This document shows positions 1 to 64,000 of a DNA stretch of 64,000 nt, piece after piece. The notes under the pieces were generated by a model. That model saw only the letters and a list, made by a program, of their open reading frames with translations. It had not been told where the DNA came from and searched no databases. The stretch is from Chlorobiaceae bacterium. Its GTDB lineage: Bacteria > Bacteroidota > Chlorobiia > Chlorobiales > Chlorobiaceae. The first letter of the stretch is position 1; every line of letters begins with the position of its first letter. The translations under genes and the position numbers were made by a program. Location: the NCBI GenBank assembly GCA_013334865.1, contig JAAXWS010000004.1, forward strand, positions 1 to 64,000. The letters are read 5' to 3'.

Positions 1-178
1 CTGAAAGCCCTCCTGAATGTGGGATGTTGAAACCCGGGGCAATTGAAGAGAATGTAAGAGGTGAATGTCCGTCGGGCTGAAAGCCCTCCTGAATGTGGGA
101 TGTTGAAACCCGGGCAATTGAAGAGAATGTATAAGATGTGAATGTCCGTCGGGCTGAAAGCCCTCCTGAATGTGGGAT
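1..178 (+). repeat. Tandem ~76-bp repeat, 2.3 copies, two-hairpin unit
   Basis: Unit 1 is 1-76, unit 2 is 77-153 and a partial third unit is 154-178, after which the sequence diverges. Each unit holds a small hairpin (GGGC, loop TGAAA, GCCC) followed by CTCCTGAATG, then a GTTGAAACCCGGG half-palindrome, then AATGTAAG and GAATGTCCGTCGGG. Related copies lie on the opposite strand at 57515-57593 and in short form at 42711-42740. It is not a CRISPR array because there are no spacers. The array may continue left of the window. Confidence 0.85.
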
Positions 179-220
179 CGTTCTTCGTGAGCCTGTAGAG
201 ATCGGACGGCGCTGTAAATC

Positions 221-258
221 AAAACCCGCGGAGTTGCTGGGCGACTCCCGCGGGTTTT
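221..258 (-). terminator. Probable terminator downstream of rpe
   Basis: Inverted arms AAAACCCGCGGAGT (221-234) and ACTCCCGCGGGTTTT (244-258) pair with a one-base bulge around a nine-base loop. The A-rich left flank gives a U tract for transcripts of the minus strand, and a T tract follows on the plus strand, so it may act in both directions. It lies about 60 bases beyond the rpe stop. Confidence 0.65.
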
Positions 259-279
259 CTGTTTCCATTCTGCCCTTAT

Positions 280-318
280 GTCCTTTGCAGTCCCTTTCGT
301 CCTTGTTGTCCTTCTCCC
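280..318. repeat. Degenerate GTCC nonamer array at rpe 3' end
   Basis: GTCC recurs at 280, 290, 299 and 308, that is, with a step of nine or ten bases, and the run abuts the rpe stop codon at 319. The reverse complement reads as AAGGACnnC-type nonamers like those at 21307-21332 and 47394-47424. Confidence 0.55.
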
Positions 319-981
319 TTATTCCAATCCCTTGATTTTCCTTGCGGCCGCTGCCGGATCCGGGGCCTTGAAGAATGCGGTGCCGGCGACGAGCGCATCG
401 GCGCCGGCTGCAGCAAGACCGGCGGCATTCTCTTCGGTCACGCCTCCGTCCACGGCGATGACCATTCCGGGATTCATCTCCCTGCGCATCGCGTCGAGCT
501 TTGCGATCTTGCCGACGGAGGAGGGGATGAACTTCTGCCCGCCGAATCCCGGGTTGACCGACATCAACAGCACGAGGTCGAGGTCCGGAAGGATCGATTC
601 AAGCACCGAAACCGGGGTCGCGGGATTGATCGATACGCCCGCTTTTGCGCCGAGGCCCTTGATGAACTGGATCGTGCGGTGCAGGTGCGGGCAGGCCTCC
701 TGGTGCACCGTGACCTGGTGCGAGCCTGCCTTGACGAAATCCTCGATGTAGCGGTCGGGGTCCTGGATCATCAGGTGGGTGTCGATGACGAGGCTGGTGC
801 ATTTGGCGATGGCCTGCACGATGAAGGGGCCGAAGGTGATGTTCGGGACGAACGCGCCGTCCATGACATCGCAGTGGATCCAGTCGGCACCGGCAGTTTC
901 GGCCAGTTTGAGCGAGCCTTTCAGGTCGGAGAAATCGGCCGAGAGGATCGAAGGGGCGATGATCGTTGATTTGCCGGGCAT
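319..981 (-). CDS. rpe: Ribulose-phosphate 3-epimerase
   Basis: A 220-residue TIM-barrel enzyme that interconverts ribulose 5-phosphate and xylulose 5-phosphate in the cytoplasmic pentose phosphate pathway. The full family length is present. Visible family motifs are APSILSADF near residue 9, metal ligands in HCDVMDG (His36, Asp38), THLM (His69), SVNPGFGGQ (141-149) and the second catalytic aspartate in VDGG (Asp178). It is the last gene of a probable minus-strand operon; 43 bp separate it from the Omp85 gene upstream. In a green sulfur bacterium, which fixes CO2 by the reductive TCA cycle, its role would be pentose and nucleotide supply rather than Calvin-cycle turnover. Confidence 0.95.
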   Translation of the reverse strand: MPGKSTIIAPSILSADFSDLKGSLKLAETAGADWIHCDVMDGAFVPNITFGPFIVQAIAKCTSLVIDTHLMIQDPDRYIEDFVKAGSHQVTVHQEACPHLHRTIQFIKGLGAKAGVSINPATPVSVLESILPDLDLVLLMSVNPGFGGQKFIPSSVGKIAKLDAMRREMNPGMVIAVDGGVTEENAAGLAAAGADALVAGTAFFKAPDPAAAARKIKGLE

Positions 982-1024
982 AACGTCGATTACGCTGAGG
1001 TTAGGTGAAACAGGGTCTTAGATA

Positions 1025-3247
1025 TCAAAAAGCCTCGCCAATTCCAAAGTTGAAGGTGACATCCCTCAGGTTCCAGCGGGAAATCTGCCAGGGCTCCGGA
1101 GCGGCCGGGTCGTGCAGCTTCCAGGCGAAGTCGAACCTGAACGGCCCGATCGGGGATCCGATGCGGAGGCCGGCGCCGGCATCCCAGGCGAAGTCGCGCC
1201 TGAGCGAGGCGAGCGAAAAGGCATAGGCGCCCTTGCGGTCCCAGATGTTGCCGATATCGGAGAACAGGGTGATGCCGGACGGTTGGCCGAGGAATTTGAA
1301 CAGTGTCATGCGGTACTCCATGCCAAGCTCGAGCTTGATGTCGGCGCCGAAGTTCGAGGCCGCCCTGCTTGCGCTGCTGCCTGGACCCAGCGTGTTGAAG
1401 GGCCATCCCCTCATGCTGTTCGATCCGCCGGCGTAGAATCGGTGCTCTTCCGGTGTGGTGTTCGATTTCCCGTAGGGGCTCATCCAGCCCAGGCTGAGCC
1501 TTCCTGCAATCTGCCGGTCCTTGGCGACCTCCCTGGCGAATGCGGCCTGTGTGTCCAGCTTGAGGTATTGCGAGTAAGCGGTGCCGAAGATCTGGGGATC
1601 CTCGTCGGTGAAACCGGCATGGTCCGTCCTGTCGATGTATTTGTCGACAAGCCAGAAGAGGCTGCCGGACTCCTCGGCGGTAGCACTGATGTTCCATACC
1701 GTCTTCCTCTGCCATGCAGGCGCGGTCCGGTTCGAATAGTCGTACCGCAGGCGGAAGATCTGGCTGATCCTCCGCTGCAGGAGGCTGTCGATCCCCCTGT
1801 TGACCGCGCCGGGGTCATTGGGGTCGATTCCTATGTTCCTGGCGAGCTGGGTTTTGAACAGCTGGCGGAACCCCCTGAGCGAGTCCTTCTGGGCGATCTC
1901 GATCTCGAAGAAGTCGAAATTGAGCCTCGAGAAGCGGCTGACAGGGGTGCTGTAGCTCGCCCGGAACACCTCTTTCCGGCTCCTGAGGAGCACCGGGAGC
2001 GTCGATTGCGAGTATTCTGCCGTCGTGGTCACCATGGCGCCCTGCTTTTTCAGGACGGGCATGGCGAGGTTCGCCTTGAGGCTCAAGTCGTACAGACGGG
2101 CATGGTCGTACTGCTCTTCCGTCATGCTGCCCACCAGGCTGTTCTTCGTGGTGGTCTGGGTGCCGTAATCCGCTGAAATGCGCAGCTGTTCGGCGCCACC
2201 GAAGAGGTTCCTGTTCTCGTAGGCGAGCGAACTGCCGACGAACAGCGGGCCGTAGCGGTTGTCGACCAGGAGCTTCGGCTCGATCAGGTGCTTGGGGCCC
2301 GGAAGGAGGTGGATCGTTGTGTAGAGGTTACCCGCCTTCAGCGAGTCGTTCTCGATCGATATCGAGGAGAAAATGTTCGTCGAACCGAAGTTCTGCAGCG
2401 TCCGCTGCTCAAGCGAATATTTCGTCGGGGACCCTGGGCGGTACGCCACGGAGTGGACGAAGATGTCCTCATTGAGCTTCTGGCGGCCGTAGATCGTGAC
2501 CGACATGCCGTCCTGCACGATTTTCCTTGCCGTCGCCGCATCGTCCTTCCTGACGGGGTCGTGGACGACCACGTTGATTGGCCCGTAGGCTACTTTGCCA
2601 GGGAGGCTGATGCGGTAATGGATCCCGGCGTTCAGCCCGACCGTGTCCACCTTGATCCTGACGCTGTCGGGATGGAAAAGGGCATAGCCTTGTTCACGGA
2701 AGAACTCCAGGGAGCGGTCCCGCTCATTGATGAGGTTTTCGACGGAAAATACCTCCTTCGGCTTGACCCTGCTCCGTGAGATGTAGCGCGTCCGGAGTTC
2801 GGCGGGGATGCCTTCCAGGCCGGCGTACGACACGGTGTCGATGCGCGAAGGCTGGTTTTCGCTGATCCGGATGAGCAGTTCGACCTTCCTCCGGTCGCCC
2901 TTGCGGACGACGGTCGTATCGATCGCGGCCGAGAAGTAGCCCTTGAAGGTATAGAGCTTCCTGATCAGGCTGACATCCTTTTCGAAGTCTTCAGGGATGA
3001 AGGGGCGGGTGGCGCCTCCGAACAGGCCGGTTCCGAGGAACGAGCTGCTCGTGGTGGTGAGCATGATGCTCCGGATCTCATCGGTGGTGACGGCCTTGTT
3101 GCCCTTGATGCTGATGCTGCTGACGGTGTAGGGGAGGGAGGTCTTTGCCGGTGATGCCGACGCCCCGTTTCTCGCCACGATGGCATCGGGCAGCATGGCG
3201 AGGCAGGCAAGGAGGAGTATCCAGGCTGTCCTGAAACGGGTAGTCAA
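1025..3247 (-). CDS. Omp85/BamA-TamA family outer membrane protein
   Basis: A 740-residue protein with an N-terminal signal peptide (about 1-25, hydrophobic WILLLACLAML), a POTRA-like periplasmic part from about residue 40 (VSSISIKGNKAVTTDEI) to about 330, and a C-terminal beta barrel. The barrel carries the conserved loop-6 motif as MRGW (RGW at 613-615) within YAGGSNSMRGW, and ends in a terminal phenylalanine typical of barrel signals. Members insert or translocate outer membrane proteins. I cannot tell BamA from TamA: it is short for BamA with five POTRA domains, so a TamA-like or BamA-paralogue role is likelier. It sits between a small DUF2795 gene and rpe. Confidence 0.85.
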   Translation of the reverse strand: MTTRFRTAWILLLACLAMLPDAIVARNGASASPAKTSLPYTVSSISIKGNKAVTTDEIRSIMLTTTSSSFLGTGLFGGATRPFIPEDFEKDVSLIRKLYTFKGYFSAAIDTTVVRKGDRRKVELLIRISENQPSRIDTVSYAGLEGIPAELRTRYISRSRVKPKEVFSVENLINERDRSLEFFREQGYALFHPDSVRIKVDTVGLNAGIHYRISLPGKVAYGPINVVVHDPVRKDDAATARKIVQDGMSVTIYGRQKLNEDIFVHSVAYRPGSPTKYSLEQRTLQNFGSTNIFSSISIENDSLKAGNLYTTIHLLPGPKHLIEPKLLVDNRYGPLFVGSSLAYENRNLFGGAEQLRISADYGTQTTTKNSLVGSMTEEQYDHARLYDLSLKANLAMPVLKKQGAMVTTTAEYSQSTLPVLLRSRKEVFRASYSTPVSRFSRLNFDFFEIEIAQKDSLRGFRQLFKTQLARNIGIDPNDPGAVNRGIDSLLQRRISQIFRLRYDYSNRTAPAWQRKTVWNISATAEESGSLFWLVDKYIDRTDHAGFTDEDPQIFGTAYSQYLKLDTQAAFAREVAKDRQIAGRLSLGWMSPYGKSNTTPEEHRFYAGGSNSMRGWPFNTLGPGSSASRAASNFGADIKLELGMEYRMTLFKFLGQPSGITLFSDIGNIWDRKGAYAFSLASLRRDFAWDAGAGLRIGSPIGPFRFDFAWKLHDPAAPEPWQISRWNLRDVTFNFGIGEAF

Positions 3248-3278
3248 GCTAAAAAAAAAACATTCGGCCTCTTTTGGC

Positions 3279-3506
3279 TTACGTTAACGGCTCTTCATCG
3301 CTGTAGCCGAAGTCTTCATCGGTAGGATAGTCCGGCCAGATCTCTTCGAGGCTCTCATAGAGTTCGTCGCTCTCGGGAAGGTCGATCAGGTTGTCGACCA
3401 CCTGCTGGGGCGCGCCGGTCCTGTTTGCGTAATCGATCAGTTCTTCCTTGGTTACAGGCCACGGTGCGTCGGCGATATATCGCGCAAGGTCGAGATTCCA
3501 GTACAT
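3279..3506 (-). CDS. Small DUF2795 protein
   Basis: A 75-residue acidic protein. The N-terminal 50 residues (NLDLARYIADAPWPVTKEEL, then a second helix and a conserved NLIDLPESDEL-like part) match the DUF2795 family as I remember it: small proteins with a winged or helical fold and no settled function. The C-terminus is very acidic (DEDFGYSDEE). It lies 27 bp after the M23 peptidase gene and 31 bp before the Omp85 gene and is probably cotranscribed. Function unknown. Confidence 0.75.
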   Translation of the reverse strand: MYWNLDLARYIADAPWPVTKEELIDYANRTGAPQQVVDNLIDLPESDELYESLEEIWPDYPTDEDFGYSDEEPLT

Positions 3507-3533
3507 ACGGGTCGATGAAATGATTGGTTCAGG

Positions 3534-4358
3534 TTAAGAGTTGCTGTCCTCGTCCGGCACGGTGCCGTGCAGGGTCATGAACTTGTCGGGGGTCGTGTCG
3601 TCCGAAAAGAAGGCGGTCGGGTTGACGACCGAGTTGTCCTTGCGCACTTCGTAGTGGAGGTGGGGGCCGGTCGAGAGTCCGGTGTTTCCGGAGAACGCTA
3701 TGGTGTCGCCGCGCCTGACATGCTGTCCCTGACGGATGAGCGCTTTGGAAAGATGGGCGTAGATGGTCTGGTAGCCGTTGCCGTGATCGACGATCACCTT
3801 TTTTCCGTACCCGCTGTCGAAACCGGAGAATGCCACGGTCCCGTCGGCTGTCGCCATCACCTTCGTCCCTTCGGGCGCCGAGAAATCGGTGCCGGCATGG
3901 AAGATCATGCGCTTGTGTATCGGGTGCATCCTCAGGCCGAACTCGCTGCTGACGATGCCGGCGATCGGTTTGATCGAGGGGAGAGCCGCGATGATCGATT
4001 TTTCCTTTCCGGCATAGGGTTTCGACTGGATGCGCTGTTCGTTCTCCCGGTCGATCTGCAGGACGAGCCGCTCGATCATCTGTTCGGTCGTCGAAATCAG
4101 TTCGTCGGGTGATTCGGCGGCGTTGATATCCTGGCTTGCAGCCGTTGTGGCGGGGAGTTTCCTTTCAGGAGCTTCGGTTTTCGAGTGCCTGACTGCGGCC
4201 TGGAGCGCATCGCGCCCCGTGGCGTACTGCACGGCGGGCTGGACCACGATGGAGAGGATGGCCGTCAGGACGGCCGGAATCATTACTGAACGGACCTTCC
4301 GGGCGTGCGCCACCATGACGGTGATGGCAGGGTATGCATGCCTGGCAACGAGAGACAT
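3534..4358 (-). CDS. M23 family membrane-anchored peptidase (LytM/NlpD-like)
   Basis: A 274-residue protein with a membrane segment near residues 24-42 and a periplasmic C-terminal M23 zinc peptidase domain (about 135-252). Zinc-site residues are visible: His154 and Asp158 in FHAGTDF, and the HxH motif GPHLHYE (His233, His235). All ligands are present, so it could be an active peptidoglycan endopeptidase cutting peptide cross-links, rather than a degenerate EnvC/NlpD activator. A helical stretch at 78-118 separates anchor and catalytic domain. It lies 85 bp downstream of polA on the same strand. Confidence 0.87.
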   Translation of the reverse strand: MSLVARHAYPAITVMVAHARKVRSVMIPAVLTAILSIVVQPAVQYATGRDALQAAVRHSKTEAPERKLPATTAASQDINAAESPDELISTTEQMIERLVLQIDRENEQRIQSKPYAGKEKSIIAALPSIKPIAGIVSSEFGLRMHPIHKRMIFHAGTDFSAPEGTKVMATADGTVAFSGFDSGYGKKVIVDHGNGYQTIYAHLSKALIRQGQHVRRGDTIAFSGNTGLSTGPHLHYEVRKDNSVVNPTAFFSDDTTPDKFMTLHGTVPDEDSNS

Positions 4359-4443
4359 TCAGCGAGTGATTTATTTGAGGAGAAAGGGTGATCCGGACGA
4401 AATTCCGAGCAATATAAAAAAACTTTCCGGTAACAATCAAAGG

Positions 4444-7272
4444 CTAGTGGGCTTCCAGCCAGTTTTTCCCCGTACCCGTCTCGACCTCGACCGGCACGTT
4501 CCTGACCCCGCATTCGACGGCGGCGTCGATCATGGACCCTTCGACGAGCTCCTTCAGCGCATCCTTCTCCTCCATGGAGGTTTCGAAGAGCAGTTCGTCG
4601 TGTACCTGCAGGAGCATGACCGAACGGAATCCCTCCTTTTTCAGGCGACGGCTGATGGTGCACATGGCATACTTGATGATGTCCGCCGCGGTGCCCTGGA
4701 TCGGGGTGTTCATGGCGACGCGCTCGGCGGCCTTGCGCACGTTCACGTTGCTGCTGGCGAGGTCCGGGATGTACCGCCTCCTGCCCATGAGCGTGGAGAC
4801 GTAGCCGTTTTCCCTGGCCCGGTCGATGGCCTTTTCGAGCGATCCGAACATGCCGGGGTACTTGGCCATGTAGGTGTCGATGATCTCCCTGGCCTCCTTC
4901 TGCGGGATACCCAGACGCTGCGAGAGGCCGAAGGGCTGGATGCCGTAGAGGACGCCGAAGTTGACCTCCTTGGCCTTGCGCCGCATGTCCGGTGTGACCG
5001 TATCGGTGTCGAAGATGACCCTGGCCGTGGCGGCATGGATGTCTTCGCGGTTCCTGAACGCCTCGATGAGCTTCGGGTCGCCCGACAGCTCGGCGGCGAT
5101 CCTGAGCTCGATCTGCGAGTAGTCGGCCGAAAGCAGGAGGTTGCCTTCGCCGGAGGGGATGAAGGCCCGCCGGATCTCCTTGCCGAGTTCCGTGCGGATG
5201 GGGATGTTCTGCAGGTTCGGGTTCGAGGAGGAGAGGCGCCCGGTGGCCGTGACGTACTGGTTGAACGAGGTGTGCACGCGTCCCGTGACGGGATTGACCA
5301 TCTTCGGCAGCGCCTCTATGTAGGTTGTCTTGAGCTTCTGCAGGCTTCGGTAGTCGAGGATGTCCGAAGCGATCGGGTGCATGCCGGCGAGGTCTTCGAG
5401 GATCTGGACATTGGTCGACCAGCCGGTCTTGGTCGCCTTTTTTGCCGGAAGCTGCAACACTTCGAAGAGGATGCGGCCGAGCTGCTTCGGGGAGTCGATG
5501 TTGAATGGTTCCCCGGCGGCCTCGTGGATCTTTCCGGTGAGCACGGCGAGTTCACGGCTGACGATCTCCGAGGTGCGTTCGAGGTGCTCCGTATCGATCG
5601 AGATACCCTGGTACTCCATGGAGGCGAGCACTCCGACCAGCGGGAACTCGAGCACCTCGCACACCCGGAGCAGGTCGGGGGCGGGTTCGAGCAGCTCCGT
5701 GAGCGCCCCCTTCAGCCTCAGGGCGATGTCGGAGTCCTGGCATCCGTAGTCGGAAAGTCTCTTCGGGTCGACCTCGAAGATGCCGACGGCCGATTTGCCT
5801 TCGCCCACCAGCTCGGTGAATTTCGTCGTGCGGCACTTCAGGTGCCTCGATGCCAGGTCGTCGAGGTTGTGCTTTTCCTCGGGATCGAGCACGTAGCTGG
5901 CCAGCATGGTGTCAAAAGCCACGGGGGCGAGGTCGATCCCGTAGCGCTTCAGCACGAGCATGTCGTACTTGAGGTTCTGGCCCGTCTTCGGGTGTGCGGC
6001 GCTTTCGAGCAGCGGCTTCAGCCTGGCCATGGTGCTCCCCGCATCCAGCCCCGGCCTGCCGAAGTAGACGAAGAAGGCCTCCTTTGGTTCGACGGCGAAG
6101 GAGATGCCGGCGATCTCCGCTTCGAAGGTGTCGAGGCTCGTGGTCTCGGTGTCGACCGCGAACCCCTTCGATGCTTCGAGCTTCAGGATCAGCTCCTCGA
6201 GGGCCTCGTCGGTGTCGACGAGGGTGTACGAGGCACCCTGGCCCGCCGGAACGAGCTCCTCCCCGACGGCGGTGGTGTCGCCCGTCGCTGCACCTGACGG
6301 CGGTTCGACGTGGAAGAGGGCCGGCACCCTTGCCGCGATGGCCCTGAGTTCGAGCCGGTTCAGGAGCTCGAACAGCACGGTGCGGTCCGGCGTGCCGCAG
6401 CGCAGCCCGTCGAGCGAGACCGGCAGCTCAAGGTCGGTACGGATCGTCACCAGCTCCCTGACGAGCGGCAGCATCTGGCGGAACGCCTCGAGGCTCTGGC
6501 GGGACTTGGGGGAGAGCTCCTCCAGATGTCCGTAGATGCCGTCGAGCGAGCCGTACTTCCCCAGCAGGCTCGACGCCGTCTTCGGGCCGATGCCCTTCGC
6601 TCCGGGTATGTTGTCGGAGGTGTCACCCGTCAGGGTCAGGAAGTCGATGAACTGCCCGGGAGGGACGCCGAACTGTGCGGCGACCTCCTCCGGGCCCATG
6701 AGTTCGAAGTCGTTCTGCTTCTTGCCGGGCTTGAGGATTCGCACCCCGTCGTGGACCAGCTGCGACATGTCCTTGTCGGGGGTGACGATGTAGACCCGGC
6801 AGCTCTCCTCGAACTTGCGGGCGGCCGAACCGATCAGGTCGTCGGCCTCGAAACCGGGCATGACGACGATCGGGATGCCGAAGGCCCTGACCAGCTCGTG
6901 GATGTCGGCGATCTGGCTGACGAGCTCTTCCGGGGGGGCCGGCCGGTTCGCCTTGTAGGCCTCGTAGCGGTCGTGCCTGAAGGTCTTTTCCCGGCTGTCG
7001 AAGGTCACGGCCAGGTAGTCGGGGCCGTAGGCTTCGATGATCCTGAGCAGGCTTGAGGCGAAGCCGAAGACGGCTCCCGTCGGCCGGCCGTCGCGGGTGG
7101 TCATCCTGGCCTGCTGGAGCGCGAAGAAGGCACGGTAGACCATCGCCATGCCGTCGAGCAGGTAGAGGCCCGGCTTGTGCTGCGGGGCTGGTTCCGCCGC
7201 CGGCACGGGGACATGCTGCCCCGCATCCGGCGAGGCGGGCGCGAAGAGGTCGAACTGGCTGCCGTTCATCAT
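4444..7272 (-). CDS. polA: DNA polymerase I
   Basis: A 942-residue family A polymerase. It has the 5'-3' nuclease domain (about 36-310), a 3'-5' exonuclease domain (about 340-545) with all three motifs intact (DTETT, NLKYD, YxxxD as YGCQDSD), and the polymerase domain with motif A (DYSQIELR), motif B (RRKAKEVNFGVLYG) and motif C (VHDE near 890). It fills gaps and removes RNA primers during replication and repair. A roughly 35-residue N-terminal extension contains QFDLF at residues 6-10, which resembles a sliding-clamp-binding pentapeptide. The start codon overlaps the pheA stop by four bases, supporting translational coupling and this start. Confidence 0.97.
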   Translation of the reverse strand: MMNGSQFDLFAPASPDAGQHVPVPAAEPAPQHKPGLYLLDGMAMVYRAFFALQQARMTTRDGRPTGAVFGFASSLLRIIEAYGPDYLAVTFDSREKTFRHDRYEAYKANRPAPPEELVSQIADIHELVRAFGIPIVVMPGFEADDLIGSAARKFEESCRVYIVTPDKDMSQLVHDGVRILKPGKKQNDFELMGPEEVAAQFGVPPGQFIDFLTLTGDTSDNIPGAKGIGPKTASSLLGKYGSLDGIYGHLEELSPKSRQSLEAFRQMLPLVRELVTIRTDLELPVSLDGLRCGTPDRTVLFELLNRLELRAIAARVPALFHVEPPSGAATGDTTAVGEELVPAGQGASYTLVDTDEALEELILKLEASKGFAVDTETTSLDTFEAEIAGISFAVEPKEAFFVYFGRPGLDAGSTMARLKPLLESAAHPKTGQNLKYDMLVLKRYGIDLAPVAFDTMLASYVLDPEEKHNLDDLASRHLKCRTTKFTELVGEGKSAVGIFEVDPKRLSDYGCQDSDIALRLKGALTELLEPAPDLLRVCEVLEFPLVGVLASMEYQGISIDTEHLERTSEIVSRELAVLTGKIHEAAGEPFNIDSPKQLGRILFEVLQLPAKKATKTGWSTNVQILEDLAGMHPIASDILDYRSLQKLKTTYIEALPKMVNPVTGRVHTSFNQYVTATGRLSSSNPNLQNIPIRTELGKEIRRAFIPSGEGNLLLSADYSQIELRIAAELSGDPKLIEAFRNREDIHAATARVIFDTDTVTPDMRRKAKEVNFGVLYGIQPFGLSQRLGIPQKEAREIIDTYMAKYPGMFGSLEKAIDRARENGYVSTLMGRRRYIPDLASSNVNVRKAAERVAMNTPIQGTAADIIKYAMCTISRRLKKEGFRSVMLLQVHDELLFETSMEEKDALKELVEGSMIDAAVECGVRNVPVEVETGTGKNWLEAH

Positions 7273-8111
7273 GGGTTCACGACGCCGTAGCTTCCCAGCA
7301 CCTTGAGCATCGGCGCGAACTCCCTGAGGTGCTCGAGGGCGTTGTGGATGTTCGGGTCGTCACGGTGCCCGATGAAGTCGGCATAGAAGAGGTATTCGAA
7401 GGCTTTCTTCCTTGAAGGGCGGGACTCGATCTTCGTCAGGTCGATGTCGCGCAGGGCGAGCGTGGCCATCGCCTTGAACAGCGATCCCGGCTCGTTTGGC
7501 AGTGAGAAGACGATCGAGGTCTTCTGCGTTCTCGTGTCCGGCGTCACCTTCAGGTGCGACACGTCGGGGTTGTCCTGGTGGGCGATGCAGAAGAATCGGG
7601 TGATGTTCCACTCCTCGTCAGCGAGGTTTTCACGCAGGATGTCCAGGCCGTAGAGCTCCGCGGCCCTTCGGGAGGCTATGGCAAGGACGGCAGGGTCGCC
7701 GCCCGCCGCGACGATCTTGGCGCTGCCGGCGGTGTCGTAGGCGGCCTCGGCCCTGATGTGGGGATGCTCGGCGATGAAGTTCCGGCACTGCGCGAGGGCC
7801 TGGGGATGCGAGAGCACCTTCCGGGCATCCGCTATGCTCGAACCGTGGACTCCCTGGAGGCAGTGCTCCACCTTGACGAAGGTCTCGGCGAGGATGACCA
7901 CCGGCCGGTCCTGCAGCAGGTCGTAGTTCTGGTGTATGCTGCCGCCGAGCGAGTTCTCGATCGGGACCACCGCGTAGTCGGTCCTTTTCGAGGCGACCGC
8001 CGCGAACACCTCGTCGAAGCTCTCGAAGGGCTGCGGTGTGCCGAACCTCAAAGCCGCGATTTCGCTGTATGCCCCGGGCTCGCCCTGATATGCGATCAAC
8101 CAGTTTGTCAT
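7269..8111 (-). CDS. pheA: Prephenate dehydratase
   Basis: A 280-residue monofunctional enzyme converting prephenate to phenylpyruvate in phenylalanine biosynthesis. The catalytic domain (about 5-185) carries the NITRF motif with the essential Thr-Arg-Phe. A C-terminal ACT domain (about 200-275) has the ESRP motif that binds L-phenylalanine for feedback inhibition. There is no chorismate mutase domain. The homologous Chlorobium tepidum enzyme has, to my memory, been crystallised with phenylalanine. It is the first gene of the minus-strand run, and overlaps polA by four bases. A divergent promoter region of 127 bp separates it from yebC. Confidence 0.95.
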   Translation of the reverse strand: MTNWLIAYQGEPGAYSEIAALRFGTPQPFESFDEVFAAVASKRTDYAVVPIENSLGGSIHQNYDLLQDRPVVILAETFVKVEHCLQGVHGSSIADARKVLSHPQALAQCRNFIAEHPHIRAEAAYDTAGSAKIVAAGGDPAVLAIASRRAAELYGLDILRENLADEEWNITRFFCIAHQDNPDVSHLKVTPDTRTQKTSIVFSLPNEPGSLFKAMATLALRDIDLTKIESRPSRKKAFEYLFYADFIGHRDDPNIHNALEHLREFAPMLKVLGSYGVVNP

Positions 8112-8160
8112 TCTTTGTCGTTGTGATTAATTTGCGCTCACACGCCGCAGGATATCGATT

Positions 8161-8189
8161 TTGCTTTCATTGAAAATAAAATCTTTTAT
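8161..8189 (+). promoter_or_regulatory. Candidate sigma-70 type promoter for yebC-ruvC
   Basis: TTGCTT (8161-8166), a 17-bp spacer and TTTTAT (8184-8189) lie about 50 bp before the yebC start in an AT-rich divergent intergenic region. The hexamers are weak matches, so this is only a candidate. Confidence 0.35.
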
Positions 8190-8238
8190 CTATAAACGCG
8201 ACAATTCGGGACCATATCAACCATCGGTTTGTACACCT

Positions 8239-8991
8239 ATGTCAGGACACAGTAAATGGGCGACGATCAAGCGAAAGAAAGCCGCCACCGACCAGAAGAG
8301 GGGAAACCTGTTCACCAAGCTCGTCAAGGAGATCACCATAGCGGCACGCATGGGCGGCGGAGACCCGACCGGCAACCCGCGCCTCAGGCTCGCCATCGAT
8401 ACGGCCAGGGCCAACTCGATGCCGATGGACAACATCCAGCGCGCCATCAAGAAGGGGACCGGCGAACTCGAGGGAGCCGTGTACGAAGAGATCACCTATG
8501 AAGGCTACGGCCCTGCCGGAATCGCCCTGATCATCGAGACCGCTACCGACAACAGGAACCGTACGGTTGCAGACATCCGCCACCTCATGAGCAGGAGCGG
8601 CGGTTCGCTCGGCGAGAGCGGCAGCGTCGCCTGGATGTTCCAGCGCAAAGGATCGATCGAGGTGCCGAAATCCGCTGCATCGGAAGACCAGCTGATGGAA
8701 CTGCTGCTCGATGCCGGCCTCGAGGAGCTGGAGGGAGACGACGAGCTGGTCTACACGGTGCTGACCGACGTCAAGGACCTCGAAACGGCCAAGAACGCCC
8801 TCGAGAAGGCGGGCATACCGTTCGAGAACGCCAAGGTCGACCTGTTGCCCGACAACTACGTCGAACTCGAGGCTGAGGATGCGTCGAAGGCGATCAGGCT
8901 GATCGACGCACTTGAAAGCAATGACGACGTGCAGTCCGTCTACAGCAACATGGAGATCAGCGAAAGCGCCATGCAGAGCCTCAACGACTGA
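8239..8991 (+). CDS. yebC: YebC/PmpR family regulator/translation factor
   Basis: A 250-residue protein of the YebC/TACO1 family. The start at 8239 gives the invariant N-terminus [14 protein letters not shown]; an upstream in-frame ATG at 8161 would add 26 residues not seen in the family and overlaps the likely promoter. Members have been described as transcription regulators (PmpR) and more recently as translation factors easing proline-rich stalling. Family motifs GRLFTKL-like ([11 protein letters not shown]) and [13 protein letters not shown] are present. It is three bases upstream of ruvC, the common yebC-ruvC arrangement. Confidence 0.93.
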
Positions 8992-8994
8992 TCC

Positions 8995-9567
8995 ATGATC
9001 ATCCTGGGGGTCGATCCCGGAAGCCGCATCACCGGTTACGGCGTCATCAGCGGCGGGGATGCGGGCTTTTCGGTGCTCGCTTGCGGCGTCGTCCGCATGA
9101 AGGGTTCGATGCCCCTTCCAGAGAGGATCGGCATGATCTGGAGCGGGCTCGAGGAGGTTGTCGCCGCGACACGGCCCGACGGCATCGCGATCGAAACCGC
9201 GTTCGTCGGCCGCAACGTCCGGAGCGCCCTGATCCTCGGACAGGTTCGAGGAGCGGTGATCGCCCTCGCCGCGCGCAACGGCCTGCCGGTGCGCGAGTAT
9301 GCGCCGAGGGAGGTCAAGATGGCCGTTACGGGCTACGGATCGGCCGGCAAGGAGCAGGTTGCATCGATGCTTACCCGGATGCTTTCGCTGGGAGGGAAGC
9401 CTATGCCTTCCGACGCGACTGATGCTCTTGGTATCGCTTTCTGCGAACTTTCGAGGAGCGGCACGGACCGCGCCGGCAGCCAGGTTTCAAGCCCGTTGCC
9501 AGGCAGGAAAAGGAAAAAACAGGGGTGGTCGGACTTCATCGGCGATCATCCCGAACTGGTTGCCTGA
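8995..9567 (+). CDS. ruvC: Holliday junction resolvase RuvC
   Basis: A 190-residue endonuclease that cuts Holliday junctions after RuvAB branch migration. The catalytic acidic residues are all in place: Asp7 in LGVDPGS, Glu67 in AIETAF, and Asp140 and Asp143 in [10 protein letters not shown]. It starts three bases after yebC stops, so the two are cotranscribed. ruvB is in this window at 39922 but not adjacent, and no ruvA is seen. The C-terminal 30 residues are basic and variable. Confidence 0.95.
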
Positions 9568-9622
9568 ATGGCCAGTCAAGGCTGGTGACCACGCTGACTT
9601 AATGACCTAAACGCAACAAGCC

Positions 9623-10177
9623 GTGCAGGGACGCATTGTCAATCTCCCGAATTTCCTGAGCTTCCTGAGGATCCTCCTGATCCCCGGGTTCCTCTACCTT
9701 CTCCACATGGGCAGGAGTGGAGAGGCCTTCGCCGTCATGATCGTCGCACTGCTTACCGACTGGTTCGACGGCCGGGCTGCACGGTGGACCAACGAGGTCA
9801 CCGATATGGGGAAGATCCTCGATCCGCTTGCCGACAAGCTCTGTCTGGCCAGTGTGGCCATCTATTTCCTCTGGAAAGGGGAGCTTCCCGTCTGGTTCGT
9901 GGTGTTCGTCGTCCTGCGCGACCTCGTCATCTTTTTCGGGGCGGCGTGGATCCGCCATCGCCATAATGTGCTTACGACGTCTCTCTGGCCGGGTAAGTGG
10001 GCCGTCGGTTTCGTTTCGATGATGTTCATCGCCATGATATGGCCGCACCCGCTGTTTGATCGCTATCCCGTGAAAGAGTTCTTCATGTACCTCTCCGCCG
10101 TGATGCTGTTCTACTCTTTCCTGGAGTACTGCGTCCGCTTCTACCGGATACGGCGCGGGCTCGAATACCGGGCCTGA
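9623..10177 (+). CDS. pgsA: CDP-alcohol phosphatidyltransferase (probable phosphatidylglycerophosphate synthase)
   Basis: A 184-residue integral membrane enzyme. The CDP-alcohol phosphotransferase signature is complete at about residues 54-77: DG-x2-AR-x8-G-x3-D-x3-D, read as DGRAAR, then G, DPLAD. NLPNFLSFLRILLIPGF at the N-terminus is typical of PgsA, which transfers phosphatidyl from CDP-diacylglycerol to glycerol 3-phosphate on the way to phosphatidylglycerol, a major lipid of chlorosome-bearing membranes. Four or five hydrophobic helices follow. Cardiolipin or phosphatidylserine synthase is less likely from length and N-terminus. It lies 55 bp after ruvC. Confidence 0.85.
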   Translation: MQGRIVNLPNFLSFLRILLIPGFLYLLHMGRSGEAFAVMIVALLTDWFDGRAARWTNEVTDMGKILDPLADKLCLASVAIYFLWKGELPVWFVVFVVLRDLVIFFGAAWIRHRHNVLTTSLWPGKWAVGFVSMMFIAMIWPHPLFDRYPVKEFFMYLSAVMLFYSFLEYCVRFYRIRRGLEYRA

Positions 10178-10350
10178 TCGCACTTGCCGCTTAGTCCCGC
10201 AGCCCTCCAGCCCCGTCCCTGAAGCCCGTCCTGCCTTATGCCCGTTTGTTAACGCACTGAATATGGATGAATGTATACAAAGCCATCGCGGGCTTATGTA
10301 TGGATTTGTATAAGTGCAATTAAAATAATCTTTTATAGGTCACGCTCGGG

Positions 10351-10426
10351 TGTTTTGGCCAGGTGTGGAAAATGTGGATAACTTGTTGGCAACCTGTTGG
10401 CCAGGGTGTTGGCAAGGTGTGGAGAA
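10351..10426 (-). promoter_or_regulatory. Cluster of DnaA-box-like sites
   Basis: On the minus strand there is a perfect DnaA box TTATCCACA (plus-strand TGTGGATAA at 10373-10381), with TTTTCCACA directly beside it (10364-10372) and TTCTCCACA at 10418-10426, each one mismatch away. Two boxes end longer direct repeats, TGTTTTGGCCAGGTGTGGA and TGTTGGCAAGGTGTGGA. An AT-rich segment lies to the left. The arrangement resembles a replication origin or a DnaA titration site; dnaA itself is not in the window. Confidence 0.55.
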
Positions 10427-10486
10427 CACGGGAGAACCCCGGATTTATGCGTATCCGTGGACATATCCCAACCCAACCACGCCTCC

Positions 10487-10513
10487 CCTGTCGGGGCAGG
10501 CCCCTGTGCGCCC
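10487..10513. repeat. GGGGCAGGCCCCT dispersed repeat, copy 1
   Basis: The core CGGGGCAGGCCCCTGTGC is palindromic (GGGGC, AG, GCCCC type) and matches, on the opposite strand, the sequence at 55593-55623. Confidence 0.5.
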
Positions 10514-10533
10514 GTTCGATCGGCAAAAAAAAA

Positions 10534-10559
10534 GACCGTCCCGATCAGCCGGGACGGTC
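10534..10559 (-). terminator. Terminator of lpxC-fabZ
   Basis: A perfect 10-bp stem GACCGTCCCG / CGGGACGGTC with a six-base loop, flanked by nine A on the left and five T on the right. It would stop minus-strand transcripts from lpxC-fabZ 35 bases after the stop codon and could also act on the plus strand. Confidence 0.85.
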
Positions 10560-10593
10560 CTTTTTCATGCAAGGGGTCGGATTGCGGAAAGGG

Positions 10594-11997
10594 TCAGCCT
10601 TTCTTGTTCATGACCGTGGCCATGAGTGAGGCTTCACAGACCAGTTCGCCCCTGACATATGCCTTGGCGTCGAACTGGCAGACGGACCTGCGCTTGTTGG
10701 TCATGACGGCCTCGATGACGAGCGTATCGCCGGGCAGCACCGGTTTGCGGAACCTCGCCTTGTCGATGCCCATGAAGAAGACCACTGAATCCTTGATGTT
10801 CTCGTTGCCGTTCAGCATCATGATGCCGCCGGTCTGTGCCATGGCCTCGATGATCAGCACGCCGGGCATGACCGGGTTGCCGGGGAAGTGGCCCTGGAAG
10901 AATGGCTCGTTCATGGTCACGTTCTTGATCGCCACGATCTTCTCGTCGAGGGTGAACTCGACGATCTTGTCGATCAGGAGGAACGGGTAGCGGTGCGGAA
11001 GGATGTTCAGGATGGCGTTGATGTCGAAGATCACGCCGGCCTTCTTCTCGTGCTGGAACTGGCGTGCGAGCTTGTTCCTGTCGGCATACTTCTTGAGCTG
11101 CCTGACGAACTCGACGTTCGAAGCGTGCCCCGGCCTGGCGGCAAGCACCTGCGCCTTGACCGGCATGCCGAGCAGTGCCATGTCGCCGAGCAGGTCGAGC
11201 AGTTTGTGGCGCGCCGGCTCGTTCGGGAAGCGCAGTTCGCGGTTGTTCAGGATGCCGTTGTTGCCGAGCACGAGGCGTGCGGCATCGACGCCGATCTTGT
11301 CGGCAAGCTCCTGGATCTGCTGCTGGTCGAGCTGGCGGTCGACGATGACAATCGCGTTGTCGACGTCGCCGCCCTTGATGATGCCCTGGCTGGCGAGCGC
11401 TTCCACTTCGCTCAGGAAGCAGAAGGTGCGGCACGGGGCGAAATCACCGAGGAACTCCTTGTTGAGGTCAAACAGGCCGGAGTGCTGGGAGCCGAGGGCA
11501 GGGTTCTTGTAGTCGACCATGACGGTGGTCCGGAAGCCGTCAAGGGGCAGTGCCACGATATCGACCCCCTGTTCGGCGTTGTGGAACTCGATGGTCTCGT
11601 CGATGACCAGGTAGTTTTTCGGTTCGTCCTGCTCGGCGATGCCTGCAGAAAGGATGGCGTCGGCGAACGGGCGGGCGCTGCCGTCCATGACCGGGGGTTC
11701 CGGGCCGCTGAGCTCGATGCGGCAGTTGTCGATCTGCAGTCCGTACAGCGCAGCCAGCACATGTTCGGTCGTGTGCACCTTCACCTCGCCGATGGCGATG
11801 GTCGTGCCGCGGCGGACATCCACCACATGGTCGATCAGCGCCGGGATCTCTGGACAGTCGATGATGTCGTTGCGGACGAAGGTGTAGCCGTAGTTGGCCG
11901 GGGCTGGCTTGAAGGTGATCGTGCACTCCTGACCGGTGTGGAGGCCGATGCCCTGGAGGGAGACCTCGTTCTGGAGTGTGCGCTGATGGATGAGCAT
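10594..11997 (-). CDS. lpxC/fabZ: Bifunctional LpxC deacetylase / FabZ dehydratase
   Basis: A 467-residue fusion. Residues 1-300 are LpxC, the zinc UDP-3-O-acyl-GlcNAc deacetylase that commits lipid A synthesis, with the HTTEH motif (His79) and the HKLLDLLGD zinc-site segment. Residues 327-467 are FabZ, the (3R)-hydroxyacyl-ACP dehydratase, with catalytic His335 in LPHRYPF and Glu384 in [10 protein letters not shown]. Such fusions are known in Bacteroidetes/Chlorobi and couple competition for hydroxyacyl-ACP between lipid A and membrane fatty acids. It lies 77 bp downstream of the inositol monophosphatase gene and has a strong terminator. Confidence 0.96.
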
Positions 11998-12074
11998 GGG
12001 CGGAATGGCTAAGTGATAAAAGGTGGAAGATACGAAAGCGCGCCGTTCTCTTCAAATAGGTCCCCGCAAGGGTG

Positions 12075-12890
12075 TCAGAGGCCCTTGTCCTTCCGGAGTT
12101 CCCCTTCGAAATTCCTTCGAGCCATGTCGAGCAGCATCGGATGGGTAACGGGACTGCCGGCAAGGATGCTCGAGTGCGCGAAGAGATCTTCGCTGCCGTC
12201 GAAGCCGGTGACGATTCCGCCTGCTTCGCGGACCAGGAGGACGCCGGCGGCGAAGTCCCATGGGTACAGGCGGTACTCCCAGAAGCCGTCGAACCGGCCT
12301 GCGGCCGTGTAGGCGAGATCGATGGCTGCCGAGCCGGCGCGCCTGATCCCGGCCGAATCGCGGATCACCTCCCGCATCATGGCCACGTAGGCGTCGAGGT
12401 AGTGGTACTCCTTGAAGGGAAGGCCGGTGGCGAACATGAAGATCTCCTTCGAATCCCTCCCGGAGACCCGTATCCTTTCACCATTCAGGAACGCCCCTCC
12501 GCCTTTCGAAGCGGTGAACAGCTCGTCGAGCACCGGCTGGTAGACCACCCCGGCGAGCAGGTCGCCGTCGGCGCCCCGGAGCCCGATGCTGATGGCGAAG
12601 ACCGGGAAGGAGTGGATGAAATTCAAGGTTCCGTCGAGGGGGTCGACGATCCAGGTCCGGCCGGAGGTACCGTCGTTGAGGGTGCCCTCCTCGCAGAGCA
12701 GGCTGTCGTCCGGAAAGGCCCCGACGATAATCGACGTGATGGTCGCTTCGCACTGCCGGTCCACATCCGTGACGAAGTCCTTGAACTCCTTGGCGACGAT
12801 CTCCGGGCTGGAGAGTTCGCCGAAGCGTGAGCGGGTGATGGTCCCGGCTGCCCTCGCGGCCCTGACGGCGATGTCGAGTTCCTTGTTCAT
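12075..12890 (-). CDS. Inositol monophosphatase family protein
   Basis: A 271-residue member of the IMPase/SuhB/CysQ fold. The metal-binding motifs are present: the EEG segment (CEEGT), DPLDGT-LNF and the C-terminal YPWDFAAG motif. It probably hydrolyses a small phosphate ester such as inositol 1-phosphate; a SuhB- or HisN-like use cannot be excluded. The start at 12890 (MNKELDIAVRAARAAG) was chosen because the alternative upstream ATG at 12983 adds 31 residues unlike the family. It lies upstream of lpxC-fabZ on the same strand. Confidence 0.88.
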   Translation of the reverse strand: MNKELDIAVRAARAAGTITRSRFGELSSPEIVAKEFKDFVTDVDRQCEATITSIIVGAFPDDSLLCEEGTLNDGTSGRTWIVDPLDGTLNFIHSFPVFAISIGLRGADGDLLAGVVYQPVLDELFTASKGGGAFLNGERIRVSGRDSKEIFMFATGLPFKEYHYLDAYVAMMREVIRDSAGIRRAGSAAIDLAYTAAGRFDGFWEYRLYPWDFAAGVLLVREAGGIVTGFDGSEDLFAHSSILAGSPVTHPMLLDMARRNFEGELRKDKGL

Positions 12891-13094
12891 GATGCTGGAT
12901 GCTGGATGATTGACGCATGCGCAGGCAATATATGAATTGCGGCGCAGATACGCACGCCGCCGGTCCAGGCGGCGAAAAACCACCTCTTGGTCATCTGGCG
13001 GGAATTATCAGTACTCTCAGGTGTTATGAAAGGTATGAAGCAACGTTAACCTTCGCCTTCCCCCATAGGGCCTTGGCGAGAAAACCGGATCGGC

Positions 13095-13571
13095 ATGAAC
13101 AACAAACTCCTCACCGCGGGACTCTGCGTAGCGATCTGCATGCTCTTCGCTTTTGCAGGAAGCCTGTTTACCCCTGAACCGGGGTCATGGTACTACACGA
13201 CCCTGAACAAGCCTGCCTGGAATCCGCCGGACTGGCTCTTCCCGCCGGTCTGGACCGTGCTGTTCGTGCTCATGGGCGTGTCGCTCTCCCTGGTGCTCAA
13301 CGTGGGAATGCAGCAGAAAGAGGTCAGGGCCGGGGTGATGCTTTTCGGCCTCCAGCTGCTTCTGAACCTCGGATGGTCCGCTTCGTTTTTCGGCCTGAGG
13401 TCGCCCCTTGCGGGTTTCATCGAAATCCTGGTGCTCTGGAGCGGTATCGTGGCGACCATCGTCGCTTTCGGCAGGGTATCCAGGCCTGCCGCACTGCTGC
13501 TGGTGCCCTACCTCTGCTGGGTCAGCTTCGCCTCGTACCTGAACTTCACGATTCTGCAGCTGAATCCGTGA
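13095..13571 (+). CDS. tspO: TspO/MBR family membrane protein
   Basis: A 158-residue five-helix membrane protein of the tryptophan-rich sensory protein family. The conserved first loop KPAWNPPDWLFPPVWTVLF (about 35-53) and the tryptophan-rich pattern are clear. Members bind porphyrins, and in Rhodobacter TspO tunes expression of photopigment genes in response to oxygen. A similar role in an anaerobic phototroph is inference only. It is convergent with the DUF4405 gene, with just ten bases between the two stops. Confidence 0.92.
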   Translation: MNNKLLTAGLCVAICMLFAFAGSLFTPEPGSWYYTTLNKPAWNPPDWLFPPVWTVLFVLMGVSLSLVLNVGMQQKEVRAGVMLFGLQLLLNLGWSASFFGLRSPLAGFIEILVLWSGIVATIVAFGRVSRPAALLLVPYLCWVSFASYLNFTILQLNP

Positions 13572-13581
13572 CACCTCCCCT

Positions 13582-14070
13582 TCACTCGAACAGCGCTTCA
13601 AGCACCTGGGCGTCCTTTTTTCCGTTCGTGGCGGCGATCGCCTTGATGCTCTCGGTCGGGTTGCCGACCCTGATTCCTCTCTTTTCAAGCTTCTCTACGG
13701 CCTGGGCGGGCGTCAGACGGGCGACCGGGGCGACCGTTTCCACGGAGGCCGATGCCAGGGCTTTACCGGCTTTCATGAACGGGTTGCCGTGCCCTTCCTG
13801 GATGGGTGCGGTGACTGACGCTACGGCGATGACCACTCCTGCGGAAATGATGGCCAATGCGGACTTTTTCGAGAAATAGCCGGTGAAGCTTTTCCAGTGC
13901 GATGCCGTGTGGAGGGTCGCCCCGGCCACGAGCGCCCAGCTCAGCCATTCATGGGCCGGTTTGACCAGACCGCCCTCCTTGTGGAAGAAGAGGAGGATGC
14001 CGGTGATTCCCGAGATGATGAATGCGGAGATGATCAGCGGGGTTGCCCAGGATTTGAGCGTCGGTTTCAT
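13582..14070 (-). CDS. DUF4405-like small membrane protein
   Basis: A protein of 162 residues from the chosen start MKPTLKSW; an upstream ATG at 14130 would add 20 polar residues. Two membrane segments fill the first 50 residues and a third lies near 70-88. Histidines in FFHKEG, PAHEW and LHTASHW sit at helix ends, as in DUF4405 and cytochrome b-like membrane proteins, so heme binding is possible but unproven. The C-terminal 45 residues form a small helical domain (LTPAQAVEKLEKRGI, then SIKAIAATNGKKDAQVLEAL) often seen in that family. Function unknown. Confidence 0.65.
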   Translation of the reverse strand: MKPTLKSWATPLIISAFIISGITGILLFFHKEGGLVKPAHEWLSWALVAGATLHTASHWKSFTGYFSKKSALAIISAGVVIAVASVTAPIQEGHGNPFMKAGKALASASVETVAPVARLTPAQAVEKLEKRGIRVGNPTESIKAIAATNGKKDAQVLEALFE

Positions 14071-14155
14071 GGTATCTGTCGTGTTTGTGTCCGTGTTGAC
14101 TTCCTGCCATGTTTGACGATGCCTGGTCATGATTCTGGCGGAATAAATGAAAAAA

Positions 14156-14182
14156 GCGAGGGCGGTCTGGTGCCGCCCTCGC
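14156..14182 (-). terminator. Terminator of acs
   Basis: A perfect 10-bp stem GCGAGGGCGG / CCGCCCTCGC with a seven-base loop, A run on the left and T run on the right, 28 bases beyond the acs stop. Confidence 0.85.
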
Positions 14183-14210
14183 TTTTCGTTATCCGATCCT
14201 CGACGGAGCC

Positions 14211-16166
<1,956 letters not shown>

Positions 16167-16264
16167 TGATAAAACGGGTTTGTTTTTTGAAAAAAAAAGA
16201 TAACCACCCTCCGTAAGGGTGATTACAGCTAACAGACGAATGGTCTCAGCCGGTAGGATAAGAA

Positions 16265-16287
16265 AAGGGCCCGGCTGAAAGGCCCTT
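16265..16287 (-). terminator. Probable terminator of leuS
   Basis: A 7-bp stem AAGGGCC / GGCCCTT with a nine-base loop, preceded on the plus strand by a short A run that would be a U tract for leuS transcripts. It lies about 90 bases after the leuS stop, and also just upstream of acs. Confidence 0.6.
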
Positions 16288-16375
16288 CATGATCGTTAAT
16301 ACCCAATTTACGTAAAAAAAAACGATGATACCAACAGGTGGTGGCGATTGGTGGCAGTATGGCCGACAGCCCCGC

Positions 16376-18796
16376 TCAGAGGGGCTTGACGGCGAAATTG
16401 ACGAGCTTGCCGGGGACCACGATCTCCTTGACGATCGCCTGTCCCTCGAGGAACTTCACGACGCTCTCGACCTGCTTCGCTTCCCTGAGCAGCTCCTCCT
16501 TCGTGCTCTCAACCGGGGCGTCGAAGGTTCCTCGGAGCTTGCCGTTGACCTGGACGGCGATGGTCACCACGTCGTCCTTCGCAAGCCCGGGGTCGAACAC
16601 CGGCCATGCGGCGCCGCTGATCGAAGCATCGTGGCCCAGAACCTGCCAGAGCTCTTCGGCGATGTGCGGAGCGTAGGGGGCGAGCAGGAGCAGCACCGTT
16701 TCGACCGCCTCGCGGCTGTAGCAGCCCGCCTTGTGCAGCTCGTTGACCAGCACCATCATCTCGGAGATGGCCGTATTGAACTTGAGCAGGTCGGTATCGT
16801 CGCCGATTTTCCGGATTGCCTTGTGGAGCCGCTTCACCACGGCTTCGGCCGGCTTTTCGTCGGTCACCCTCGGCGTTGTTTCGTTTTCGGGGAAGACCAG
16901 CCTCCAGACCTTGCCCAGGAAGCGGCTGATGCCTTCGATGCCGTTGGTGTTCCACGGCTTGACCTGCTCGAGGGGCCCGAGGAACATCTCGTAGAGCCTG
17001 ACGGCGTCGGCGCCGTAGGCGTTCAGGACATGGTCGGCCGGGATGACGTTGCCGCGCGACTTCGACATCTTCTCGTTGTCCTCTCCCAGGATCATGCCCT
17101 GGTTGAAGAGGCGCTGGAAGGGCTCCTTCGTGCTCACTACGCCCAGGTCGAAGAGCACCTTGTGCCAGAACCTCGAGTAGAGCAGGTGCAGCACGGCGTG
17201 CTCGGCGCCGCCGATGTAGAGGTCGACGTTCATCCAGTAGCGCTCCCTGGCTGGGTCGATGAGCTTTTCAGCGTTCTGCGGGTCGATGAAGCGCAGGTAG
17301 TACCAGCAGCTTCCCGCCCACTGCGGCATCGTGTTGGTCTCGCGGCGGAACTTGCCGTGCTCGTCGGAGCCGTACAGCCACTCGTCGATGTTGGCCAGGG
17401 GGGATTCGCCGGTCGAGGTCGGCTGGTAGGCCTCCACCTCCGGCAGGGTCAGCGGGAGTGAGGGCTCGGGGCGCATCGTACCGTCCTCGTAGTGCCTGAT
17501 CGGGATCGGCTCGCCCCAGTAGCGCTGGCGGCTGAAGACCCAGTCCCTGAGCTTGTAGTTGACCTTCCGCTTGCCACGGCCCTTCGATTCGAGCCAGGTT
17601 GCCATGCGGTCGAAGGCCGTTCCGAACGTCAGGCCGTCGATGCTGACCTCGTCGTTCGAGGAGTTCACGCTGACGCTCTCCTTGCCTTCGAAGACCGCCT
17701 CCTGCACGTCGTGCGGGCTTTTGACGACCTCCCTGATCGGCAGGCCGAATTTCTTTGCGAACTCCCAGTCGCGGCTGTCGTGCGCCGGTACGGACATGAT
17801 TGCTCCCGTGCCGTAGCTGGTCAGCACGAAGTCGGAGATCCAGACCGGCAGGGCTTCGCCATTGGCAGGGTTGATCGCGTAGGAGCCGGTGAAGACGCCG
17901 CTTTTCTCCTTCTGCAGGCCGGTGCGCTCGAGCTCGGTCTTCAGCTTGGCCCGTTCGATGTAGGCCTTGACCTCCGTGAGCTGCCGGGCGACGGCCAGCT
18001 TTTCAGCCATGGGGTGCTCGGGCGAGATGACCAGGTAAGTCGCGCCGAACAGGGTGTCGGGGCGGGTGGTGTAGACCTTCAGGTTCGTGCCGTGGCACCG
18101 GAGCTCGAAATCGATCTCGACGCCTTCGGAGCGGCCGATCCAGTTGCGCTGCATCTGCTTGACATTCTCCGGCCAGTCGAGCCCCTCGAGGTCCTCGATG
18201 AGTCGCTCGGCGTAGGCGGTGATCTTCAGCACCCACTGCCGGAGCGGCCTCCTGACGACCGTGTAGCCGTCGGCCAGCTTCTCGTCGACCTCCTCGTTGG
18301 CGAGCACCACCTTGAGCTCCTCGCACCAGTTGACATCAACCTCGGAGACGTAGGCCAGCCCCATTTCGTAGAGCTTCAGGAAGATCCACTGCGTCCACTT
18401 GAAGTAGCCCGGGTCGGTCGTGTTGACCTCGCGGCCCCAGTCGTACGAAAAGCCCATGCTCTTCAGGGTCTCGCGGAAGCTCGAGACGTTCTTTTCGGTG
18501 GTCAGGCGAGGGTGGGTGCCGGTCCTGATGGCGAACTGCTCCGCCGGCAGGCCGAATGCGTCCCATCCCATCGGGTGCAGCACGTTGAAGCCGCGGCTGC
18601 GTTTGAAGCGGGCGATGATGTCTGTGGCGGTGTAGCCTTCGAGGTGGCCTACATGCAGTCCCGACCCGCTCGGGTAGGGGAACATGTCGAGCACGTAGTA
18701 TTTCGGTTTGTCCTGGTCGGTGCCGGTGGCGAAGGTCTCCCGGTCTGCCCATCGGGCCTGCCATTTCCTCTCGATCGCTGAAAAGTCGTACCTCAT
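16376..18796 (-). CDS. leuS: Leucyl-tRNA synthetase
   Basis: An 806-residue class I aminoacyl-tRNA synthetase that charges tRNA-Leu. The HIGH motif is HVGH at residues 48-51 within YPSGSGLHVGHLEGY, and the KMSKS motif is EKMSKSRGN near 570. A CP1 editing domain occupies the middle (about 220-415). The C-terminal anticodon-binding and tail domains are present, so the gene is complete. It is the only tRNA synthetase gene in the window. Confidence 0.97.
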   Translation of the reverse strand: MRYDFSAIERKWQARWADRETFATGTDQDKPKYYVLDMFPYPSGSGLHVGHLEGYTATDIIARFKRSRGFNVLHPMGWDAFGLPAEQFAIRTGTHPRLTTEKNVSSFRETLKSMGFSYDWGREVNTTDPGYFKWTQWIFLKLYEMGLAYVSEVDVNWCEELKVVLANEEVDEKLADGYTVVRRPLRQWVLKITAYAERLIEDLEGLDWPENVKQMQRNWIGRSEGVEIDFELRCHGTNLKVYTTRPDTLFGATYLVISPEHPMAEKLAVARQLTEVKAYIERAKLKTELERTGLQKEKSGVFTGSYAINPANGEALPVWISDFVLTSYGTGAIMSVPAHDSRDWEFAKKFGLPIREVVKSPHDVQEAVFEGKESVSVNSSNDEVSIDGLTFGTAFDRMATWLESKGRGKRKVNYKLRDWVFSRQRYWGEPIPIRHYEDGTMRPEPSLPLTLPEVEAYQPTSTGESPLANIDEWLYGSDEHGKFRRETNTMPQWAGSCWYYLRFIDPQNAEKLIDPARERYWMNVDLYIGGAEHAVLHLLYSRFWHKVLFDLGVVSTKEPFQRLFNQGMILGEDNEKMSKSRGNVIPADHVLNAYGADAVRLYEMFLGPLEQVKPWNTNGIEGISRFLGKVWRLVFPENETTPRVTDEKPAEAVVKRLHKAIRKIGDDTDLLKFNTAISEMMVLVNELHKAGCYSREAVETVLLLLAPYAPHIAEELWQVLGHDASISGAAWPVFDPGLAKDDVVTIAVQVNGKLRGTFDAPVESTKEELLREAKQVESVVKFLEGQAIVKEIVVPGKLVNFAVKPL

Positions 18797-18872
18797 GGTC
18801 GGTGTCTGTTTCGGTATGGGGTCCCTGAAAAATGCCGGAAGATACTCCGGCGGATCGAATGTAACAAAAAAA

Positions 18873-18907
18873 GGCAGTGCAGGCCTGTTGATGGCGCCTG
18901 CACTGCC
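18873..18907 (-). terminator. Terminator of pnp
   Basis: A perfect 12-bp stem GGCAGTGCAGGC / GCCTGCACTGCC with an 11-base loop, and seven A on the left that form a U tract in the pnp transcript, 22 bases after the stop. Confidence 0.85.
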
Positions 18908-18928
18908 TTGGTTATCCTTGCGGTTGCC

Positions 18929-21127
18929 TCAACCCTGCTGGGCCGGGGTGGATCCGTTCTGGCCGGCTGCCGGATCGTCGAGCAGCGCCCTGATGGAGAG
19001 CGCGAACTTGGTCTTGCCGGTGCGGGGATCCTTGCGGACCTCGATCAGCTTCACCTTGACCCGCTCGCCAACCTTCAGCACGTCGCTGACCTTGGCGATG
19101 CGCTCGCGGGCGATCTCGGAGATGTGAACCAGGCCGTCGGTCTTCGGGAGGAACTCGACGAAGGCGCCGAGCTCGTCGCGGATGTCGCGGACCTTGCCCA
19201 TGTAGACCGTGCCGACCTCAGGCTTGGCGATGAGGGTCTTGATGGTTTCCACGGCTGCCTTGGTGCCCTCAGGGCTGTTGCAGGCGATGGTCACCGTGCC
19301 GTCGTCGTCGATGTTGATCTCGGCGCCGGTCTCCTCGGTGATGCTGCGGATGGTTTCGCCGCCCTTGCCGATGACCAGGCCGATGGCGTCCACCGGGATC
19401 TGGATCGAGGTGAGGCGCGGTGCGTACTTGCCGATGTCCTCGCGGGGCTCGTTGATCGCTTCGCCCATGACGTCGAGGATGTGCAGGCGCCCATGGCGTG
19501 CCTGCTCGAGGGCGGTCTCGAGGATGTGGTAGTCGAGGCCGTCGATCTTGATGTCCATCTGGCAGGCGGTGATGCCGTCCCTGGTGCCGGAGACCTTGAA
19601 GTCCATGTCGCCGAGGTGGTCCTCGTTGCCGAGGATGTCGGAGAGCACGGCGTAACGGTCACCCTCCTTGATCAGGCCCATGGCGATGCCGGAGACCGGC
19701 TTCTGCAGCGGAACGCCGCCGTCCATGGCAGCCAGGGTGCCGCCGCAGACCGAAGCCATCGACGACGAGCCGTTCGACTCGAGGATGTCGGAGACGATGC
19801 GGACGGTGTACGGGAAATCCTGCTCCTGGGGCATGACCATCTTGATGGCGCGCTCGGCGAGGTTGCCGTGGCCGATCTCGCGACGGCCGGTGCCTCCGAC
19901 CCTGCCGGTCTCGCCGACCGAGAAGGGCGGGAAGTTGTAGTGCAGCATGAAACGCTTGTCCTTGTCGTCAGTCAGCGTGTCGACCGACTGGGCGTCCTTC
20001 TTGGTGCCGAGGGTCAGGGTGACCAGCGCCTGGGTCTCGCCGCGGGTGAAGAGCGCCGAACCGTGGGCCCTCGGGATGAGGCCGAGCTCGATGCTGATCG
20101 GCCTGACCTGATCGAGCGCGCGTCCGTCGAGGCGCTTCCTGTCGTCGAGGATCATGTGGCGCATCACCTTCTTCTCGATCGAGTGGATGCACTCGTCGAT
20201 CATGTGCTCGCTCAGGCAGAGCGCGCTCTGCGGGTCGGCTTCGATCTGGTCGGGGCCGACGATGCCGGAGAAGTGGGCGATGGTCTTCTTGATGGTCTCC
20301 TTGTAGACCGCCTTGGTGCTGTCGGCGCGCTCCTCCTTGGCGAGCGGCGTGTAGGCCAGCTCCTTCAGCCGGGCAGCGCAGGCCGATTCGACGAAGGCGA
20401 CCAGTTCTGCCGGGGCCTCGGTCGGGCTGAATGCGCGCTTCTTCTTGGCGACTTCCGCGGCAAGCTCCTTCTGGACGCGGCAGATCTTCTTGATGGCATC
20501 GTGGCCGTAGCGGATGGCGTCGAGCATTTCGGCCTCGGAGATCTCCTTCATCTCGCCTTCGAGCATGCAGATGGTGTCTTCGGTGCCGCCGATGCAGATG
20601 TCGAGGTCGCTCTGCGCCAGCTCGTTGGTGTCGGGGTTGATGAGGAACGAGCCGTTGAGGCGGCCGACGCGGACTTCGGACATCGGGTTGGCGAACGGGA
20701 TGTCGGACACCATGATGGCGGCCGAAGCGGCGACGCCGCCGAGCACGTCGGAGTCGTTGACCGTGTCGGAGGAGATGACCGAGATGATGATCTGGGTCTC
20801 CTGGTAGTAGCCGTCAGGGAAGAGGGGGCGCAGCGCGCGGTCGATCAGCCTGGCCGAGAGGATCTCCTTTTCGGAGGGACGGCCTTCGCGCTTGAAGAAT
20901 CCGCCCGGGAACTTGCCGGCAGCGGAGTACTTTTCACGGTATTCGACCTGCAGCGGGAAGAAGTCCTGGTTCGGGGAGGGAGGGGTCTTGCTCGAAACCA
21001 CCGTGGCGATCACCATGGTGTCGTTGAGGCGGACGACCGCGGCGCCGTCGGCCTGCTTGGCCATTTTGCCGGTTTCGATCGTGATGGTCTTGCCGTGCCC
21101 AAGATCGATTTCTTTTTTGATAAACAT
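18929..21127 (-). CDS. pnp: Polyribonucleotide nucleotidyltransferase (PNPase)
   Basis: A 732-residue 3'-5' phosphorolytic exoribonuclease of the mRNA decay machinery. Two RNase PH domains flank a helical linker (about 1-220 and 310-540), followed by a KH domain (about 552-612, with the GKGG loop in VIGKGGETI) and an S1 domain (about 620-690, [11 protein letters not shown] then GAFVEFLP). All domains are present. It stands alone between terminator-like sequence and a 268-bp repeat-bearing upstream gap. In many bacteria pnp is autoregulated through RNase III cutting of its leader; no such hairpin is evident here. Confidence 0.96.
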
Positions 21128-21286
21128 TGAAATCTGTTGAGGTTAGTGATGAAAAACCTTTCCGGTCGATCGTTCGAGCTGCTGCATTCGGACTGCAGTG
21201 GTCTGGAGGTGGATGCCGGTTGTGGTCGAAATATTGCCGATTTTTACAAGTCTAATAATATAATGAAATTTTCGTGACGCGTGCTG

Positions 21287-21410
21287 TTCAAAGAAAAGGA
21301 GATGAAGGGCACAAAGGACAGCAAGGACAGAAGTGTTAAAAACGCATCCAACCGCTCCTGTTACGTGTCTTATGTTTCGTGTTCCGCGTCACGTGTTACG
21401 TGTCGCGATT
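21287..21410. repeat. Degenerate nonamer arrays at panC 3' end
   Basis: GGAC-type nonamers step by nine at 21307, 21316 and 21325. From 21361 a second family follows (on the minus strand CGCGACACG, TAACACGTG, ACGCGGAAC, ACGAAACAT, AAGACACGT), and this array contains the panC stop codon at 21396-21398. Related sequence surrounds the tilS and 55645 stop codons. The rest of the gap 21128-21395 shows no gene. Confidence 0.6.
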
Positions 21411-22265
21411 CCCTTCACACATATACCTCCAGTTGTCGATCAGACGGGTCGTGCCGATACGGACGGCCATGACGAGCCGGTAGGCTTTGCCGGGCGCAGC
21501 CTCGTCGGCAGGCTCGAAGGTGTCGTCGTCGACGAAGCAGAGGTAGTCCGGCTTCGCTCCGGGGGCCGACGACACGATCGCCAGCCCCTCCTTCGCGATA
21601 GCGGCAAGGTCGCGCCGGCCCCGGCCGGTCTCTGCTTCGGCGTGGCGGATCGCCCGGTACAGTGCGGCGGCGTGCTCCCGCTCCTCAGGAGAGAGGTAGA
21701 TGTTCCTCGAACTGGTGGCGAGCCCGTCGGGTTCGCGCGCGATCGGGGCCGCCTCGATCCTTGTGTCGATGTTCATGTCGGCGGCGATCCTCCTGATGAT
21801 GGCGAGCTGCTGGGCATCCTTCTCGCCGAAGAACGCGACATGGGCCTTCGTGATGTTGAGCAGCTTCAGCACCACGGTGGCGACCCCCCTGAAGTGCCCG
21901 GGCCTGGCGCTGCCTTCGAACCGTCCGGCCATCGGGCCAGGGTCGACCGTGCACCTGAATTCCTCCGGGTACATCAGCCCGGGCTCCGGCGCGAAGAGGT
22001 AGTCCACGCCGGCCGACCGTGCCAGCGCGGCGTCCTGCTCGAACGGCCGCGGGTATCGCTCGAAATCCTCGTCCGGCCCGAACTGCAGCGGGTTGACGAA
22101 AAGGGTCATGATCACGGTGCCAGCCCGCTTCTGGGCGAGCCGCACCAGGCTGAGGTGCCCGTCGTGCAGGGCGCCCATGGTCATGACGACGCCGATGAGC
22201 TGCCGCTGGAGGCGCAGGTTTTCGGCGATCGCCTGCATCTCGGCGGGGTCAGTGATGATCTGCAT
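21396..22265 (-). CDS. panC: Pantothenate synthetase
   Basis: A 289-residue enzyme that condenses pantoate and beta-alanine with ATP to form pantothenate, the precursor of coenzyme A. The HIGH-like motif is [11 protein letters not shown] and the KMSKS-like segment is TSSRNIYLS. The start at 22265 ([11 protein letters not shown]) fits the family; an upstream ATG at 22379 lies inside rsmI and adds unrelated residues. It overlaps the end of rsmI by 17 bp, so it is likely cotranscribed. The last codons and stop lie inside a degenerate repeat array. Confidence 0.94.
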
Positions 22266-22980
22266 GTTCCTGCTGCTGTTTTGAACGTTTGCCGCCAGGG
22301 TGGACCACGACGACGAACTCTCCGCGGATCTGTCCGCTCGAGAAACGCTCGATGAGGCTTTCCGGCGTGCCGGAGACATACTCTTCGTGGATCTTGCTGA
22401 TCTCCCTGGCGATGAACACCTCCGCGTCCTTGAAGTTCTCCCGGACCTCTTCGAGGAGCTTCAGGATCCGGTGGGGCGATTCGTAGAGCACGACGGTGCT
22501 CCCGAGGGAGGCGAGGAACTCCATGCGGCTCTTCCGGCCCTTCTTGTGGGGAAGGAAGCCGGCGAAGAAGAAGCTGCTGATCGGCAGGGGACAGACCGAC
22601 AGGGCGGCGGTCAGGGCGCTCGCCCCCGGAACGGGAAGGACGGCGAACCCCTCTGCATGCAGGGCGTTCGCCATGCTGTAGCCCGGGTCGCTGATGCCCG
22701 GGGTGCCGGCATCGGTGACCATCGCCACGTCGGTCCCCTCCTCGAGGAGCGCCGTGACCTGCTGGACCGCGCGCGATTCGTTGAAACTGTGGTAGCTGAC
22801 CAGCTTTTTGCCCTGGATGCCGAAGTGCTTCAGCAGGATCGAGGTGCGGCGTGTGTCTTCGCAGGCGATCGCGCCGGCCTCGCGAAGGGTGGTGACGGCC
22901 CTGAAGGTCATGTCGTCGAGATTGCCGAGCGGTGTGGCGACGACATACAGCGTGCCCTGATGTTGGGTGCGGGTGCTCAA
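22249..22980 (-). CDS. rsmI: 16S rRNA (cytidine1402-2'-O)-methyltransferase RsmI
   Basis: A 243-residue SAM-dependent methyltransferase of the tetrapyrrole-methylase fold that 2'-O-methylates C1402 in the 16S decoding centre. Typical motifs are [38 protein letters not shown] and [14 protein letters not shown]. It is first in a two-gene unit with panC and divergent from oppF, with 95 bp between starts. Confidence 0.94.
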
Positions 22981-23075
22981 AATATTGCGGTCCTCTCCCG
23001 GTTCGGCTGCGGGCGCCTTTGTTTGGCGGATTTAGCTTTTATATTAGTAGGCACAGTATAGCAAAAGCAGCAGAT

Positions 23076-24083
23076 ATGACAAACAACCCGATGACGACAG
23101 CGGCGCATGAAGAGATCCTTTCGGTCAGCGACCTGAAGGTCCATTTTCCGGTCCGGAAGGCGGGCCTGTTCGGGAGTGGCGCGGTCGCAAGAGCGGTCAA
23201 CGGCGTCTCCTTCGAGGTCATGAAAGGCGAGACCCTCGGCCTGGTCGGCGAGTCGGGGTGCGGCAAGACCACCCTCGGCAGGGCCATCGTCAGGCTGGTC
23301 CAGCCTTCGAAAGGCGGCAGGATCATGTTCCGCGGGCGTGACATCACCGACCTGGACAACAGGAGCTTCAGGCCGCTGCGCAAGGAGATGCAGATGATCT
23401 TCCAGGACCCCTTCGGCTCGCTCAACCCGCGCCTGACCGTCGGCCAGACGATCGGCGAGGCGCTCCGTGTGCACGGGGTGACGAAAGGGGGGGAGGCGAC
23501 GACCGGGAAAGTCCGGGATCTGCTCGATACGGTGGGCCTCAACCGCGAATACGCGAACCGCTACCCGCACGAGTTCTCGGGCGGACAGCGCCAGCGCGTC
23601 GGCATTGCCCGGGCGCTCGCCGTGAATCCGTCGTTCATCATCTGCGATGAACCGGTCTCGGCCCTCGACGTCTCGATCCAGTCCCAGATCATCAACCTGC
23701 TCAAGGACCTGCAGCGCGAGTTCGGCTTGACCTACCTTTTCATCGCCCACGACCTCTCGGTGGTCGAGTACATCTCCGACCGGGTGGCCGTGATGTACCT
23801 TGGCAAGATCGTCGAGATCGCCGACGGTGCGTCGCTCTACGCCAGCCCGAAGCACCCGTACACCCAGGCGCTGCTGTCGGCCATCCCCCTGCCGGAGCTC
23901 GGCGCGAAACGCGAACGCATCGTGCTCAAGGGCGACCTGCCGGGCCCCCTCTCCATACCGAATGGATGCAGCTTCCATCCCCGATGCCCCTTCGCGACCG
24001 AGGCGTGCCGCCAGAGCGAGCCGGAGCTGACGGGGCTGAAGGAGAACCCCGGCCACCGGGTGAGCTGCCTGCTCTACCAATGA
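23076..24083 (+). CDS. oppF: ABC transporter ATP-binding protein, OppF/DppF type
   Basis: A 335-residue ATPase for peptide uptake. Walker A is GESGCGKTTL, the signature is FSGGQRQRVGIARAL, and Walker B is FIICDEPVSALD. The C-terminal oligopeptide-transporter extension (about 265-335) with the CSFHPRCPFA cysteine motif identifies the Opp/Dpp subfamily. The start at 23076 is chosen because upstream ATG codons lie in the rsmI coding region. Its membrane partners are not adjacent; an OppA/OppB pair is at 37032-39792. It overlaps sppA by four bases. Confidence 0.9.
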   Translation: MTNNPMTTAAHEEILSVSDLKVHFPVRKAGLFGSGAVARAVNGVSFEVMKGETLGLVGESGCGKTTLGRAIVRLVQPSKGGRIMFRGRDITDLDNRSFRPLRKEMQMIFQDPFGSLNPRLTVGQTIGEALRVHGVTKGGEATTGKVRDLLDTVGLNREYANRYPHEFSGGQRQRVGIARALAVNPSFIICDEPVSALDVSIQSQIINLLKDLQREFGLTYLFIAHDLSVVEYISDRVAVMYLGKIVEIADGASLYASPKHPYTQALLSAIPLPELGAKRERIVLKGDLPGPLSIPNGCSFHPRCPFATEACRQSEPELTGLKENPGHRVSCLLYQ

Positions 24084-25897
24084 ACCCTTACCTCGACGAT
24101 ACCATGAATGTCCAGAAAAAGAGGCGCGGCGGATGCTTCCTGACCGGATGCCTGACCCTTGTGGCCGTTCCGTTCCTCATCATGGCGATCGCCTGGGCGC
24201 TGGTGTCGTGGGGAAACCGCCTGCCAGACCGCTTCGTCCTGCGGCTGCCCGTCAGCGGCAGTATCGACGAACATCCGGCCGGCCAGGTGCCCTTCCCGCT
24301 GGCTGGAGAGCGCCAGGGGCTTTCGCTCCAGGAGCTGATGACCGTCATGGATCGAGCCCGGACCGACGAGCGCGTACGCTCGGTGCTGCTCGAGATCGAC
24401 GGCCTCTCCACCCCTGCCGCGAAGATCGGGCAGCTCCGCCGTTCGATCGAGGCCCTGCGCGGTTCCGGCAAGAAGGTGACCGCCTTCCTCCGGTCGCCTG
24501 AAGACAAGGACTACCTGCTCGCCGTCGCCTGCGACTCGGTGGTCGTGCAGCAGGGTTCGTGGATGCTGCTCGACGGGCTCAAGGCCGAGAGCTTCTTCTT
24601 CGCCGAGCCCCTCGGCCGGCTCGGCATCGGTTTCCAGGCTTCGCAGTGGAAAAAGTACAAGAGTGCCATCGAGCCCTTCACCCGGAGCTCGTCGAGCCCG
24701 GAGTCCCGTGAAGAGCTCTCCCGACTCCTCGACGCCTCCTGGGACGACTACCTCGGCTACGTCTCCGCACGGCGCGGGGTAGGCAGGGATGCTTTTGCCG
24801 GTATCGTCGACTCGGTGGCCGTGCTCACTCCGGAGCATGCGCTGGCCAGGAGGCTCGTCGACCGCGTTTCGACCGCATGGAAGCTCGAGAAGGAGTATGA
24901 AAAGAGGTATGGCGCGAAGGCCGCCCAGCTGTTCGTCGGCGGGCACGACTACCTCCAGGCTACCGGCGGCCTGAACTCTCCCGGCAGGGGGGGGCGCGTG
25001 GCGGTGGTCAACGTCACGGGCCCGATCAGCTCCGGCGGCCTTGCGGGGATGGCTGAAGGGGAGGGAATCGACGAGGCCACGCTGCAGCGTGCCCTGCAGT
25101 CGGCCCTCGACGACCGCGACGTCAAGGCGATCGTGCTGAGGATCGACAGCCCCGGCGGCGAGGCGGTCGCGGCATCGAACATGCTCGAGATGCTCGATGC
25201 GGCCCGCAGGAGCAAGCCGATCGTGGCTTCGATGTCGGGCGTCGCCGCATCCGGCGGCTACATGGTCGCCCTCGGGGCCGACCGGATCCTCTGCGAGCCC
25301 ATGACCGTGACCGGTTCGATCGGCGTGTTCTCCCTCAAGCCCGACCTGTCCGGCCTCCTGAAGAAGATCGGCCTGAACCGCGAGGCGCTCACCCGGGGAC
25401 GATTCGCCGATGCGAATACGCCGTTCAAACCGTTGGACGAAGCCGCGTTCAGGAAGTTCGACGAGACATCAGGCGTCATCTACCGCGACTTCGTCGGCAA
25501 GGTGGCCGCCAGGAGGAAAATTCCGCTCGACCGGGTCGATGCGGTTGCCGGAGGACGAGTGTGGACCGGCAGGCGCGCGCTTGACGTCGGCCTGGTCGAC
25601 CAGATCGGCGGCCTCGATGACGCCGTCAGGGTCGCCTGGAAGCTTGCCCGCATGGACGACTCGAAGCGCCCCGGCCTGGTCTACCTGCCGGCTCCGAAGA
25701 GCTGGTTCGAATACCTTTCCGACGGCAACGCCTCCCTCTCCGCTTCCGTTCTGGCGGCACGCCTGGCAGAAACCTGGCTCAGGGAGTCGTCGCCTGTCGG
25801 CCTCCCGCTTCCCGGCACTGCGACGGCCCGATTCCTGCTGCGTCAGGACAGGCCGCAGGTTCTGGCCATCGACCCCGTCGAGGTGGTGGTGAAATGA
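24080..25897 (+). CDS. sppA: Signal peptide peptidase SppA, 67K type
   Basis: A 605-residue membrane serine protease that degrades cleaved signal peptides. One membrane helix lies near residues 20-44, then two S49 domains in tandem. The catalytic Lys-Ser dyad is split between them: Lys194 in KYKSA and Ser391 in AASGGYM. Length is close to Escherichia coli SppA. The start at 24080 overlaps the oppF stop as ATGA; a second ATG at 24104 is an alternative with little effect on the protein. The pairing with a peptide transporter ATPase is suggestive of peptide recycling, but that is inference. Confidence 0.93.
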   Translation: MNPYLDDTMNVQKKRRGGCFLTGCLTLVAVPFLIMAIAWALVSWGNRLPDRFVLRLPVSGSIDEHPAGQVPFPLAGERQGLSLQELMTVMDRARTDERVRSVLLEIDGLSTPAAKIGQLRRSIEALRGSGKKVTAFLRSPEDKDYLLAVACDSVVVQQGSWMLLDGLKAESFFFAEPLGRLGIGFQASQWKKYKSAIEPFTRSSSSPESREELSRLLDASWDDYLGYVSARRGVGRDAFAGIVDSVAVLTPEHALARRLVDRVSTAWKLEKEYEKRYGAKAAQLFVGGHDYLQATGGLNSPGRGGRVAVVNVTGPISSGGLAGMAEGEGIDEATLQRALQSALDDRDVKAIVLRIDSPGGEAVAASNMLEMLDAARRSKPIVASMSGVAASGGYMVALGADRILCEPMTVTGSIGVFSLKPDLSGLLKKIGLNREALTRGRFADANTPFKPLDEAAFRKFDETSGVIYRDFVGKVAARRKIPLDRVDAVAGGRVWTGRRALDVGLVDQIGGLDDAVRVAWKLARMDDSKRPGLVYLPAPKSWFEYLSDGNASLSASVLAARLAETWLRESSPVGLPLPGTATARFLLRQDRPQVLAIDPVEVVVK

Positions 25898-25900
25898 CCC

Positions 25901-25942
25901 CGCTATCGCTATCGGTATCGAAATCGTTATCGGAATCGATTT
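25901..25942 (+). repeat. Degenerate hexamer array (CGnnAT) after sppA
   Basis: Seven consecutive six-base units (CGCTAT twice, CGGTAT, CGAAAT, CGTTAT, CGGAAT, CGATTT) start three bases after the sppA stop and end shortly before the capA-like gene. The same family appears in both orientations at 60935-61022. Confidence 0.75.
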
Positions 25943-25951
25943 CCTTTTTTT

Positions 25952-27100
25952 ATGAAAACTGCCCGCATGAAGCCGTTTCCCAGTAACGTTTCAACCCCCG
26001 TTGTCATGGTCAGTCGCTGTTCTCCTGCCGGATATCTCCGAACGTTCCGCCGTGCGCTGCTCGCCTTTTTCCTGGTGCTTGCCGGTGCTCATCCGGCCGA
26101 AGCCGGCAGTTCGCCGGCCGCTCTGGCCGGACAGGATGGTCTGACCATCGTCGCGGTCGGCGATATCATGATGGGCTCCGGTTATCCCTCACCCGACGGC
26201 CTGCCGCCGGGCAGGTCATCGCTTCTGGCCCCTGTCGACGCGGTGCTTGCCGGTGGCGACGTGACCTTCGGGAATCTCGAGGGGCCGCTCCTGAACGACG
26301 GCGATGCGGTGAAGAAGTGCGCCGACCCTTCGAAGTGCTTCGCCTTCCGGCAGCCGGAACAGGTCGCCGGCCAGCTCGCGGATGCCGGATTCGACCTCCT
26401 TTCCGTAGCCAACAACCACATCAACGATTTCGGGCTCCGTGGGAAGAACAACACCATGAGGCTCCTGGCGGAGAAGCGGATCGGCTACGCCGGGCTCGAC
26501 TCCTGCCCGACCACCATCGTCGTCAGGAACGGGCTCAGGGTCGGCTTCACCACCTTCGCCCCGGTGACGGGATGCCTGAACCTCAACGACGACGAGCTCG
26601 TCCGGAGGGTCGTCTCCGGCCTGCGCCGGCAGTGCGACATCGTCGTCGTCTCGTTCCATGGAGGGGCGGAGGGCGCCGGGCATACCCACGTCACGAGGCA
26701 GAGCGAGATGTTCTACGGGGAGAACCGGGGCAACGCCTACCGGTTCGCGAGGCTGGCCATCGATTCGGGGGCCGACGTGGTGCTCGGGCATGGTCCGCAT
26801 GTGCCGAGGGCCATCGACCTCTACAAGGGGAAATTCATCGCCTACTCGCTGGGCAACTTCTGCACCTACGGCCAGTTCAACCTCAAGGGGCCGAACGGCA
26901 TCGCCCCCATACTGCGGATTCAGCTGTCGAAAAGCGGGGATTTCATCGGCGGCAGGATCATCTCCGTCATGCAGCAGGGAAAGGGAGGCCCGGTGATCGA
27001 CCCCTCAGGCCAGGCGCTGGATGCGATCAGGAAACTGACCGAGAGCGACATTCCCGAACTGAAAGTCAAGTTCGATCCCTCCGGGAAATTTTCGTTCTGA
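25952..27100 (+). CDS. CapA family (PGA_cap) exported metallophosphoesterase-like protein
   Basis: A 382-residue protein with a probable signal peptide (hydrophobic ALLAFFLVLAGAHPAEA near 31-49) and a calcineurin-like CapA domain: VGDIMMG, GNLEGPL, SVANNHINDFG, SFHGGAEG, GHGPHVPRAID and YSLGNF. The family includes CapA of poly-gamma-glutamate capsule synthesis, but most members in bacteria without CapBC have unknown substrates, and no CapB or CapC gene is near. The exact start is uncertain; Met7 or Met14 could also serve. It follows the hexamer array after sppA. Confidence 0.85.
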   Translation: MKTARMKPFPSNVSTPVVMVSRCSPAGYLRTFRRALLAFFLVLAGAHPAEAGSSPAALAGQDGLTIVAVGDIMMGSGYPSPDGLPPGRSSLLAPVDAVLAGGDVTFGNLEGPLLNDGDAVKKCADPSKCFAFRQPEQVAGQLADAGFDLLSVANNHINDFGLRGKNNTMRLLAEKRIGYAGLDSCPTTIVVRNGLRVGFTTFAPVTGCLNLNDDELVRRVVSGLRRQCDIVVVSFHGGAEGAGHTHVTRQSEMFYGENRGNAYRFARLAIDSGADVVLGHGPHVPRAIDLYKGKFIAYSLGNFCTYGQFNLKGPNGIAPILRIQLSKSGDFIGGRIISVMQQGKGGPVIDPSGQALDAIRKLTESDIPELKVKFDPSGKFSF

Positions 27101-27160
27101 TACGGCCACTTTGCCGGACCATCGTCATCAGGCGTCCGCTGGCCACCCGCCCAGCCTTGT

Positions 27161-28717
<1,557 letters not shown>

Positions 28718-28804
28718 ATTGGTACGGTGGTTGGGGGTTGACCACTCGGGTACGCATTTACCTTACGATAGCAAATAATCCGGTGTTTCCCGATCATCCG
28801 TCGA

Positions 28805-31573
28805 TCAGCCGGTGGTGCGCAGGCCTCCGGAGATCGCGTTGACCGTCAGCAGCAGTTCCGGCAGGATGAGGTCGGCCTCCGCGGCTTTCCCTTCCGCCTT
28901 GAGCTCCCTCCACCGCTTCAGCAGGTCGATCTGCAGGTTGTGCAGCATGGTGAGCCCCTTCTGGCGCATCGCGATGAAGCGGCAGACGTTGAACAGCTTC
29001 TGTTCGAGCGGCCCGCCGTAGATGATCTCGAGCAGGCGCCGCGTCCGCAGGTATTCGGCGGTGATCATGCCGAGAAGCTCCTCCCTGACCCCGGTGTCCC
29101 CGACCAGCATGGCGTACCGCTCCATGATCCACGGGTCGACGAGCGCGACGCTGGTGGCGATGTTGCTGACGACGTAGTCGAAGGGGGCCCATGAGAAGTC
29201 CTGCTTCCCGACCGCCTCGAAGTCGCCGGGGCGTTCCACCCTGAGCGCCTCGAGCGCCGTGCCGGCGCCGTACCATCCCGACAGCGAAAAGCGTGCCTGG
29301 TTCCAGCTGAACACCCACGGGATGGCCCTGAGGTCTTCGAGGCTCGAACTGCCGCTCCTTCTCGACGGCCTGGAGCCGATCCGGCTCGATTCGATGATGT
29401 CGATCGGGGTGGCCTGCCTGAAGAAGTCGATCAGCCCCGGCGTTTCGATCAGCTTGCGGTAGGCCTGGTTGCTGCGTTCCGAGATAAGGTCCATGGCACC
29501 TTCCATGGGGTGTTTGCGGCGGCCCTGGTGACGATGCGAAAGCCTGGTTTCGGCAGCACCGGCCAGGAAGAGTTCGAGGTTGTAGGCGGCACTGATCCTG
29601 TTTGCGTATTTCTGCGCGATGGTCTCCCCCTGTTCGGTGACCTTGAGGCCGGCATCGAGCGCTCCGTGCGGCTGGGCCTGGATGAACCGGTGGGTCGGCC
29701 CGGCACCGCGGCTGATGCTGCCGCCACGGCCGTGGAAGAAGAGGATGTCGACGCCGTGTTCGCGTCCGGCTTCAATCATCCGCTCTTCCGACCGGTAAAG
29801 GTTCCAGAGGCTTGCAACGATACCGCCGTCCTTGTTGCTGTCGCTGTAGCCGACCATCACCTGCTGGGTTGGGCAGCTCCTTCCGTGCAGCTCCTGCTGG
29901 CAGGCGAGGCTCCTCGCGGTGACCGGGTGGGCTAGGAACTGCCGGATGATCCCGGGGCTGTTCCGCAGGTCGTCGATGGTCTCGAAGAGCGGTACCACCG
30001 GCAGGATGCAGGCGTCTCCCTCCGCGCACGGAGCCATCAGGCCGACCTCCCTGGCGAAGAGGTAGACCACGAGCAGGTCCGAAACACTCCGTGTCATGCT
30101 GACGATCAGGGCCCCGATGCCTTCCGGACCGTACTCGCGGACATGGTCGAAGAGCACCCGGTAGCAGGAGAGCACCGCCTCGGCTTCCGGGCCGGCATGC
30201 ATGTCGGGATGGGTGAACGGACGGGGCGAGAGCAGCTCGCGGTTCAGGAACTCGAGCCGATCGGGCTCGTCCCACCCGAGGAACGCCTCTCCGTCGAGCC
30301 CGGCCGCGGTCATGAGCTGCGACAGGGCGAGGTCGTGGAAACGGCTGTTCTGCCTGATGTCGAGCCTGCCGAGGTGGAAGCCGAAGGTCTGGACGATGCG
30401 GTAGACCGGAGCGACGTTGCCGTAGGCGATCTTTCCTGCGTCGATCGAGGCGAGGGACCGGAGCAGCAGGTCGAGGTCGCCGAGGAGTTCCGCGTGACGG
30501 CGGTACACGCCGGTCTCCCGAGCGGCTTCCCCGGGCTCTCCAGTTCCCGGTACCGGAGGGAGGGCTGCAGCCATGAGGTTGACGAACTGCCGCCAGGGCT
30601 CCTGCGGGTTGCGGCCCAGGGCCTCATCGCCCCTCTGGCCGAGCGCCGTGCGCATCTGTTCCATCCGCTGCAGCATCCCGGCGTCGGGAGTGTGGAAGCG
30701 CCCGGAAAGGCTGAGCTGCGACGCGAGCCGGAGCAGATGCTTCCGGACGAGCCGGAGCGCGTGGCGACGCATCTCGTCGAGAGTCTGCTTCGTCGTTTCG
30801 GCTGTCACCAGGGGGTGCCCGTCCCGGTCGCCGCCGACCCAGCTCCCGAACGCCAGGCGGGGAAGGGCTCGGGGGTCCGCCGTCGTCGCCGGGTCGAAGC
30901 CTGCGGTCGCCCAGGCGTGCTCGAGGCGCTTGTCGAGCATGGGGAGCACCTCGGGGAAGGTCGTGTGCAGGTAGTGCAGCACGTTCTGACGTTCGGTGCT
31001 GACGGCCGGCTTCTCGAACAGGATCTCGCCGGTTCTCCAGAGCCGTTCAAGAATGACCTTGATCTCCGATCGGATGTCGGCCTGTTCAGCCGGCGTCCAC
31101 ATCCGGTTCTCCCGTTTGACCAGCAGCAGGTAGAGCTGCCGGTGCTGCTCGAGCACGGTCCTCCGTTTCGCTTCCGTCGGGTGTGCGGTAAGTGCGGGCT
31201 CGATTTCGATCCGGGGGAGTTCGGCCGAGATCTCCGCCTCGCTCACGCCCTGCTCCCTGAGGTTGCGGAGAGCTTCGCCCCAGAGCCCTGGAAGGAACTC
31301 CACGCCCTCCTTCGATTCGAGGGTCCTCCGGTACTGGGCGGCCGAGTTCTCTTCGGCCATGTTCAGCAGCTGGAATGCGACCGACCAGGCCTGTACGGCA
31401 CGTTCGACGCTCTCTAACCCCGCGTCGTGCAACTTGCCACCGCCTTGGAGCAGCAGGTTGGTGAGCTCGCCGTGTCCGAGGTCGCGCAGTACCTCGATGA
31501 AGCAGTCGAGCAGGAATCTGTAGTCGATCGATGCCTTGTCGAAATCGACGACGCTGGTGGCGGAAGTGATCAT
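28805..31573 (-). CDS. ppc: Phosphoenolpyruvate carboxylase
   Basis: A 922-residue enzyme that carboxylates PEP with bicarbonate to oxaloacetate, feeding the reductive TCA cycle. Catalytic motifs are present: the histidine in ALTAHPTEAKRRTV, VMVGYSDSNKDGG with the active-site lysine region, and the arginine/glycine loop FFHGRGGSISRGAGPT. The C-terminus ends in TTG, close to the usual NTG. It is divergent from pscC with 203 bp between starts. The length is the bacterial type, not the short archaeal type. Confidence 0.96.
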   Translation of the reverse strand: MITSATSVVDFDKASIDYRFLLDCFIEVLRDLGHGELTNLLLQGGGKLHDAGLESVERAVQAWSVAFQLLNMAEENSAAQYRRTLESKEGVEFLPGLWGEALRNLREQGVSEAEISAELPRIEIEPALTAHPTEAKRRTVLEQHRQLYLLLVKRENRMWTPAEQADIRSEIKVILERLWRTGEILFEKPAVSTERQNVLHYLHTTFPEVLPMLDKRLEHAWATAGFDPATTADPRALPRLAFGSWVGGDRDGHPLVTAETTKQTLDEMRRHALRLVRKHLLRLASQLSLSGRFHTPDAGMLQRMEQMRTALGQRGDEALGRNPQEPWRQFVNLMAAALPPVPGTGEPGEAARETGVYRRHAELLGDLDLLLRSLASIDAGKIAYGNVAPVYRIVQTFGFHLGRLDIRQNSRFHDLALSQLMTAAGLDGEAFLGWDEPDRLEFLNRELLSPRPFTHPDMHAGPEAEAVLSCYRVLFDHVREYGPEGIGALIVSMTRSVSDLLVVYLFAREVGLMAPCAEGDACILPVVPLFETIDDLRNSPGIIRQFLAHPVTARSLACQQELHGRSCPTQQVMVGYSDSNKDGGIVASLWNLYRSEERMIEAGREHGVDILFFHGRGGSISRGAGPTHRFIQAQPHGALDAGLKVTEQGETIAQKYANRISAAYNLELFLAGAAETRLSHRHQGRRKHPMEGAMDLISERSNQAYRKLIETPGLIDFFRQATPIDIIESSRIGSRPSRRSGSSSLEDLRAIPWVFSWNQARFSLSGWYGAGTALEALRVERPGDFEAVGKQDFSWAPFDYVVSNIATSVALVDPWIMERYAMLVGDTGVREELLGMITAEYLRTRRLLEIIYGGPLEQKLFNVCRFIAMRQKGLTMLHNLQIDLLKRWRELKAEGKAAEADLILPELLLTVNAISGGLRTTG

Positions 31574-31707
31574 GGGCCAGGTTTTCTTGGTGGAGCGGCG
31601 GGATGTGCCATGAGTAACATAACGACCATGAAGGCCGTTGCCAAGCGACAGCCGCTTTTCTGTCAGTTCCCGTGCATCAGCTTTTTAGGCTTAATTGTTT
31701 GCCGCCT

Positions 31708-31737
31708 TTGTCAATTATGTTTATCTTGGCTTATTAT
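31708..31737 (+). promoter_or_regulatory. Candidate sigma-70 type promoter of pscC
   Basis: TTGTCA (31708-31713), an 18-bp spacer and TATTAT (31732-31737) lie about 40 bases before the pscC start in an AT-rich stretch that contrasts with the surrounding GC-rich sequence. Confidence 0.5.
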
Positions 31738-31776
31738 TTCTTTCAAGCGGCTAACACCAAATTTCAATTACCAGTC

Positions 31777-32400
31777 ATGGACAACAAGTCAAATGGTAAG
31801 CTTATTGCTCTGGCTATTGGCGGGGCTGTGTTAATGGGGGCCATGTTTTTCGGCGTATCGTTCCTCACCGGATATGCTGTCCCGGCCAAGACCATTTCTC
31901 CCATCCTGACTCCGCTCAGGTCCTTCATGGGATGGTTCCTGCTCATTTTCTGCGCCTCCCTGATCATCATGGGGCTCGGCAAGATGTCTTCGGCCATCAG
32001 CGACAAATGGTTCCTCAGCTTCCCGCTCAGCATCTTCGTGATCGTCATGGTGATGTTCTTCAGCCTCAGGGTCTACTGGGAGCAGGGCCGCACCACCACC
32101 GTCGACGGCAAGTACATCAGGACCGTTGCCGAACTCAACGACTTCCTCGCCAAGCCCGCAGCAGTCAGCGACGTGCCGCCTGCTCCTGCAGGGTTCGACT
32201 TCGCCGCAGCCAAGGGTCTCACCGACAACCGCTGCAACAAGTGCCACACCCTCGACTCCGTCAAGGACCTCTTGAACACCAAGTACAAGAAGACCGGCAA
32301 GGTCAACCTGATCGTCAAGCGCATGCAGGGCTTCCCGGGCTCCGGCATCAGCGACGACGACGTCACGGCCATCGGTATCTGGCTTCACGAGAAGTTCTGA
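31777..32400 (+). CDS. pscC: Photosynthetic reaction centre cytochrome c-551 (PscC)
   Basis: A 207-residue membrane cytochrome that donates electrons to the P840 special pair of the green sulfur type I reaction centre. Three hydrophobic helices (about 8-31, 50-69, 79-98) precede a periplasmic C-terminal domain with one heme site CNKCH (153-157) and the likely axial Met183 in KRMQGFPG. This three-helix plus mono-heme layout is specific to Chlorobi PscC and matches the Chlorobium tepidum protein closely as I recall it. The start at 31777 gives the known MDNKSNGKLIALA N-terminus. It is a single-gene unit with its own promoter-like sequence and terminator. Confidence 0.96.
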   Translation: MDNKSNGKLIALAIGGAVLMGAMFFGVSFLTGYAVPAKTISPILTPLRSFMGWFLLIFCASLIIMGLGKMSSAISDKWFLSFPLSIFVIVMVMFFSLRVYWEQGRTTTVDGKYIRTVAELNDFLAKPAAVSDVPPAPAGFDFAAAKGLTDNRCNKCHTLDSVKDLLNTKYKKTGKVNLIVKRMQGFPGSGISDDDVTAIGIWLHEKF

Positions 32401-32433
32401 TATCGGGCAACGAGAGCAACAGATTCCAGAAAA

Positions 32434-32456
32434 GCCCCGGAGTGTCCCTCCGGGGC
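32434..32456 (+). terminator. Terminator of pscC (possibly shared with queF)
   Basis: A perfect 9-bp stem GCCCCGGAG / CTCCGGGGC with a five-base loop, flanked by AAA on the left and TTT on the right, 33 bases after the pscC stop and 22 bases from the convergent queF stop. Confidence 0.75.
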
Positions 32457-32478
32457 TTTCTGCGTTATTTCAGGTGGG

Positions 32479-32835
32479 TCAGGCGCTTACGGCAGCGGTG
32501 TAGGTGACGGTGACCGATTCGGTGATGCCGCCTCTCGCATTCCAGTCGGTCCTAACGGTCATGCTCCTGGGCTGGCAGGCCGCGACCAGGTCGTCGAGGA
32601 GCCTGTTGGTGATGTTTTCGTAGAAGATGCCTGCGTTCCTGAACTCGAGGAAATAGTACTTCAGGGATTTGAGCTCGATGCAGCTCCTGTCCGGCACGTA
32701 GGTGATGGTGATGGTGCCGAAGTCGGGCAGGCCGGTCTTGGGGCAGACCGAGGTGAACTCGGGGTTGACGATCTGGATGGTGTAGTCGCGCCCGGGATAG
32801 GTGTTGTCGAAGACTTCGAGGATCTCTCTTTTCAT
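32479..32835 (-). CDS. queF: NADPH-dependent 7-cyano-7-deazaguanine reductase QueF
   Basis: A 118-residue unimodular QueF that reduces preQ0 to preQ1 in queuosine biosynthesis. The nucleophile Cys31 (SVCPKTG), Asp38 (PDFG), the QueF motif ELKSLKYY (54-61) and Glu73 (FYEN) are present. The histidine usually just before that glutamate is Tyr72 here. The start at 32835 (MKREILEVFD) is preferred; an upstream ATG at 32874 adds 13 residues. It is convergent with pscC. Confidence 0.93.
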   Translation of the reverse strand: MKREILEVFDNTYPGRDYTIQIVNPEFTSVCPKTGLPDFGTITITYVPDRSCIELKSLKYYFLEFRNAGIFYENITNRLLDDLVAACQPRSMTVRTDWNARGGITESVTVTYTAAVSA

Positions 32836-32962
32836 GGGGCTGTTGCTGGTTAGTCGTTGTTGTGGGCCGTCCATTCCTGCCGCAAAATAGAAAACCGCCG
32901 GGATTTTCGTTAAATTTTATCCCTATATCCCTGTATCCGGAGCTCTTCAGTAAACCCTCGCC

Positions 32963-33700
32963 ATGATCACATCCAGACACCGTGTGCCTGCACCAGACGG
33001 CCCTGATATCGGCGGCGTCGAAGCCGAACTTCAGCGCCTGCACGACGAACTTGCCGCCGAATACGACCTTCAGGAGGCCCATTACCGTTTCGGGGAGTCC
33101 GATTTCCGTTTCCTCAGCGTCCGCGACAGCTACGCCCTGCTCGACCGGATCGATCCCGAAGAGTTCGTCAAGGACGAGCAGATGCCCTACTGGGCCGAGA
33201 TCTGGCCGGCGGCCGTGACCCTCTCGCATGTCATCATGGAGGAGCTCGATCTCGAGGGCAAGTCGGTCATCGAACTTGGCGCCGGGGTCGGCATGGCGAG
33301 CGTGGCAGCCGCCAGGCGGGGGGGCAGGGTGCTCTGTACCGACTATTCGACCGAGGCGCTCCGGTTCGTCGTCTACAATGCGCTCCGCAACGGTGTTTCG
33401 CTCGACACCGGCCGCCTCGACTGGAGGATGGTCAGGGGCGACGAGAAGTTCGACTACGTCATCGCGGCCGACGTGCTCTACGAACGGGTCAACCTCCTGC
33501 CGATCGTCACGGCTATCGAGGCCCTGCTCAAGGAGGGCGGAGCTGCCTACATCGCCGACCCCAGGCGCCGCCTTGCCGAGCAGTTCCTCGAGCTGGTGCG
33601 CGAGAACGGGTTCGCCGTGACCGAGTCGGAGATGCACGACGCCACCGGCGACCGGACCGTGGCTGTCACGATCTACAAGCTCGAACGCGCAGGAAGATGA
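32963..33700 (+). CDS. Class I SAM-dependent methyltransferase
   Basis: A 245-residue methyltransferase. Motif I is VIELGAGVGMAS (about 96-107), the acidic post-motif is LCTDYS, and motif IV is IAADVLYE. The N-terminal DEQMPYWAEIWPAAVTL segment and the ADVLY motif resemble the methyltransferase-16/ETFB lysine-methyltransferase group, so a protein lysine substrate is possible, but the target is not determined. It overlaps the next gene by four bases (ATGA), making a tight methyltransferase-DUF4905-xerD unit. Confidence 0.8.
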   Translation: MITSRHRVPAPDGPDIGGVEAELQRLHDELAAEYDLQEAHYRFGESDFRFLSVRDSYALLDRIDPEEFVKDEQMPYWAEIWPAAVTLSHVIMEELDLEGKSVIELGAGVGMASVAAARRGGRVLCTDYSTEALRFVVYNALRNGVSLDTGRLDWRMVRGDEKFDYVIAADVLYERVNLLPIVTAIEALLKEGGAAYIADPRRRLAEQFLELVRENGFAVTESEMHDATGDRTVAVTIYKLERAGR

Positions 33701-34527
33701 GCGTCAACGACCCCGGAAAATCGGCAGCTGGCCGGAGCTGGTCCTGGCATGCGGGCAAGGGGGCGGTCATCTGGCAGCTTATGTTCCCCGAAGGGGGGAT
33801 CGTGGCGGGCCTGAAGCGCGACCCGGCCGCACGCACCGCAACGCTCTTCTGCGTCGAGGCGGACACCGGCCTCGAGCTCTGCGACGATTTCGTGCCCATG
33901 GTTGCCGAGGGTTCGGACCTGCCTGTCGGCGAGGGGTGGATGATCGGGCTCGAGACGACCCATGGCGGGCTGCTCTTCTGCCATGCCTTCCAGTCGGGAA
34001 GCCCCGAGCATCAGGGGCTCTGGGCGGTCGACCTGCCAGCGGGGCGTGTCGTGTGGGGACGTCCCGAGGCGGTGTTCGCCGCCAACCTGGGCGAAGCCCT
34101 CCTTGTCTACCGGACCCGCATGTTCGCAGGTTTTCCGGAGCGCGAGTACTGGCTGATCGATCCCCGGAACGGAGAGGTGCTCGAAGCCCTGGGCACCGGA
34201 CACGAACGCCCCAACCTTCTCAGGATGTCGGCAGCGGGGGAGGAGGCGAGGCAGGGCATCGCCCTTCCCGAAACCCGTATGTCGGCAGACGGGCCGCTGG
34301 AGCTCATCGAAGCGGGAGAGGTGGCGGCAGAGGGGCGGCACACCCCGTCGCTCCTGCCGGGAGCCTGGCGTTCGACGGTGAGGGCAAGCGTCGCCGGCCT
34401 GACGGTACACGAAGGGACCATGGCCATGGCCTCACCGGCCCCGCTGTTCAACAATTTCCTGATCAGGGGAACAACGTTGTATTACATCAAGGAAAACGAG
34501 GAACTTGTCGGCGTCAAGCTTTCATGA
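33697..34527 (+). CDS. Protein of unknown function, DUF4905-like
   Basis: A 276-residue soluble protein without signal peptide or membrane segment. The opening SWSWHAGKGAVIWQLMFPEGG and later ERDPxAR-like, EREYWLIDP and HxxP segments suggest a beta-rich repeat fold and resemble DUF4905, a family I remember from Bacteroidetes/Chlorobi; this assignment is tentative. It overlaps the methyltransferase gene upstream and xerD downstream by four bases each, so all three are likely cotranslated. No catalytic motif is recognisable. Confidence 0.6.
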   Translation: MSVNDPGKSAAGRSWSWHAGKGAVIWQLMFPEGGIVAGLKRDPAARTATLFCVEADTGLELCDDFVPMVAEGSDLPVGEGWMIGLETTHGGLLFCHAFQSGSPEHQGLWAVDLPAGRVVWGRPEAVFAANLGEALLVYRTRMFAGFPEREYWLIDPRNGEVLEALGTGHERPNLLRMSAAGEEARQGIALPETRMSADGPLELIEAGEVAAEGRHTPSLLPGAWRSTVRASVAGLTVHEGTMAMASPAPLFNNFLIRGTTLYYIKENEELVGVKLS

Positions 34528-35522
34528 AGAAACCCGTGTCGAAACCCTCATCCAGGCGTCCTGACGGGGAGTCGCATCCCTGTATCAGGGAGTTCCTGTC
34601 GTTCCTCGAATCTTCCGCCAACGTCTCGCCCAGGACCCTGACGGCCTACCGGACCGACCTCATCCAGTACTTCTCTTTCCTTCGGGAGCACTGGGGGCTG
34701 GGTGACGGCGACCCGCTGGACCCGGGCAGGGCGACGCCGACGGATGTCCGCCTGTTCATGGGCTTCCAGCTCGACCGGGGCATCAAGCCGCGCTCCATAG
34801 CCCGGAAGCTCGCATCGGTCAAAAGCTGTTACCGCTACCTTCTTGAGACCGGCGCCATCGGCCAGTCGGCGCTCTCGCTGGTCATGACACCGCGGCTCAG
34901 CCGGAACGTGCCGGAGTTCCTGAGCGAGGGCGAGGCCGAGCGCCTGTTCGGCCATTTTCCTGTACCCCGGCCCGACGGCCTCAAGGATTCCGGGGCCCTG
35001 GGGTTCGAAGCATCGAGGGACCTCGCCGTGCTCGAGCTCCTTTACGGCTGCGGCCTCCGCCTCTCGGAGGTAATCGGCCTTGAATCGGCCGATATCGACC
35101 TGCAGAACGGCTTCCTGAAAATCACGGGAAAGGGGCGCAAGCAGCGTGTCGTTCCGCTCGGCCGGCCAGCCTCCGAGGCGCTCAGAAATTATTTTGAAGT
35201 CAGGCGAAACTTCTTTAGAATATCTCTAGAGGGTGCTGGAGAATCGTCCAGGGTGTTCGTTACCACGAGAGGAAGACAGCTCTATCCCATGCTTGTGCAG
35301 AGAATGACAAAACGTTATCTCTCCCCGGTTACCGAGTCGGAAAGGAAGAACCCCCACATGCTTCGGCACAGTTTCGCCACCCACCTGCTGAACGCCGGTG
35401 CCGACCTCAAAAGCGTCAGCGAGATGCTCGGCCACAGCAGCCTGACCACAACGGAGCTCTACACGCATGTGACCTTCAGCAGGCTCAGGGAGGTTTACAC
35501 GAAATCGCATCCCCGCGCCTGA
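34524..35522 (+). CDS. xerD: Tyrosine recombinase XerC/XerD
   Basis: A 332-residue site-specific recombinase that resolves chromosome dimers. The N-terminal SAM-like core-binding domain spans about 20-112. The catalytic residues are all present: Arg179 (GLRLSE), Lys203 (TGKGRKQR), His278 and Arg281 (HMLRHSFATH), His304 (LGHSSL) and Tyr313 (ELYTH). The start at 34524 overlaps the previous stop as ATGA; a much longer in-frame opening from 33936 reads the DUF4905 gene in the wrong frame. No integron or phage context is seen, so a housekeeping role is likely. Confidence 0.92.
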   Translation: MKKPVSKPSSRRPDGESHPCIREFLSFLESSANVSPRTLTAYRTDLIQYFSFLREHWGLGDGDPLDPGRATPTDVRLFMGFQLDRGIKPRSIARKLASVKSCYRYLLETGAIGQSALSLVMTPRLSRNVPEFLSEGEAERLFGHFPVPRPDGLKDSGALGFEASRDLAVLELLYGCGLRLSEVIGLESADIDLQNGFLKITGKGRKQRVVPLGRPASEALRNYFEVRRNFFRISLEGAGESSRVFVTTRGRQLYPMLVQRMTKRYLSPVTESERKNPHMLRHSFATHLLNAGADLKSVSEMLGHSSLTTTELYTHVTFSRLREVYTKSHPRA

Positions 35523-35612
35523 CCCCCGCACCACTTCTTCAGGTTTTCAGTTCGAGTGTTCGCCACCGTTATGTTCTTTTCCAGTATTCACCTATTTTCA
35601 ATGGAGGTATGT

Positions 35613-35939
35613 ATGACAAAGTCCTTCACGAACGATGCGGTCGCCGTCAAGGTTACCCTTCGGCATTCCAACAACCACAACAGCATCGAGAGCTATGCGC
35701 AGGAAGCGGCTTCAGGACTTTCCAGGTTCTATCCCGGCCCGATGAGTTGTCATGTCATCCTCGATCACCAGAAGAACGATTTCGAAAACAACAAGATCGC
35801 GGAAATCACCGTCCACGTTCCGCAGCACGACTTCGTCGCCAGGGAATCGGGACAGAACTACGAACAGGCGGTCGACAGCTGCATAGACTCGCTGTCGAGG
35901 CAGTTGAAGAAGTTCAAGGAAAAACAGCGGAATATCTGA
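35613..35939 (+). CDS. hpf: Short ribosome hibernation factor HPF/RaiA family
   Basis: A 108-residue S30AE-fold protein, the length of short HPF or RaiA, which binds the 30S decoding region and inactivates ribosomes in slow growth. Family features are the beta-strand AVKVTLRHSNN, the middle FYPGPMSCHVILDHQKNDF and the C-terminal helix SCIDSLSRQLKKFKEK. A strong ribosome-binding site GGAGGT at 35603-35608 sets the start at 35613; the upstream in-frame ATG at 35556 lacks one. It is followed within eight bases by a 52-bp hairpin and then hprK. Confidence 0.87.
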   Translation: MTKSFTNDAVAVKVTLRHSNNHNSIESYAQEAASGLSRFYPGPMSCHVILDHQKNDFENNKIAEITVHVPQHDFVARESGQNYEQAVDSCIDSLSRQLKKFKEKQRNI

Positions 35940-35946
35940 CTTCATT

Positions 35947-35998
35947 CGTCGTACATCGAAACAGGGTCAGCTTGCTGGCCCTGTTTCGATGTACGACG
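35947..35998 (+). other. 52-bp near-perfect hairpin between hpf and hprK
   Basis: The two 25-base arms (35947-35971 and 35974-35998) are complementary throughout except for one G.U wobble (35967/35978), leaving a tiny loop. The left arm begins CGTCGTACATCGAAACAGGG. There is no U tract on either side, so it is not a standard terminator. It would fold in an hpf-hprK transcript 28 bases before the hprK start. Confidence 0.8.
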
Positions 35999-36025
35999 GC
36001 GAGGAACCAATAGCATCTCCCGAGC

Positions 36026-37051
36026 ATGAATTTCGAACAGAAGGGGTTGAAGAAGCGATCGATCACGGTCGCCTATTTTTTTGAGCACATAGGGGAGAGA
36101 TACGACCTGAAGCTCCGCCGTCTCAACAGCGTCGATGAACAGACGCGGCGCATTTTCGAGCGTGACCTTCATCGCCCCGGCCTCGCCATCGCAGGATTCA
36201 CCAACCTGTTCACCTACAAAAGGGTGCAGGTCCTCGGCAACACCGAGACACGTTTCCTGAACCATCTCGGCCCCGACGTCAGGCGCCAGGCGTTCGCCAA
36301 CTTCGTCAAGTTCCGGATGCCCTGCATCATCCTGACCGGCAACAACAAACTCGACCAGGAGCTGCTCGACCTGGCGACCGAGGCGGGGATTCCGGTCTTC
36401 ACCACCCGCCAGTCCTCGACCAAGGCCATCTATTTCATCACAGACTTCCTTGACGAGCAGTTTTCAATGTACCAGCAGTACCACGGCTCCATGGTGGACG
36501 TGTACGGCGTAGGGGTACTGATCACCGGCAAGAGCGGACTCGGCAAGTCGGAGATCGCCCTCGACCTTGTCGAACGCGGGCATGGCCTGGTTGCCGACGA
36601 TGTGGTGGTGCTGAAGCGGAAGGGGGAGACGGCGACCATCGTCGCATCGAGGAACAACATCATCGACCACTTCATGGAGATCCGCGGCCTCGGCGTCGTG
36701 GATGTACGAGCTACCTTCGGCATCAGGGCGATCCGCGACCGGAAGGTGGTGCAGGTCGTCGTCGAGCTGCTCGAGTGGAGCAAGGAGGCTGAATACGAGC
36801 GTCTCGGGCTCGACACCAAGAACGTCAAGGTGCTCGGTGTGGACCTGCCCCTGGTGCAGCTGCCGATCTTCCCCGGCAAGAACATCACGGTCATCATCGA
36901 GGTGGTCGCCCTGAACTTCCTCCTGAAGCGCTACTCGAACTATGTCGCCGCCGAGGCCCTCACCGAGAGGATACGTACCGTTATCAACAAGGACCGGTCG
37001 GTTTCACCGGGCCCCTCAATCCCGCTCTACCATGATGACGACATCGAATAA
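36026..37051 (+). CDS. hprK: HPr kinase/phosphorylase
   Basis: A 341-residue HprK. The N-terminal regulatory domain (about 5-145) precedes a P-loop kinase domain with GKSGLGKS (168-175), His153, the acidic pair ADD (190-192) and the family signature around IRGLGVVDVRATFGI. In Firmicutes it phosphorylates Ser46 of HPr for catabolite control. Green sulfur bacteria have no known PTS sugar uptake, so the partner here is unclear. The end overlaps the oppA start by 20 bp, and a long hairpin precedes the gene. Confidence 0.93.
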   Translation: MNFEQKGLKKRSITVAYFFEHIGERYDLKLRRLNSVDEQTRRIFERDLHRPGLAIAGFTNLFTYKRVQVLGNTETRFLNHLGPDVRRQAFANFVKFRMPCIILTGNNKLDQELLDLATEAGIPVFTTRQSSTKAIYFITDFLDEQFSMYQQYHGSMVDVYGVGVLITGKSGLGKSEIALDLVERGHGLVADDVVVLKRKGETATIVASRNNIIDHFMEIRGLGVVDVRATFGIRAIRDRKVVQVVVELLEWSKEAEYERLGLDTKNVKVLGVDLPLVQLPIFPGKNITVIIEVVALNFLLKRYSNYVAAEALTERIRTVINKDRSVSPGPSIPLYHDDDIE

Positions 37052-38816
37052 GCCCCGCAACCTGCTGCTCACCCTTTTCCTGCTCGCAACGGCGGCCATG
37101 CTCTCCGCATGTTCGAAACCGAAGGGCGGGCAGCAGCTTTCGGCATCCGCAAGGGATACGACCCTGGTGGTCGCCATGCTCGGCGACGCCGACTACCTCA
37201 ACCCGGTGATCGGCTCGTCGGTGACCTCCGCGAACATCTCCGGGCTCATCTACCCGTCCCTGCTCCAGAGCGAGTTCGACACTTCGACCGGCCTGCTCAA
37301 CTACCTTGCGCTCGAAAAGAGCCTTCGTCCGGTTACCAGGGGGGCCGACGGTGCCCGTTCGCCCAAAGGCGCCCTGGCAAGGAGCTGGAGCATGGCGCCC
37401 GACCACAAATCCATCACCTACATCCTCAGGAGCGACGCCCTCTGGGAGGACGGCAAACCGGTCGTTGCGGGCGATTTCAAGTTCGCCTACCGTATGTACG
37501 GCAACCCGGTGATCGCAAGCCCCCGCCAGCAGTACCTCGCCGAGCTCTTGGGCGCCGAGAAGGGCGCGGTGGATTTCGACCGCGCCATCGAGACCCCGAA
37601 CGACACCACGCTGGTGTTCCATTTCCACAAGCCGGTGCCCGAGCACCTCGCCCTGTTCCACACTTCGCTCACTCCGCTGCCAGAGCATGTCTGGAAGGAG
37701 GTCAAGCCGCAGGAGTTCCGGGAGTCGAAGCTCAACATGCGCCCGGTGGGATCGGGCCCCTACCGCCTGGCCGGCTGGAGCAAGCAGCAGGAGGTGACCC
37801 TTTCGTCGAACGCTACCTGCGTGCTGCCCAAGCCTGGCAACATCAGGAGGATCATGTTCCGCGTCGTGCCCGACTACACCGTTCGGCTTACGCAGCTCCA
37901 GACCGGGGCGGTTGACGTGGTCGAGAACGTGAAGCCCGAGGATTTCGGGGCGGTCAGGAAGGCGAATCCCGGCATCGAGGTCAGGACGGTCGGCCTCAGG
38001 GTTTTCGATTACGTCGGCTGGTCGAACATCGACCACGACTGGTACCACAAGACCGGCAAGGTCAGGCCGCACCCGCTCTTCGGCTCCCCTGCGGTGCGCG
38101 TTGCCCTGACCCACGCGATCGACCGCGAAGCGATCATCGACGGCTACCTCGGCAGCTACGGCACGGTCTGCAACACCGACATCTCGCCGTCCCTGAAGTG
38201 GGCCTACGACGACACGATCAAGCCGCACGGCTATGATCCGGCCCTAGCCGCCATGATGCTCGAGCAGGAGGGGTGGATCCCCGGCCCCGACGGCATCCGG
38301 CAGAAGAACGGCCGCAAGTTCAGCTTCACGCTCTACACCAACGCCGGCAACGACCGCCGGAACTATGCCTGCGTGGTGATCCAGCAGAACCTGAGGGAGA
38401 TCGGCATCGACTGCAGGATCGAGATGCAGGAGTCCAACGTCTTTTTCGAGAACCTGCAGTCGCGCAACCTCGACGCCTGGATGGCCGGCTGGTCGATCGG
38501 CCTCGAGATCGATCCTCTCGACGTCTGGGGTTCGGACCTCGAGAAGAGCCGCTTCAACTTCACCGGTTACCGGAACCCGAGGATCGAGCAGCTCAGCGAG
38601 CTTGCCAAGTCGAAGATGCGGATCGAGGACGCCCGCCCCTACTGGGTCGAGTACCAGCAGATCCTGCATCGCGACCAGCCGGTCACTTTCCTCTACTGGA
38701 TCAGGGAGACCCACGGCTTCAACCGCCGTATCCAGGGAGCGGTGCTGAACATCTCGGGTACCTTCTACAACATCGACGACTGGACCCTCAAACCGTCGGC
38801 AAACGCCGCTCCGTAA
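37032..38816 (+). CDS. oppA: Peptide/oligopeptide-binding lipoprotein (SBP family 5)
   Basis: A 594-residue extracytoplasmic solute-binding protein. A lipoprotein signal ends in LLSAC-type lipobox (TAAMLSAC, cysteine near residue 27). The SBP_bac_5 domain shows LARSWSMAPD, ITYILRSDALWEDGKPVVAGDFKFAYR and the later YDPALAAMMLEQEGW. It should capture peptides or another oligomer at the cell surface. Two adjacent ATG codons at 37032 and 37035 are both possible starts; both lie within the end of hprK. The permease gene follows after seven bases. Confidence 0.9.
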   Translation: MMTTSNKPRNLLLTLFLLATAAMLSACSKPKGGQQLSASARDTTLVVAMLGDADYLNPVIGSSVTSANISGLIYPSLLQSEFDTSTGLLNYLALEKSLRPVTRGADGARSPKGALARSWSMAPDHKSITYILRSDALWEDGKPVVAGDFKFAYRMYGNPVIASPRQQYLAELLGAEKGAVDFDRAIETPNDTTLVFHFHKPVPEHLALFHTSLTPLPEHVWKEVKPQEFRESKLNMRPVGSGPYRLAGWSKQQEVTLSSNATCVLPKPGNIRRIMFRVVPDYTVRLTQLQTGAVDVVENVKPEDFGAVRKANPGIEVRTVGLRVFDYVGWSNIDHDWYHKTGKVRPHPLFGSPAVRVALTHAIDREAIIDGYLGSYGTVCNTDISPSLKWAYDDTIKPHGYDPALAAMMLEQEGWIPGPDGIRQKNGRKFSFTLYTNAGNDRRNYACVVIQQNLREIGIDCRIEMQESNVFFENLQSRNLDAWMAGWSIGLEIDPLDVWGSDLEKSRFNFTGYRNPRIEQLSELAKSKMRIEDARPYWVEYQQILHRDQPVTFLYWIRETHGFNRRIQGAVLNISGTFYNIDDWTLKPSANAAP

Positions 38817-38823
38817 GAATCTT

Positions 38824-39792
38824 ATGGCCACGTATATCCTGAGGCGTCTCCTGATCGCCGTGCCCCTGGTGTTCGGGGTGCTGACCCTGACCTTCTTCAT
38901 CATCAGGCTTGCTCCCGGCGACCCTGCGGCATTTTTCATCCAGCCGGGCATCAGCCCGAACGTTGCCGAGCAGATCCGCCAGCAGTACGGCCTGAACGAC
39001 CCGATTCCGATCCAGTACCTCAAGTGGCTCGGCAACGTGCTGCACGGCGATTTCGGCCGCAGCTTCAGCCGCGCCCAGCAGCCGGTCTTCGACGTGATCT
39101 CGGAGGCGCTTCCCGTGACCATGTCCATTGCCGTGCTGACACTTGTCGCCAACTTCGTGTTCGGCATCGTCATCGGGGTGATATCGGCCGTCAGGCAGAA
39201 CAGCTTCCTCGACCGTTTCCTCACCGTCACGGCGCTTTTCTTCTACTCGATGCCCGAGTTCTGGTTCGCCCTGATGATGATCATCCTGTTCGCCCTCAAG
39301 CTCCCGCTCTTTCCGGTCTCGGGGCTCAACGAGGTGGGCGCCGAGAGCTACGGGCCGTTCGGCTTTTTCCTCGACCGCATCTGGCACCTGGCGCTTCCGG
39401 TCACGGTGCTCAGCATCAACGGCGCGGCAGGCATCGCCAGGTACGTCAGGGGCAGCATGCTCGAGGTGATCCGGCAGGACTACATCCGCACCGCGCGCGC
39501 CAAAGGCCTTTCAGAGAGGGCTGTCATCCTGAAGCACGCCCTTCGCAACGCAATGCTGCCGGTGGTGACGCTCATGGGCAGCTCGCTGCCCTTCATCTTC
39601 AGCGGCGCCCTCTTCATCGAGGTGATTTTCGCATTCCCCGGCATGGGGCGTGTGACCGTCGAGGCGATCTTCGCCCGCGACTATCCCCTGATCATCGCCA
39701 ACACCTTCGTCTCCGGTACCCTGATCGTGCTGGGCAACCTGATGGCCGACGTGATGTATGCCGTGGTTGATCCGAGGATCAAACTGAATTGA
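38824..39792 (+). CDS. oppB: ABC transporter permease, OppB/DppB type
   Basis: A 322-residue inner-membrane permease with six predicted helices, starting MATYILRRLLIAVPLVFGV as in the family, with PGDPAAFFIQPG in the first periplasmic loop and the EAA-type cytoplasmic loop DYIRTARAKGLSERAVILKHALRNA. It pairs with OppA encoded seven bases upstream. The second permease (OppC/DppC) expected next is absent: a 129-bp gap and then ruvB follow. The ATPase OppF is at 23076. Confidence 0.93.
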   Translation: MATYILRRLLIAVPLVFGVLTLTFFIIRLAPGDPAAFFIQPGISPNVAEQIRQQYGLNDPIPIQYLKWLGNVLHGDFGRSFSRAQQPVFDVISEALPVTMSIAVLTLVANFVFGIVIGVISAVRQNSFLDRFLTVTALFFYSMPEFWFALMMIILFALKLPLFPVSGLNEVGAESYGPFGFFLDRIWHLALPVTVLSINGAAGIARYVRGSMLEVIRQDYIRTARAKGLSERAVILKHALRNAMLPVVTLMGSSLPFIFSGALFIEVIFAFPGMGRVTVEAIFARDYPLIIANTFVSGTLIVLGNLMADVMYAVVDPRIKLN

Positions 39793-39921
39793 TGGAGTGT
39801 GGGCTTAATGCATCCAGAGACGTGTTACCTGTTCAATCGCAATCGATGTGAAGGTACACCTTGAATTCATCCGTCAGATTTGACCCGAAATGATACCAGA
39901 ACCCGATAAACCTTCTCGTGC

Positions 39922-40965
39922 GTGAGGATTGAACTGTTGAATACCGCTGCCGACCCGACCGAGGTCAGGTTCGAGGAGCAGATACGGCCGCAGAGCATGA
40001 CCGATTTTGCCGGCCAGAAGAAGCTGACCGACAACCTGAAGGTCTTCATCAAGGCGGCAAGGAAGCGCGGCGACGCGCTGGACCACGTGCTGCTGTCAGG
40101 TCCTCCCGGTCTCGGCAAGACCACGCTGGCCCATATCATCGCGGCCGAGATGGGGGGAGGCATCAAGATCACCTCGGGACCGCTCATCGACAAGCCCGGC
40201 AACCTCGCCGGCCTCCTGACGAGCATGAAGAAGGGTGACATCCTCTTCATCGACGAGATCCACCGCCTCGCTCCAGCCGTCGAGGAGTACCTCTACTCGG
40301 CCATGGAGGATTTCCGCATCGACATCCTGCTCGACAGCGGCCCGGCCTCCCGCGCCGTGCAGCTCAAGCTCGAACCCTTCACGCTGGTCGGGGCCACCAC
40401 CCGTGCAGGACTGCTGACCTCGCCCCTCCGGGCGCGATTCGGCATCAACAGCCGCCTCGACTACTACTCCCCCGAACTGCTTCAGAAGATCGTCGTCAGG
40501 TCAGCAGCGATCCTCGATATCGGCATTGACGAGGAAGCTGCCATGGAGGTCGCAGGCCGCTCCCGTGGCACTCCCCGCATTGCCAACCGCCTGCTCCGGC
40601 GTGCAAGGGATTTCGCCCAGGTCGCCAACGAAGAGGCGATCTCCCTGCAGACCGCCCGCCTGACGCTCGAATCCCTCGAAATCGACGAGGGGGGGCTGGA
40701 CGACATGGACAAGAAGATCCTGCAGGCCATCGTGCAGAAGTTCAGCGGCGGCCCGGTCGGCGTCGCGTCGCTGGCCGTGTCGGTCGGCGAGGAGCAGGAC
40801 ACCATCGAGGAGGTCTACGAACCGTATCTCATCCAGATGGGTTACCTCTCCAGGACGCCCCGCGGCCGGGTCGCCACCCCGCTCGCCATGGCCAGGTTCG
40901 GCCCCCCGCTCCACCGTCAGGGCAACGGCCCACTGTTCGACGAGGCTGGCGGCGATGCCTCCTGA
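39922..40965 (+). CDS. ruvB: Holliday junction branch migration ATPase RuvB
   Basis: A 347-residue AAA+ motor of the RuvAB complex. Walker A is GPPGLGKT (60-67), Walker B is ILFIDEIHRL, the arginine finger region is GATTRAGLLTSPLRARFG, and the C-terminal winged helix carries RTPRGRVAT. It starts with GTG at 39922, which yields RIELLNTAADP as expected in the group; no better in-frame start lies upstream. Its 3' end overlaps the TPR gene by 11 bp. Confidence 0.96.
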   Translation: MRIELLNTAADPTEVRFEEQIRPQSMTDFAGQKKLTDNLKVFIKAARKRGDALDHVLLSGPPGLGKTTLAHIIAAEMGGGIKITSGPLIDKPGNLAGLLTSMKKGDILFIDEIHRLAPAVEEYLYSAMEDFRIDILLDSGPASRAVQLKLEPFTLVGATTRAGLLTSPLRARFGINSRLDYYSPELLQKIVVRSAAILDIGIDEEAAMEVAGRSRGTPRIANRLLRRARDFAQVANEEAISLQTARLTLESLEIDEGGLDDMDKKILQAIVQKFSGGPVGVASLAVSVGEEQDTIEEVYEPYLIQMGYLSRTPRGRVATPLAMARFGPPLHRQGNGPLFDEAGGDAS

Positions 40966-42709
40966 TTCCCGTCGAATCCGGCGCCGGAAGGCCCTTGCCC
41001 TCCCGAAGACCTGGCTCATCGTCCTCTGGATGCTGACCGGTTTCGCACTGGCGACAGCTGCCCCTGCTTCTGGCGATTCCAGGTCTGGCAACCTCGGGCA
41101 GCTCAATCCCGCCGCACAGGATTCCGGTATGCGCGCCTACATCAAGGGCTCCTTCCAGGCCATGAAAGGTGATTACTGGGGAGCCATCGAGACCTTCCGT
41201 AAGATCACCACCGCTTCGCCGGCCGAAGCCGCTGCAGTCAGGTACTCCATCTCCAAAGCCTTCGCCTCCCTTTCGGTCGCGGACTCGGCAAGGGTGCATG
41301 GCGAGGCGGCCGTCAGGCTGGACGCGGGAAACAGCCACTACGTGAGGCACCTGGCCCGCCTTGCCCATGATATGCAGGATTTCGGCCGGGCTGCCGAACT
41401 TTACGGCCAGGCTGCCGCCGCCGACCCGGAGCGGACGGAGATCCTCTATTCCCAGGCGCTCGAGTATGTCGCAGCGAACAGGCCTGCCGAAGCGCTCGAT
41501 GTTTTCTCGAAGCTCCTCGATCGGGACCACCTCGACGAGAAGGCCCTTTCCCAGATGCTGTGGCTGCAGATCGCCCTCAAGCGATACCCGGAGGCCATCG
41601 ACACCCTGAACCGGCTGACCGCAGCCTCCGGGAACAGCCAGAAGCTCAGGCTGACGCTCGGCCAGCTGTACGACCTTTCCGGCAAGGGGGAAATGGCCGT
41701 AGAAACCTACAGGGGAATCATCGCTGAGGATCGGAGCGCGGTGCCCGCCTGGGTCGCCCTCTTCGATCTGCGGATACGGACGGGCAACCGGGACGGGCTG
41801 ATTCTTGAATATCGTGAGTTCGACGCCGTCGCCCCGCCCGATGTGGGGCGCTCCATAGAGGTGGCGAGGATTTTCGCCGTCCGCTCCGAACAGGACTCCC
41901 TCTACACCGCCCCCGCAGCCATGATGCTTGCCGAACTCTCCTCCAGGCATCCCGGAGACGCCAGGGTGTACCTGGTGCGCGGGGCATTCGAGATGACTCG
42001 TCGGATGTACGGCCCGGCGGCGGCAAGCTTCGGCAGGGCCGTCACGCTCTCCCCAGGGGAGGTTGCCGGGTGGGAAAACCTGGTGATGGCTGGCCTGGAG
42101 CTCAAGGATAAACCCATGGTTTTCCGGGCGATCTCGAGGGCGAAACGGGCTCTGCCCCGTCAGCACCTCAGGCTCAGCGTGCTCGAAGGATATGCCCTGC
42201 TGCACACCGGTTCGCCAGCAAGGGCTGCACGGATCCTCGAGCCGGTTGCGACCCGCAAAAAAGGGAGCCTTGACGATGTCCTCCTGATCCAGGCGAACAC
42301 CTCGCTCGCCATGGCTTACGATCAGACTGGCCGGCACCGGCGCAGCGGCGTTGCCTATTCCAGGGTTCTTGAACTCGATGCCCACAATGCGCTGGCCATG
42401 AACAACCTCGCTTACCTCTACGCCGAAGAGGGGATCATGCTCCAGCAGGCGCTGCGCTTCGCCCGGAATGCCGTCCTGCTCGAACCGGAGAACGGCGTCT
42501 TCCTCGACACGCTCGGCTGGGTACACTACCGCCTCGGCAGCTATGAAGCCGCCAGGGAGATGCTCGAAAAGGCGATCGCCACAGGTATCAGGGAGGAGGA
42601 GGTCTATCGCCACATGGGGAAGACCTATGAAAAGCTGGGTGAACCCGACAAGGCCAGGGAGATGCTCGACAAAGCCAACGGCATGAAGGGCAAGCCTTCG
42701 GTGCCCTGA
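40955..42709 (+). CDS. Exported TPR-repeat protein
   Basis: A 584-residue protein with a hydrophobic signal or anchor segment (about 18-38, TWLIVLWMLTGFALATAA) followed by about twelve tetratricopeptide-like helical pairs. The repeats are clearest at 60-110, 118-190 and 455-570 (for example ALAMNNLAYLYAEEG and AREMLEKAIATG). TPR arrays are protein-binding scaffolds; this one is probably periplasmic. Partners and function cannot be told from sequence. It overlaps ruvB by 11 bp, although a functional link to branch migration is unlikely. A short copy of the dispersed hairpin repeat begins two bases after its stop. Confidence 0.8.
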   Translation: MPPDSRRIRRRKALALPKTWLIVLWMLTGFALATAAPASGDSRSGNLGQLNPAAQDSGMRAYIKGSFQAMKGDYWGAIETFRKITTASPAEAAAVRYSISKAFASLSVADSARVHGEAAVRLDAGNSHYVRHLARLAHDMQDFGRAAELYGQAAAADPERTEILYSQALEYVAANRPAEALDVFSKLLDRDHLDEKALSQMLWLQIALKRYPEAIDTLNRLTAASGNSQKLRLTLGQLYDLSGKGEMAVETYRGIIAEDRSAVPAWVALFDLRIRTGNRDGLILEYREFDAVAPPDVGRSIEVARIFAVRSEQDSLYTAPAAMMLAELSSRHPGDARVYLVRGAFEMTRRMYGPAAASFGRAVTLSPGEVAGWENLVMAGLELKDKPMVFRAISRAKRALPRQHLRLSVLEGYALLHTGSPARAARILEPVATRKKGSLDDVLLIQANTSLAMAYDQTGRHRRSGVAYSRVLELDAHNALAMNNLAYLYAEEGIMLQQALRFARNAVLLEPENGVFLDTLGWVHYRLGSYEAAREMLEKAIATGIREEEVYRHMGKTYEKLGEPDKAREMLDKANGMKGKPSVP

Positions 42710-42710
42710 T

Positions 42711-42740
42711 CTTACATTCAGGAGGGTTTCAACCCGGGGG
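42711..42740 (-). repeat. Dispersed hairpin repeat, short form
   Basis: Read on the minus strand: CCCGGGTTGAAACCCTCCTGAATGTAAG. It fuses the GGGT-TGAA-ACCC hairpin to the CTCCTGAATGTAAG tail of the element at 1-178 and 57515-57593, without the middle part. It starts right after the TPR gene stop. Confidence 0.7.
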
Positions 42741-42772
42741 AGAGGAGAGATATTTAATTACAGTCTCCAACC

Positions 42773-42808
42773 AACGAAAAAAGCGGCCATGCAGCCGCTT
42801 TTTTCGTT
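42773..42808. terminator. Bidirectional terminator between TPR gene and nifJ
   Basis: A perfect 15-bp stem (AACGAAAAAAGCGGC / GCCGCTTTTTTCGTT) with a six-base loop. The A and T runs inside the stem serve both convergent genes, whose stops are at 42709 and 42832. Confidence 0.88.
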
Positions 42809-42831
42809 GATGCCCTTGTACATCGGGCCGA

Positions 42832-46389
<3,558 letters not shown>

Positions 46390-46504
46390 AAGATCAAAAA
46401 CTGGATTATGATTTGATGGGACGTACACGTTTCTCGACCTATAAACCACGAAGGTACAGGAAAGTGTTCCAATCGCAGGTAAGAAAGCTTCGAGTGTGCT
46501 TTTT

Positions 46505-46533
46505 AAGATAGGAAAAAAACTGATATACTTCAA
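46505..46533 (-). promoter_or_regulatory. Candidate promoter of nifJ
   Basis: On the minus strand TTGAAG (46528-46533), a 17-bp spacer and TATCTT (46505-46510), leaving a leader of about 110 bases before the nifJ start. The match is moderate. The same 217-bp gap also serves the divergent rlmB. Confidence 0.4.
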
Positions 46534-46606
46534 TTCGGTCGACTTTTTGCCGGCAGGGGCTGTTGGCGTCGATTTTGTATGAAACCAAGCACATCCGGAG
46601 GTTTTT

Positions 46607-47380
46607 TTGGATAAATCAGGCAATGCCGTCGCCACGGCACAGAAGCATTCCGAACAGGTTGTGTACGGCCGCAACGCCGTGGTCGAGCTGCTTCAGTCGA
46701 AGCCCGAGAGCGTCGAGAAGATCTACCTGCAGTTCAATACGGCGCATCCAAAGCTCAAGGAGATCGTCATCACGGCAAGGAGGCTGAAGATCCCTTGCGG
46801 CAAGGCCCGGATGGAGAAGCTTACCGAACTGTCCGGTACGGCCAAGAACCAGGGGGTCTGTGCCCTCATCAGCAGCGTCACCTACTACGGGATTGAAGAG
46901 GTTCTTGCCGCGCCGCGGAACACGGCTCCGCTGCTCGTTGTCCTGGACGGACTCGAAGACCCGCATAACGTGGGGGCGATCGTGAGGACCTCGGAAGCTG
47001 TCGCTGCGGACGCGGTCATCATGATCGAAGGCAAGGGTGCGCCCGTCAACGCCACCGTACACAAAGCTTCGGCCGGAGCGCTCTCGCACATGCGCGTCTG
47101 CAAGGTGAAGAGCCTCGTCAAGTGCCTCGACCTGTTGCGGGAGCGCGGGTTTCAGGTCATCGCGTCCGACATGGATGCCGAGACGAACCACACCGACATC
47201 GACTGGTGCCGTCCGACGGCCCTCGTGATGGGTGCCGAAGGCAGCGGTCTCGGCTCCGAGACCCGCAAGCGCTGCGATTCGGTCGTGCGCATACCGATGG
47301 CCGGCTGCGTCGAGTCGCTCAACGTCAGTGTCGCCACCGGGGTGCTGCTCTATGAGGCGATGCGGCAGCGGCTGGGGTAA
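46607..47380 (+). CDS. rlmB: 23S rRNA 2'-O-ribose methyltransferase, RlmB/TrmH (SpoU) family
   Basis: A 257-residue SPOUT methyltransferase. An N-terminal substrate-binding domain (VYGRNAVVELLQSKP, about 14-28) precedes the knotted catalytic domain with motif 1 HNVGAIVRTSEA, motif 2 LVMGAEGSGL and motif 3 IPMAGCVESLNVSVA. RlmB modifies G2251 of 23S rRNA in the peptidyl transferase centre; a related target is possible. It starts with TTG at 46607, supported by GGAGG at 46597-46601 five bases upstream; no other start precedes the conserved VYGRNAV. Confidence 0.9.
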   Translation: MDKSGNAVATAQKHSEQVVYGRNAVVELLQSKPESVEKIYLQFNTAHPKLKEIVITARRLKIPCGKARMEKLTELSGTAKNQGVCALISSVTYYGIEEVLAAPRNTAPLLVVLDGLEDPHNVGAIVRTSEAVAADAVIMIEGKGAPVNATVHKASAGALSHMRVCKVKSLVKCLDLLRERGFQVIASDMDAETNHTDIDWCRPTALVMGAEGSGLGSETRKRCDSVVRIPMAGCVESLNVSVATGVLLYEAMRQRLG

Positions 47381-47383
47381 GGC

Positions 47384-47503
47384 AGGAAGAAAAGGACTGC
47401 AAGGACAGCAAGGACATCAGGGACGAAGAGCAGGAAGGTTCTGCTCAGTGTCGTATCGTATTTTCTTCCTGCAGTCCATGTAGTCCCTGGAGTCCCTTTT
47501 TCT
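47384..47503. repeat. Opposed GGAC/GTCC nonamer arrays after rlmB
   Basis: Nonamers GGACTGCAA, GGACAGCAA, GGACATCAG step from 47394. After a 40-base gap come GTCC-ending nonamers at 47478 and 47487 in the opposite orientation. The two arrays are partly complementary (GAAGAAAAGGACT-like ends), so the transcript could fold into a long imperfect hairpin. They begin within four bases of the rlmB stop. Confidence 0.6.
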
Positions 47504-47574
47504 TCTCCTCCGGAAAAATGTTACCTTCACCTTCAACGATTGTACTTACCTGAAACCCGTTAACCTGCACCGCC

Positions 47575-47958
47575 ATGAACTTTCCTGAAAATCTCCGCTA
47601 TACCAAGGACCATGAGTGGATCCAGCTTCTTGAGGACGGAGTCACCGCCCTGGTCGGCATCACCGACTTCGCCCAGTCCGAACTCGGCGACATCGTGTTT
47701 GTCGAAACCAAACCGGTAGGGACGAAGGTTGGCGAGCATCAGGTCTTCGGCACCGTTGAGGCGGTCAAGACAGTCGCGGACCTTTACGCTCCGGTTGCCG
47801 GAGAGATCGTGGCTGTCAACGAGGCGCTCGACGCTGCCGAAATCGTCAACAGCAGCCCCTACGGGGATGGCTGGATCGTGAAGCTTAAGGTTGACAGCCC
47901 TGATGCAGTTGACGCCCTGCTTTCGCCCGCGGATTACCGTGCGCTTATCGGCGAGTAA
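47575..47958 (+). CDS. gcvH: Glycine cleavage system H protein
   Basis: A 127-residue lipoyl carrier that shuttles the aminomethyl group between the P, T and L proteins of glycine cleavage. The lipoylated lysine is Lys65 in [16 protein letters not shown], and the N-terminal YTKDHEWI is typical. gcvPA follows after 43 bp. GcvT and the second P subunit are not in the window. No glycine riboswitch is apparent upstream, where the rlmB repeat arrays lie. Confidence 0.96.
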
Positions 47959-48001
47959 GGAAGCCCAGGTTTTACCAATAGAATCCAGGACTAATAACCA
48001 C

Positions 48002-49336
48002 ATGCCTTTCATTGTCAACACGGATGCCGACAGGGCGGAGATGCTCCGGCAGATCGGCGTCGGGAGCTTCGGGGATCTTGTCGTGGACATTCCCGAAGAG
48101 ATTCGCCTGACGCGTGCCCTCGACCTTTTCCCGGCCATGGGCGAGCCCGAGGCCAGGCGCCTGCTCGAGCAGCTTTCGATGCGCAACGGAAGCACCGCAG
48201 ACCATGTGAGCTTCCTCGGCGGCGGAGCGTATGACCACTTCATCCCGGCAGCGGTCAAGACCATCTCCTCCCGCAGCGAGTTCTACACAGCCTACACGCC
48301 CTACCAGGCAGAGGTGTCGCAGGGTACCCTGCAGGCTATCTACGAGTACCAGAGCATGGTTTGCCGACTGTACGGCATGGACGTCGCCAACGCGTCGATG
48401 TACGACGGCGCGACGGCCCTCGCCGAAGCGGCCCTGATGGCCGTGAACATCACGGGGCGCAACGGCGTCGTTGTGGCAGGCAAGCTGAACCCCTACGGTT
48501 ACCAGGTGCTCGAGACCTATCTCGAGGCCTCCTGCGAGCGCCCGCTGGTGCAGAACGTCATCCGGGATGGTATCGGCAGTGTCGACTCCCTGAAGGCGCT
48601 GGTCACGAACGATACCGCAGCGGTCATCGTACAGCAGCCGAACTTCTACGGCCGCCTCGAAGAGGTCGAAGAGATCGGCAGGATCGCCCGCGAGCACGGT
48701 GCCCTGTTCATCGTCTCGGCAGACCCGGTCTCACTCGGCATGCTCGAGGCTCCGGGCAATTACGGTGCGGACATCGCGGTGGGCGAGGGCCAGGTTCTGG
48801 GCAACGCCCAGAGCTTCGGCGGCCCCTACCTCGGCATTTTCACCGTCAAGCAGCAGCATGTGCGCAAGATTCCCGGCCGCCTCGTCGGCATGACGAAGGA
48901 CAAGGAGGGCGAGGACGGCTTCATCCTGACGCTCCAGACCAGGGAGCAGCATATCCGCCGCGAGAAGGCGACCTCGAACATCTGCTCGAACCAGGCGCTC
49001 TGCGCGCTGCAGGCGGTGGTCTGGATGTCGCTGCTCGGGAAGGAGGGGGTGCGTGATGTCGCCCTTCGTTCCGCACAGAAGGCCCATTACCTGGCGGAGA
49101 AGATCGCCGCGCTTCCGGGGTACTCCCTGAAATTTTCCGGTCCCTTCTTCCGCGAATTCGTGGTCGAAACCCCGGTCGCCCCGTCGAGGATCGTCGGCGG
49201 CCTGCTCGACAAAAAAATCTTCGCCGGCATCGACCTCGCTCCGTTCGGCGAGAGCGGGCTGCTCGTCGCGGTCACCGAAAAGCGAACCCGCGAGGAGCTG
49301 GACAGGTTCGTCGAGGAACTCGCTGCCTTGGCGTAA
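48002..49336 (+). CDS. gcvPA: Glycine dehydrogenase (decarboxylating) subunit 1
   Basis: A 444-residue N-terminal half of the split P protein, which decarboxylates glycine with PLP in complex with GcvPB. Typical motifs are [40 protein letters not shown] and the C-terminal [13 protein letters not shown]. The PLP lysine resides on the B subunit, not seen here. The start at 48002 ([15 protein letters not shown]) is preferred over an in-frame ATG at 47891 within gcvH. It closes the gcvH-gcvPA unit with a strong terminator. Confidence 0.95.
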
Positions 49337-49350
49337 TCGCCAACTGCTGA

Positions 49351-49390
49351 AAAAAAGAAAGGCCGCCTCTGCAGGTGGCCTTTCTTTTTT
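49351..49390 (+). terminator. Terminator of gcvPA
   Basis: A stem of about 18 bp (AAAAAAGAAAGGCCGCCT / AGGTGGCCTTTCTTTTTT, one G.T pair) with a four-base loop and a T run of eight, 14 bases after the stop. Confidence 0.88.
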
Positions 49391-49417
49391 TTAGATCTCG
49401 AAACGCGAGACAGCATG

Positions 49418-49483
49418 CTGGGGTCAGGTCTTGTATTTTAGCGTTTGCGAAGCAAAATGCTAAAATACAAGACCTGACCCCAG
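49418..49483. repeat. 66-bp palindromic element, copy 1
   Basis: Two perfect 25-base arms (49418-49442 and 49459-49483, left arm beginning CTGGGGTCAGGTCTTGTATT) enclose a 16-base centre that can pair further (GTTTGC GAA GCAAA). A second copy at 63621-63684 is identical except for one compensated base pair. It lies between the gcvPA terminator and the dapA stop. Confidence 0.9.
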
Positions 49484-49495
49484 CTTTTTAGTTAG

Positions 49496-50386
49496 TTACA
49501 CCAGTCCGAGCTTTTGCAGCTCCTGCCGGAGGATCGCCTTGCTGGCGTCCGACATCGGCACGAGCGGCAGGCGGTACACCTCTTCCACCAAGCCCATCTG
49601 AGCCAGCGCATACTTGACCGGCACGGGGTTGCTCTCGATGAAGTTCAGCTTGAAGAGCTTTCGGTAGGTACGGTTGATCGCACGGGCCTCTTCGAGGTTG
49701 CCGGCCTTCATGGCATCCACGAGGCCTTTGACCGCCTTCGGTACCTGGTTGGCTGCCACGGAGATGACGCCGTCGCCACCCATGGCCATGAAGGGGAGGA
49801 TCAGCGAATCCTCGCCGGTAAGCACCGAAAAACGTTCCGGCCTCCGCTCGATGAGCTCCGCGATCTGCTCCAGGTTATCCGAGGCCTCCTTGACCGCGAG
49901 GATGTTGTCGAAGTCGTTGGCCAGCCTGATGATGGTGTCGGCGGTGACGTTGCTTCCGGTACGCCCGGGAACGTTGTAGAGTATCACCGGGATCTTCACG
50001 GCCTTCGCGATCCGGGCGAAGTGCTGGTAGTACCCCTCCTGTGACGGCTTGTTGTAGTACGGGGCAACGGAGAGGATCGCCTGGGCGCCGGCCTTTTCGG
50101 CATTGCGCGAAAGCTCGATCGCATGGGCGGTGTCGTTGGTTCCCGCCCCGGCGCCGACCATCATGCCGCTGCCGGCCTCTTCGCGCACGATCCTTATTAT
50201 TTCGGTCTGCTCCGCGGTCGACAGGGTCGGCGATTCGCCGGTCGTGCCGCAGGGGATGACGATGTCGGTTCCCGCTTCACGCTGGAAACGCACCAGGCGC
50301 CTCAGGGCCTCGGCATCTACCGAGCCGTCCGGCCTGAATGGGGTGACCAGGGCGACGGCGGAACCGGTGATAAGTCGATTGGACAT
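49496..50386 (-). CDS. dapA: 4-hydroxy-tetrahydrodipicolinate synthase
   Basis: A 296-residue TIM-barrel lyase that condenses pyruvate with aspartate semialdehyde on the way to lysine and diaminopimelate. The Schiff-base lysine is Lys166 in [10 protein letters not shown]; Tyr137 (LYNVPGRTG) and GTTGESPTL are present. The start at 50386 ([13 protein letters not shown]) is preferred to an ATG at 50425. The palindromic element 49418-49483 abuts its 3' end. recN lies 64 bp upstream on the same strand. Confidence 0.96.
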
Positions 50387-50450
50387 AAAACTGACGGATG
50401 TGGGTGTATGATCGATATTGCCCAATAATAAGGGAAAACTTCCTGAATTG

Positions 50451-52157
50451 CTATATGGAATTTCCTGCGTCGATCAGTTCGCCGGCCAGCTGAAGGGAGG
50501 CAGGCGAGATCGTATGGCCGCTGATCAGCCTTGCGACCTCCTCGATCCGTTCGCCGCCTTCAAGGGGCACGACGCCGGTGACGGTCCGCTCCCCCTCGAC
50601 CCGCTTCGAGACCGACAGGTGCAGGTCCGCCATGGCGGCGATCTGAGGCAGGTGGGTGATGGCGATGATCTGGTGCAGGCGCGAGAGCTGCTTCAGGCTG
50701 AACCCGACCGCTTGCGCCGCCTTGCCGCTGATGCCGGTGTCGATCTCGTCGAACACCAGGATAGGCAGGTGGGCCGCTTTGGCCAGCGCGCTCTTCATCG
50801 CCAGCATGACCCTGGAGATCTCGCCGCCCGACGCCACCTTTGCCAGCGGTTTCGGGGCTTCACCGAGGTTGGTCGAGATCATGAACTCCACGCGGTCGAA
50901 GCCGTTGTCGAAGGCTCGGTACCTCCGGCCTTCGTGCGTGATGTCCCCCTCTGCGGCTTCCTCACTGGCGATGTCGACCCTGAAGGTCCCATTGGGGATG
51001 CTGAGCTTCTGCAGCATGGCGACGATCTCCTGCTCGAGCAGCCCGGCCGCCCGCTGCCGCATCACGGAGAGGTCTACAGCCGTCGTCGACAGTTCGGCCC
51101 GCGCCGTTTCGATCTCATCCCTGAGCCGCACCGCATCGGCGGCGACGTTCTCTTCGACCGAGAGCTCTCCGGCGAGCCTGTCCCGCAGCTCGAGCAGCTC
51201 CCCGACGCTTTTGCCGTGTTTCTTCGACAGGCGCTGCAGCATGAGCTGGCGTTCCCGCAACTCCTCGAGCCGGTTCCGGTTGAACTCTATGCCCGAGGTG
51301 TAGCGCGCGGCGAAGCGGTTGGCCTCCTCGACCGACGCCATCGCGCCCCGCAGCTCATCGAGGGATGGTTCGAAGCGCCGGTCGATCGATGCGAGCTTCT
51401 CGAGGAGGTGCACCGCCATCGACAGGGATGCGTAGGCGGAGTCGTCGGAATCGTAGAGCCTCTCGCCGAGCTCCGTGCCCAGAGTGTAGAGGGTTTCGGC
51501 GTTTTCAAGCAGGTTGATCTCCTCTTCGAGCGAAGCCTCCTCGCCTTCGACGAGACCGGCCGATTCGAGCTCCCTGAACTGGAACTCGATGAAGTCCCGC
51601 TTCTCCCTGAGCGTCTCGGCCTGCCGCAGCAGCTCGTCGAGCGTCCGGCGGAGCTGCCGGTACTGCTGCAGCAGGCCCCGGTACCGCGCCGCCTCTCCGT
51701 GGAGCTGACCGAACCCGTCGAGCATGCCGGCATGGGTCTCGGGGTGGAGGAGCAGCTGGTGGTCGTGCTGCCCGTGCAGATCGACAAGCTCGCGTCCGAC
51801 CTGCCTGAGCAGGGTGAGGGGGCCGGGCGTGTCGTTGATGAAGCAGCGTGACTGCCCGCCGGCGGCGATCTCCCGCCGGAGGATAAGCTCCGGGGTGCAC
51901 TCGATGCCGGCATCCTCGAGCAGGGGGGCGACCGTTTCGTAATGGCTGCCGGTGAATGTCGCTTCGATGACCGCCTTCGCGGCGCCGGCGCGGACCAGCT
52001 CGGCGCTCGCCCGTTCGCCGAGCACCAGGTTCAGCGCTCCCATGAGGATAGACTTTCCCGCGCCGGTCTCGCCGGTGATGATGGTCAGGCCGGGGGCGAA
52101 GCCGACTGACAGCTCGCCGATGAGCGCGAAATCCCTGACGTAGAGGCTCTGAAGCAT
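50451..52157 (-). CDS. recN: DNA repair protein RecN
   Basis: A 568-residue SMC-like ATPase acting in double-strand break repair. Walker A is GETGAGKS (29-36). A long helical middle (about 150-370) forms the coiled coil, and the C-terminal half has the signature [18 protein letters not shown] and Walker [14 protein letters not shown]. The start at 52157 ([13 protein letters not shown]) matches the family; an ATG at 52229 adds 24 unrelated residues. No clear SOS box was recognised upstream. Confidence 0.95.
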
Positions 52158-52250
52158 GGCTCGGGAGATGTTTGGAGTGCCTGGACAAGGTTTCCTGAAG
52201 ATACGGCGAAATCGCCGTGTTTGAAACATGCCTCAGCAGCCGGCCCCGGA

Positions 52251-53240
52251 TCACCGCGCAAGCGTGACGCTTCCTGTCGAGCTGTATCGGGACCCGTCGG
52301 ATCCGGCGGCGTTCATGGTCACCCGGTAGATGCCAGCCGGAGCCTGGGCACCGGCATTGTTGCAGCCGTCCCAGAACAGCAGGGCGACCGGCCCGGCCGG
52401 GGTTCCCGAAGCCAGATGCCTCACCTCCGCGCCCATGACATCATAGACCGTGACGGCCAGCTGGTAGGAGCCAGCGGGCAGGTTGATCGTGATCCTCAGC
52501 AGGTCGTCCCTCTGGTCCCCGTTAGGTGAGAACGGGTTCGGCGAGATGCGGAGCATCTCTTCGGCCCTTGCCTGAGGGACGTAGATGGAGTTTACTTTAC
52601 CCGGGGTCCCTCCGTACTGCGTATCGGTCGACGAGCCCCAGCTGAGTGGCGAGCCGGAAAGCAGCAGCGGGTTGAACTTCTCCAGAGAGATGCGTTTGGT
52701 CGTTTTGTTTGCCGGGTTATGCCAGAGCGAGGTGTAGCTGACCGCATCGATCACCGTACCATTCCTGTCGAGCAGCTTGACGAGGTCTCCGTCGTTGTTC
52801 AGGTTCAGCGTCTTGTATTTTTTGACCATGATGATCTTCGCGTCCACAAGCCCGGGAAGGTAGCTGAAGTATCTGACCAGCCTTGAAGTGGCGGCGATGC
52901 CGTCGACTTCGGGGGTGATCACCGCGTATTGCCCGGCTCCCAGCATCATGGTGCCGCCGGTTGTTTCGAAGGTGCGCAAGTTGTTTGCCCTGTCCGTGAT
53001 GCCCCATCCGGTAAGGTCGACAGGCGAGATCCCGGGATTGTAGATCTCGACGTATTCGGGCTGGTCCGGGATGGCGTCATCCGATTCTTCCAGGGGATCG
53101 AACATGACTTCGTTGATAACCGGCATGACGCGGCCAGCCTGCACCGGCAGGGTCTCCGAAAAGCTTCGGGGTTCAGTGTGGTCCTTGCAACCGGCGACCG
53201 ACAGCATGAACACGACAAAAAGACGGCGGGGGTAACGCAT
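52251..53240 (-). CDS. Lamin-tail-domain lipoprotein with FlgD-like Ig domain
   Basis: A 329-residue predicted surface or periplasmic lipoprotein: signal LFVVFMLSVAGC with lipidated Cys18. Residues about 40-190 form a lamin tail domain (INEVMFDPLEESDD, then EYVEIYNPGISPVDLTGWGITD). The C-terminal about 225-325 is a FlgD-type Ig-like domain starting ISPNPFSPNGDQRDDLL. Bacterial LTD proteins are often exported and associated with nucleases or cell-surface structures; no nuclease domain is present here. Function unknown. It lies between tatA and recN on the same strand. Confidence 0.8.
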   Translation of the reverse strand: MRYPRRLFVVFMLSVAGCKDHTEPRSFSETLPVQAGRVMPVINEVMFDPLEESDDAIPDQPEYVEIYNPGISPVDLTGWGITDRANNLRTFETTGGTMMLGAGQYAVITPEVDGIAATSRLVRYFSYLPGLVDAKIIMVKKYKTLNLNNDGDLVKLLDRNGTVIDAVSYTSLWHNPANKTTKRISLEKFNPLLLSGSPLSWGSSTDTQYGGTPGKVNSIYVPQARAEEMLRISPNPFSPNGDQRDDLLRITINLPAGSYQLAVTVYDVMGAEVRHLASGTPAGPVALLFWDGCNNAGAQAPAGIYRVTMNAAGSDGSRYSSTGSVTLAR

Positions 53241-53347
53241 CTTTTTCCTGTTATGATGTGGCGATGTCTAAAGGTTACTGCGTCGGCGCGGGACGGCTGG
53301 TCGGTTGGTGGGGGGAGCCTGTCCCGGTTCACGCAAAACAGGAGTCC

Positions 53348-53366
53348 GCGGGATCCTCGATCCCGC
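53348..53366 (-). terminator. Weak hairpin after tatA
   Basis: A 7-bp stem GCGGGAT / ATCCCGC with a five-base loop, ten bases beyond the tatA stop. A short TTTT follows only after about 12 bases in the transcript, so its termination strength is doubtful. Confidence 0.4.
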
Positions 53367-53375
53367 AGCAGAAAC

Positions 53376-53600
53376 TCAGGCCTTCTGCTCCTTGTCAGGT
53401 GCAGCTTTCGGTTCTTCAGCTTTTTTCGGTTCCTCCTCCACGACCTTGTTGAACTCCTCGGTGAGGTTGTTCTGGGCCTTCTTGAACTCCTGGATGCCTT
53501 TGCCGAGGCCACGGGCGAGTTCGGGGATCTTCTTTGGTCCGAAAAGAAGCAGGACGATAAGCAGTATGAGCAGGATTTCCTGGCCGCCTAATCCAAACAT
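53376..53600 (-). CDS. tatA: Sec-independent translocase TatA/TatE
   Basis: A 74-residue single-span protein: one N-terminal helix ([24 protein letters not shown], about 5-28, with the conserved FGPKK hinge), an amphipathic helix ([13 protein letters not shown]) and a charged tail (ending [13 protein letters not shown]). TatA forms the pore for folded proteins in the Tat pathway, which exports for instance the Rieske protein in Chlorobi. No tatC is in the window. TatB is unlikely given the short tail. Confidence 0.92.
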
Positions 53601-53689
53601 GGTTGTATCTCCGGAAATTGATAAACCGGGCGCAGAACGCCACAGAAATGTATATACTCAAAGCACACGGTCAAATCAAGCATTTTGGC

Positions 53690-54340
53690 TCAGAAACCTT
53701 TCGCCCTGGCGATGACCGTTTCGCCCGCCACGGTTTTGTCGCCGACCGCGACGGAGGCTGCGGCAGTGCCCGGGAGCACGATGTCGACCCTCGAACCGAA
53801 CTTGATCATGCCGAAGCGGTTGCCGGCCGTCACCGTGTCGCCCTGCTCGAGCCGGCAGACGATCCTGCGGGCGAGGAAGCCCGAAACCTGGCAGAACCAG
53901 AGGGGGCCGAACCTGCTGTCGATGCCGATCTCCATGCGCTCGTTGTCGGTCATGCTCCTGTGGTCGAAGGCCATGAGGAACTTGCCCGGGTGGTAGGAGC
54001 GGTGCGTGACCCTGCCGTCCACGGGAATCCGGTTGACATGCACGTTGAACGGCGACATGAAGATGCTGACGAGCGTGGAGGGCTGGCCGGTCAGCGGGTG
54101 GTCGACCGTCCTGACAAGCAGCACCTTGCCGTCGGCAGGGGCGATGATTGCGTTGGCATCGCCGGGTGCAGAACGCTCGGGATCACGGTAGAAATAGAGT
54201 GTGAAGGCGATATAGAGCGCTCCTGCTGCCGAGATGGCCGCTCCGCCCGCGGAATGGTGCCAGATGCCTGCTGCTATGATGGCCGTGCAGATCACGGTCG
54301 TTTTGATGACGCTGTCTTTGCCGTACTGGGTGGTTCTCAT
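53690..54340 (-). CDS. psd: Phosphatidylserine decarboxylase proenzyme, small type
   Basis: A 216-residue membrane enzyme making phosphatidylethanolamine. The self-cleavage site that forms the pyruvoyl group is Gly182-Ser183 in IKFGSRVD, and other motifs are YFYRDPER, APADGKV and SIFMSPFNVHVNRIP. The short, archaeal-like type with hydrophobic N-terminus (about 12-40) is usual in Chlorobi/Bacteroidetes. The start at 54340 (MRTTQYGKDS) was preferred to an ATG at 54400. It is divergent from tilS across 163 bp. Confidence 0.93.
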   Translation of the reverse strand: MRTTQYGKDSVIKTTVICTAIIAAGIWHHSAGGAAISAAGALYIAFTLYFYRDPERSAPGDANAIIAPADGKVLLVRTVDHPLTGQPSTLVSIFMSPFNVHVNRIPVDGRVTHRSYHPGKFLMAFDHRSMTDNERMEIGIDSRFGPLWFCQVSGFLARRIVCRLEQGDTVTAGNRFGMIKFGSRVDIVLPGTAAASVAVGDKTVAGETVIARAKGF

Positions 54341-54503
54341 GCTCCTCCTGTTCGTTATGAGGGTGAATGATAGCCATTTTACGCCGGATTCCATGAACAA
54401 AGCGTGACGATTCCTGGTGTATGCGGCACGATTGCGGAAAGATGGGCCGAGTTGCTATCTTGACACCGGAGAGATCAACGTTTCCAACCATCGGCCTGCA
54501 GGC

Positions 54504-55484
54504 ATGACCCCTTTAGAGCGAAAGTTCCTCGAAAACCTCCAGCGAAGCCGGCTTGCCTGCAAGGGCGACGCCATGCTGGTTGCCGTTTCCGGCGGGGCGG
54601 ACTCGATGGCCCTTCTCCACCTCTTTATCGCCGCAGCGCCGGCAGTCGGCTGCGTCATTGCCGCCGCGCATGCCAATTTCGGCCTTCGCGGGCAGGCGAG
54701 CGACGGCGACGAGGCGTTCGTACGTGAGGCATGCATCCTGCTGGGCGTCGAATGCCACGTCCGGCGGTTCGATACCCGCGCTGAGGCCGGGGCATGGAAG
54801 CGGTCGATCGAAGAGACGGCGAGGATGGAGCGCTACGGATTTTTCGAAGAGCTTTGCGGGAACTTCGGCTATACGCGTATCGCGACCGGGCACCATGCCG
54901 GCGACAATGCTGAAACCATGCTCTTCAACCTTTTCCGCGGCACCTCGCCGGGAAGTTTCAGAGGGATCAGGGCCATCAACGGGCGGGTCGTCAGGCCGCT
55001 CCTGCCGTTCGGCAGGGAGGAGCTCGAAACCTACCTTGAAGAAAAGGGCATTCCCTGGCGCACCGACGACACGAACCTTGACACCGTCCACGACCGGAAC
55101 TTCATCCGGCACCGGGTGATCCCGGTGGTCGAGGAGCGGTTTCGGGACAAACTCATGCCATCCCTCCGGCGCCTGTCCGAGCATGCCGGGGAACTTGACG
55201 AGTTTCTCGAGAGTCACCTCTCGAAACTGCTCCAGGAGCATTCTCTGCTCGACATCAGGGGCGGGCGGCTGCACGTCGAAACCCTTCGCAGGCTCACCAT
55301 GTTCGAGCGGAAGGAGGTGCTGAAACGGGTGCTCCGGGAGCAGGGGGCTCAGGTCAATGGCCAGCTGCTTCAACGCCTCGCCGGTCTCCTCGATCTTCAG
55401 CCGGGGCGGATCGTCCAGGCCGGCCGTGGGGTTACCGTGTCGAAAAAGGACGGGTTCTTGGTGTTTGGAAGAAGTGACAAGTAA
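54504..55484 (+). CDS. tilS: tRNA(Ile)-lysidine synthetase
   Basis: A 326-residue N-type ATP pyrophosphatase that converts C34 of tRNA-Ile(CAU) to lysidine so that it reads AUA. The PP-loop is SGGADS (29-34), followed by HANFGLRG and TGHHAGDNAETMLFN. A short TilS C-terminal part is present, and the length is in the small-form range. The start at 54504 (MTPLERKFLENL) is chosen. Its stop codon lies inside the GTGACAAGTAACGAGG repeat. Confidence 0.94.
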   Translation: MTPLERKFLENLQRSRLACKGDAMLVAVSGGADSMALLHLFIAAAPAVGCVIAAAHANFGLRGQASDGDEAFVREACILLGVECHVRRFDTRAEAGAWKRSIEETARMERYGFFEELCGNFGYTRIATGHHAGDNAETMLFNLFRGTSPGSFRGIRAINGRVVRPLLPFGREELETYLEEKGIPWRTDDTNLDTVHDRNFIRHRVIPVVEERFRDKLMPSLRRLSEHAGELDEFLESHLSKLLQEHSLLDIRGGRLHVETLRRLTMFERKEVLKRVLREQGAQVNGQLLQRLAGLLDLQPGRIVQAGRGVTVSKKDGFLVFGRSDK

Positions 55485-55660
55485 CGAGGGAGACGTGACG
55501 AGGGGAAGGGATATTGATCTTTCATGGGACCCATAGGTCCTATAAGTCCTATAGGTCTTATGGGTGAAGATCTGGGAATGATGCTCCGGGGACAGGGCAG
55601 GCAAAGGGGCCTGCCCCTACAGGTCACGCGTCACTCGTTACGTGTCACGGTTTTCCTCCC
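55475..55660. repeat. Composite of degenerate repeats between tilS and the 55645 gene
   Basis: Four parts: a GTGACAAGTAACGAGGGAGA array containing the tilS stop; an ATAGGTCCT nonamer array (55523-55564); a GGGGCAGGCCCCT-type palindrome (55593-55623), matching 10487-10513; and a GTCACGCGTCACTCGTTACG array (about 55622-55650) that contains the stop of the convergent gene. There is no coding sequence between the two stops. Confidence 0.65.
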
Positions 55661-56682
55661 TGCTTCCTGAAGGCTGTAATCGGCAGGTCGGCCGTGATGA
55701 CGACCGATTCGAGGTTCTGGTGGACGCGGACATGCTTCAGCAGGTTCTTTGCGGCCTCTCCGGTCCTCGTGCCGGGGGCTCCGGCCACAGTGATGGTTCC
55801 CCACAGGAACGACGAGGCGAAGAATGCCGCACGGCGGTCCCGGTACACCCATTCCGACTGTCCTTTCAGGCCATCGTCGAACTTTACCGACATGGCCAGC
55901 TGCTGCAGGCTGCTCAGGTTGCCCACAGACCTGACGTCCCGGTTTTTAGAGGTCAGGCTCTGCAGGGCTCCGGCCGTCCACTGCGGTGAGGAGAGTGTGA
56001 ACCAGAGGTGCGACTTGTAGGCGGCCTTGTCGAGCATCGAGGCCGAGACCGAGTCGCGTTCGAGCATATGTCCTTCCGGGCGGAAAAAACCTTCGAGCAT
56101 CTCCTTGCTGCTCGCCACGGCAAGCTTCCTCGGGCCCATCGGGCAAACCCAGAGGGCGCTGTCGAGCGCGTAGGCGTGGCGCCCTGAGATGTCGGCGGTT
56201 TTGAGGCTCGCGGCTTCGAGCGTCGAAGCCGGTGCTTTCGAGAGGAGATCCCCCCAGGCTACGCCGATGAACTTCTGCTGCTTCCTGCCGGAGCGCTGGA
56301 AGCTGACGAGCAGCGTGTCAAGGTCCCGCGACAGGTCGATGCCGTGGCGCTTCATCAGTTCGTCGACCCGCTTGCCGGTGCTGAAGGGTACGGCCCGCTT
56401 CAGGGAGTCGGGCAGGGCTTCGTTCCAGAATCGGCTTTGCCGGATATCCTTGAGCCCGACGTAGACCATGGCATCGGAGGTGCCGGGCATGTCCTGGATG
56501 ATCGCGGTGAGCTCCGGGGTCAGCGGCTCTGGCTTCTGGCGGGGCTTGGTCCAGTTGATCCAGATCAGGGCGGCGAGGAAGCCGGTCATGCCGATGATGA
56601 AGACGGTGGCCAGGACTTTCGGGCCGGTCTTCTTCGGTGCCTGCAGTGCCTGGAATTCAGGGGTCTGTTCGGTGCCGCTCAT
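55645..56682 (-). CDS. Single-pass membrane protein of unknown function
   Basis: A 345-residue protein. A 20-residue cytoplasmic start is followed by a membrane helix (about 22-43, VLATVFIIGMTGFLAALIWINW), then a periplasmic part without recognised catalytic motifs. It has VYVGLKDIRQSRFW, SFQRSGRKQQKFIGVAWG and AVASSKEMLEGFF segments; the pattern loosely recalls DUF3352-type proteins, but I cannot confirm this. It starts 13 bases after rnhA on the same strand. Its stop codon is inside a degenerate repeat. Confidence 0.7.
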   Translation of the reverse strand: MSGTEQTPEFQALQAPKKTGPKVLATVFIIGMTGFLAALIWINWTKPRQKPEPLTPELTAIIQDMPGTSDAMVYVGLKDIRQSRFWNEALPDSLKRAVPFSTGKRVDELMKRHGIDLSRDLDTLLVSFQRSGRKQQKFIGVAWGDLLSKAPASTLEAASLKTADISGRHAYALDSALWVCPMGPRKLAVASSKEMLEGFFRPEGHMLERDSVSASMLDKAAYKSHLWFTLSSPQWTAGALQSLTSKNRDVRSVGNLSSLQQLAMSVKFDDGLKGQSEWVYRDRRAAFFASSFLWGTITVAGAPGTRTGEAAKNLLKHVRVHQNLESVVITADLPITAFRKQGGKP

Positions 56683-56695
56683 ACGTGGCGAGGGG

Positions 56696-57136
56696 TTAGG
56701 CGTTGTCCTTGATGGCCATTCGGGCCAGCTCGTCGCAACGGTTGTTGTAGGGGTTGTCGCTATGGCCCTTGACCTTGTGGAAGGTGACGCGGTGTAATCT
56801 AATCAACTTCAGGATATCCTGCCAGAGGTCGATGTTCTCCACAGGCTTTTTGGCCGCGGTCTTCCAGCCGTTCTTCACCCAGCGGTTGAGCCACCCTTCG
56901 TTGATGGCGTTGACCAGGTAGGCCGAATCGCTGTACAGCTCCACGCGGCAGGACTCCTTCAGCGCCTCGAGTCCCCTGATGGCCGCCAGGAGCTCCATGC
57001 GGTTGTTCGTGGTGGCGGGGTCGTACCCGGAGATCTCCTTCGTGGCCTGGCCGTACATGAGCAGCGTGCCCCAGCCGCCCTTGCCCGGGTTGCCGCTGCA
57101 GGCCCCGTCCGTGTAGATGATGATCTTCTTTTCCAT
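56696..57136 (-). CDS. rnhA: Ribonuclease HI
   Basis: A 146-residue endonuclease degrading RNA in RNA-DNA hybrids. The catalytic set is complete: Asp10 (YTDGACSGNPG), Glu48 (MELLAA), Asp70 (LYSDSAYL) and Asp135 (NRCDELA), plus His125 (KGHSDNPYN). The basic protrusion WVKNGWKTAAKK is present. The start at 57136 is chosen; an ATG at 57166 falls in the terminator of rpmB. Confidence 0.96.
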   Translation of the reverse strand: MEKKIIIYTDGACSGNPGKGGWGTLLMYGQATKEISGYDPATTNNRMELLAAIRGLEALKESCRVELYSDSAYLVNAINEGWLNRWVKNGWKTAAKKPVENIDLWQDILKLIRLHRVTFHKVKGHSDNPYNNRCDELARMAIKDNA

Positions 57137-57157
57137 GGGTGTAGGGGTACAAAGAAA

Positions 57158-57181
57158 AAGGCCCATCGCCAGATGAGCCTT
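57158..57181 (-). terminator. Terminator-like hairpin after rpmB
   Basis: A 10-bp stem AAGGCCCATC / GATGAGCCTT with one mismatch and a four-base loop; the plus-strand A run (57155-57159) gives a U tract on the rpmB transcript. It would partly separate rpmB from rnhA. Confidence 0.6.
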
Positions 57182-57216
57182 GAAATTTCCGGGCTGAAGC
57201 CGCCCTGGTGAGTCGC

Positions 57217-57435
57217 TTACTTCAGCAGCTTGGCGAGTTCGGCGGTGCCGGTCTTCGACATGATCTTCATCGCCTTGGCGGAGATGCGAACCTTCACCCA
57301 GCGCTTCTCCTCCTCGATCCAGATCCTCTTGGTGTGGAGGTTGGGCTCCCAGCGGGTGCGGGTGTGGTTGTTGGCGTGAGAAACGTTATTGCCGTATTTG
57401 GGGCTTTTTCCGGTCAGCACACAGACTTTGGACAT
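57217..57435 (-). CDS. rpmB: 50S ribosomal protein L28
   Basis: A 72-residue ribosomal protein with the family opening [21 protein letters not shown], then [15 protein letters not shown] and a C-terminal [14 protein letters not shown]. It lacks paired CxxC motifs, so it is the zinc-free form. The usual partner rpmG (L33) is not adjacent. Confidence 0.96.
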
Positions 57436-57514
57436 GATAGACTCTCAGTTGTCGTTATAAAATTCGATACGGAATATACGGATTCATTCTGAAAAAAAGA
57501 AACAGAAGAGCTGT

Positions 57515-57593
57515 CTTACATTCAGGAGGGATTCATCCCGACGGACATTCGGTTCTTACATTTTCCAGAGTTGCCCCGGGTTTTAACCCGGGG
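57515..57593 (-). repeat. Dispersed ~76-bp hairpin element, single copy
   Basis: On the minus strand it reads a 20-bp palindrome of CCCCGGGTT/AACCCGGGG arms (57574-57593), then CAACTCTGGAAAATGTAAG, GAATGTCCGTCGGG, ATGAAT, CCCTCCTGAATGTAAG. This is the same order of blocks as the tandem units at 1-178. The GGGA-TGAA-TCCC hairpin replaces GGGC-TGAAA-GCCC there. It begins seven bases after the bchG stop. Confidence 0.8.
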
Positions 57594-57599
57594 TGCGCG

Positions 57600-58592
57600 T
57601 CACGGTCTTATTCCCACCGCACACACCATCATCGACAGCACATACAGCAGGGTGCCGAAGGCGTTGTACCAGACGGCCTTTTCTGCTGGCCGGTCGATCA
57701 GGATCTTCTGCATCGGGAGTTGCAGTACGAGCAGGGACATGGCGATGACGGCCGTCGGGATCGAGCCTTTCGCCACGAGGATGGCGATGGCCGCGACCTG
57801 GGCAAGGTCCATGATTACCGATGCCAGGATGGCCGCCTTCTTTTCGCCGAGCTGTACCGGGATGGAGGCCACCTTGCGGATGTTGTCGCCGACGATGGAC
57901 TTGAAGTCGTTCAGGGTCATGATGCCGTGGGCGCCGAGCGAGAAGATGATCGCCAGGGCGATCGATTCGGTCGACGGGACCCCCTGCGTGATCGAGAAGC
58001 TTCCGGTCAGCCATGCGACCCCTTCATAGGCGAGTCCGACGATCAGGTTGCCGAACCAGCCGTTTCTTTTCGCACGGATCGGAGGGCCGGAGTAGGCATG
58101 CGACATGAGCACGCCGACGAACGCGATGGCAACCACGTAGGGGTGGATCGACAGGGCGACGAGGAACCCGGTGATGATGAGGCCGAAGGTGATGAACCAG
58201 CTCGCCTGTTTCGAGATCTTGCCTGACGGGATGGGGCGTTCGGGTTCGTTGATCGCGTCCACTTCACGGTCGAAGTAGTCGTTCATCGTCTGGGACATGG
58301 CGCACATCAGCGGTCCTGCCAGGAGGACGCCCCGGAGCAGGATCGAGAGGTTGTCGGAGACGCTGTGGCCGGTGGAGACCACGCCGCAGGCGAACGCCCA
58401 CATCGGCGGGAACCAGGTGACCGGCTTCATGAGGGGGACGATCGCGCCGGGTTCTATCCTGAAGCCGGGCTTGTTGACGTTCTCCAGAGCCTGCTCGATA
58501 ATCTTCTGCCTCGAAGGGCTGATGCCCGAGAGGTGCAACTTCTCGCGGATGTTCTGCTGCAGCTCGGGGTTGAGCGTATCGCTTCCGTTCAT
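57600..58592 (-). CDS. bchG: Bacteriochlorophyll a synthase (UbiA prenyltransferase family)
   Basis: A 330-residue membrane prenyltransferase of the UbiA superfamily that esterifies bacteriochlorophyllide a with geranylgeranyl or phytyl diphosphate. About eight hydrophobic helices are visible. The first aspartate motif is NDYFDREVDAINEPERPIPSG (from residue 104), with the DRE-D and EPxRPIPSG features typical of chlorophyll synthases. The N-terminal PVTWFPPMWAFACG is also characteristic. Chlorobi have related enzymes BchK (BChl c) and ChlG; the location next to trpD agrees with bchG in Chlorobium tepidum as I recall it, so BchG is preferred but not proven. Confidence 0.85.
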   Translation of the reverse strand: MNGSDTLNPELQQNIREKLHLSGISPSRQKIIEQALENVNKPGFRIEPGAIVPLMKPVTWFPPMWAFACGVVSTGHSVSDNLSILLRGVLLAGPLMCAMSQTMNDYFDREVDAINEPERPIPSGKISKQASWFITFGLIITGFLVALSIHPYVVAIAFVGVLMSHAYSGPPIRAKRNGWFGNLIVGLAYEGVAWLTGSFSITQGVPSTESIALAIIFSLGAHGIMTLNDFKSIVGDNIRKVASIPVQLGEKKAAILASVIMDLAQVAAIAILVAKGSIPTAVIAMSLLVLQLPMQKILIDRPAEKAVWYNAFGTLLYVLSMMVCAVGIRP

Positions 58593-58664
58593 GCTAAACT
58601 GATTCTCGCTTCGGCTGTGAAGAAAACATTCATTATACGTGTTTTTCAGAACAATCGTAAGCCT

Positions 58665-59720
58665 TTAGTTTTCTGCCGTTGTGTACCCGGCGGCCAGCCT
58701 GCGGTTGACTTCGACGATTTTCGCCAGTTTCTCCGAGGCATGCCCGCTCTCAAGGCTGTCCTTCGCCTTGCTGAGGCCGTCGTCGATGCAGGTCGCCGTT
58801 CCCGAGACGTAGCAGGTGATGGCCGCGGCAAACAGTGCGGCTTCGATTTTCGCCTGGCTCGCCGAGCCGTCGAGGATCTGCAGGATGATCCTCGCGTTGT
58901 CGTCCTTGTCGCCACCTTCGAGCTCTTCCAGGGTCCACCTGCCAAGGCCGAAATCCTCGGGGTTAGCCGTAAATCGGGTGATCTGGCCGTCCAGCAGTTC
59001 GATCATTTCGGTCGGGCCGCAGACGCTTGGTTCGTCGAGGCTCATGCACGTGTCGGTCTTCCCGTGCACGATCATCGCATGATCGCATCCGGCATGCATG
59101 AGCACCTCGGCATAGAGATCCATGATCGCGGGGTCGAACACACCGATAAGCTGCCGCCTCACCTGCGCAGGGTTCAGGAGCGGGCCGAGCATGTTGAAGA
59201 TGGTCCTGATGCCGAGCTCCCGCCTGATCGGCGCCACGGCTTTCATGGCAGGGTGGTACAGCGGGGCGAACAGGAAGGCGAAGCCGGTCTCCCGGAACTG
59301 GATCTCGGACGCCTCCGGCGGCAGGTCCACCCGGTAGCCCAGCACCTCGATCACGTCGGCGCTGCCACACTTGCTCGTGACCGACCTGTTGCCATGCTTC
59401 GCGATCGGCACGCCGGCGCCGCAGGCGATGAGGGCCGCGGCCGTCGAAATGTTGAAGGTGCCCGTATGGTCGCCACCGGTGCCGCAGGTGTCGACGGCGT
59501 TCGGGGCGAGGCTTACCGGGGTGGCCATGTCCATGACTCCCTCCCAGGCGCCGATCGCCTCACCGGGGGTGATGCCCCGCATCTGGAGCATGGCGAGGAT
59601 CGCCCCGATGCCCGCCGGAGTGAAGCGGCCCTCCATGATTGAATTCATGCAGGTTTCCATGTCCTGCTCGGAAAGGATCACTCCTCCCAGCAGTTTCTGA
59701 AGCAGTTCCTGTTGGTGCAT
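58665..59720 (-). CDS. trpD: Anthranilate phosphoribosyltransferase
   Basis: A 351-residue enzyme transferring phosphoribosyl to anthranilate in tryptophan synthesis. The PRPP-binding motif is [15 protein letters not shown], and other family motifs are [18 protein letters not shown] and [19 protein letters not shown]. The start at 59720 ([13 protein letters not shown]) is selected over an ATG at 59753. It stands 72 bp upstream of bchG without other trp genes nearby, so the tryptophan pathway is dispersed in this organism. Confidence 0.95.
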
Positions 59721-59828
59721 GGCGAAGGTCAGGGTCGAGATGAGAAAAATCAACGAATTTGAATTATACTAAAATCTGGTCTATTAGCAACTGCCGGTCC
59801 GGCAGCACTATTTCGAGGTACCGTTCCC

Positions 59829-60920
59829 ATGATCCAGAAGCACCTTCAGGCACACCGGGCATCATTGCTCGGCGAGATTTCCCGTAAAATGGCCGCCGAG
59901 GCGATCGATTCGCTCCTGGTGACCGACCTGCCGACCATCCGTTGGCTCACGGGGTTCAGCGGCTCCAGCGCACGCCTGCTCCTCGCCGGCGGACAGGCTG
60001 CCCTCTTCACCGATTTCCGTTACCGGGAGCAGGTGCGGCGGGAAACCTCCGGCATCGCCATCGTGATCATGCAGGAGAATCTCGGCAGGGAGCTTGCTAC
60101 GAGCCCTTTGCGGCTCGGCGAGCGCATGGCCCTCCAGGCCGACCATCTCAGCTGGCACGAGATGCAGCAGCTCTCCGACGCCCTGAACGCGCGCAGGTTC
60201 CATCCGGTCGTCGGTTTCTTCGACGGTTTCCGCCAGTTCAAGCACCTGGCCGAGCTCGAAAAGATGAAGCAGGCCGTCGCCTGCAGCGAGCAGGTGCTCG
60301 AAGAGGTCATCGCCATGATCACGCCGGAGGCGACCGAGATCGACATCGCCGCCGAGATCACCTACCGGCACAGGAAGCTCGGGGCCGAGAAGGACTCCTT
60401 CGACCCGATCGTCGCCGGCGGCGTCCGCTCCGCGATGCCGCATGCGAAGCCGACCACGGCAAAATTCGAGCCGGGATCGCTGATCGTGATCGATATGGGA
60501 TGCATCATCGACGGTTACGCCTCCGACCAGACCCGGACGGTGGCCCTCGGCAGCGTGCCGGCCGAGGCGAGGAAGATCTACGGGATCGTGCAGCGGGCCC
60601 AGCAGCTCGGCATCGACGCGGCGAGGGACGGTATCACCGCAAAGGAGCTCGACGCCGAAGTGCGCGCCTTCATCGCAGCCGAGGGATACGGCGAAGCGTT
60701 CGGCCACGGGCTTGGCCACGGCGTCGGCGTGGAGGTCCACGAGTCGCCCCGGGTCGGCAAGGCCGGTACGGAGACCCTTCGCGAAGGCATGGTCTTCACG
60801 ATCGAACCGGGCATTTACCTCGAAGGGCATTTCGGCGTGCGCATAGAGGATATGGTGCTGCTCGACCCCCAGGGGGCAACGCCGCTGCAGGGATTCACCA
60901 AGGATCTGATCGAACTGTAA
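59829..60920 (+). CDS. pepP: Xaa-Pro aminopeptidase, M24B family
   Basis: A 363-residue metallopeptidase that removes an N-terminal residue before proline. The creatinase-like N-terminal domain (about 1-130) contains TNIRWLTGFSGSSA-type TIRWLTGFSGS. The M24 catalytic domain carries the five metal ligands: SDQTRTV and DMG (aspartates), HGLGHGVGVEVHESP (His), EPGIY (Glu) and RIEDM (Glu). It is cytoplasmic, without signal. A hexamer-repeat region separates it from cutA. Confidence 0.93.
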   Translation: MIQKHLQAHRASLLGEISRKMAAEAIDSLLVTDLPTIRWLTGFSGSSARLLLAGGQAALFTDFRYREQVRRETSGIAIVIMQENLGRELATSPLRLGERMALQADHLSWHEMQQLSDALNARRFHPVVGFFDGFRQFKHLAELEKMKQAVACSEQVLEEVIAMITPEATEIDIAAEITYRHRKLGAEKDSFDPIVAGGVRSAMPHAKPTTAKFEPGSLIVIDMGCIIDGYASDQTRTVALGSVPAEARKIYGIVQRAQQLGIDAARDGITAKELDAEVRAFIAAEGYGEAFGHGLGHGVGVEVHESPRVGKAGTETLREGMVFTIEPGIYLEGHFGVRIEDMVLLDPQGATPLQGFTKDLIEL

Positions 60921-60934
60921 CACATCGCCGGTTC

Positions 60935-61022
60935 CGGTATCGGTATCCAAATCGCTATCGAAATCGGATTGCCGACTACTCGATAACGACCCCGACCCCG
61001 ATTTCGATAGCGATTTCGAGGA
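60935..61022. repeat. Two opposed hexamer arrays forming a 19-bp inverted repeat
   Basis: Plus-strand units CGGTAT, CGGTAT, CCAAAT, CGCTAT, CGAAAT (60935-60970) are mirrored at 60981-61022 by CGATAA, CGACCC, CGACCC, CGATTT, CGATAG, CGATTT. Within them 60949-60967 and 60998-61016 are perfect 19-base inverted repeats. The region lies between the pepP stop and the cutA start; the same hexamers follow sppA at 25901. Confidence 0.75.
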
Positions 61023-61046
61023 AGAGCAAAACGAACAGGAGGAGGC

Positions 61047-61370
61047 ATGGACAAGAGCTACTGCATGGTCATCACCACCGCACCGGACCGCGAAGAGGCC
61101 AACCGCCTGGCCGAAGGCATCCTCGGCAACCGGCTGGCCGCCTGCGTCCATATGTCCGATATCAGGAGCCTGTATGTGTGGGACGGCGCGCTGCAGCGAG
61201 AGGATGAGGTCGTGCTCACCATCAAGACGACCGAAAAGCGTTACGCGGAACTCGAAGCATACATCGCCGAGTACCATCCCTACGACGTCCCCGAAGTCAT
61301 CAAGCTGCCGGTTACCGGCGGCCTGCCTGGATACCTCGCGTGGATGGAAGAGACGACCGCAGGGACGTAA
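61047..61370 (+). CDS. cutA: Divalent cation tolerance protein CutA
   Basis: A 107-residue trimeric ferredoxin-like fold protein. Conserved parts are TAPDREEANRLAEGIL, LAACVHM, VWDGALQREDEVVLTIKT and YHPYDVPEVIKLPV. The family was linked to copper tolerance in Escherichia coli, but its true role is unclear; it resembles PII proteins in fold. The ribosome-binding site GGAGGAGG lies just before the start. The stop codon runs into an ATAGGTCCT array. Confidence 0.94.
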   Translation: MDKSYCMVITTAPDREEANRLAEGILGNRLAACVHMSDIRSLYVWDGALQREDEVVLTIKTTEKRYAELEAYIAEYHPYDVPEVIKLPVTGGLPGYLAWMEETTAGT

Positions 61371-61371
61371 T

Positions 61372-61426
61372 ACGAGGGAATAGGTCCTATGGGTCCTATA
61401 CGACTCATTGGACCCATCAGACTCAT
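61372..61426 (+). repeat. ATAGGTCCT nonamer array after cutA
   Basis: From 61380, units ATAGGTCCT, ATGGGTCCT, ATACGACTC, ATTGGACCC, ATCAGACTC keep a nine-base step. It begins right after the cutA stop and ends just before the convergent holB stop. The same family lies at 55523-55564 after tilS, in both cases preceded by a TAACGAGGG-like stretch. Confidence 0.7.
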
Positions 61427-61433
61427 ATTTCCA

Positions 61434-62603
61434 TCATTTACTTTCCAGCGCCCGCTTCAGCTCCACGGCAAGGCCGGCCATCACCAGGGTCACGTTGGCG
61501 TTGCGTTCGATCGAGCGGATCGCCTCTTCGATGACGGATGATGCTCGGTGCAGGTCGCGGGATGGAAAGCCCTTCACGAAGCGGTCGACCGACACGGCGA
61601 TGTCCGGGTTGTTCAGTTCGGGGCAGGATGGGGACGCGCCGCGGCGTGCGACATCCTGGAAGAAGAGCAGGAGCGAGCCGAGGAACATGAGCTGCTCGGC
61701 CCGGGAGAGGTTTTTCGACACCTCCTCGCAGGTCGCGATCGCTTCATGGAAGCGGGCCGGGGTCAGGAGGTTCCTCAGGAAATCGATCGCCTGGTCGCGG
61801 AGGCGGACCAGCTGCGGGGCAGCCCCTTCTCCGCCTCTGCCGGCGAGCAGGTCGGTGGCAGTCCTGAGGTTGCCGCGCGAGAAGCTGGCGATGAACCGCC
61901 GTTCGGTCTCGTCGATGCCCGGGGCGCTTTTCGAGATCCACGCCTCGAGCTCGGCCGGCCTCACCCGCTGGAAGGAGATGAGCTGGCATCGCGAGCGGAT
62001 CGTCGGCAGGACCGATTCCGGCCTCGACGAGACGAGGATGAAGACCACGTGGGCCGGGGGCTCCTCGAGCAGCTTGAGCAGCTTGTTGGCGGCTGACGGA
62101 TGGAGCCGTTCCGCCTGCGAGATGATGAACACCTTCCGGCCTCCCTCCCTCGGGGCGAGCGAGGCCTTCTGCTGCAGCGAAACCACCTGTTCGGTCAGGA
62201 TGCCCATCGAGCGGTCCATGGCCGGGGTGAAGTAGGGGTTTCGCTTTTTCTCCTCGATCAGGGCATCGTAGCGCTCCCTGGCCTCCGCGAGCTTCTTGTT
62301 CTCCTTTTTCGTGGGATCGGAGGGCTCAAGCAGGACCGCCTCGACCGGAAAGAGGTACTCGATGTTCGGGTGCATGAACCGTTCCGCCTGGCGGCAGCTG
62401 TCGCACTCGCCGCAGGCGCCCTGCGGGCCCGTCGCGCCTTCGTGGCGGCAGTTGAGGATCCTCGAGATTTCGAACGCCACGCTCTCCTTGCCCGACCCTT
62501 CCGGGCCGGCGAAGAGGTAGGCATGGGCGAGGCGCCCGGTTCCGAGCGCCGTTTTCAGCACCCGGACCTGCTGCTCATGTCCGACGATGGAGTCCCAGCC
62601 CAT
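61434..62603 (-). CDS. holB: DNA polymerase III delta prime subunit (clamp loader)
   Basis: A 389-residue AAA+ subunit of the sliding-clamp loader. The P-loop is GPEGSGKE (33-40), followed by a zinc-binding module with Cys52, Cys64, Cys67 and Cys70 (CGECDSC), as in DnaX and delta prime. The sensor 1-like region ILVSSRPESVLPTIRSRCQLISF has the SRC motif typical of delta prime. The C-terminal collar part is present. It lies ten bases after ilvE on the same strand; a functional link is not expected. Confidence 0.88.
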   Translation of the reverse strand: MGWDSIVGHEQQVRVLKTALGTGRLAHAYLFAGPEGSGKESVAFEISRILNCRHEGATGPQGACGECDSCRQAERFMHPNIEYLFPVEAVLLEPSDPTKKENKKLAEARERYDALIEEKKRNPYFTPAMDRSMGILTEQVVSLQQKASLAPREGGRKVFIISQAERLHPSAANKLLKLLEEPPAHVVFILVSSRPESVLPTIRSRCQLISFQRVRPAELEAWISKSAPGIDETERRFIASFSRGNLRTATDLLAGRGGEGAAPQLVRLRDQAIDFLRNLLTPARFHEAIATCEEVSKNLSRAEQLMFLGSLLLFFQDVARRGASPSCPELNNPDIAVSVDRFVKGFPSRDLHRASSVIEEAIRSIERNANVTLVMAGLAVELKRALESK

Positions 62604-62613
62604 GCCTCGAGGC

Positions 62614-63525
62614 TCAGATGAAGGTCAGCCAGTTGTACGGGTCTTCGCCGGTCTGGACGATCCTGAGGTAGTGGTGCTGCAGGGCTTCGGTGATCGGGCC
62701 CCGCTTCTCGTTGCCGATCGGGTACTTGTCGACGCTCCTGACCGGGGTGATCTCTGCCGCCGTGCCGGTGAGGAAGATCTCGTCCGCCACGTAGAGGGCT
62801 TCCCGCGGGATGAGCGTCTCGCGCACCTCGTAGCCGAGCTCCTTTGCGATGTGCATGATGGCTCCACGGGTGAAGCCGGGGAGGATCGACTGACCCGACA
62901 TCGGGGTGTAGATGACGCCGTCCCTGATGACGAAGATATTCTCACCGCTGCCTTCTGAGACGTAGCCGCTCACGTCGAGGGCGAGCCCTTCGGCGTAGTT
63001 GTCCGCCAGCGCCTCCATCTTGATGAGCTGGGAGTTCAGGTAGTTGCCGCCGGCCTTCGCCCACGAGGGCAGGGTGTTCGGGGCCATGCGGTTCCACGAG
63101 GAGACCCGGACGTCGACGCCGTTCTCGAGCACGTCGTCGCCGAGGTAGGCACCCCACTCCCAGGTGGCGATGGCAACCTCGATGGCCGCGCGGTAGGGGT
63201 TCACCCCGAGGGCTCCGACGCTGCGGTAGACCAGCGGCCTGATGTAGCATGCCTTGTGCCCGTTGGCCCTGATGGTGGCGATGGTCGCCTCCTTCAGTTC
63301 GGTTTCGGAGTAGGGGACCTCTATGCGGTAGATCTTCGAGGAGTCGAAGAGGCGGCGGATGTGCTCGTCGAGGAAGAGGATCGCCGACCCTTTCGCTGTT
63401 TCGTAGCAGCGGATGCCTTCGAAGGTCGAAGAGCCGTAATGGACGACGTGGGACATGATGTGGATCTTGGCGTCATTCCAGTCGATGAGCTCTCCGTTCA
63501 TCCATATTTTGGCAGACTTGTTCAT
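62614..63525 (-). CDS. ilvE: Branched-chain amino acid aminotransferase
   Basis: A 303-residue class IV PLP aminotransferase performing the last step of valine, leucine and isoleucine synthesis. The PLP lysine is Lys157 in WAKAGGNYLNSQL; HYGSSTFEGIRCYE (29-42) and EGSGENIFVI are typical. Full length. It is first in a unit with holB. The upstream gap 63526-63713 holds the second palindromic element. Confidence 0.95.
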   Translation of the reverse strand: MNKSAKIWMNGELIDWNDAKIHIMSHVVHYGSSTFEGIRCYETAKGSAILFLDEHIRRLFDSSKIYRIEVPYSETELKEATIATIRANGHKACYIRPLVYRSVGALGVNPYRAAIEVAIATWEWGAYLGDDVLENGVDVRVSSWNRMAPNTLPSWAKAGGNYLNSQLIKMEALADNYAEGLALDVSGYVSEGSGENIFVIRDGVIYTPMSGQSILPGFTRGAIMHIAKELGYEVRETLIPREALYVADEIFLTGTAAEITPVRSVDKYPIGNEKRGPITEALQHHYLRIVQTGEDPYNWLTFI

Positions 63526-63620
63526 GACTTGAGCATTGGGATTAAGAAACTTTCCGGTTCGGTATGAACATCTAAGATAGTCCGTTTCGCCTTCTTTTTA
63601 AAGGGCGCAGGGGGCTAAAA

Positions 63621-63684
63621 TGGGGTCAGGTCTTGCATTTTAGCGTTTGCGAAGCAAAATGCTAAAATGCAAGACCTGACCCCA
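63621..63684. repeat. Palindromic element, copy 2
   Basis: Perfect 24-base arms (63621-63644 and 63661-63684) around a 16-base centre identical to that of copy 1 at 49418-49483. The arms differ from copy 1 only at 63636/63669, where C-G replaces T-A. It lies between the ilvE start and the phosphofructokinase stop. Confidence 0.9.
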
Positions 63685-63713
63685 GCTGTTCTGCCCGCAA
63701 CGGGATGCGGTGC

Positions 63714-64000
63714 TCAGTAGATGCGCTCGTAGACGCCGTCCACTTCGCGCAGGATCGGGTCGTAGGCGACGGTATTCCTGCCGAAGCAGGTGCCGAGCGA
63801 CTCGTACATGGCCACCTGGTCGAGGTCAACGTACCGCTGGGCGATCGCTTTCGAGGACTCGATGTACTCGATCTTGCGGCCCTTCACCTTCGAGACGGTG
63901 ACGCCCGTCTTGCCGTCGAGCAGCAGCAGCACGGCGGCGGCTCCTGCCTCGAAGCCGAAGTTGATGTCGTAGGCCGACGAGTTGCCGGCGCGCACCAGGT
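63714..64000 (-). CDS. 6-phosphofructokinase family protein, C-terminal end (cut by window edge)
   Basis: The last 95 or so residues of a gene that continues beyond the right edge. The opening LVRAGNSSAYDINFGFEAGA, then AAVLLLLDGKTGVTVSKVKG, follows the pattern of the substrate-binding region in the PFK superfamily (glycine-rich turn, aspartate, then G-x2-AV-x-LL-x2-G). This would make fructose 1,6-bisphosphate from fructose 6-phosphate, by ATP or pyrophosphate; the phosphoryl donor site is outside the window. The assignment rests on a fragment only. Confidence 0.65.
   Translation of the reverse strand, partial: LVRAGNSSAYDINFGFEAGAAAVLLLLDGKTGVTVSKVKGRKIEYIESSKAIAQRYVDLDQVAMYESLGTCFGRNTVAYDPILREVDGVYERIY

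Follow-up and report, generated by a model that had tools for sequence, protein, structure and literature searches.

Two palindromes in the window, that is, the whole 64,000-nucleotide stretch of DNA analysed here, raise a question that applies generally to hairpin-forming repeats: are the two arms kept identical by selection or by copying from one arm to the other? Both palindromes have 24-nt arms that flank an identical 16-nt centre, GTTTGCGAAGCAAAAT. Copy 1 (49418-49483) consists of the arm CTGGGGTCAGGTCTTGTATTTTAGC, the centre at 49443-49458 and the mirror arm; its core is 49419-49482, which one extra outer C-G pair extends to 49418-49483, and its neighbours are the convergent genes gcvPA and dapA. 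Copy 2 lies at 63621-63684 with its centre at 63645-63660. The sole arm difference is one compensated pair on the forward strand, T-A in copy 1 (T at 49434, A at 49467; T-type) and C-G in copy 2 (C at 63636, G at 63669; C-type). On direct reading of the sequence, the coordinates, the arm and centre lengths and the single compensated pair given in a preliminary description of this DNA were exact. The window copies have hairpin z-scores of -12 to -15, with none of 200 shuffles equally good, and all four occurrences of GGGGTCAGGTCTTG at up to two mismatches in the window (0.54 expected) lie within the two copies. The family to which they belong offers dozens of parallel copies, shared sites and species with and without a transposase, and selection and arm copying predict different patterns in such material.

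A genome-wide count, which the preliminary description had suggested, brought up further copies. In the assembly under study, which comes from a green sulphur bacterium (G000; 2.42 Mb, 44 contigs), the 14-mer GGGGTCAGGTCTTG at up to one mismatch has 43 matches, as compared with one for the reversed control pattern. The matches resolve to 16 complete palindromes of the GGTCTTG type with GGGGTCAGGTCTTG ends, and there are also one GGCCTTG-type palindrome at a contig end, several contig-end half copies and single ends, which brings the family to about 18 copies including contig-end fragments. Contigs C4 and C32 apparently each carry one side of a single copy. C3 and C14 are identical over an overlap of 103 bases and then run into one and the same copy, but with oppositely oriented loops; this flip may be an assembly ambiguity, because with identical arms an assembler has no means of orienting the loop. 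The copy on C43, where the inverted repeat extends into the flanks at the contig end and looks like an assembly fold-back, was excluded from the arm statistics. A literature search for the 14-mer returned no paper.

Then, what provides these ends? At C7:6167-7145, family ends in inverted orientation flank an intact Y1 (HUH) transposase gene of 292 codons, the stop codon of which falls within the right end, and a second, contig-truncated Y1 gene on C22 likewise ends in GGGGTCAGGTCTTG. The preliminary description had proposed looking for just such a Y1 gene with the same ends. The transposase scores 41.9 bits against the Y1_Tnp profile PF01797 (cut-off 23). Transposases of Y1 subclass 2.1 are marked by NHYH/NHVH and Y[IV].LNP motifs and a C-terminal helix-turn-helix (HTH) extension. 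In the C7 protein the HUH (NHYH) and Y-x-x-NP motifs are present, and NNHYH and YIVLNP are invariant in the transposase alignment; several HTH profiles match residues 251-287 of the 292, all below cut-off. At position 15 the C7 element has C in its left end and T in its right end, so that copy 1 of the window is of the right-end type and copy 2 of the left-end type. Single C7 ends did not fold better than shuffles (z 0 to -0.9), and GTAG beside a stem is absent from the family ends.

The ends were compared with those of 80 related Y1 genes from many phyla, fetched by protein alone. The exact GGGGTCAGG was found at 59 left and 48 right ends of these relatives and in none of the shuffles, and GGGGTCAG, which bears GGGGWSAS, occurs at both ends of C7 and of most relatives. 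Both ends were recognised in 55 relatives; here the two ends of one element agree at 97% of the outer 14 nt and the ends of different elements at 92%, whereas for positions 15-26 the figures are 75% and 45%, respectively (0/10,000 shuffles). An end therefore consists of a nearly universal outer core and an element-specific inner part, an arrangement that suggests how a poorly studied Y1 subclass recognises DNA.

Within a set of 21 genomes of the genus, matches to the palindrome pattern numbered 17 in G000, 11 in G004, 12 in G007 and 2 in G018; the other 17 genomes had none, and the control gave 0. A full-length cognate transposase (at least 57% identity) was found only in G000, G004 and G007, and these three are also the only genomes of the 21 with more than two copies. 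Each of the three has palindromes that resemble the ends of its own element. The proteins of G004 and G007, whose elements have GGCCT ends, group in a single clade; that of G000 falls outside it, together with that of G032 from another genus, and these two have GGTCTTG ends in common. In the species tree G000 pairs with G018 (support 0.88), followed by G005 and then G008, and the GGTCTTG type is taken as derived because the GGCCTT type occurs in G005, G004 and G007. Arm mismatches are most numerous in the two G018 copies, two each, and G005, which is without the cognate gene, has kept decayed copies, although this comparison of decay involves small numbers.

Of the 16 G000 sites, 10 have a counterpart in G004, G007 or G018 that also bears a palindrome, and the site of copy 2 is occupied in both G018 and G007. 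The flanks of shared sites are 68-92% identical, mostly at least 80%, and the boundary is usually identical on at least one side. Six of the 11 G004 palindromes and at least four of the 11-12 G007 palindromes are at G000 sites, for which the chance probability, assuming merely 300 available sites, is 3e-6 and 1e-3, respectively. The arms of G000 differ from those of G004 and G007 by 5.9 edits per 24 nt at shared sites and by 6.1 at unshared sites; at shared sites they follow the ends of the resident transposase. Two histories would account for this: in-place overwriting of the old palindromes, or their loss followed by the entry of new ones into the same junctions. We tentatively put forward, with less than even confidence, that palindromes present before the species split were overwritten at fixed sites by the ends of the resident Y1 transposase, so that in the G000 and G018 lineage GGCCTTG...CAAAAnTTGC became GGTCTTG...ATTTTAGC at about ten sites. 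If true, a single-strand transposase would here have copied its ends over older palindromes in a homing-like manner, with the sites preserved. The site-conserved, transposase-matched turnover of arms appears to be new; the kind of element is known.

It is also possible, though we would not call it probable, that nothing was overwritten and that different palindromes entered the same junctions independently in each species. Insertion hot spots of this kind would agree with the G004 counterpart of the C39a site, which holds part of a different element family (GGGGACGTCC), with the metX/serS site of G004, which holds both families, and with a weak and short preference in the outside flank for AACnCT before GGGG. 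Loops, moreover, are no more alike at shared sites than elsewhere (p=0.16), and their resemblance was accordingly dropped as proof that palindromes persist in place while their arms change. Independent entry is harder to reconcile with the degree to which G004 and G007 share the G000 sites (P=3e-6 and 1e-3), mostly base-exact on one flank, and with G005, which is closer to G000 and at two shared sites still has older-type palindromes in decayed form, with half of one at a third. A search for base-precise empty sites, covering gcvPA/dapA in 15 relatives, metX/serS and nadE/nadB (ten relatives for each) and a further eight sites in G005 and other genomes, found none, because these intervals vary too much and other repeats often occupy them.

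The convergent junctions that hold palindromes in G000 were seen in relatives to hold other short repeats, for instance GTCCATGACGTCCA-like or GATCAGTCTGATC-like runs (L158-L172; L217-L236; L313-L325); unrelated repeats seem to refill these pockets. In G007 (L286:1476-2432), the interval between hypE and a modE-like gene contains a modA-like gene flanked by palindromes on both sides; in G004 (L273:1486-2458) the modA-like gene is accompanied by one palindrome, and in G000 (L025, C30:91083) it is missing and a single palindrome is present, as if the G000 gene had been deleted by recombination between two palindromes.

Within a copy, the two arms change together. Among the cells of the 16 copies, 15 show the same departure from the consensus on both arms and 8 are discordant; these cells are not independent events. 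When whole arms were shuffled between copies, the observed concordance was reached in 0 of 10,000 trials, which bears out the covariation that the preliminary description had suggested testing. That description had also counted unpaired arm substitutions in a genome without a transposase against its reading: the eight one-sided differences are such substitutions, and the transposase gene is present. Six of the eight are at position 24, adjoining the loop. Two-sided changes private to one copy are GCGTTTT in C39a and GCTTTTT in C16a. With the window pair, in which one centre goes with two types, they make at least three changes that are hard to explain from a symmetrical ancestor. The distance between arms is 0.45 edits per 24 nt within a copy and 1.6-2.5 between copies of a genome, as against the 5.9 for the same site across sister species. 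At position 15 the G000 palindromes are 5 C/C, 10 T/T and 1 mixed, and one mixed copy or fewer would be expected from random arm pairing with P=0.0007. G032, a genome of the same taxonomic family, shows homodimers in 4/4 cases at the position that is diagnostic for it. In the two genomes with distinguishable element ends, G000 and G032, almost every palindrome is a one-end homodimer. This makes the palindromes mirror dimers of a single end, as opposed to left-right deletion products, unless arm-to-arm copying has homogenised them.

We regard it as likely that the palindromes are non-autonomous one-end dimers mobilised in trans, with arms that are homogenised by hairpin-templated copying. The same ends flank a Y1 gene, the palindromes are mirror copies of one end type, and the family occurs in quantity only where the cognate transposase does. 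The transposase would mobilise the palindromes in trans as single-stranded DNA and would recognise the outer GGGGTCAGG core plus the element-specific inner part. A mutation in one arm would be copied to the other, or erased from it, by hairpin-templated synthesis through replication template switching, which might occasionally also flip the loop; homogenised arms and inverted spacers are reported marks of template switching (PMC8604942, PMC8794818). The loop of copy 2 differs from its G018 counterpart by 4 edits when inverted and by 10 when read directly, and this is the only site with a clear loop inversion. The T-A versus C-G difference in the window would represent a copying event, or a conversion from the opposite end type, in one of the lines descended from a common ancestor. 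Against this reading, neither a transposition event nor a base-precise empty site came to light, and one-sided differences persist at position 24. The preliminary description had offered gene conversion between arms or selection on pairing; arm-to-arm copying best explains the compensated pair and is favoured, not proven, with selection on pairing less favoured.

Arm copying could be dispensed with if C/C and T/T lineages had each been born symmetrical from one end and spread by transposition with no correction, which we think rather unlikely. The two types do correspond to the left (C) and right (T) ends of the full-length element, and symmetrical dimers of each end type also occur in G032 and G004. 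Yet the window copies have a common asymmetrical 16-nt centre while their types differ on both arms, and the two further two-sided changes, each private, would need several lineages with one survivor apiece. Dead copies would also be expected to collect one-sided changes, and such changes are rare.

Improbable, finally, is selection on pairing, by which hairpins serving as bidirectional terminators or mRNA stabilisers between convergent genes would have their stems maintained by compensatory mutations, because the stems are so long that one mismatch hardly alters their stability. As DNA hairpins the palindromes reach -33 to -36 kcal/mol; their 24-27-pair stems are perfect in most copies, even though a single G-T mismatch should cost little stability. 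The location of the copies does suit such a role. Fifteen copies have two neighbours that could be assigned, and for ten of them these are convergent genes, as compared with a convergent background in the window of 17% of junctions (P=3e-5) or 26% of intergenic bases (P=1e-3), statistics that rest on the window and the fetched loci; several copies are only a few bases from both stop codons, and in several gene pairs the palindrome is nearly the entire intergenic sequence. However, insertion tolerance would equally give convergent placement, and at least four T directly follow the stem in only 3 of 16 right flanks. An intrinsic terminator was rejected as the identity of the element, as no terminator-like site was called at copy 1. 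TTTTT occurs near copy 1, and copy 2 is without such a run. A separate intrinsic-terminator-like hairpin (49352-49391, forward strand), with counterparts in many relatives, adjoins copy 1 downstream of gcvPA and lies outside the element. The convergent location fits insertion tolerance, and may suit a terminator role as well.

Its gene and its ends place the element in the TIRYT/TIRtron kind (Y1 subclass 2.1), which is related to RAYT/REP but distinct from canonical REPs. The preliminary description had likened the ends to those around REP and Y1-mobilised sequences; the link to a Y1 transposase held, and canonical REP gave way to this kind. Genes of this type have been described as TIRYTs within TIRtrons, with a GGGGWSAS motif and terminal inverted repeats (TIRs) that also occur as dimers (Di Nocera et al. 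2013, PMC3733652), and most TIRYTs were placed in Y1 transposase subclass 2.1 (Quentin et al. 2018, PMC6006769). The likeness comprises a subclass 2.1-type Y1 gene inside long terminal inverted repeats with GGGGWSAS (PMC3733652, PMC6006769) and genomic TIR sequences as dimers and single copies (PMC3733652); in the sections consulted, neither paper reports one-end homodimers, arm covariation or dimers at conserved sites that match the resident transposase across species (PMC3733652, PMC6006769). The shared outer motif is 14 nt here and 8 in TIRtron/TIRYT.

REPINs resemble the palindromes in being short and non-autonomous, with two inverted repeats and a cognate Y1 transposase acting in trans, in having conserved outer parts and a variable spacer with compensatory changes, and in that copies match their own transposase and lone ends are remnants (Bertels and Rainey 2011, PMC3116915). 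In contrast, the family ends have neither a REP hairpin nor a GTAG or CGTC foot, the copies number about 18 and not hundreds, and the transposase is longer. It scores 75 bits against the NCBIfam REP-associated tyrosine transposase NF047646, below the cut-off of 80; with this score and no end hairpin, canonical REP/RAYT was rejected. With IS200/IS605 the element has in common a HUH single-tyrosine catalytic domain, and single-strand chemistry is probable. It differs in its long inverted-repeat ends in place of subterminal hairpins, its Y-x-x-NP motif in place of Y...Q and its C-terminal extension, and IS200/IS605 identity was set aside on the YIVLNP motif and the lack of an end hairpin. Quasipalindrome template switching likewise makes inverted-repeat arms identical and inverts the spacer, but was reported in yeast coding genes and in RNA genes, whereas here it would concern a mobile-element family at many parallel sites (PMC8604942, PMC8794818). 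No Rfam family exceeded the gathering threshold at the loci L019, L021 and L031.

A sister family of Y1 genes, encoding about 330-350 aa, has GGGGACGT ends (L303, L300, L053, L055), with a further location of this family at G005:C8:828. G004 has four near-perfect palindromes that match its own sister-family element (GGGGACGTCCTTAAATTGCTTAAGTAA; C56:57969, C117:3526, C123:16291 and C129:9771); end-dimer palindromes therefore arise in the sister family too. At L055 (G000:C31:7616-10936), several GGGGACGTAAGTGAAT ends in both orientations are clustered around one Y1 gene, which suggests nested or tandem elements. The window itself holds other repeats. Three direct copies of CTGAAAGCCCTCCTGAATGTGGGAT, spaced by 76-77 bases, occupy positions 1-191 and partly recur in inverted orientation at 57532-57587, and another near-perfect palindrome, CGTCGTACATCGAAACAGGGTCAGC, with 25-nt arms, a 2-nt gap and a sequence unrelated to the family, is found at 35947-35998.
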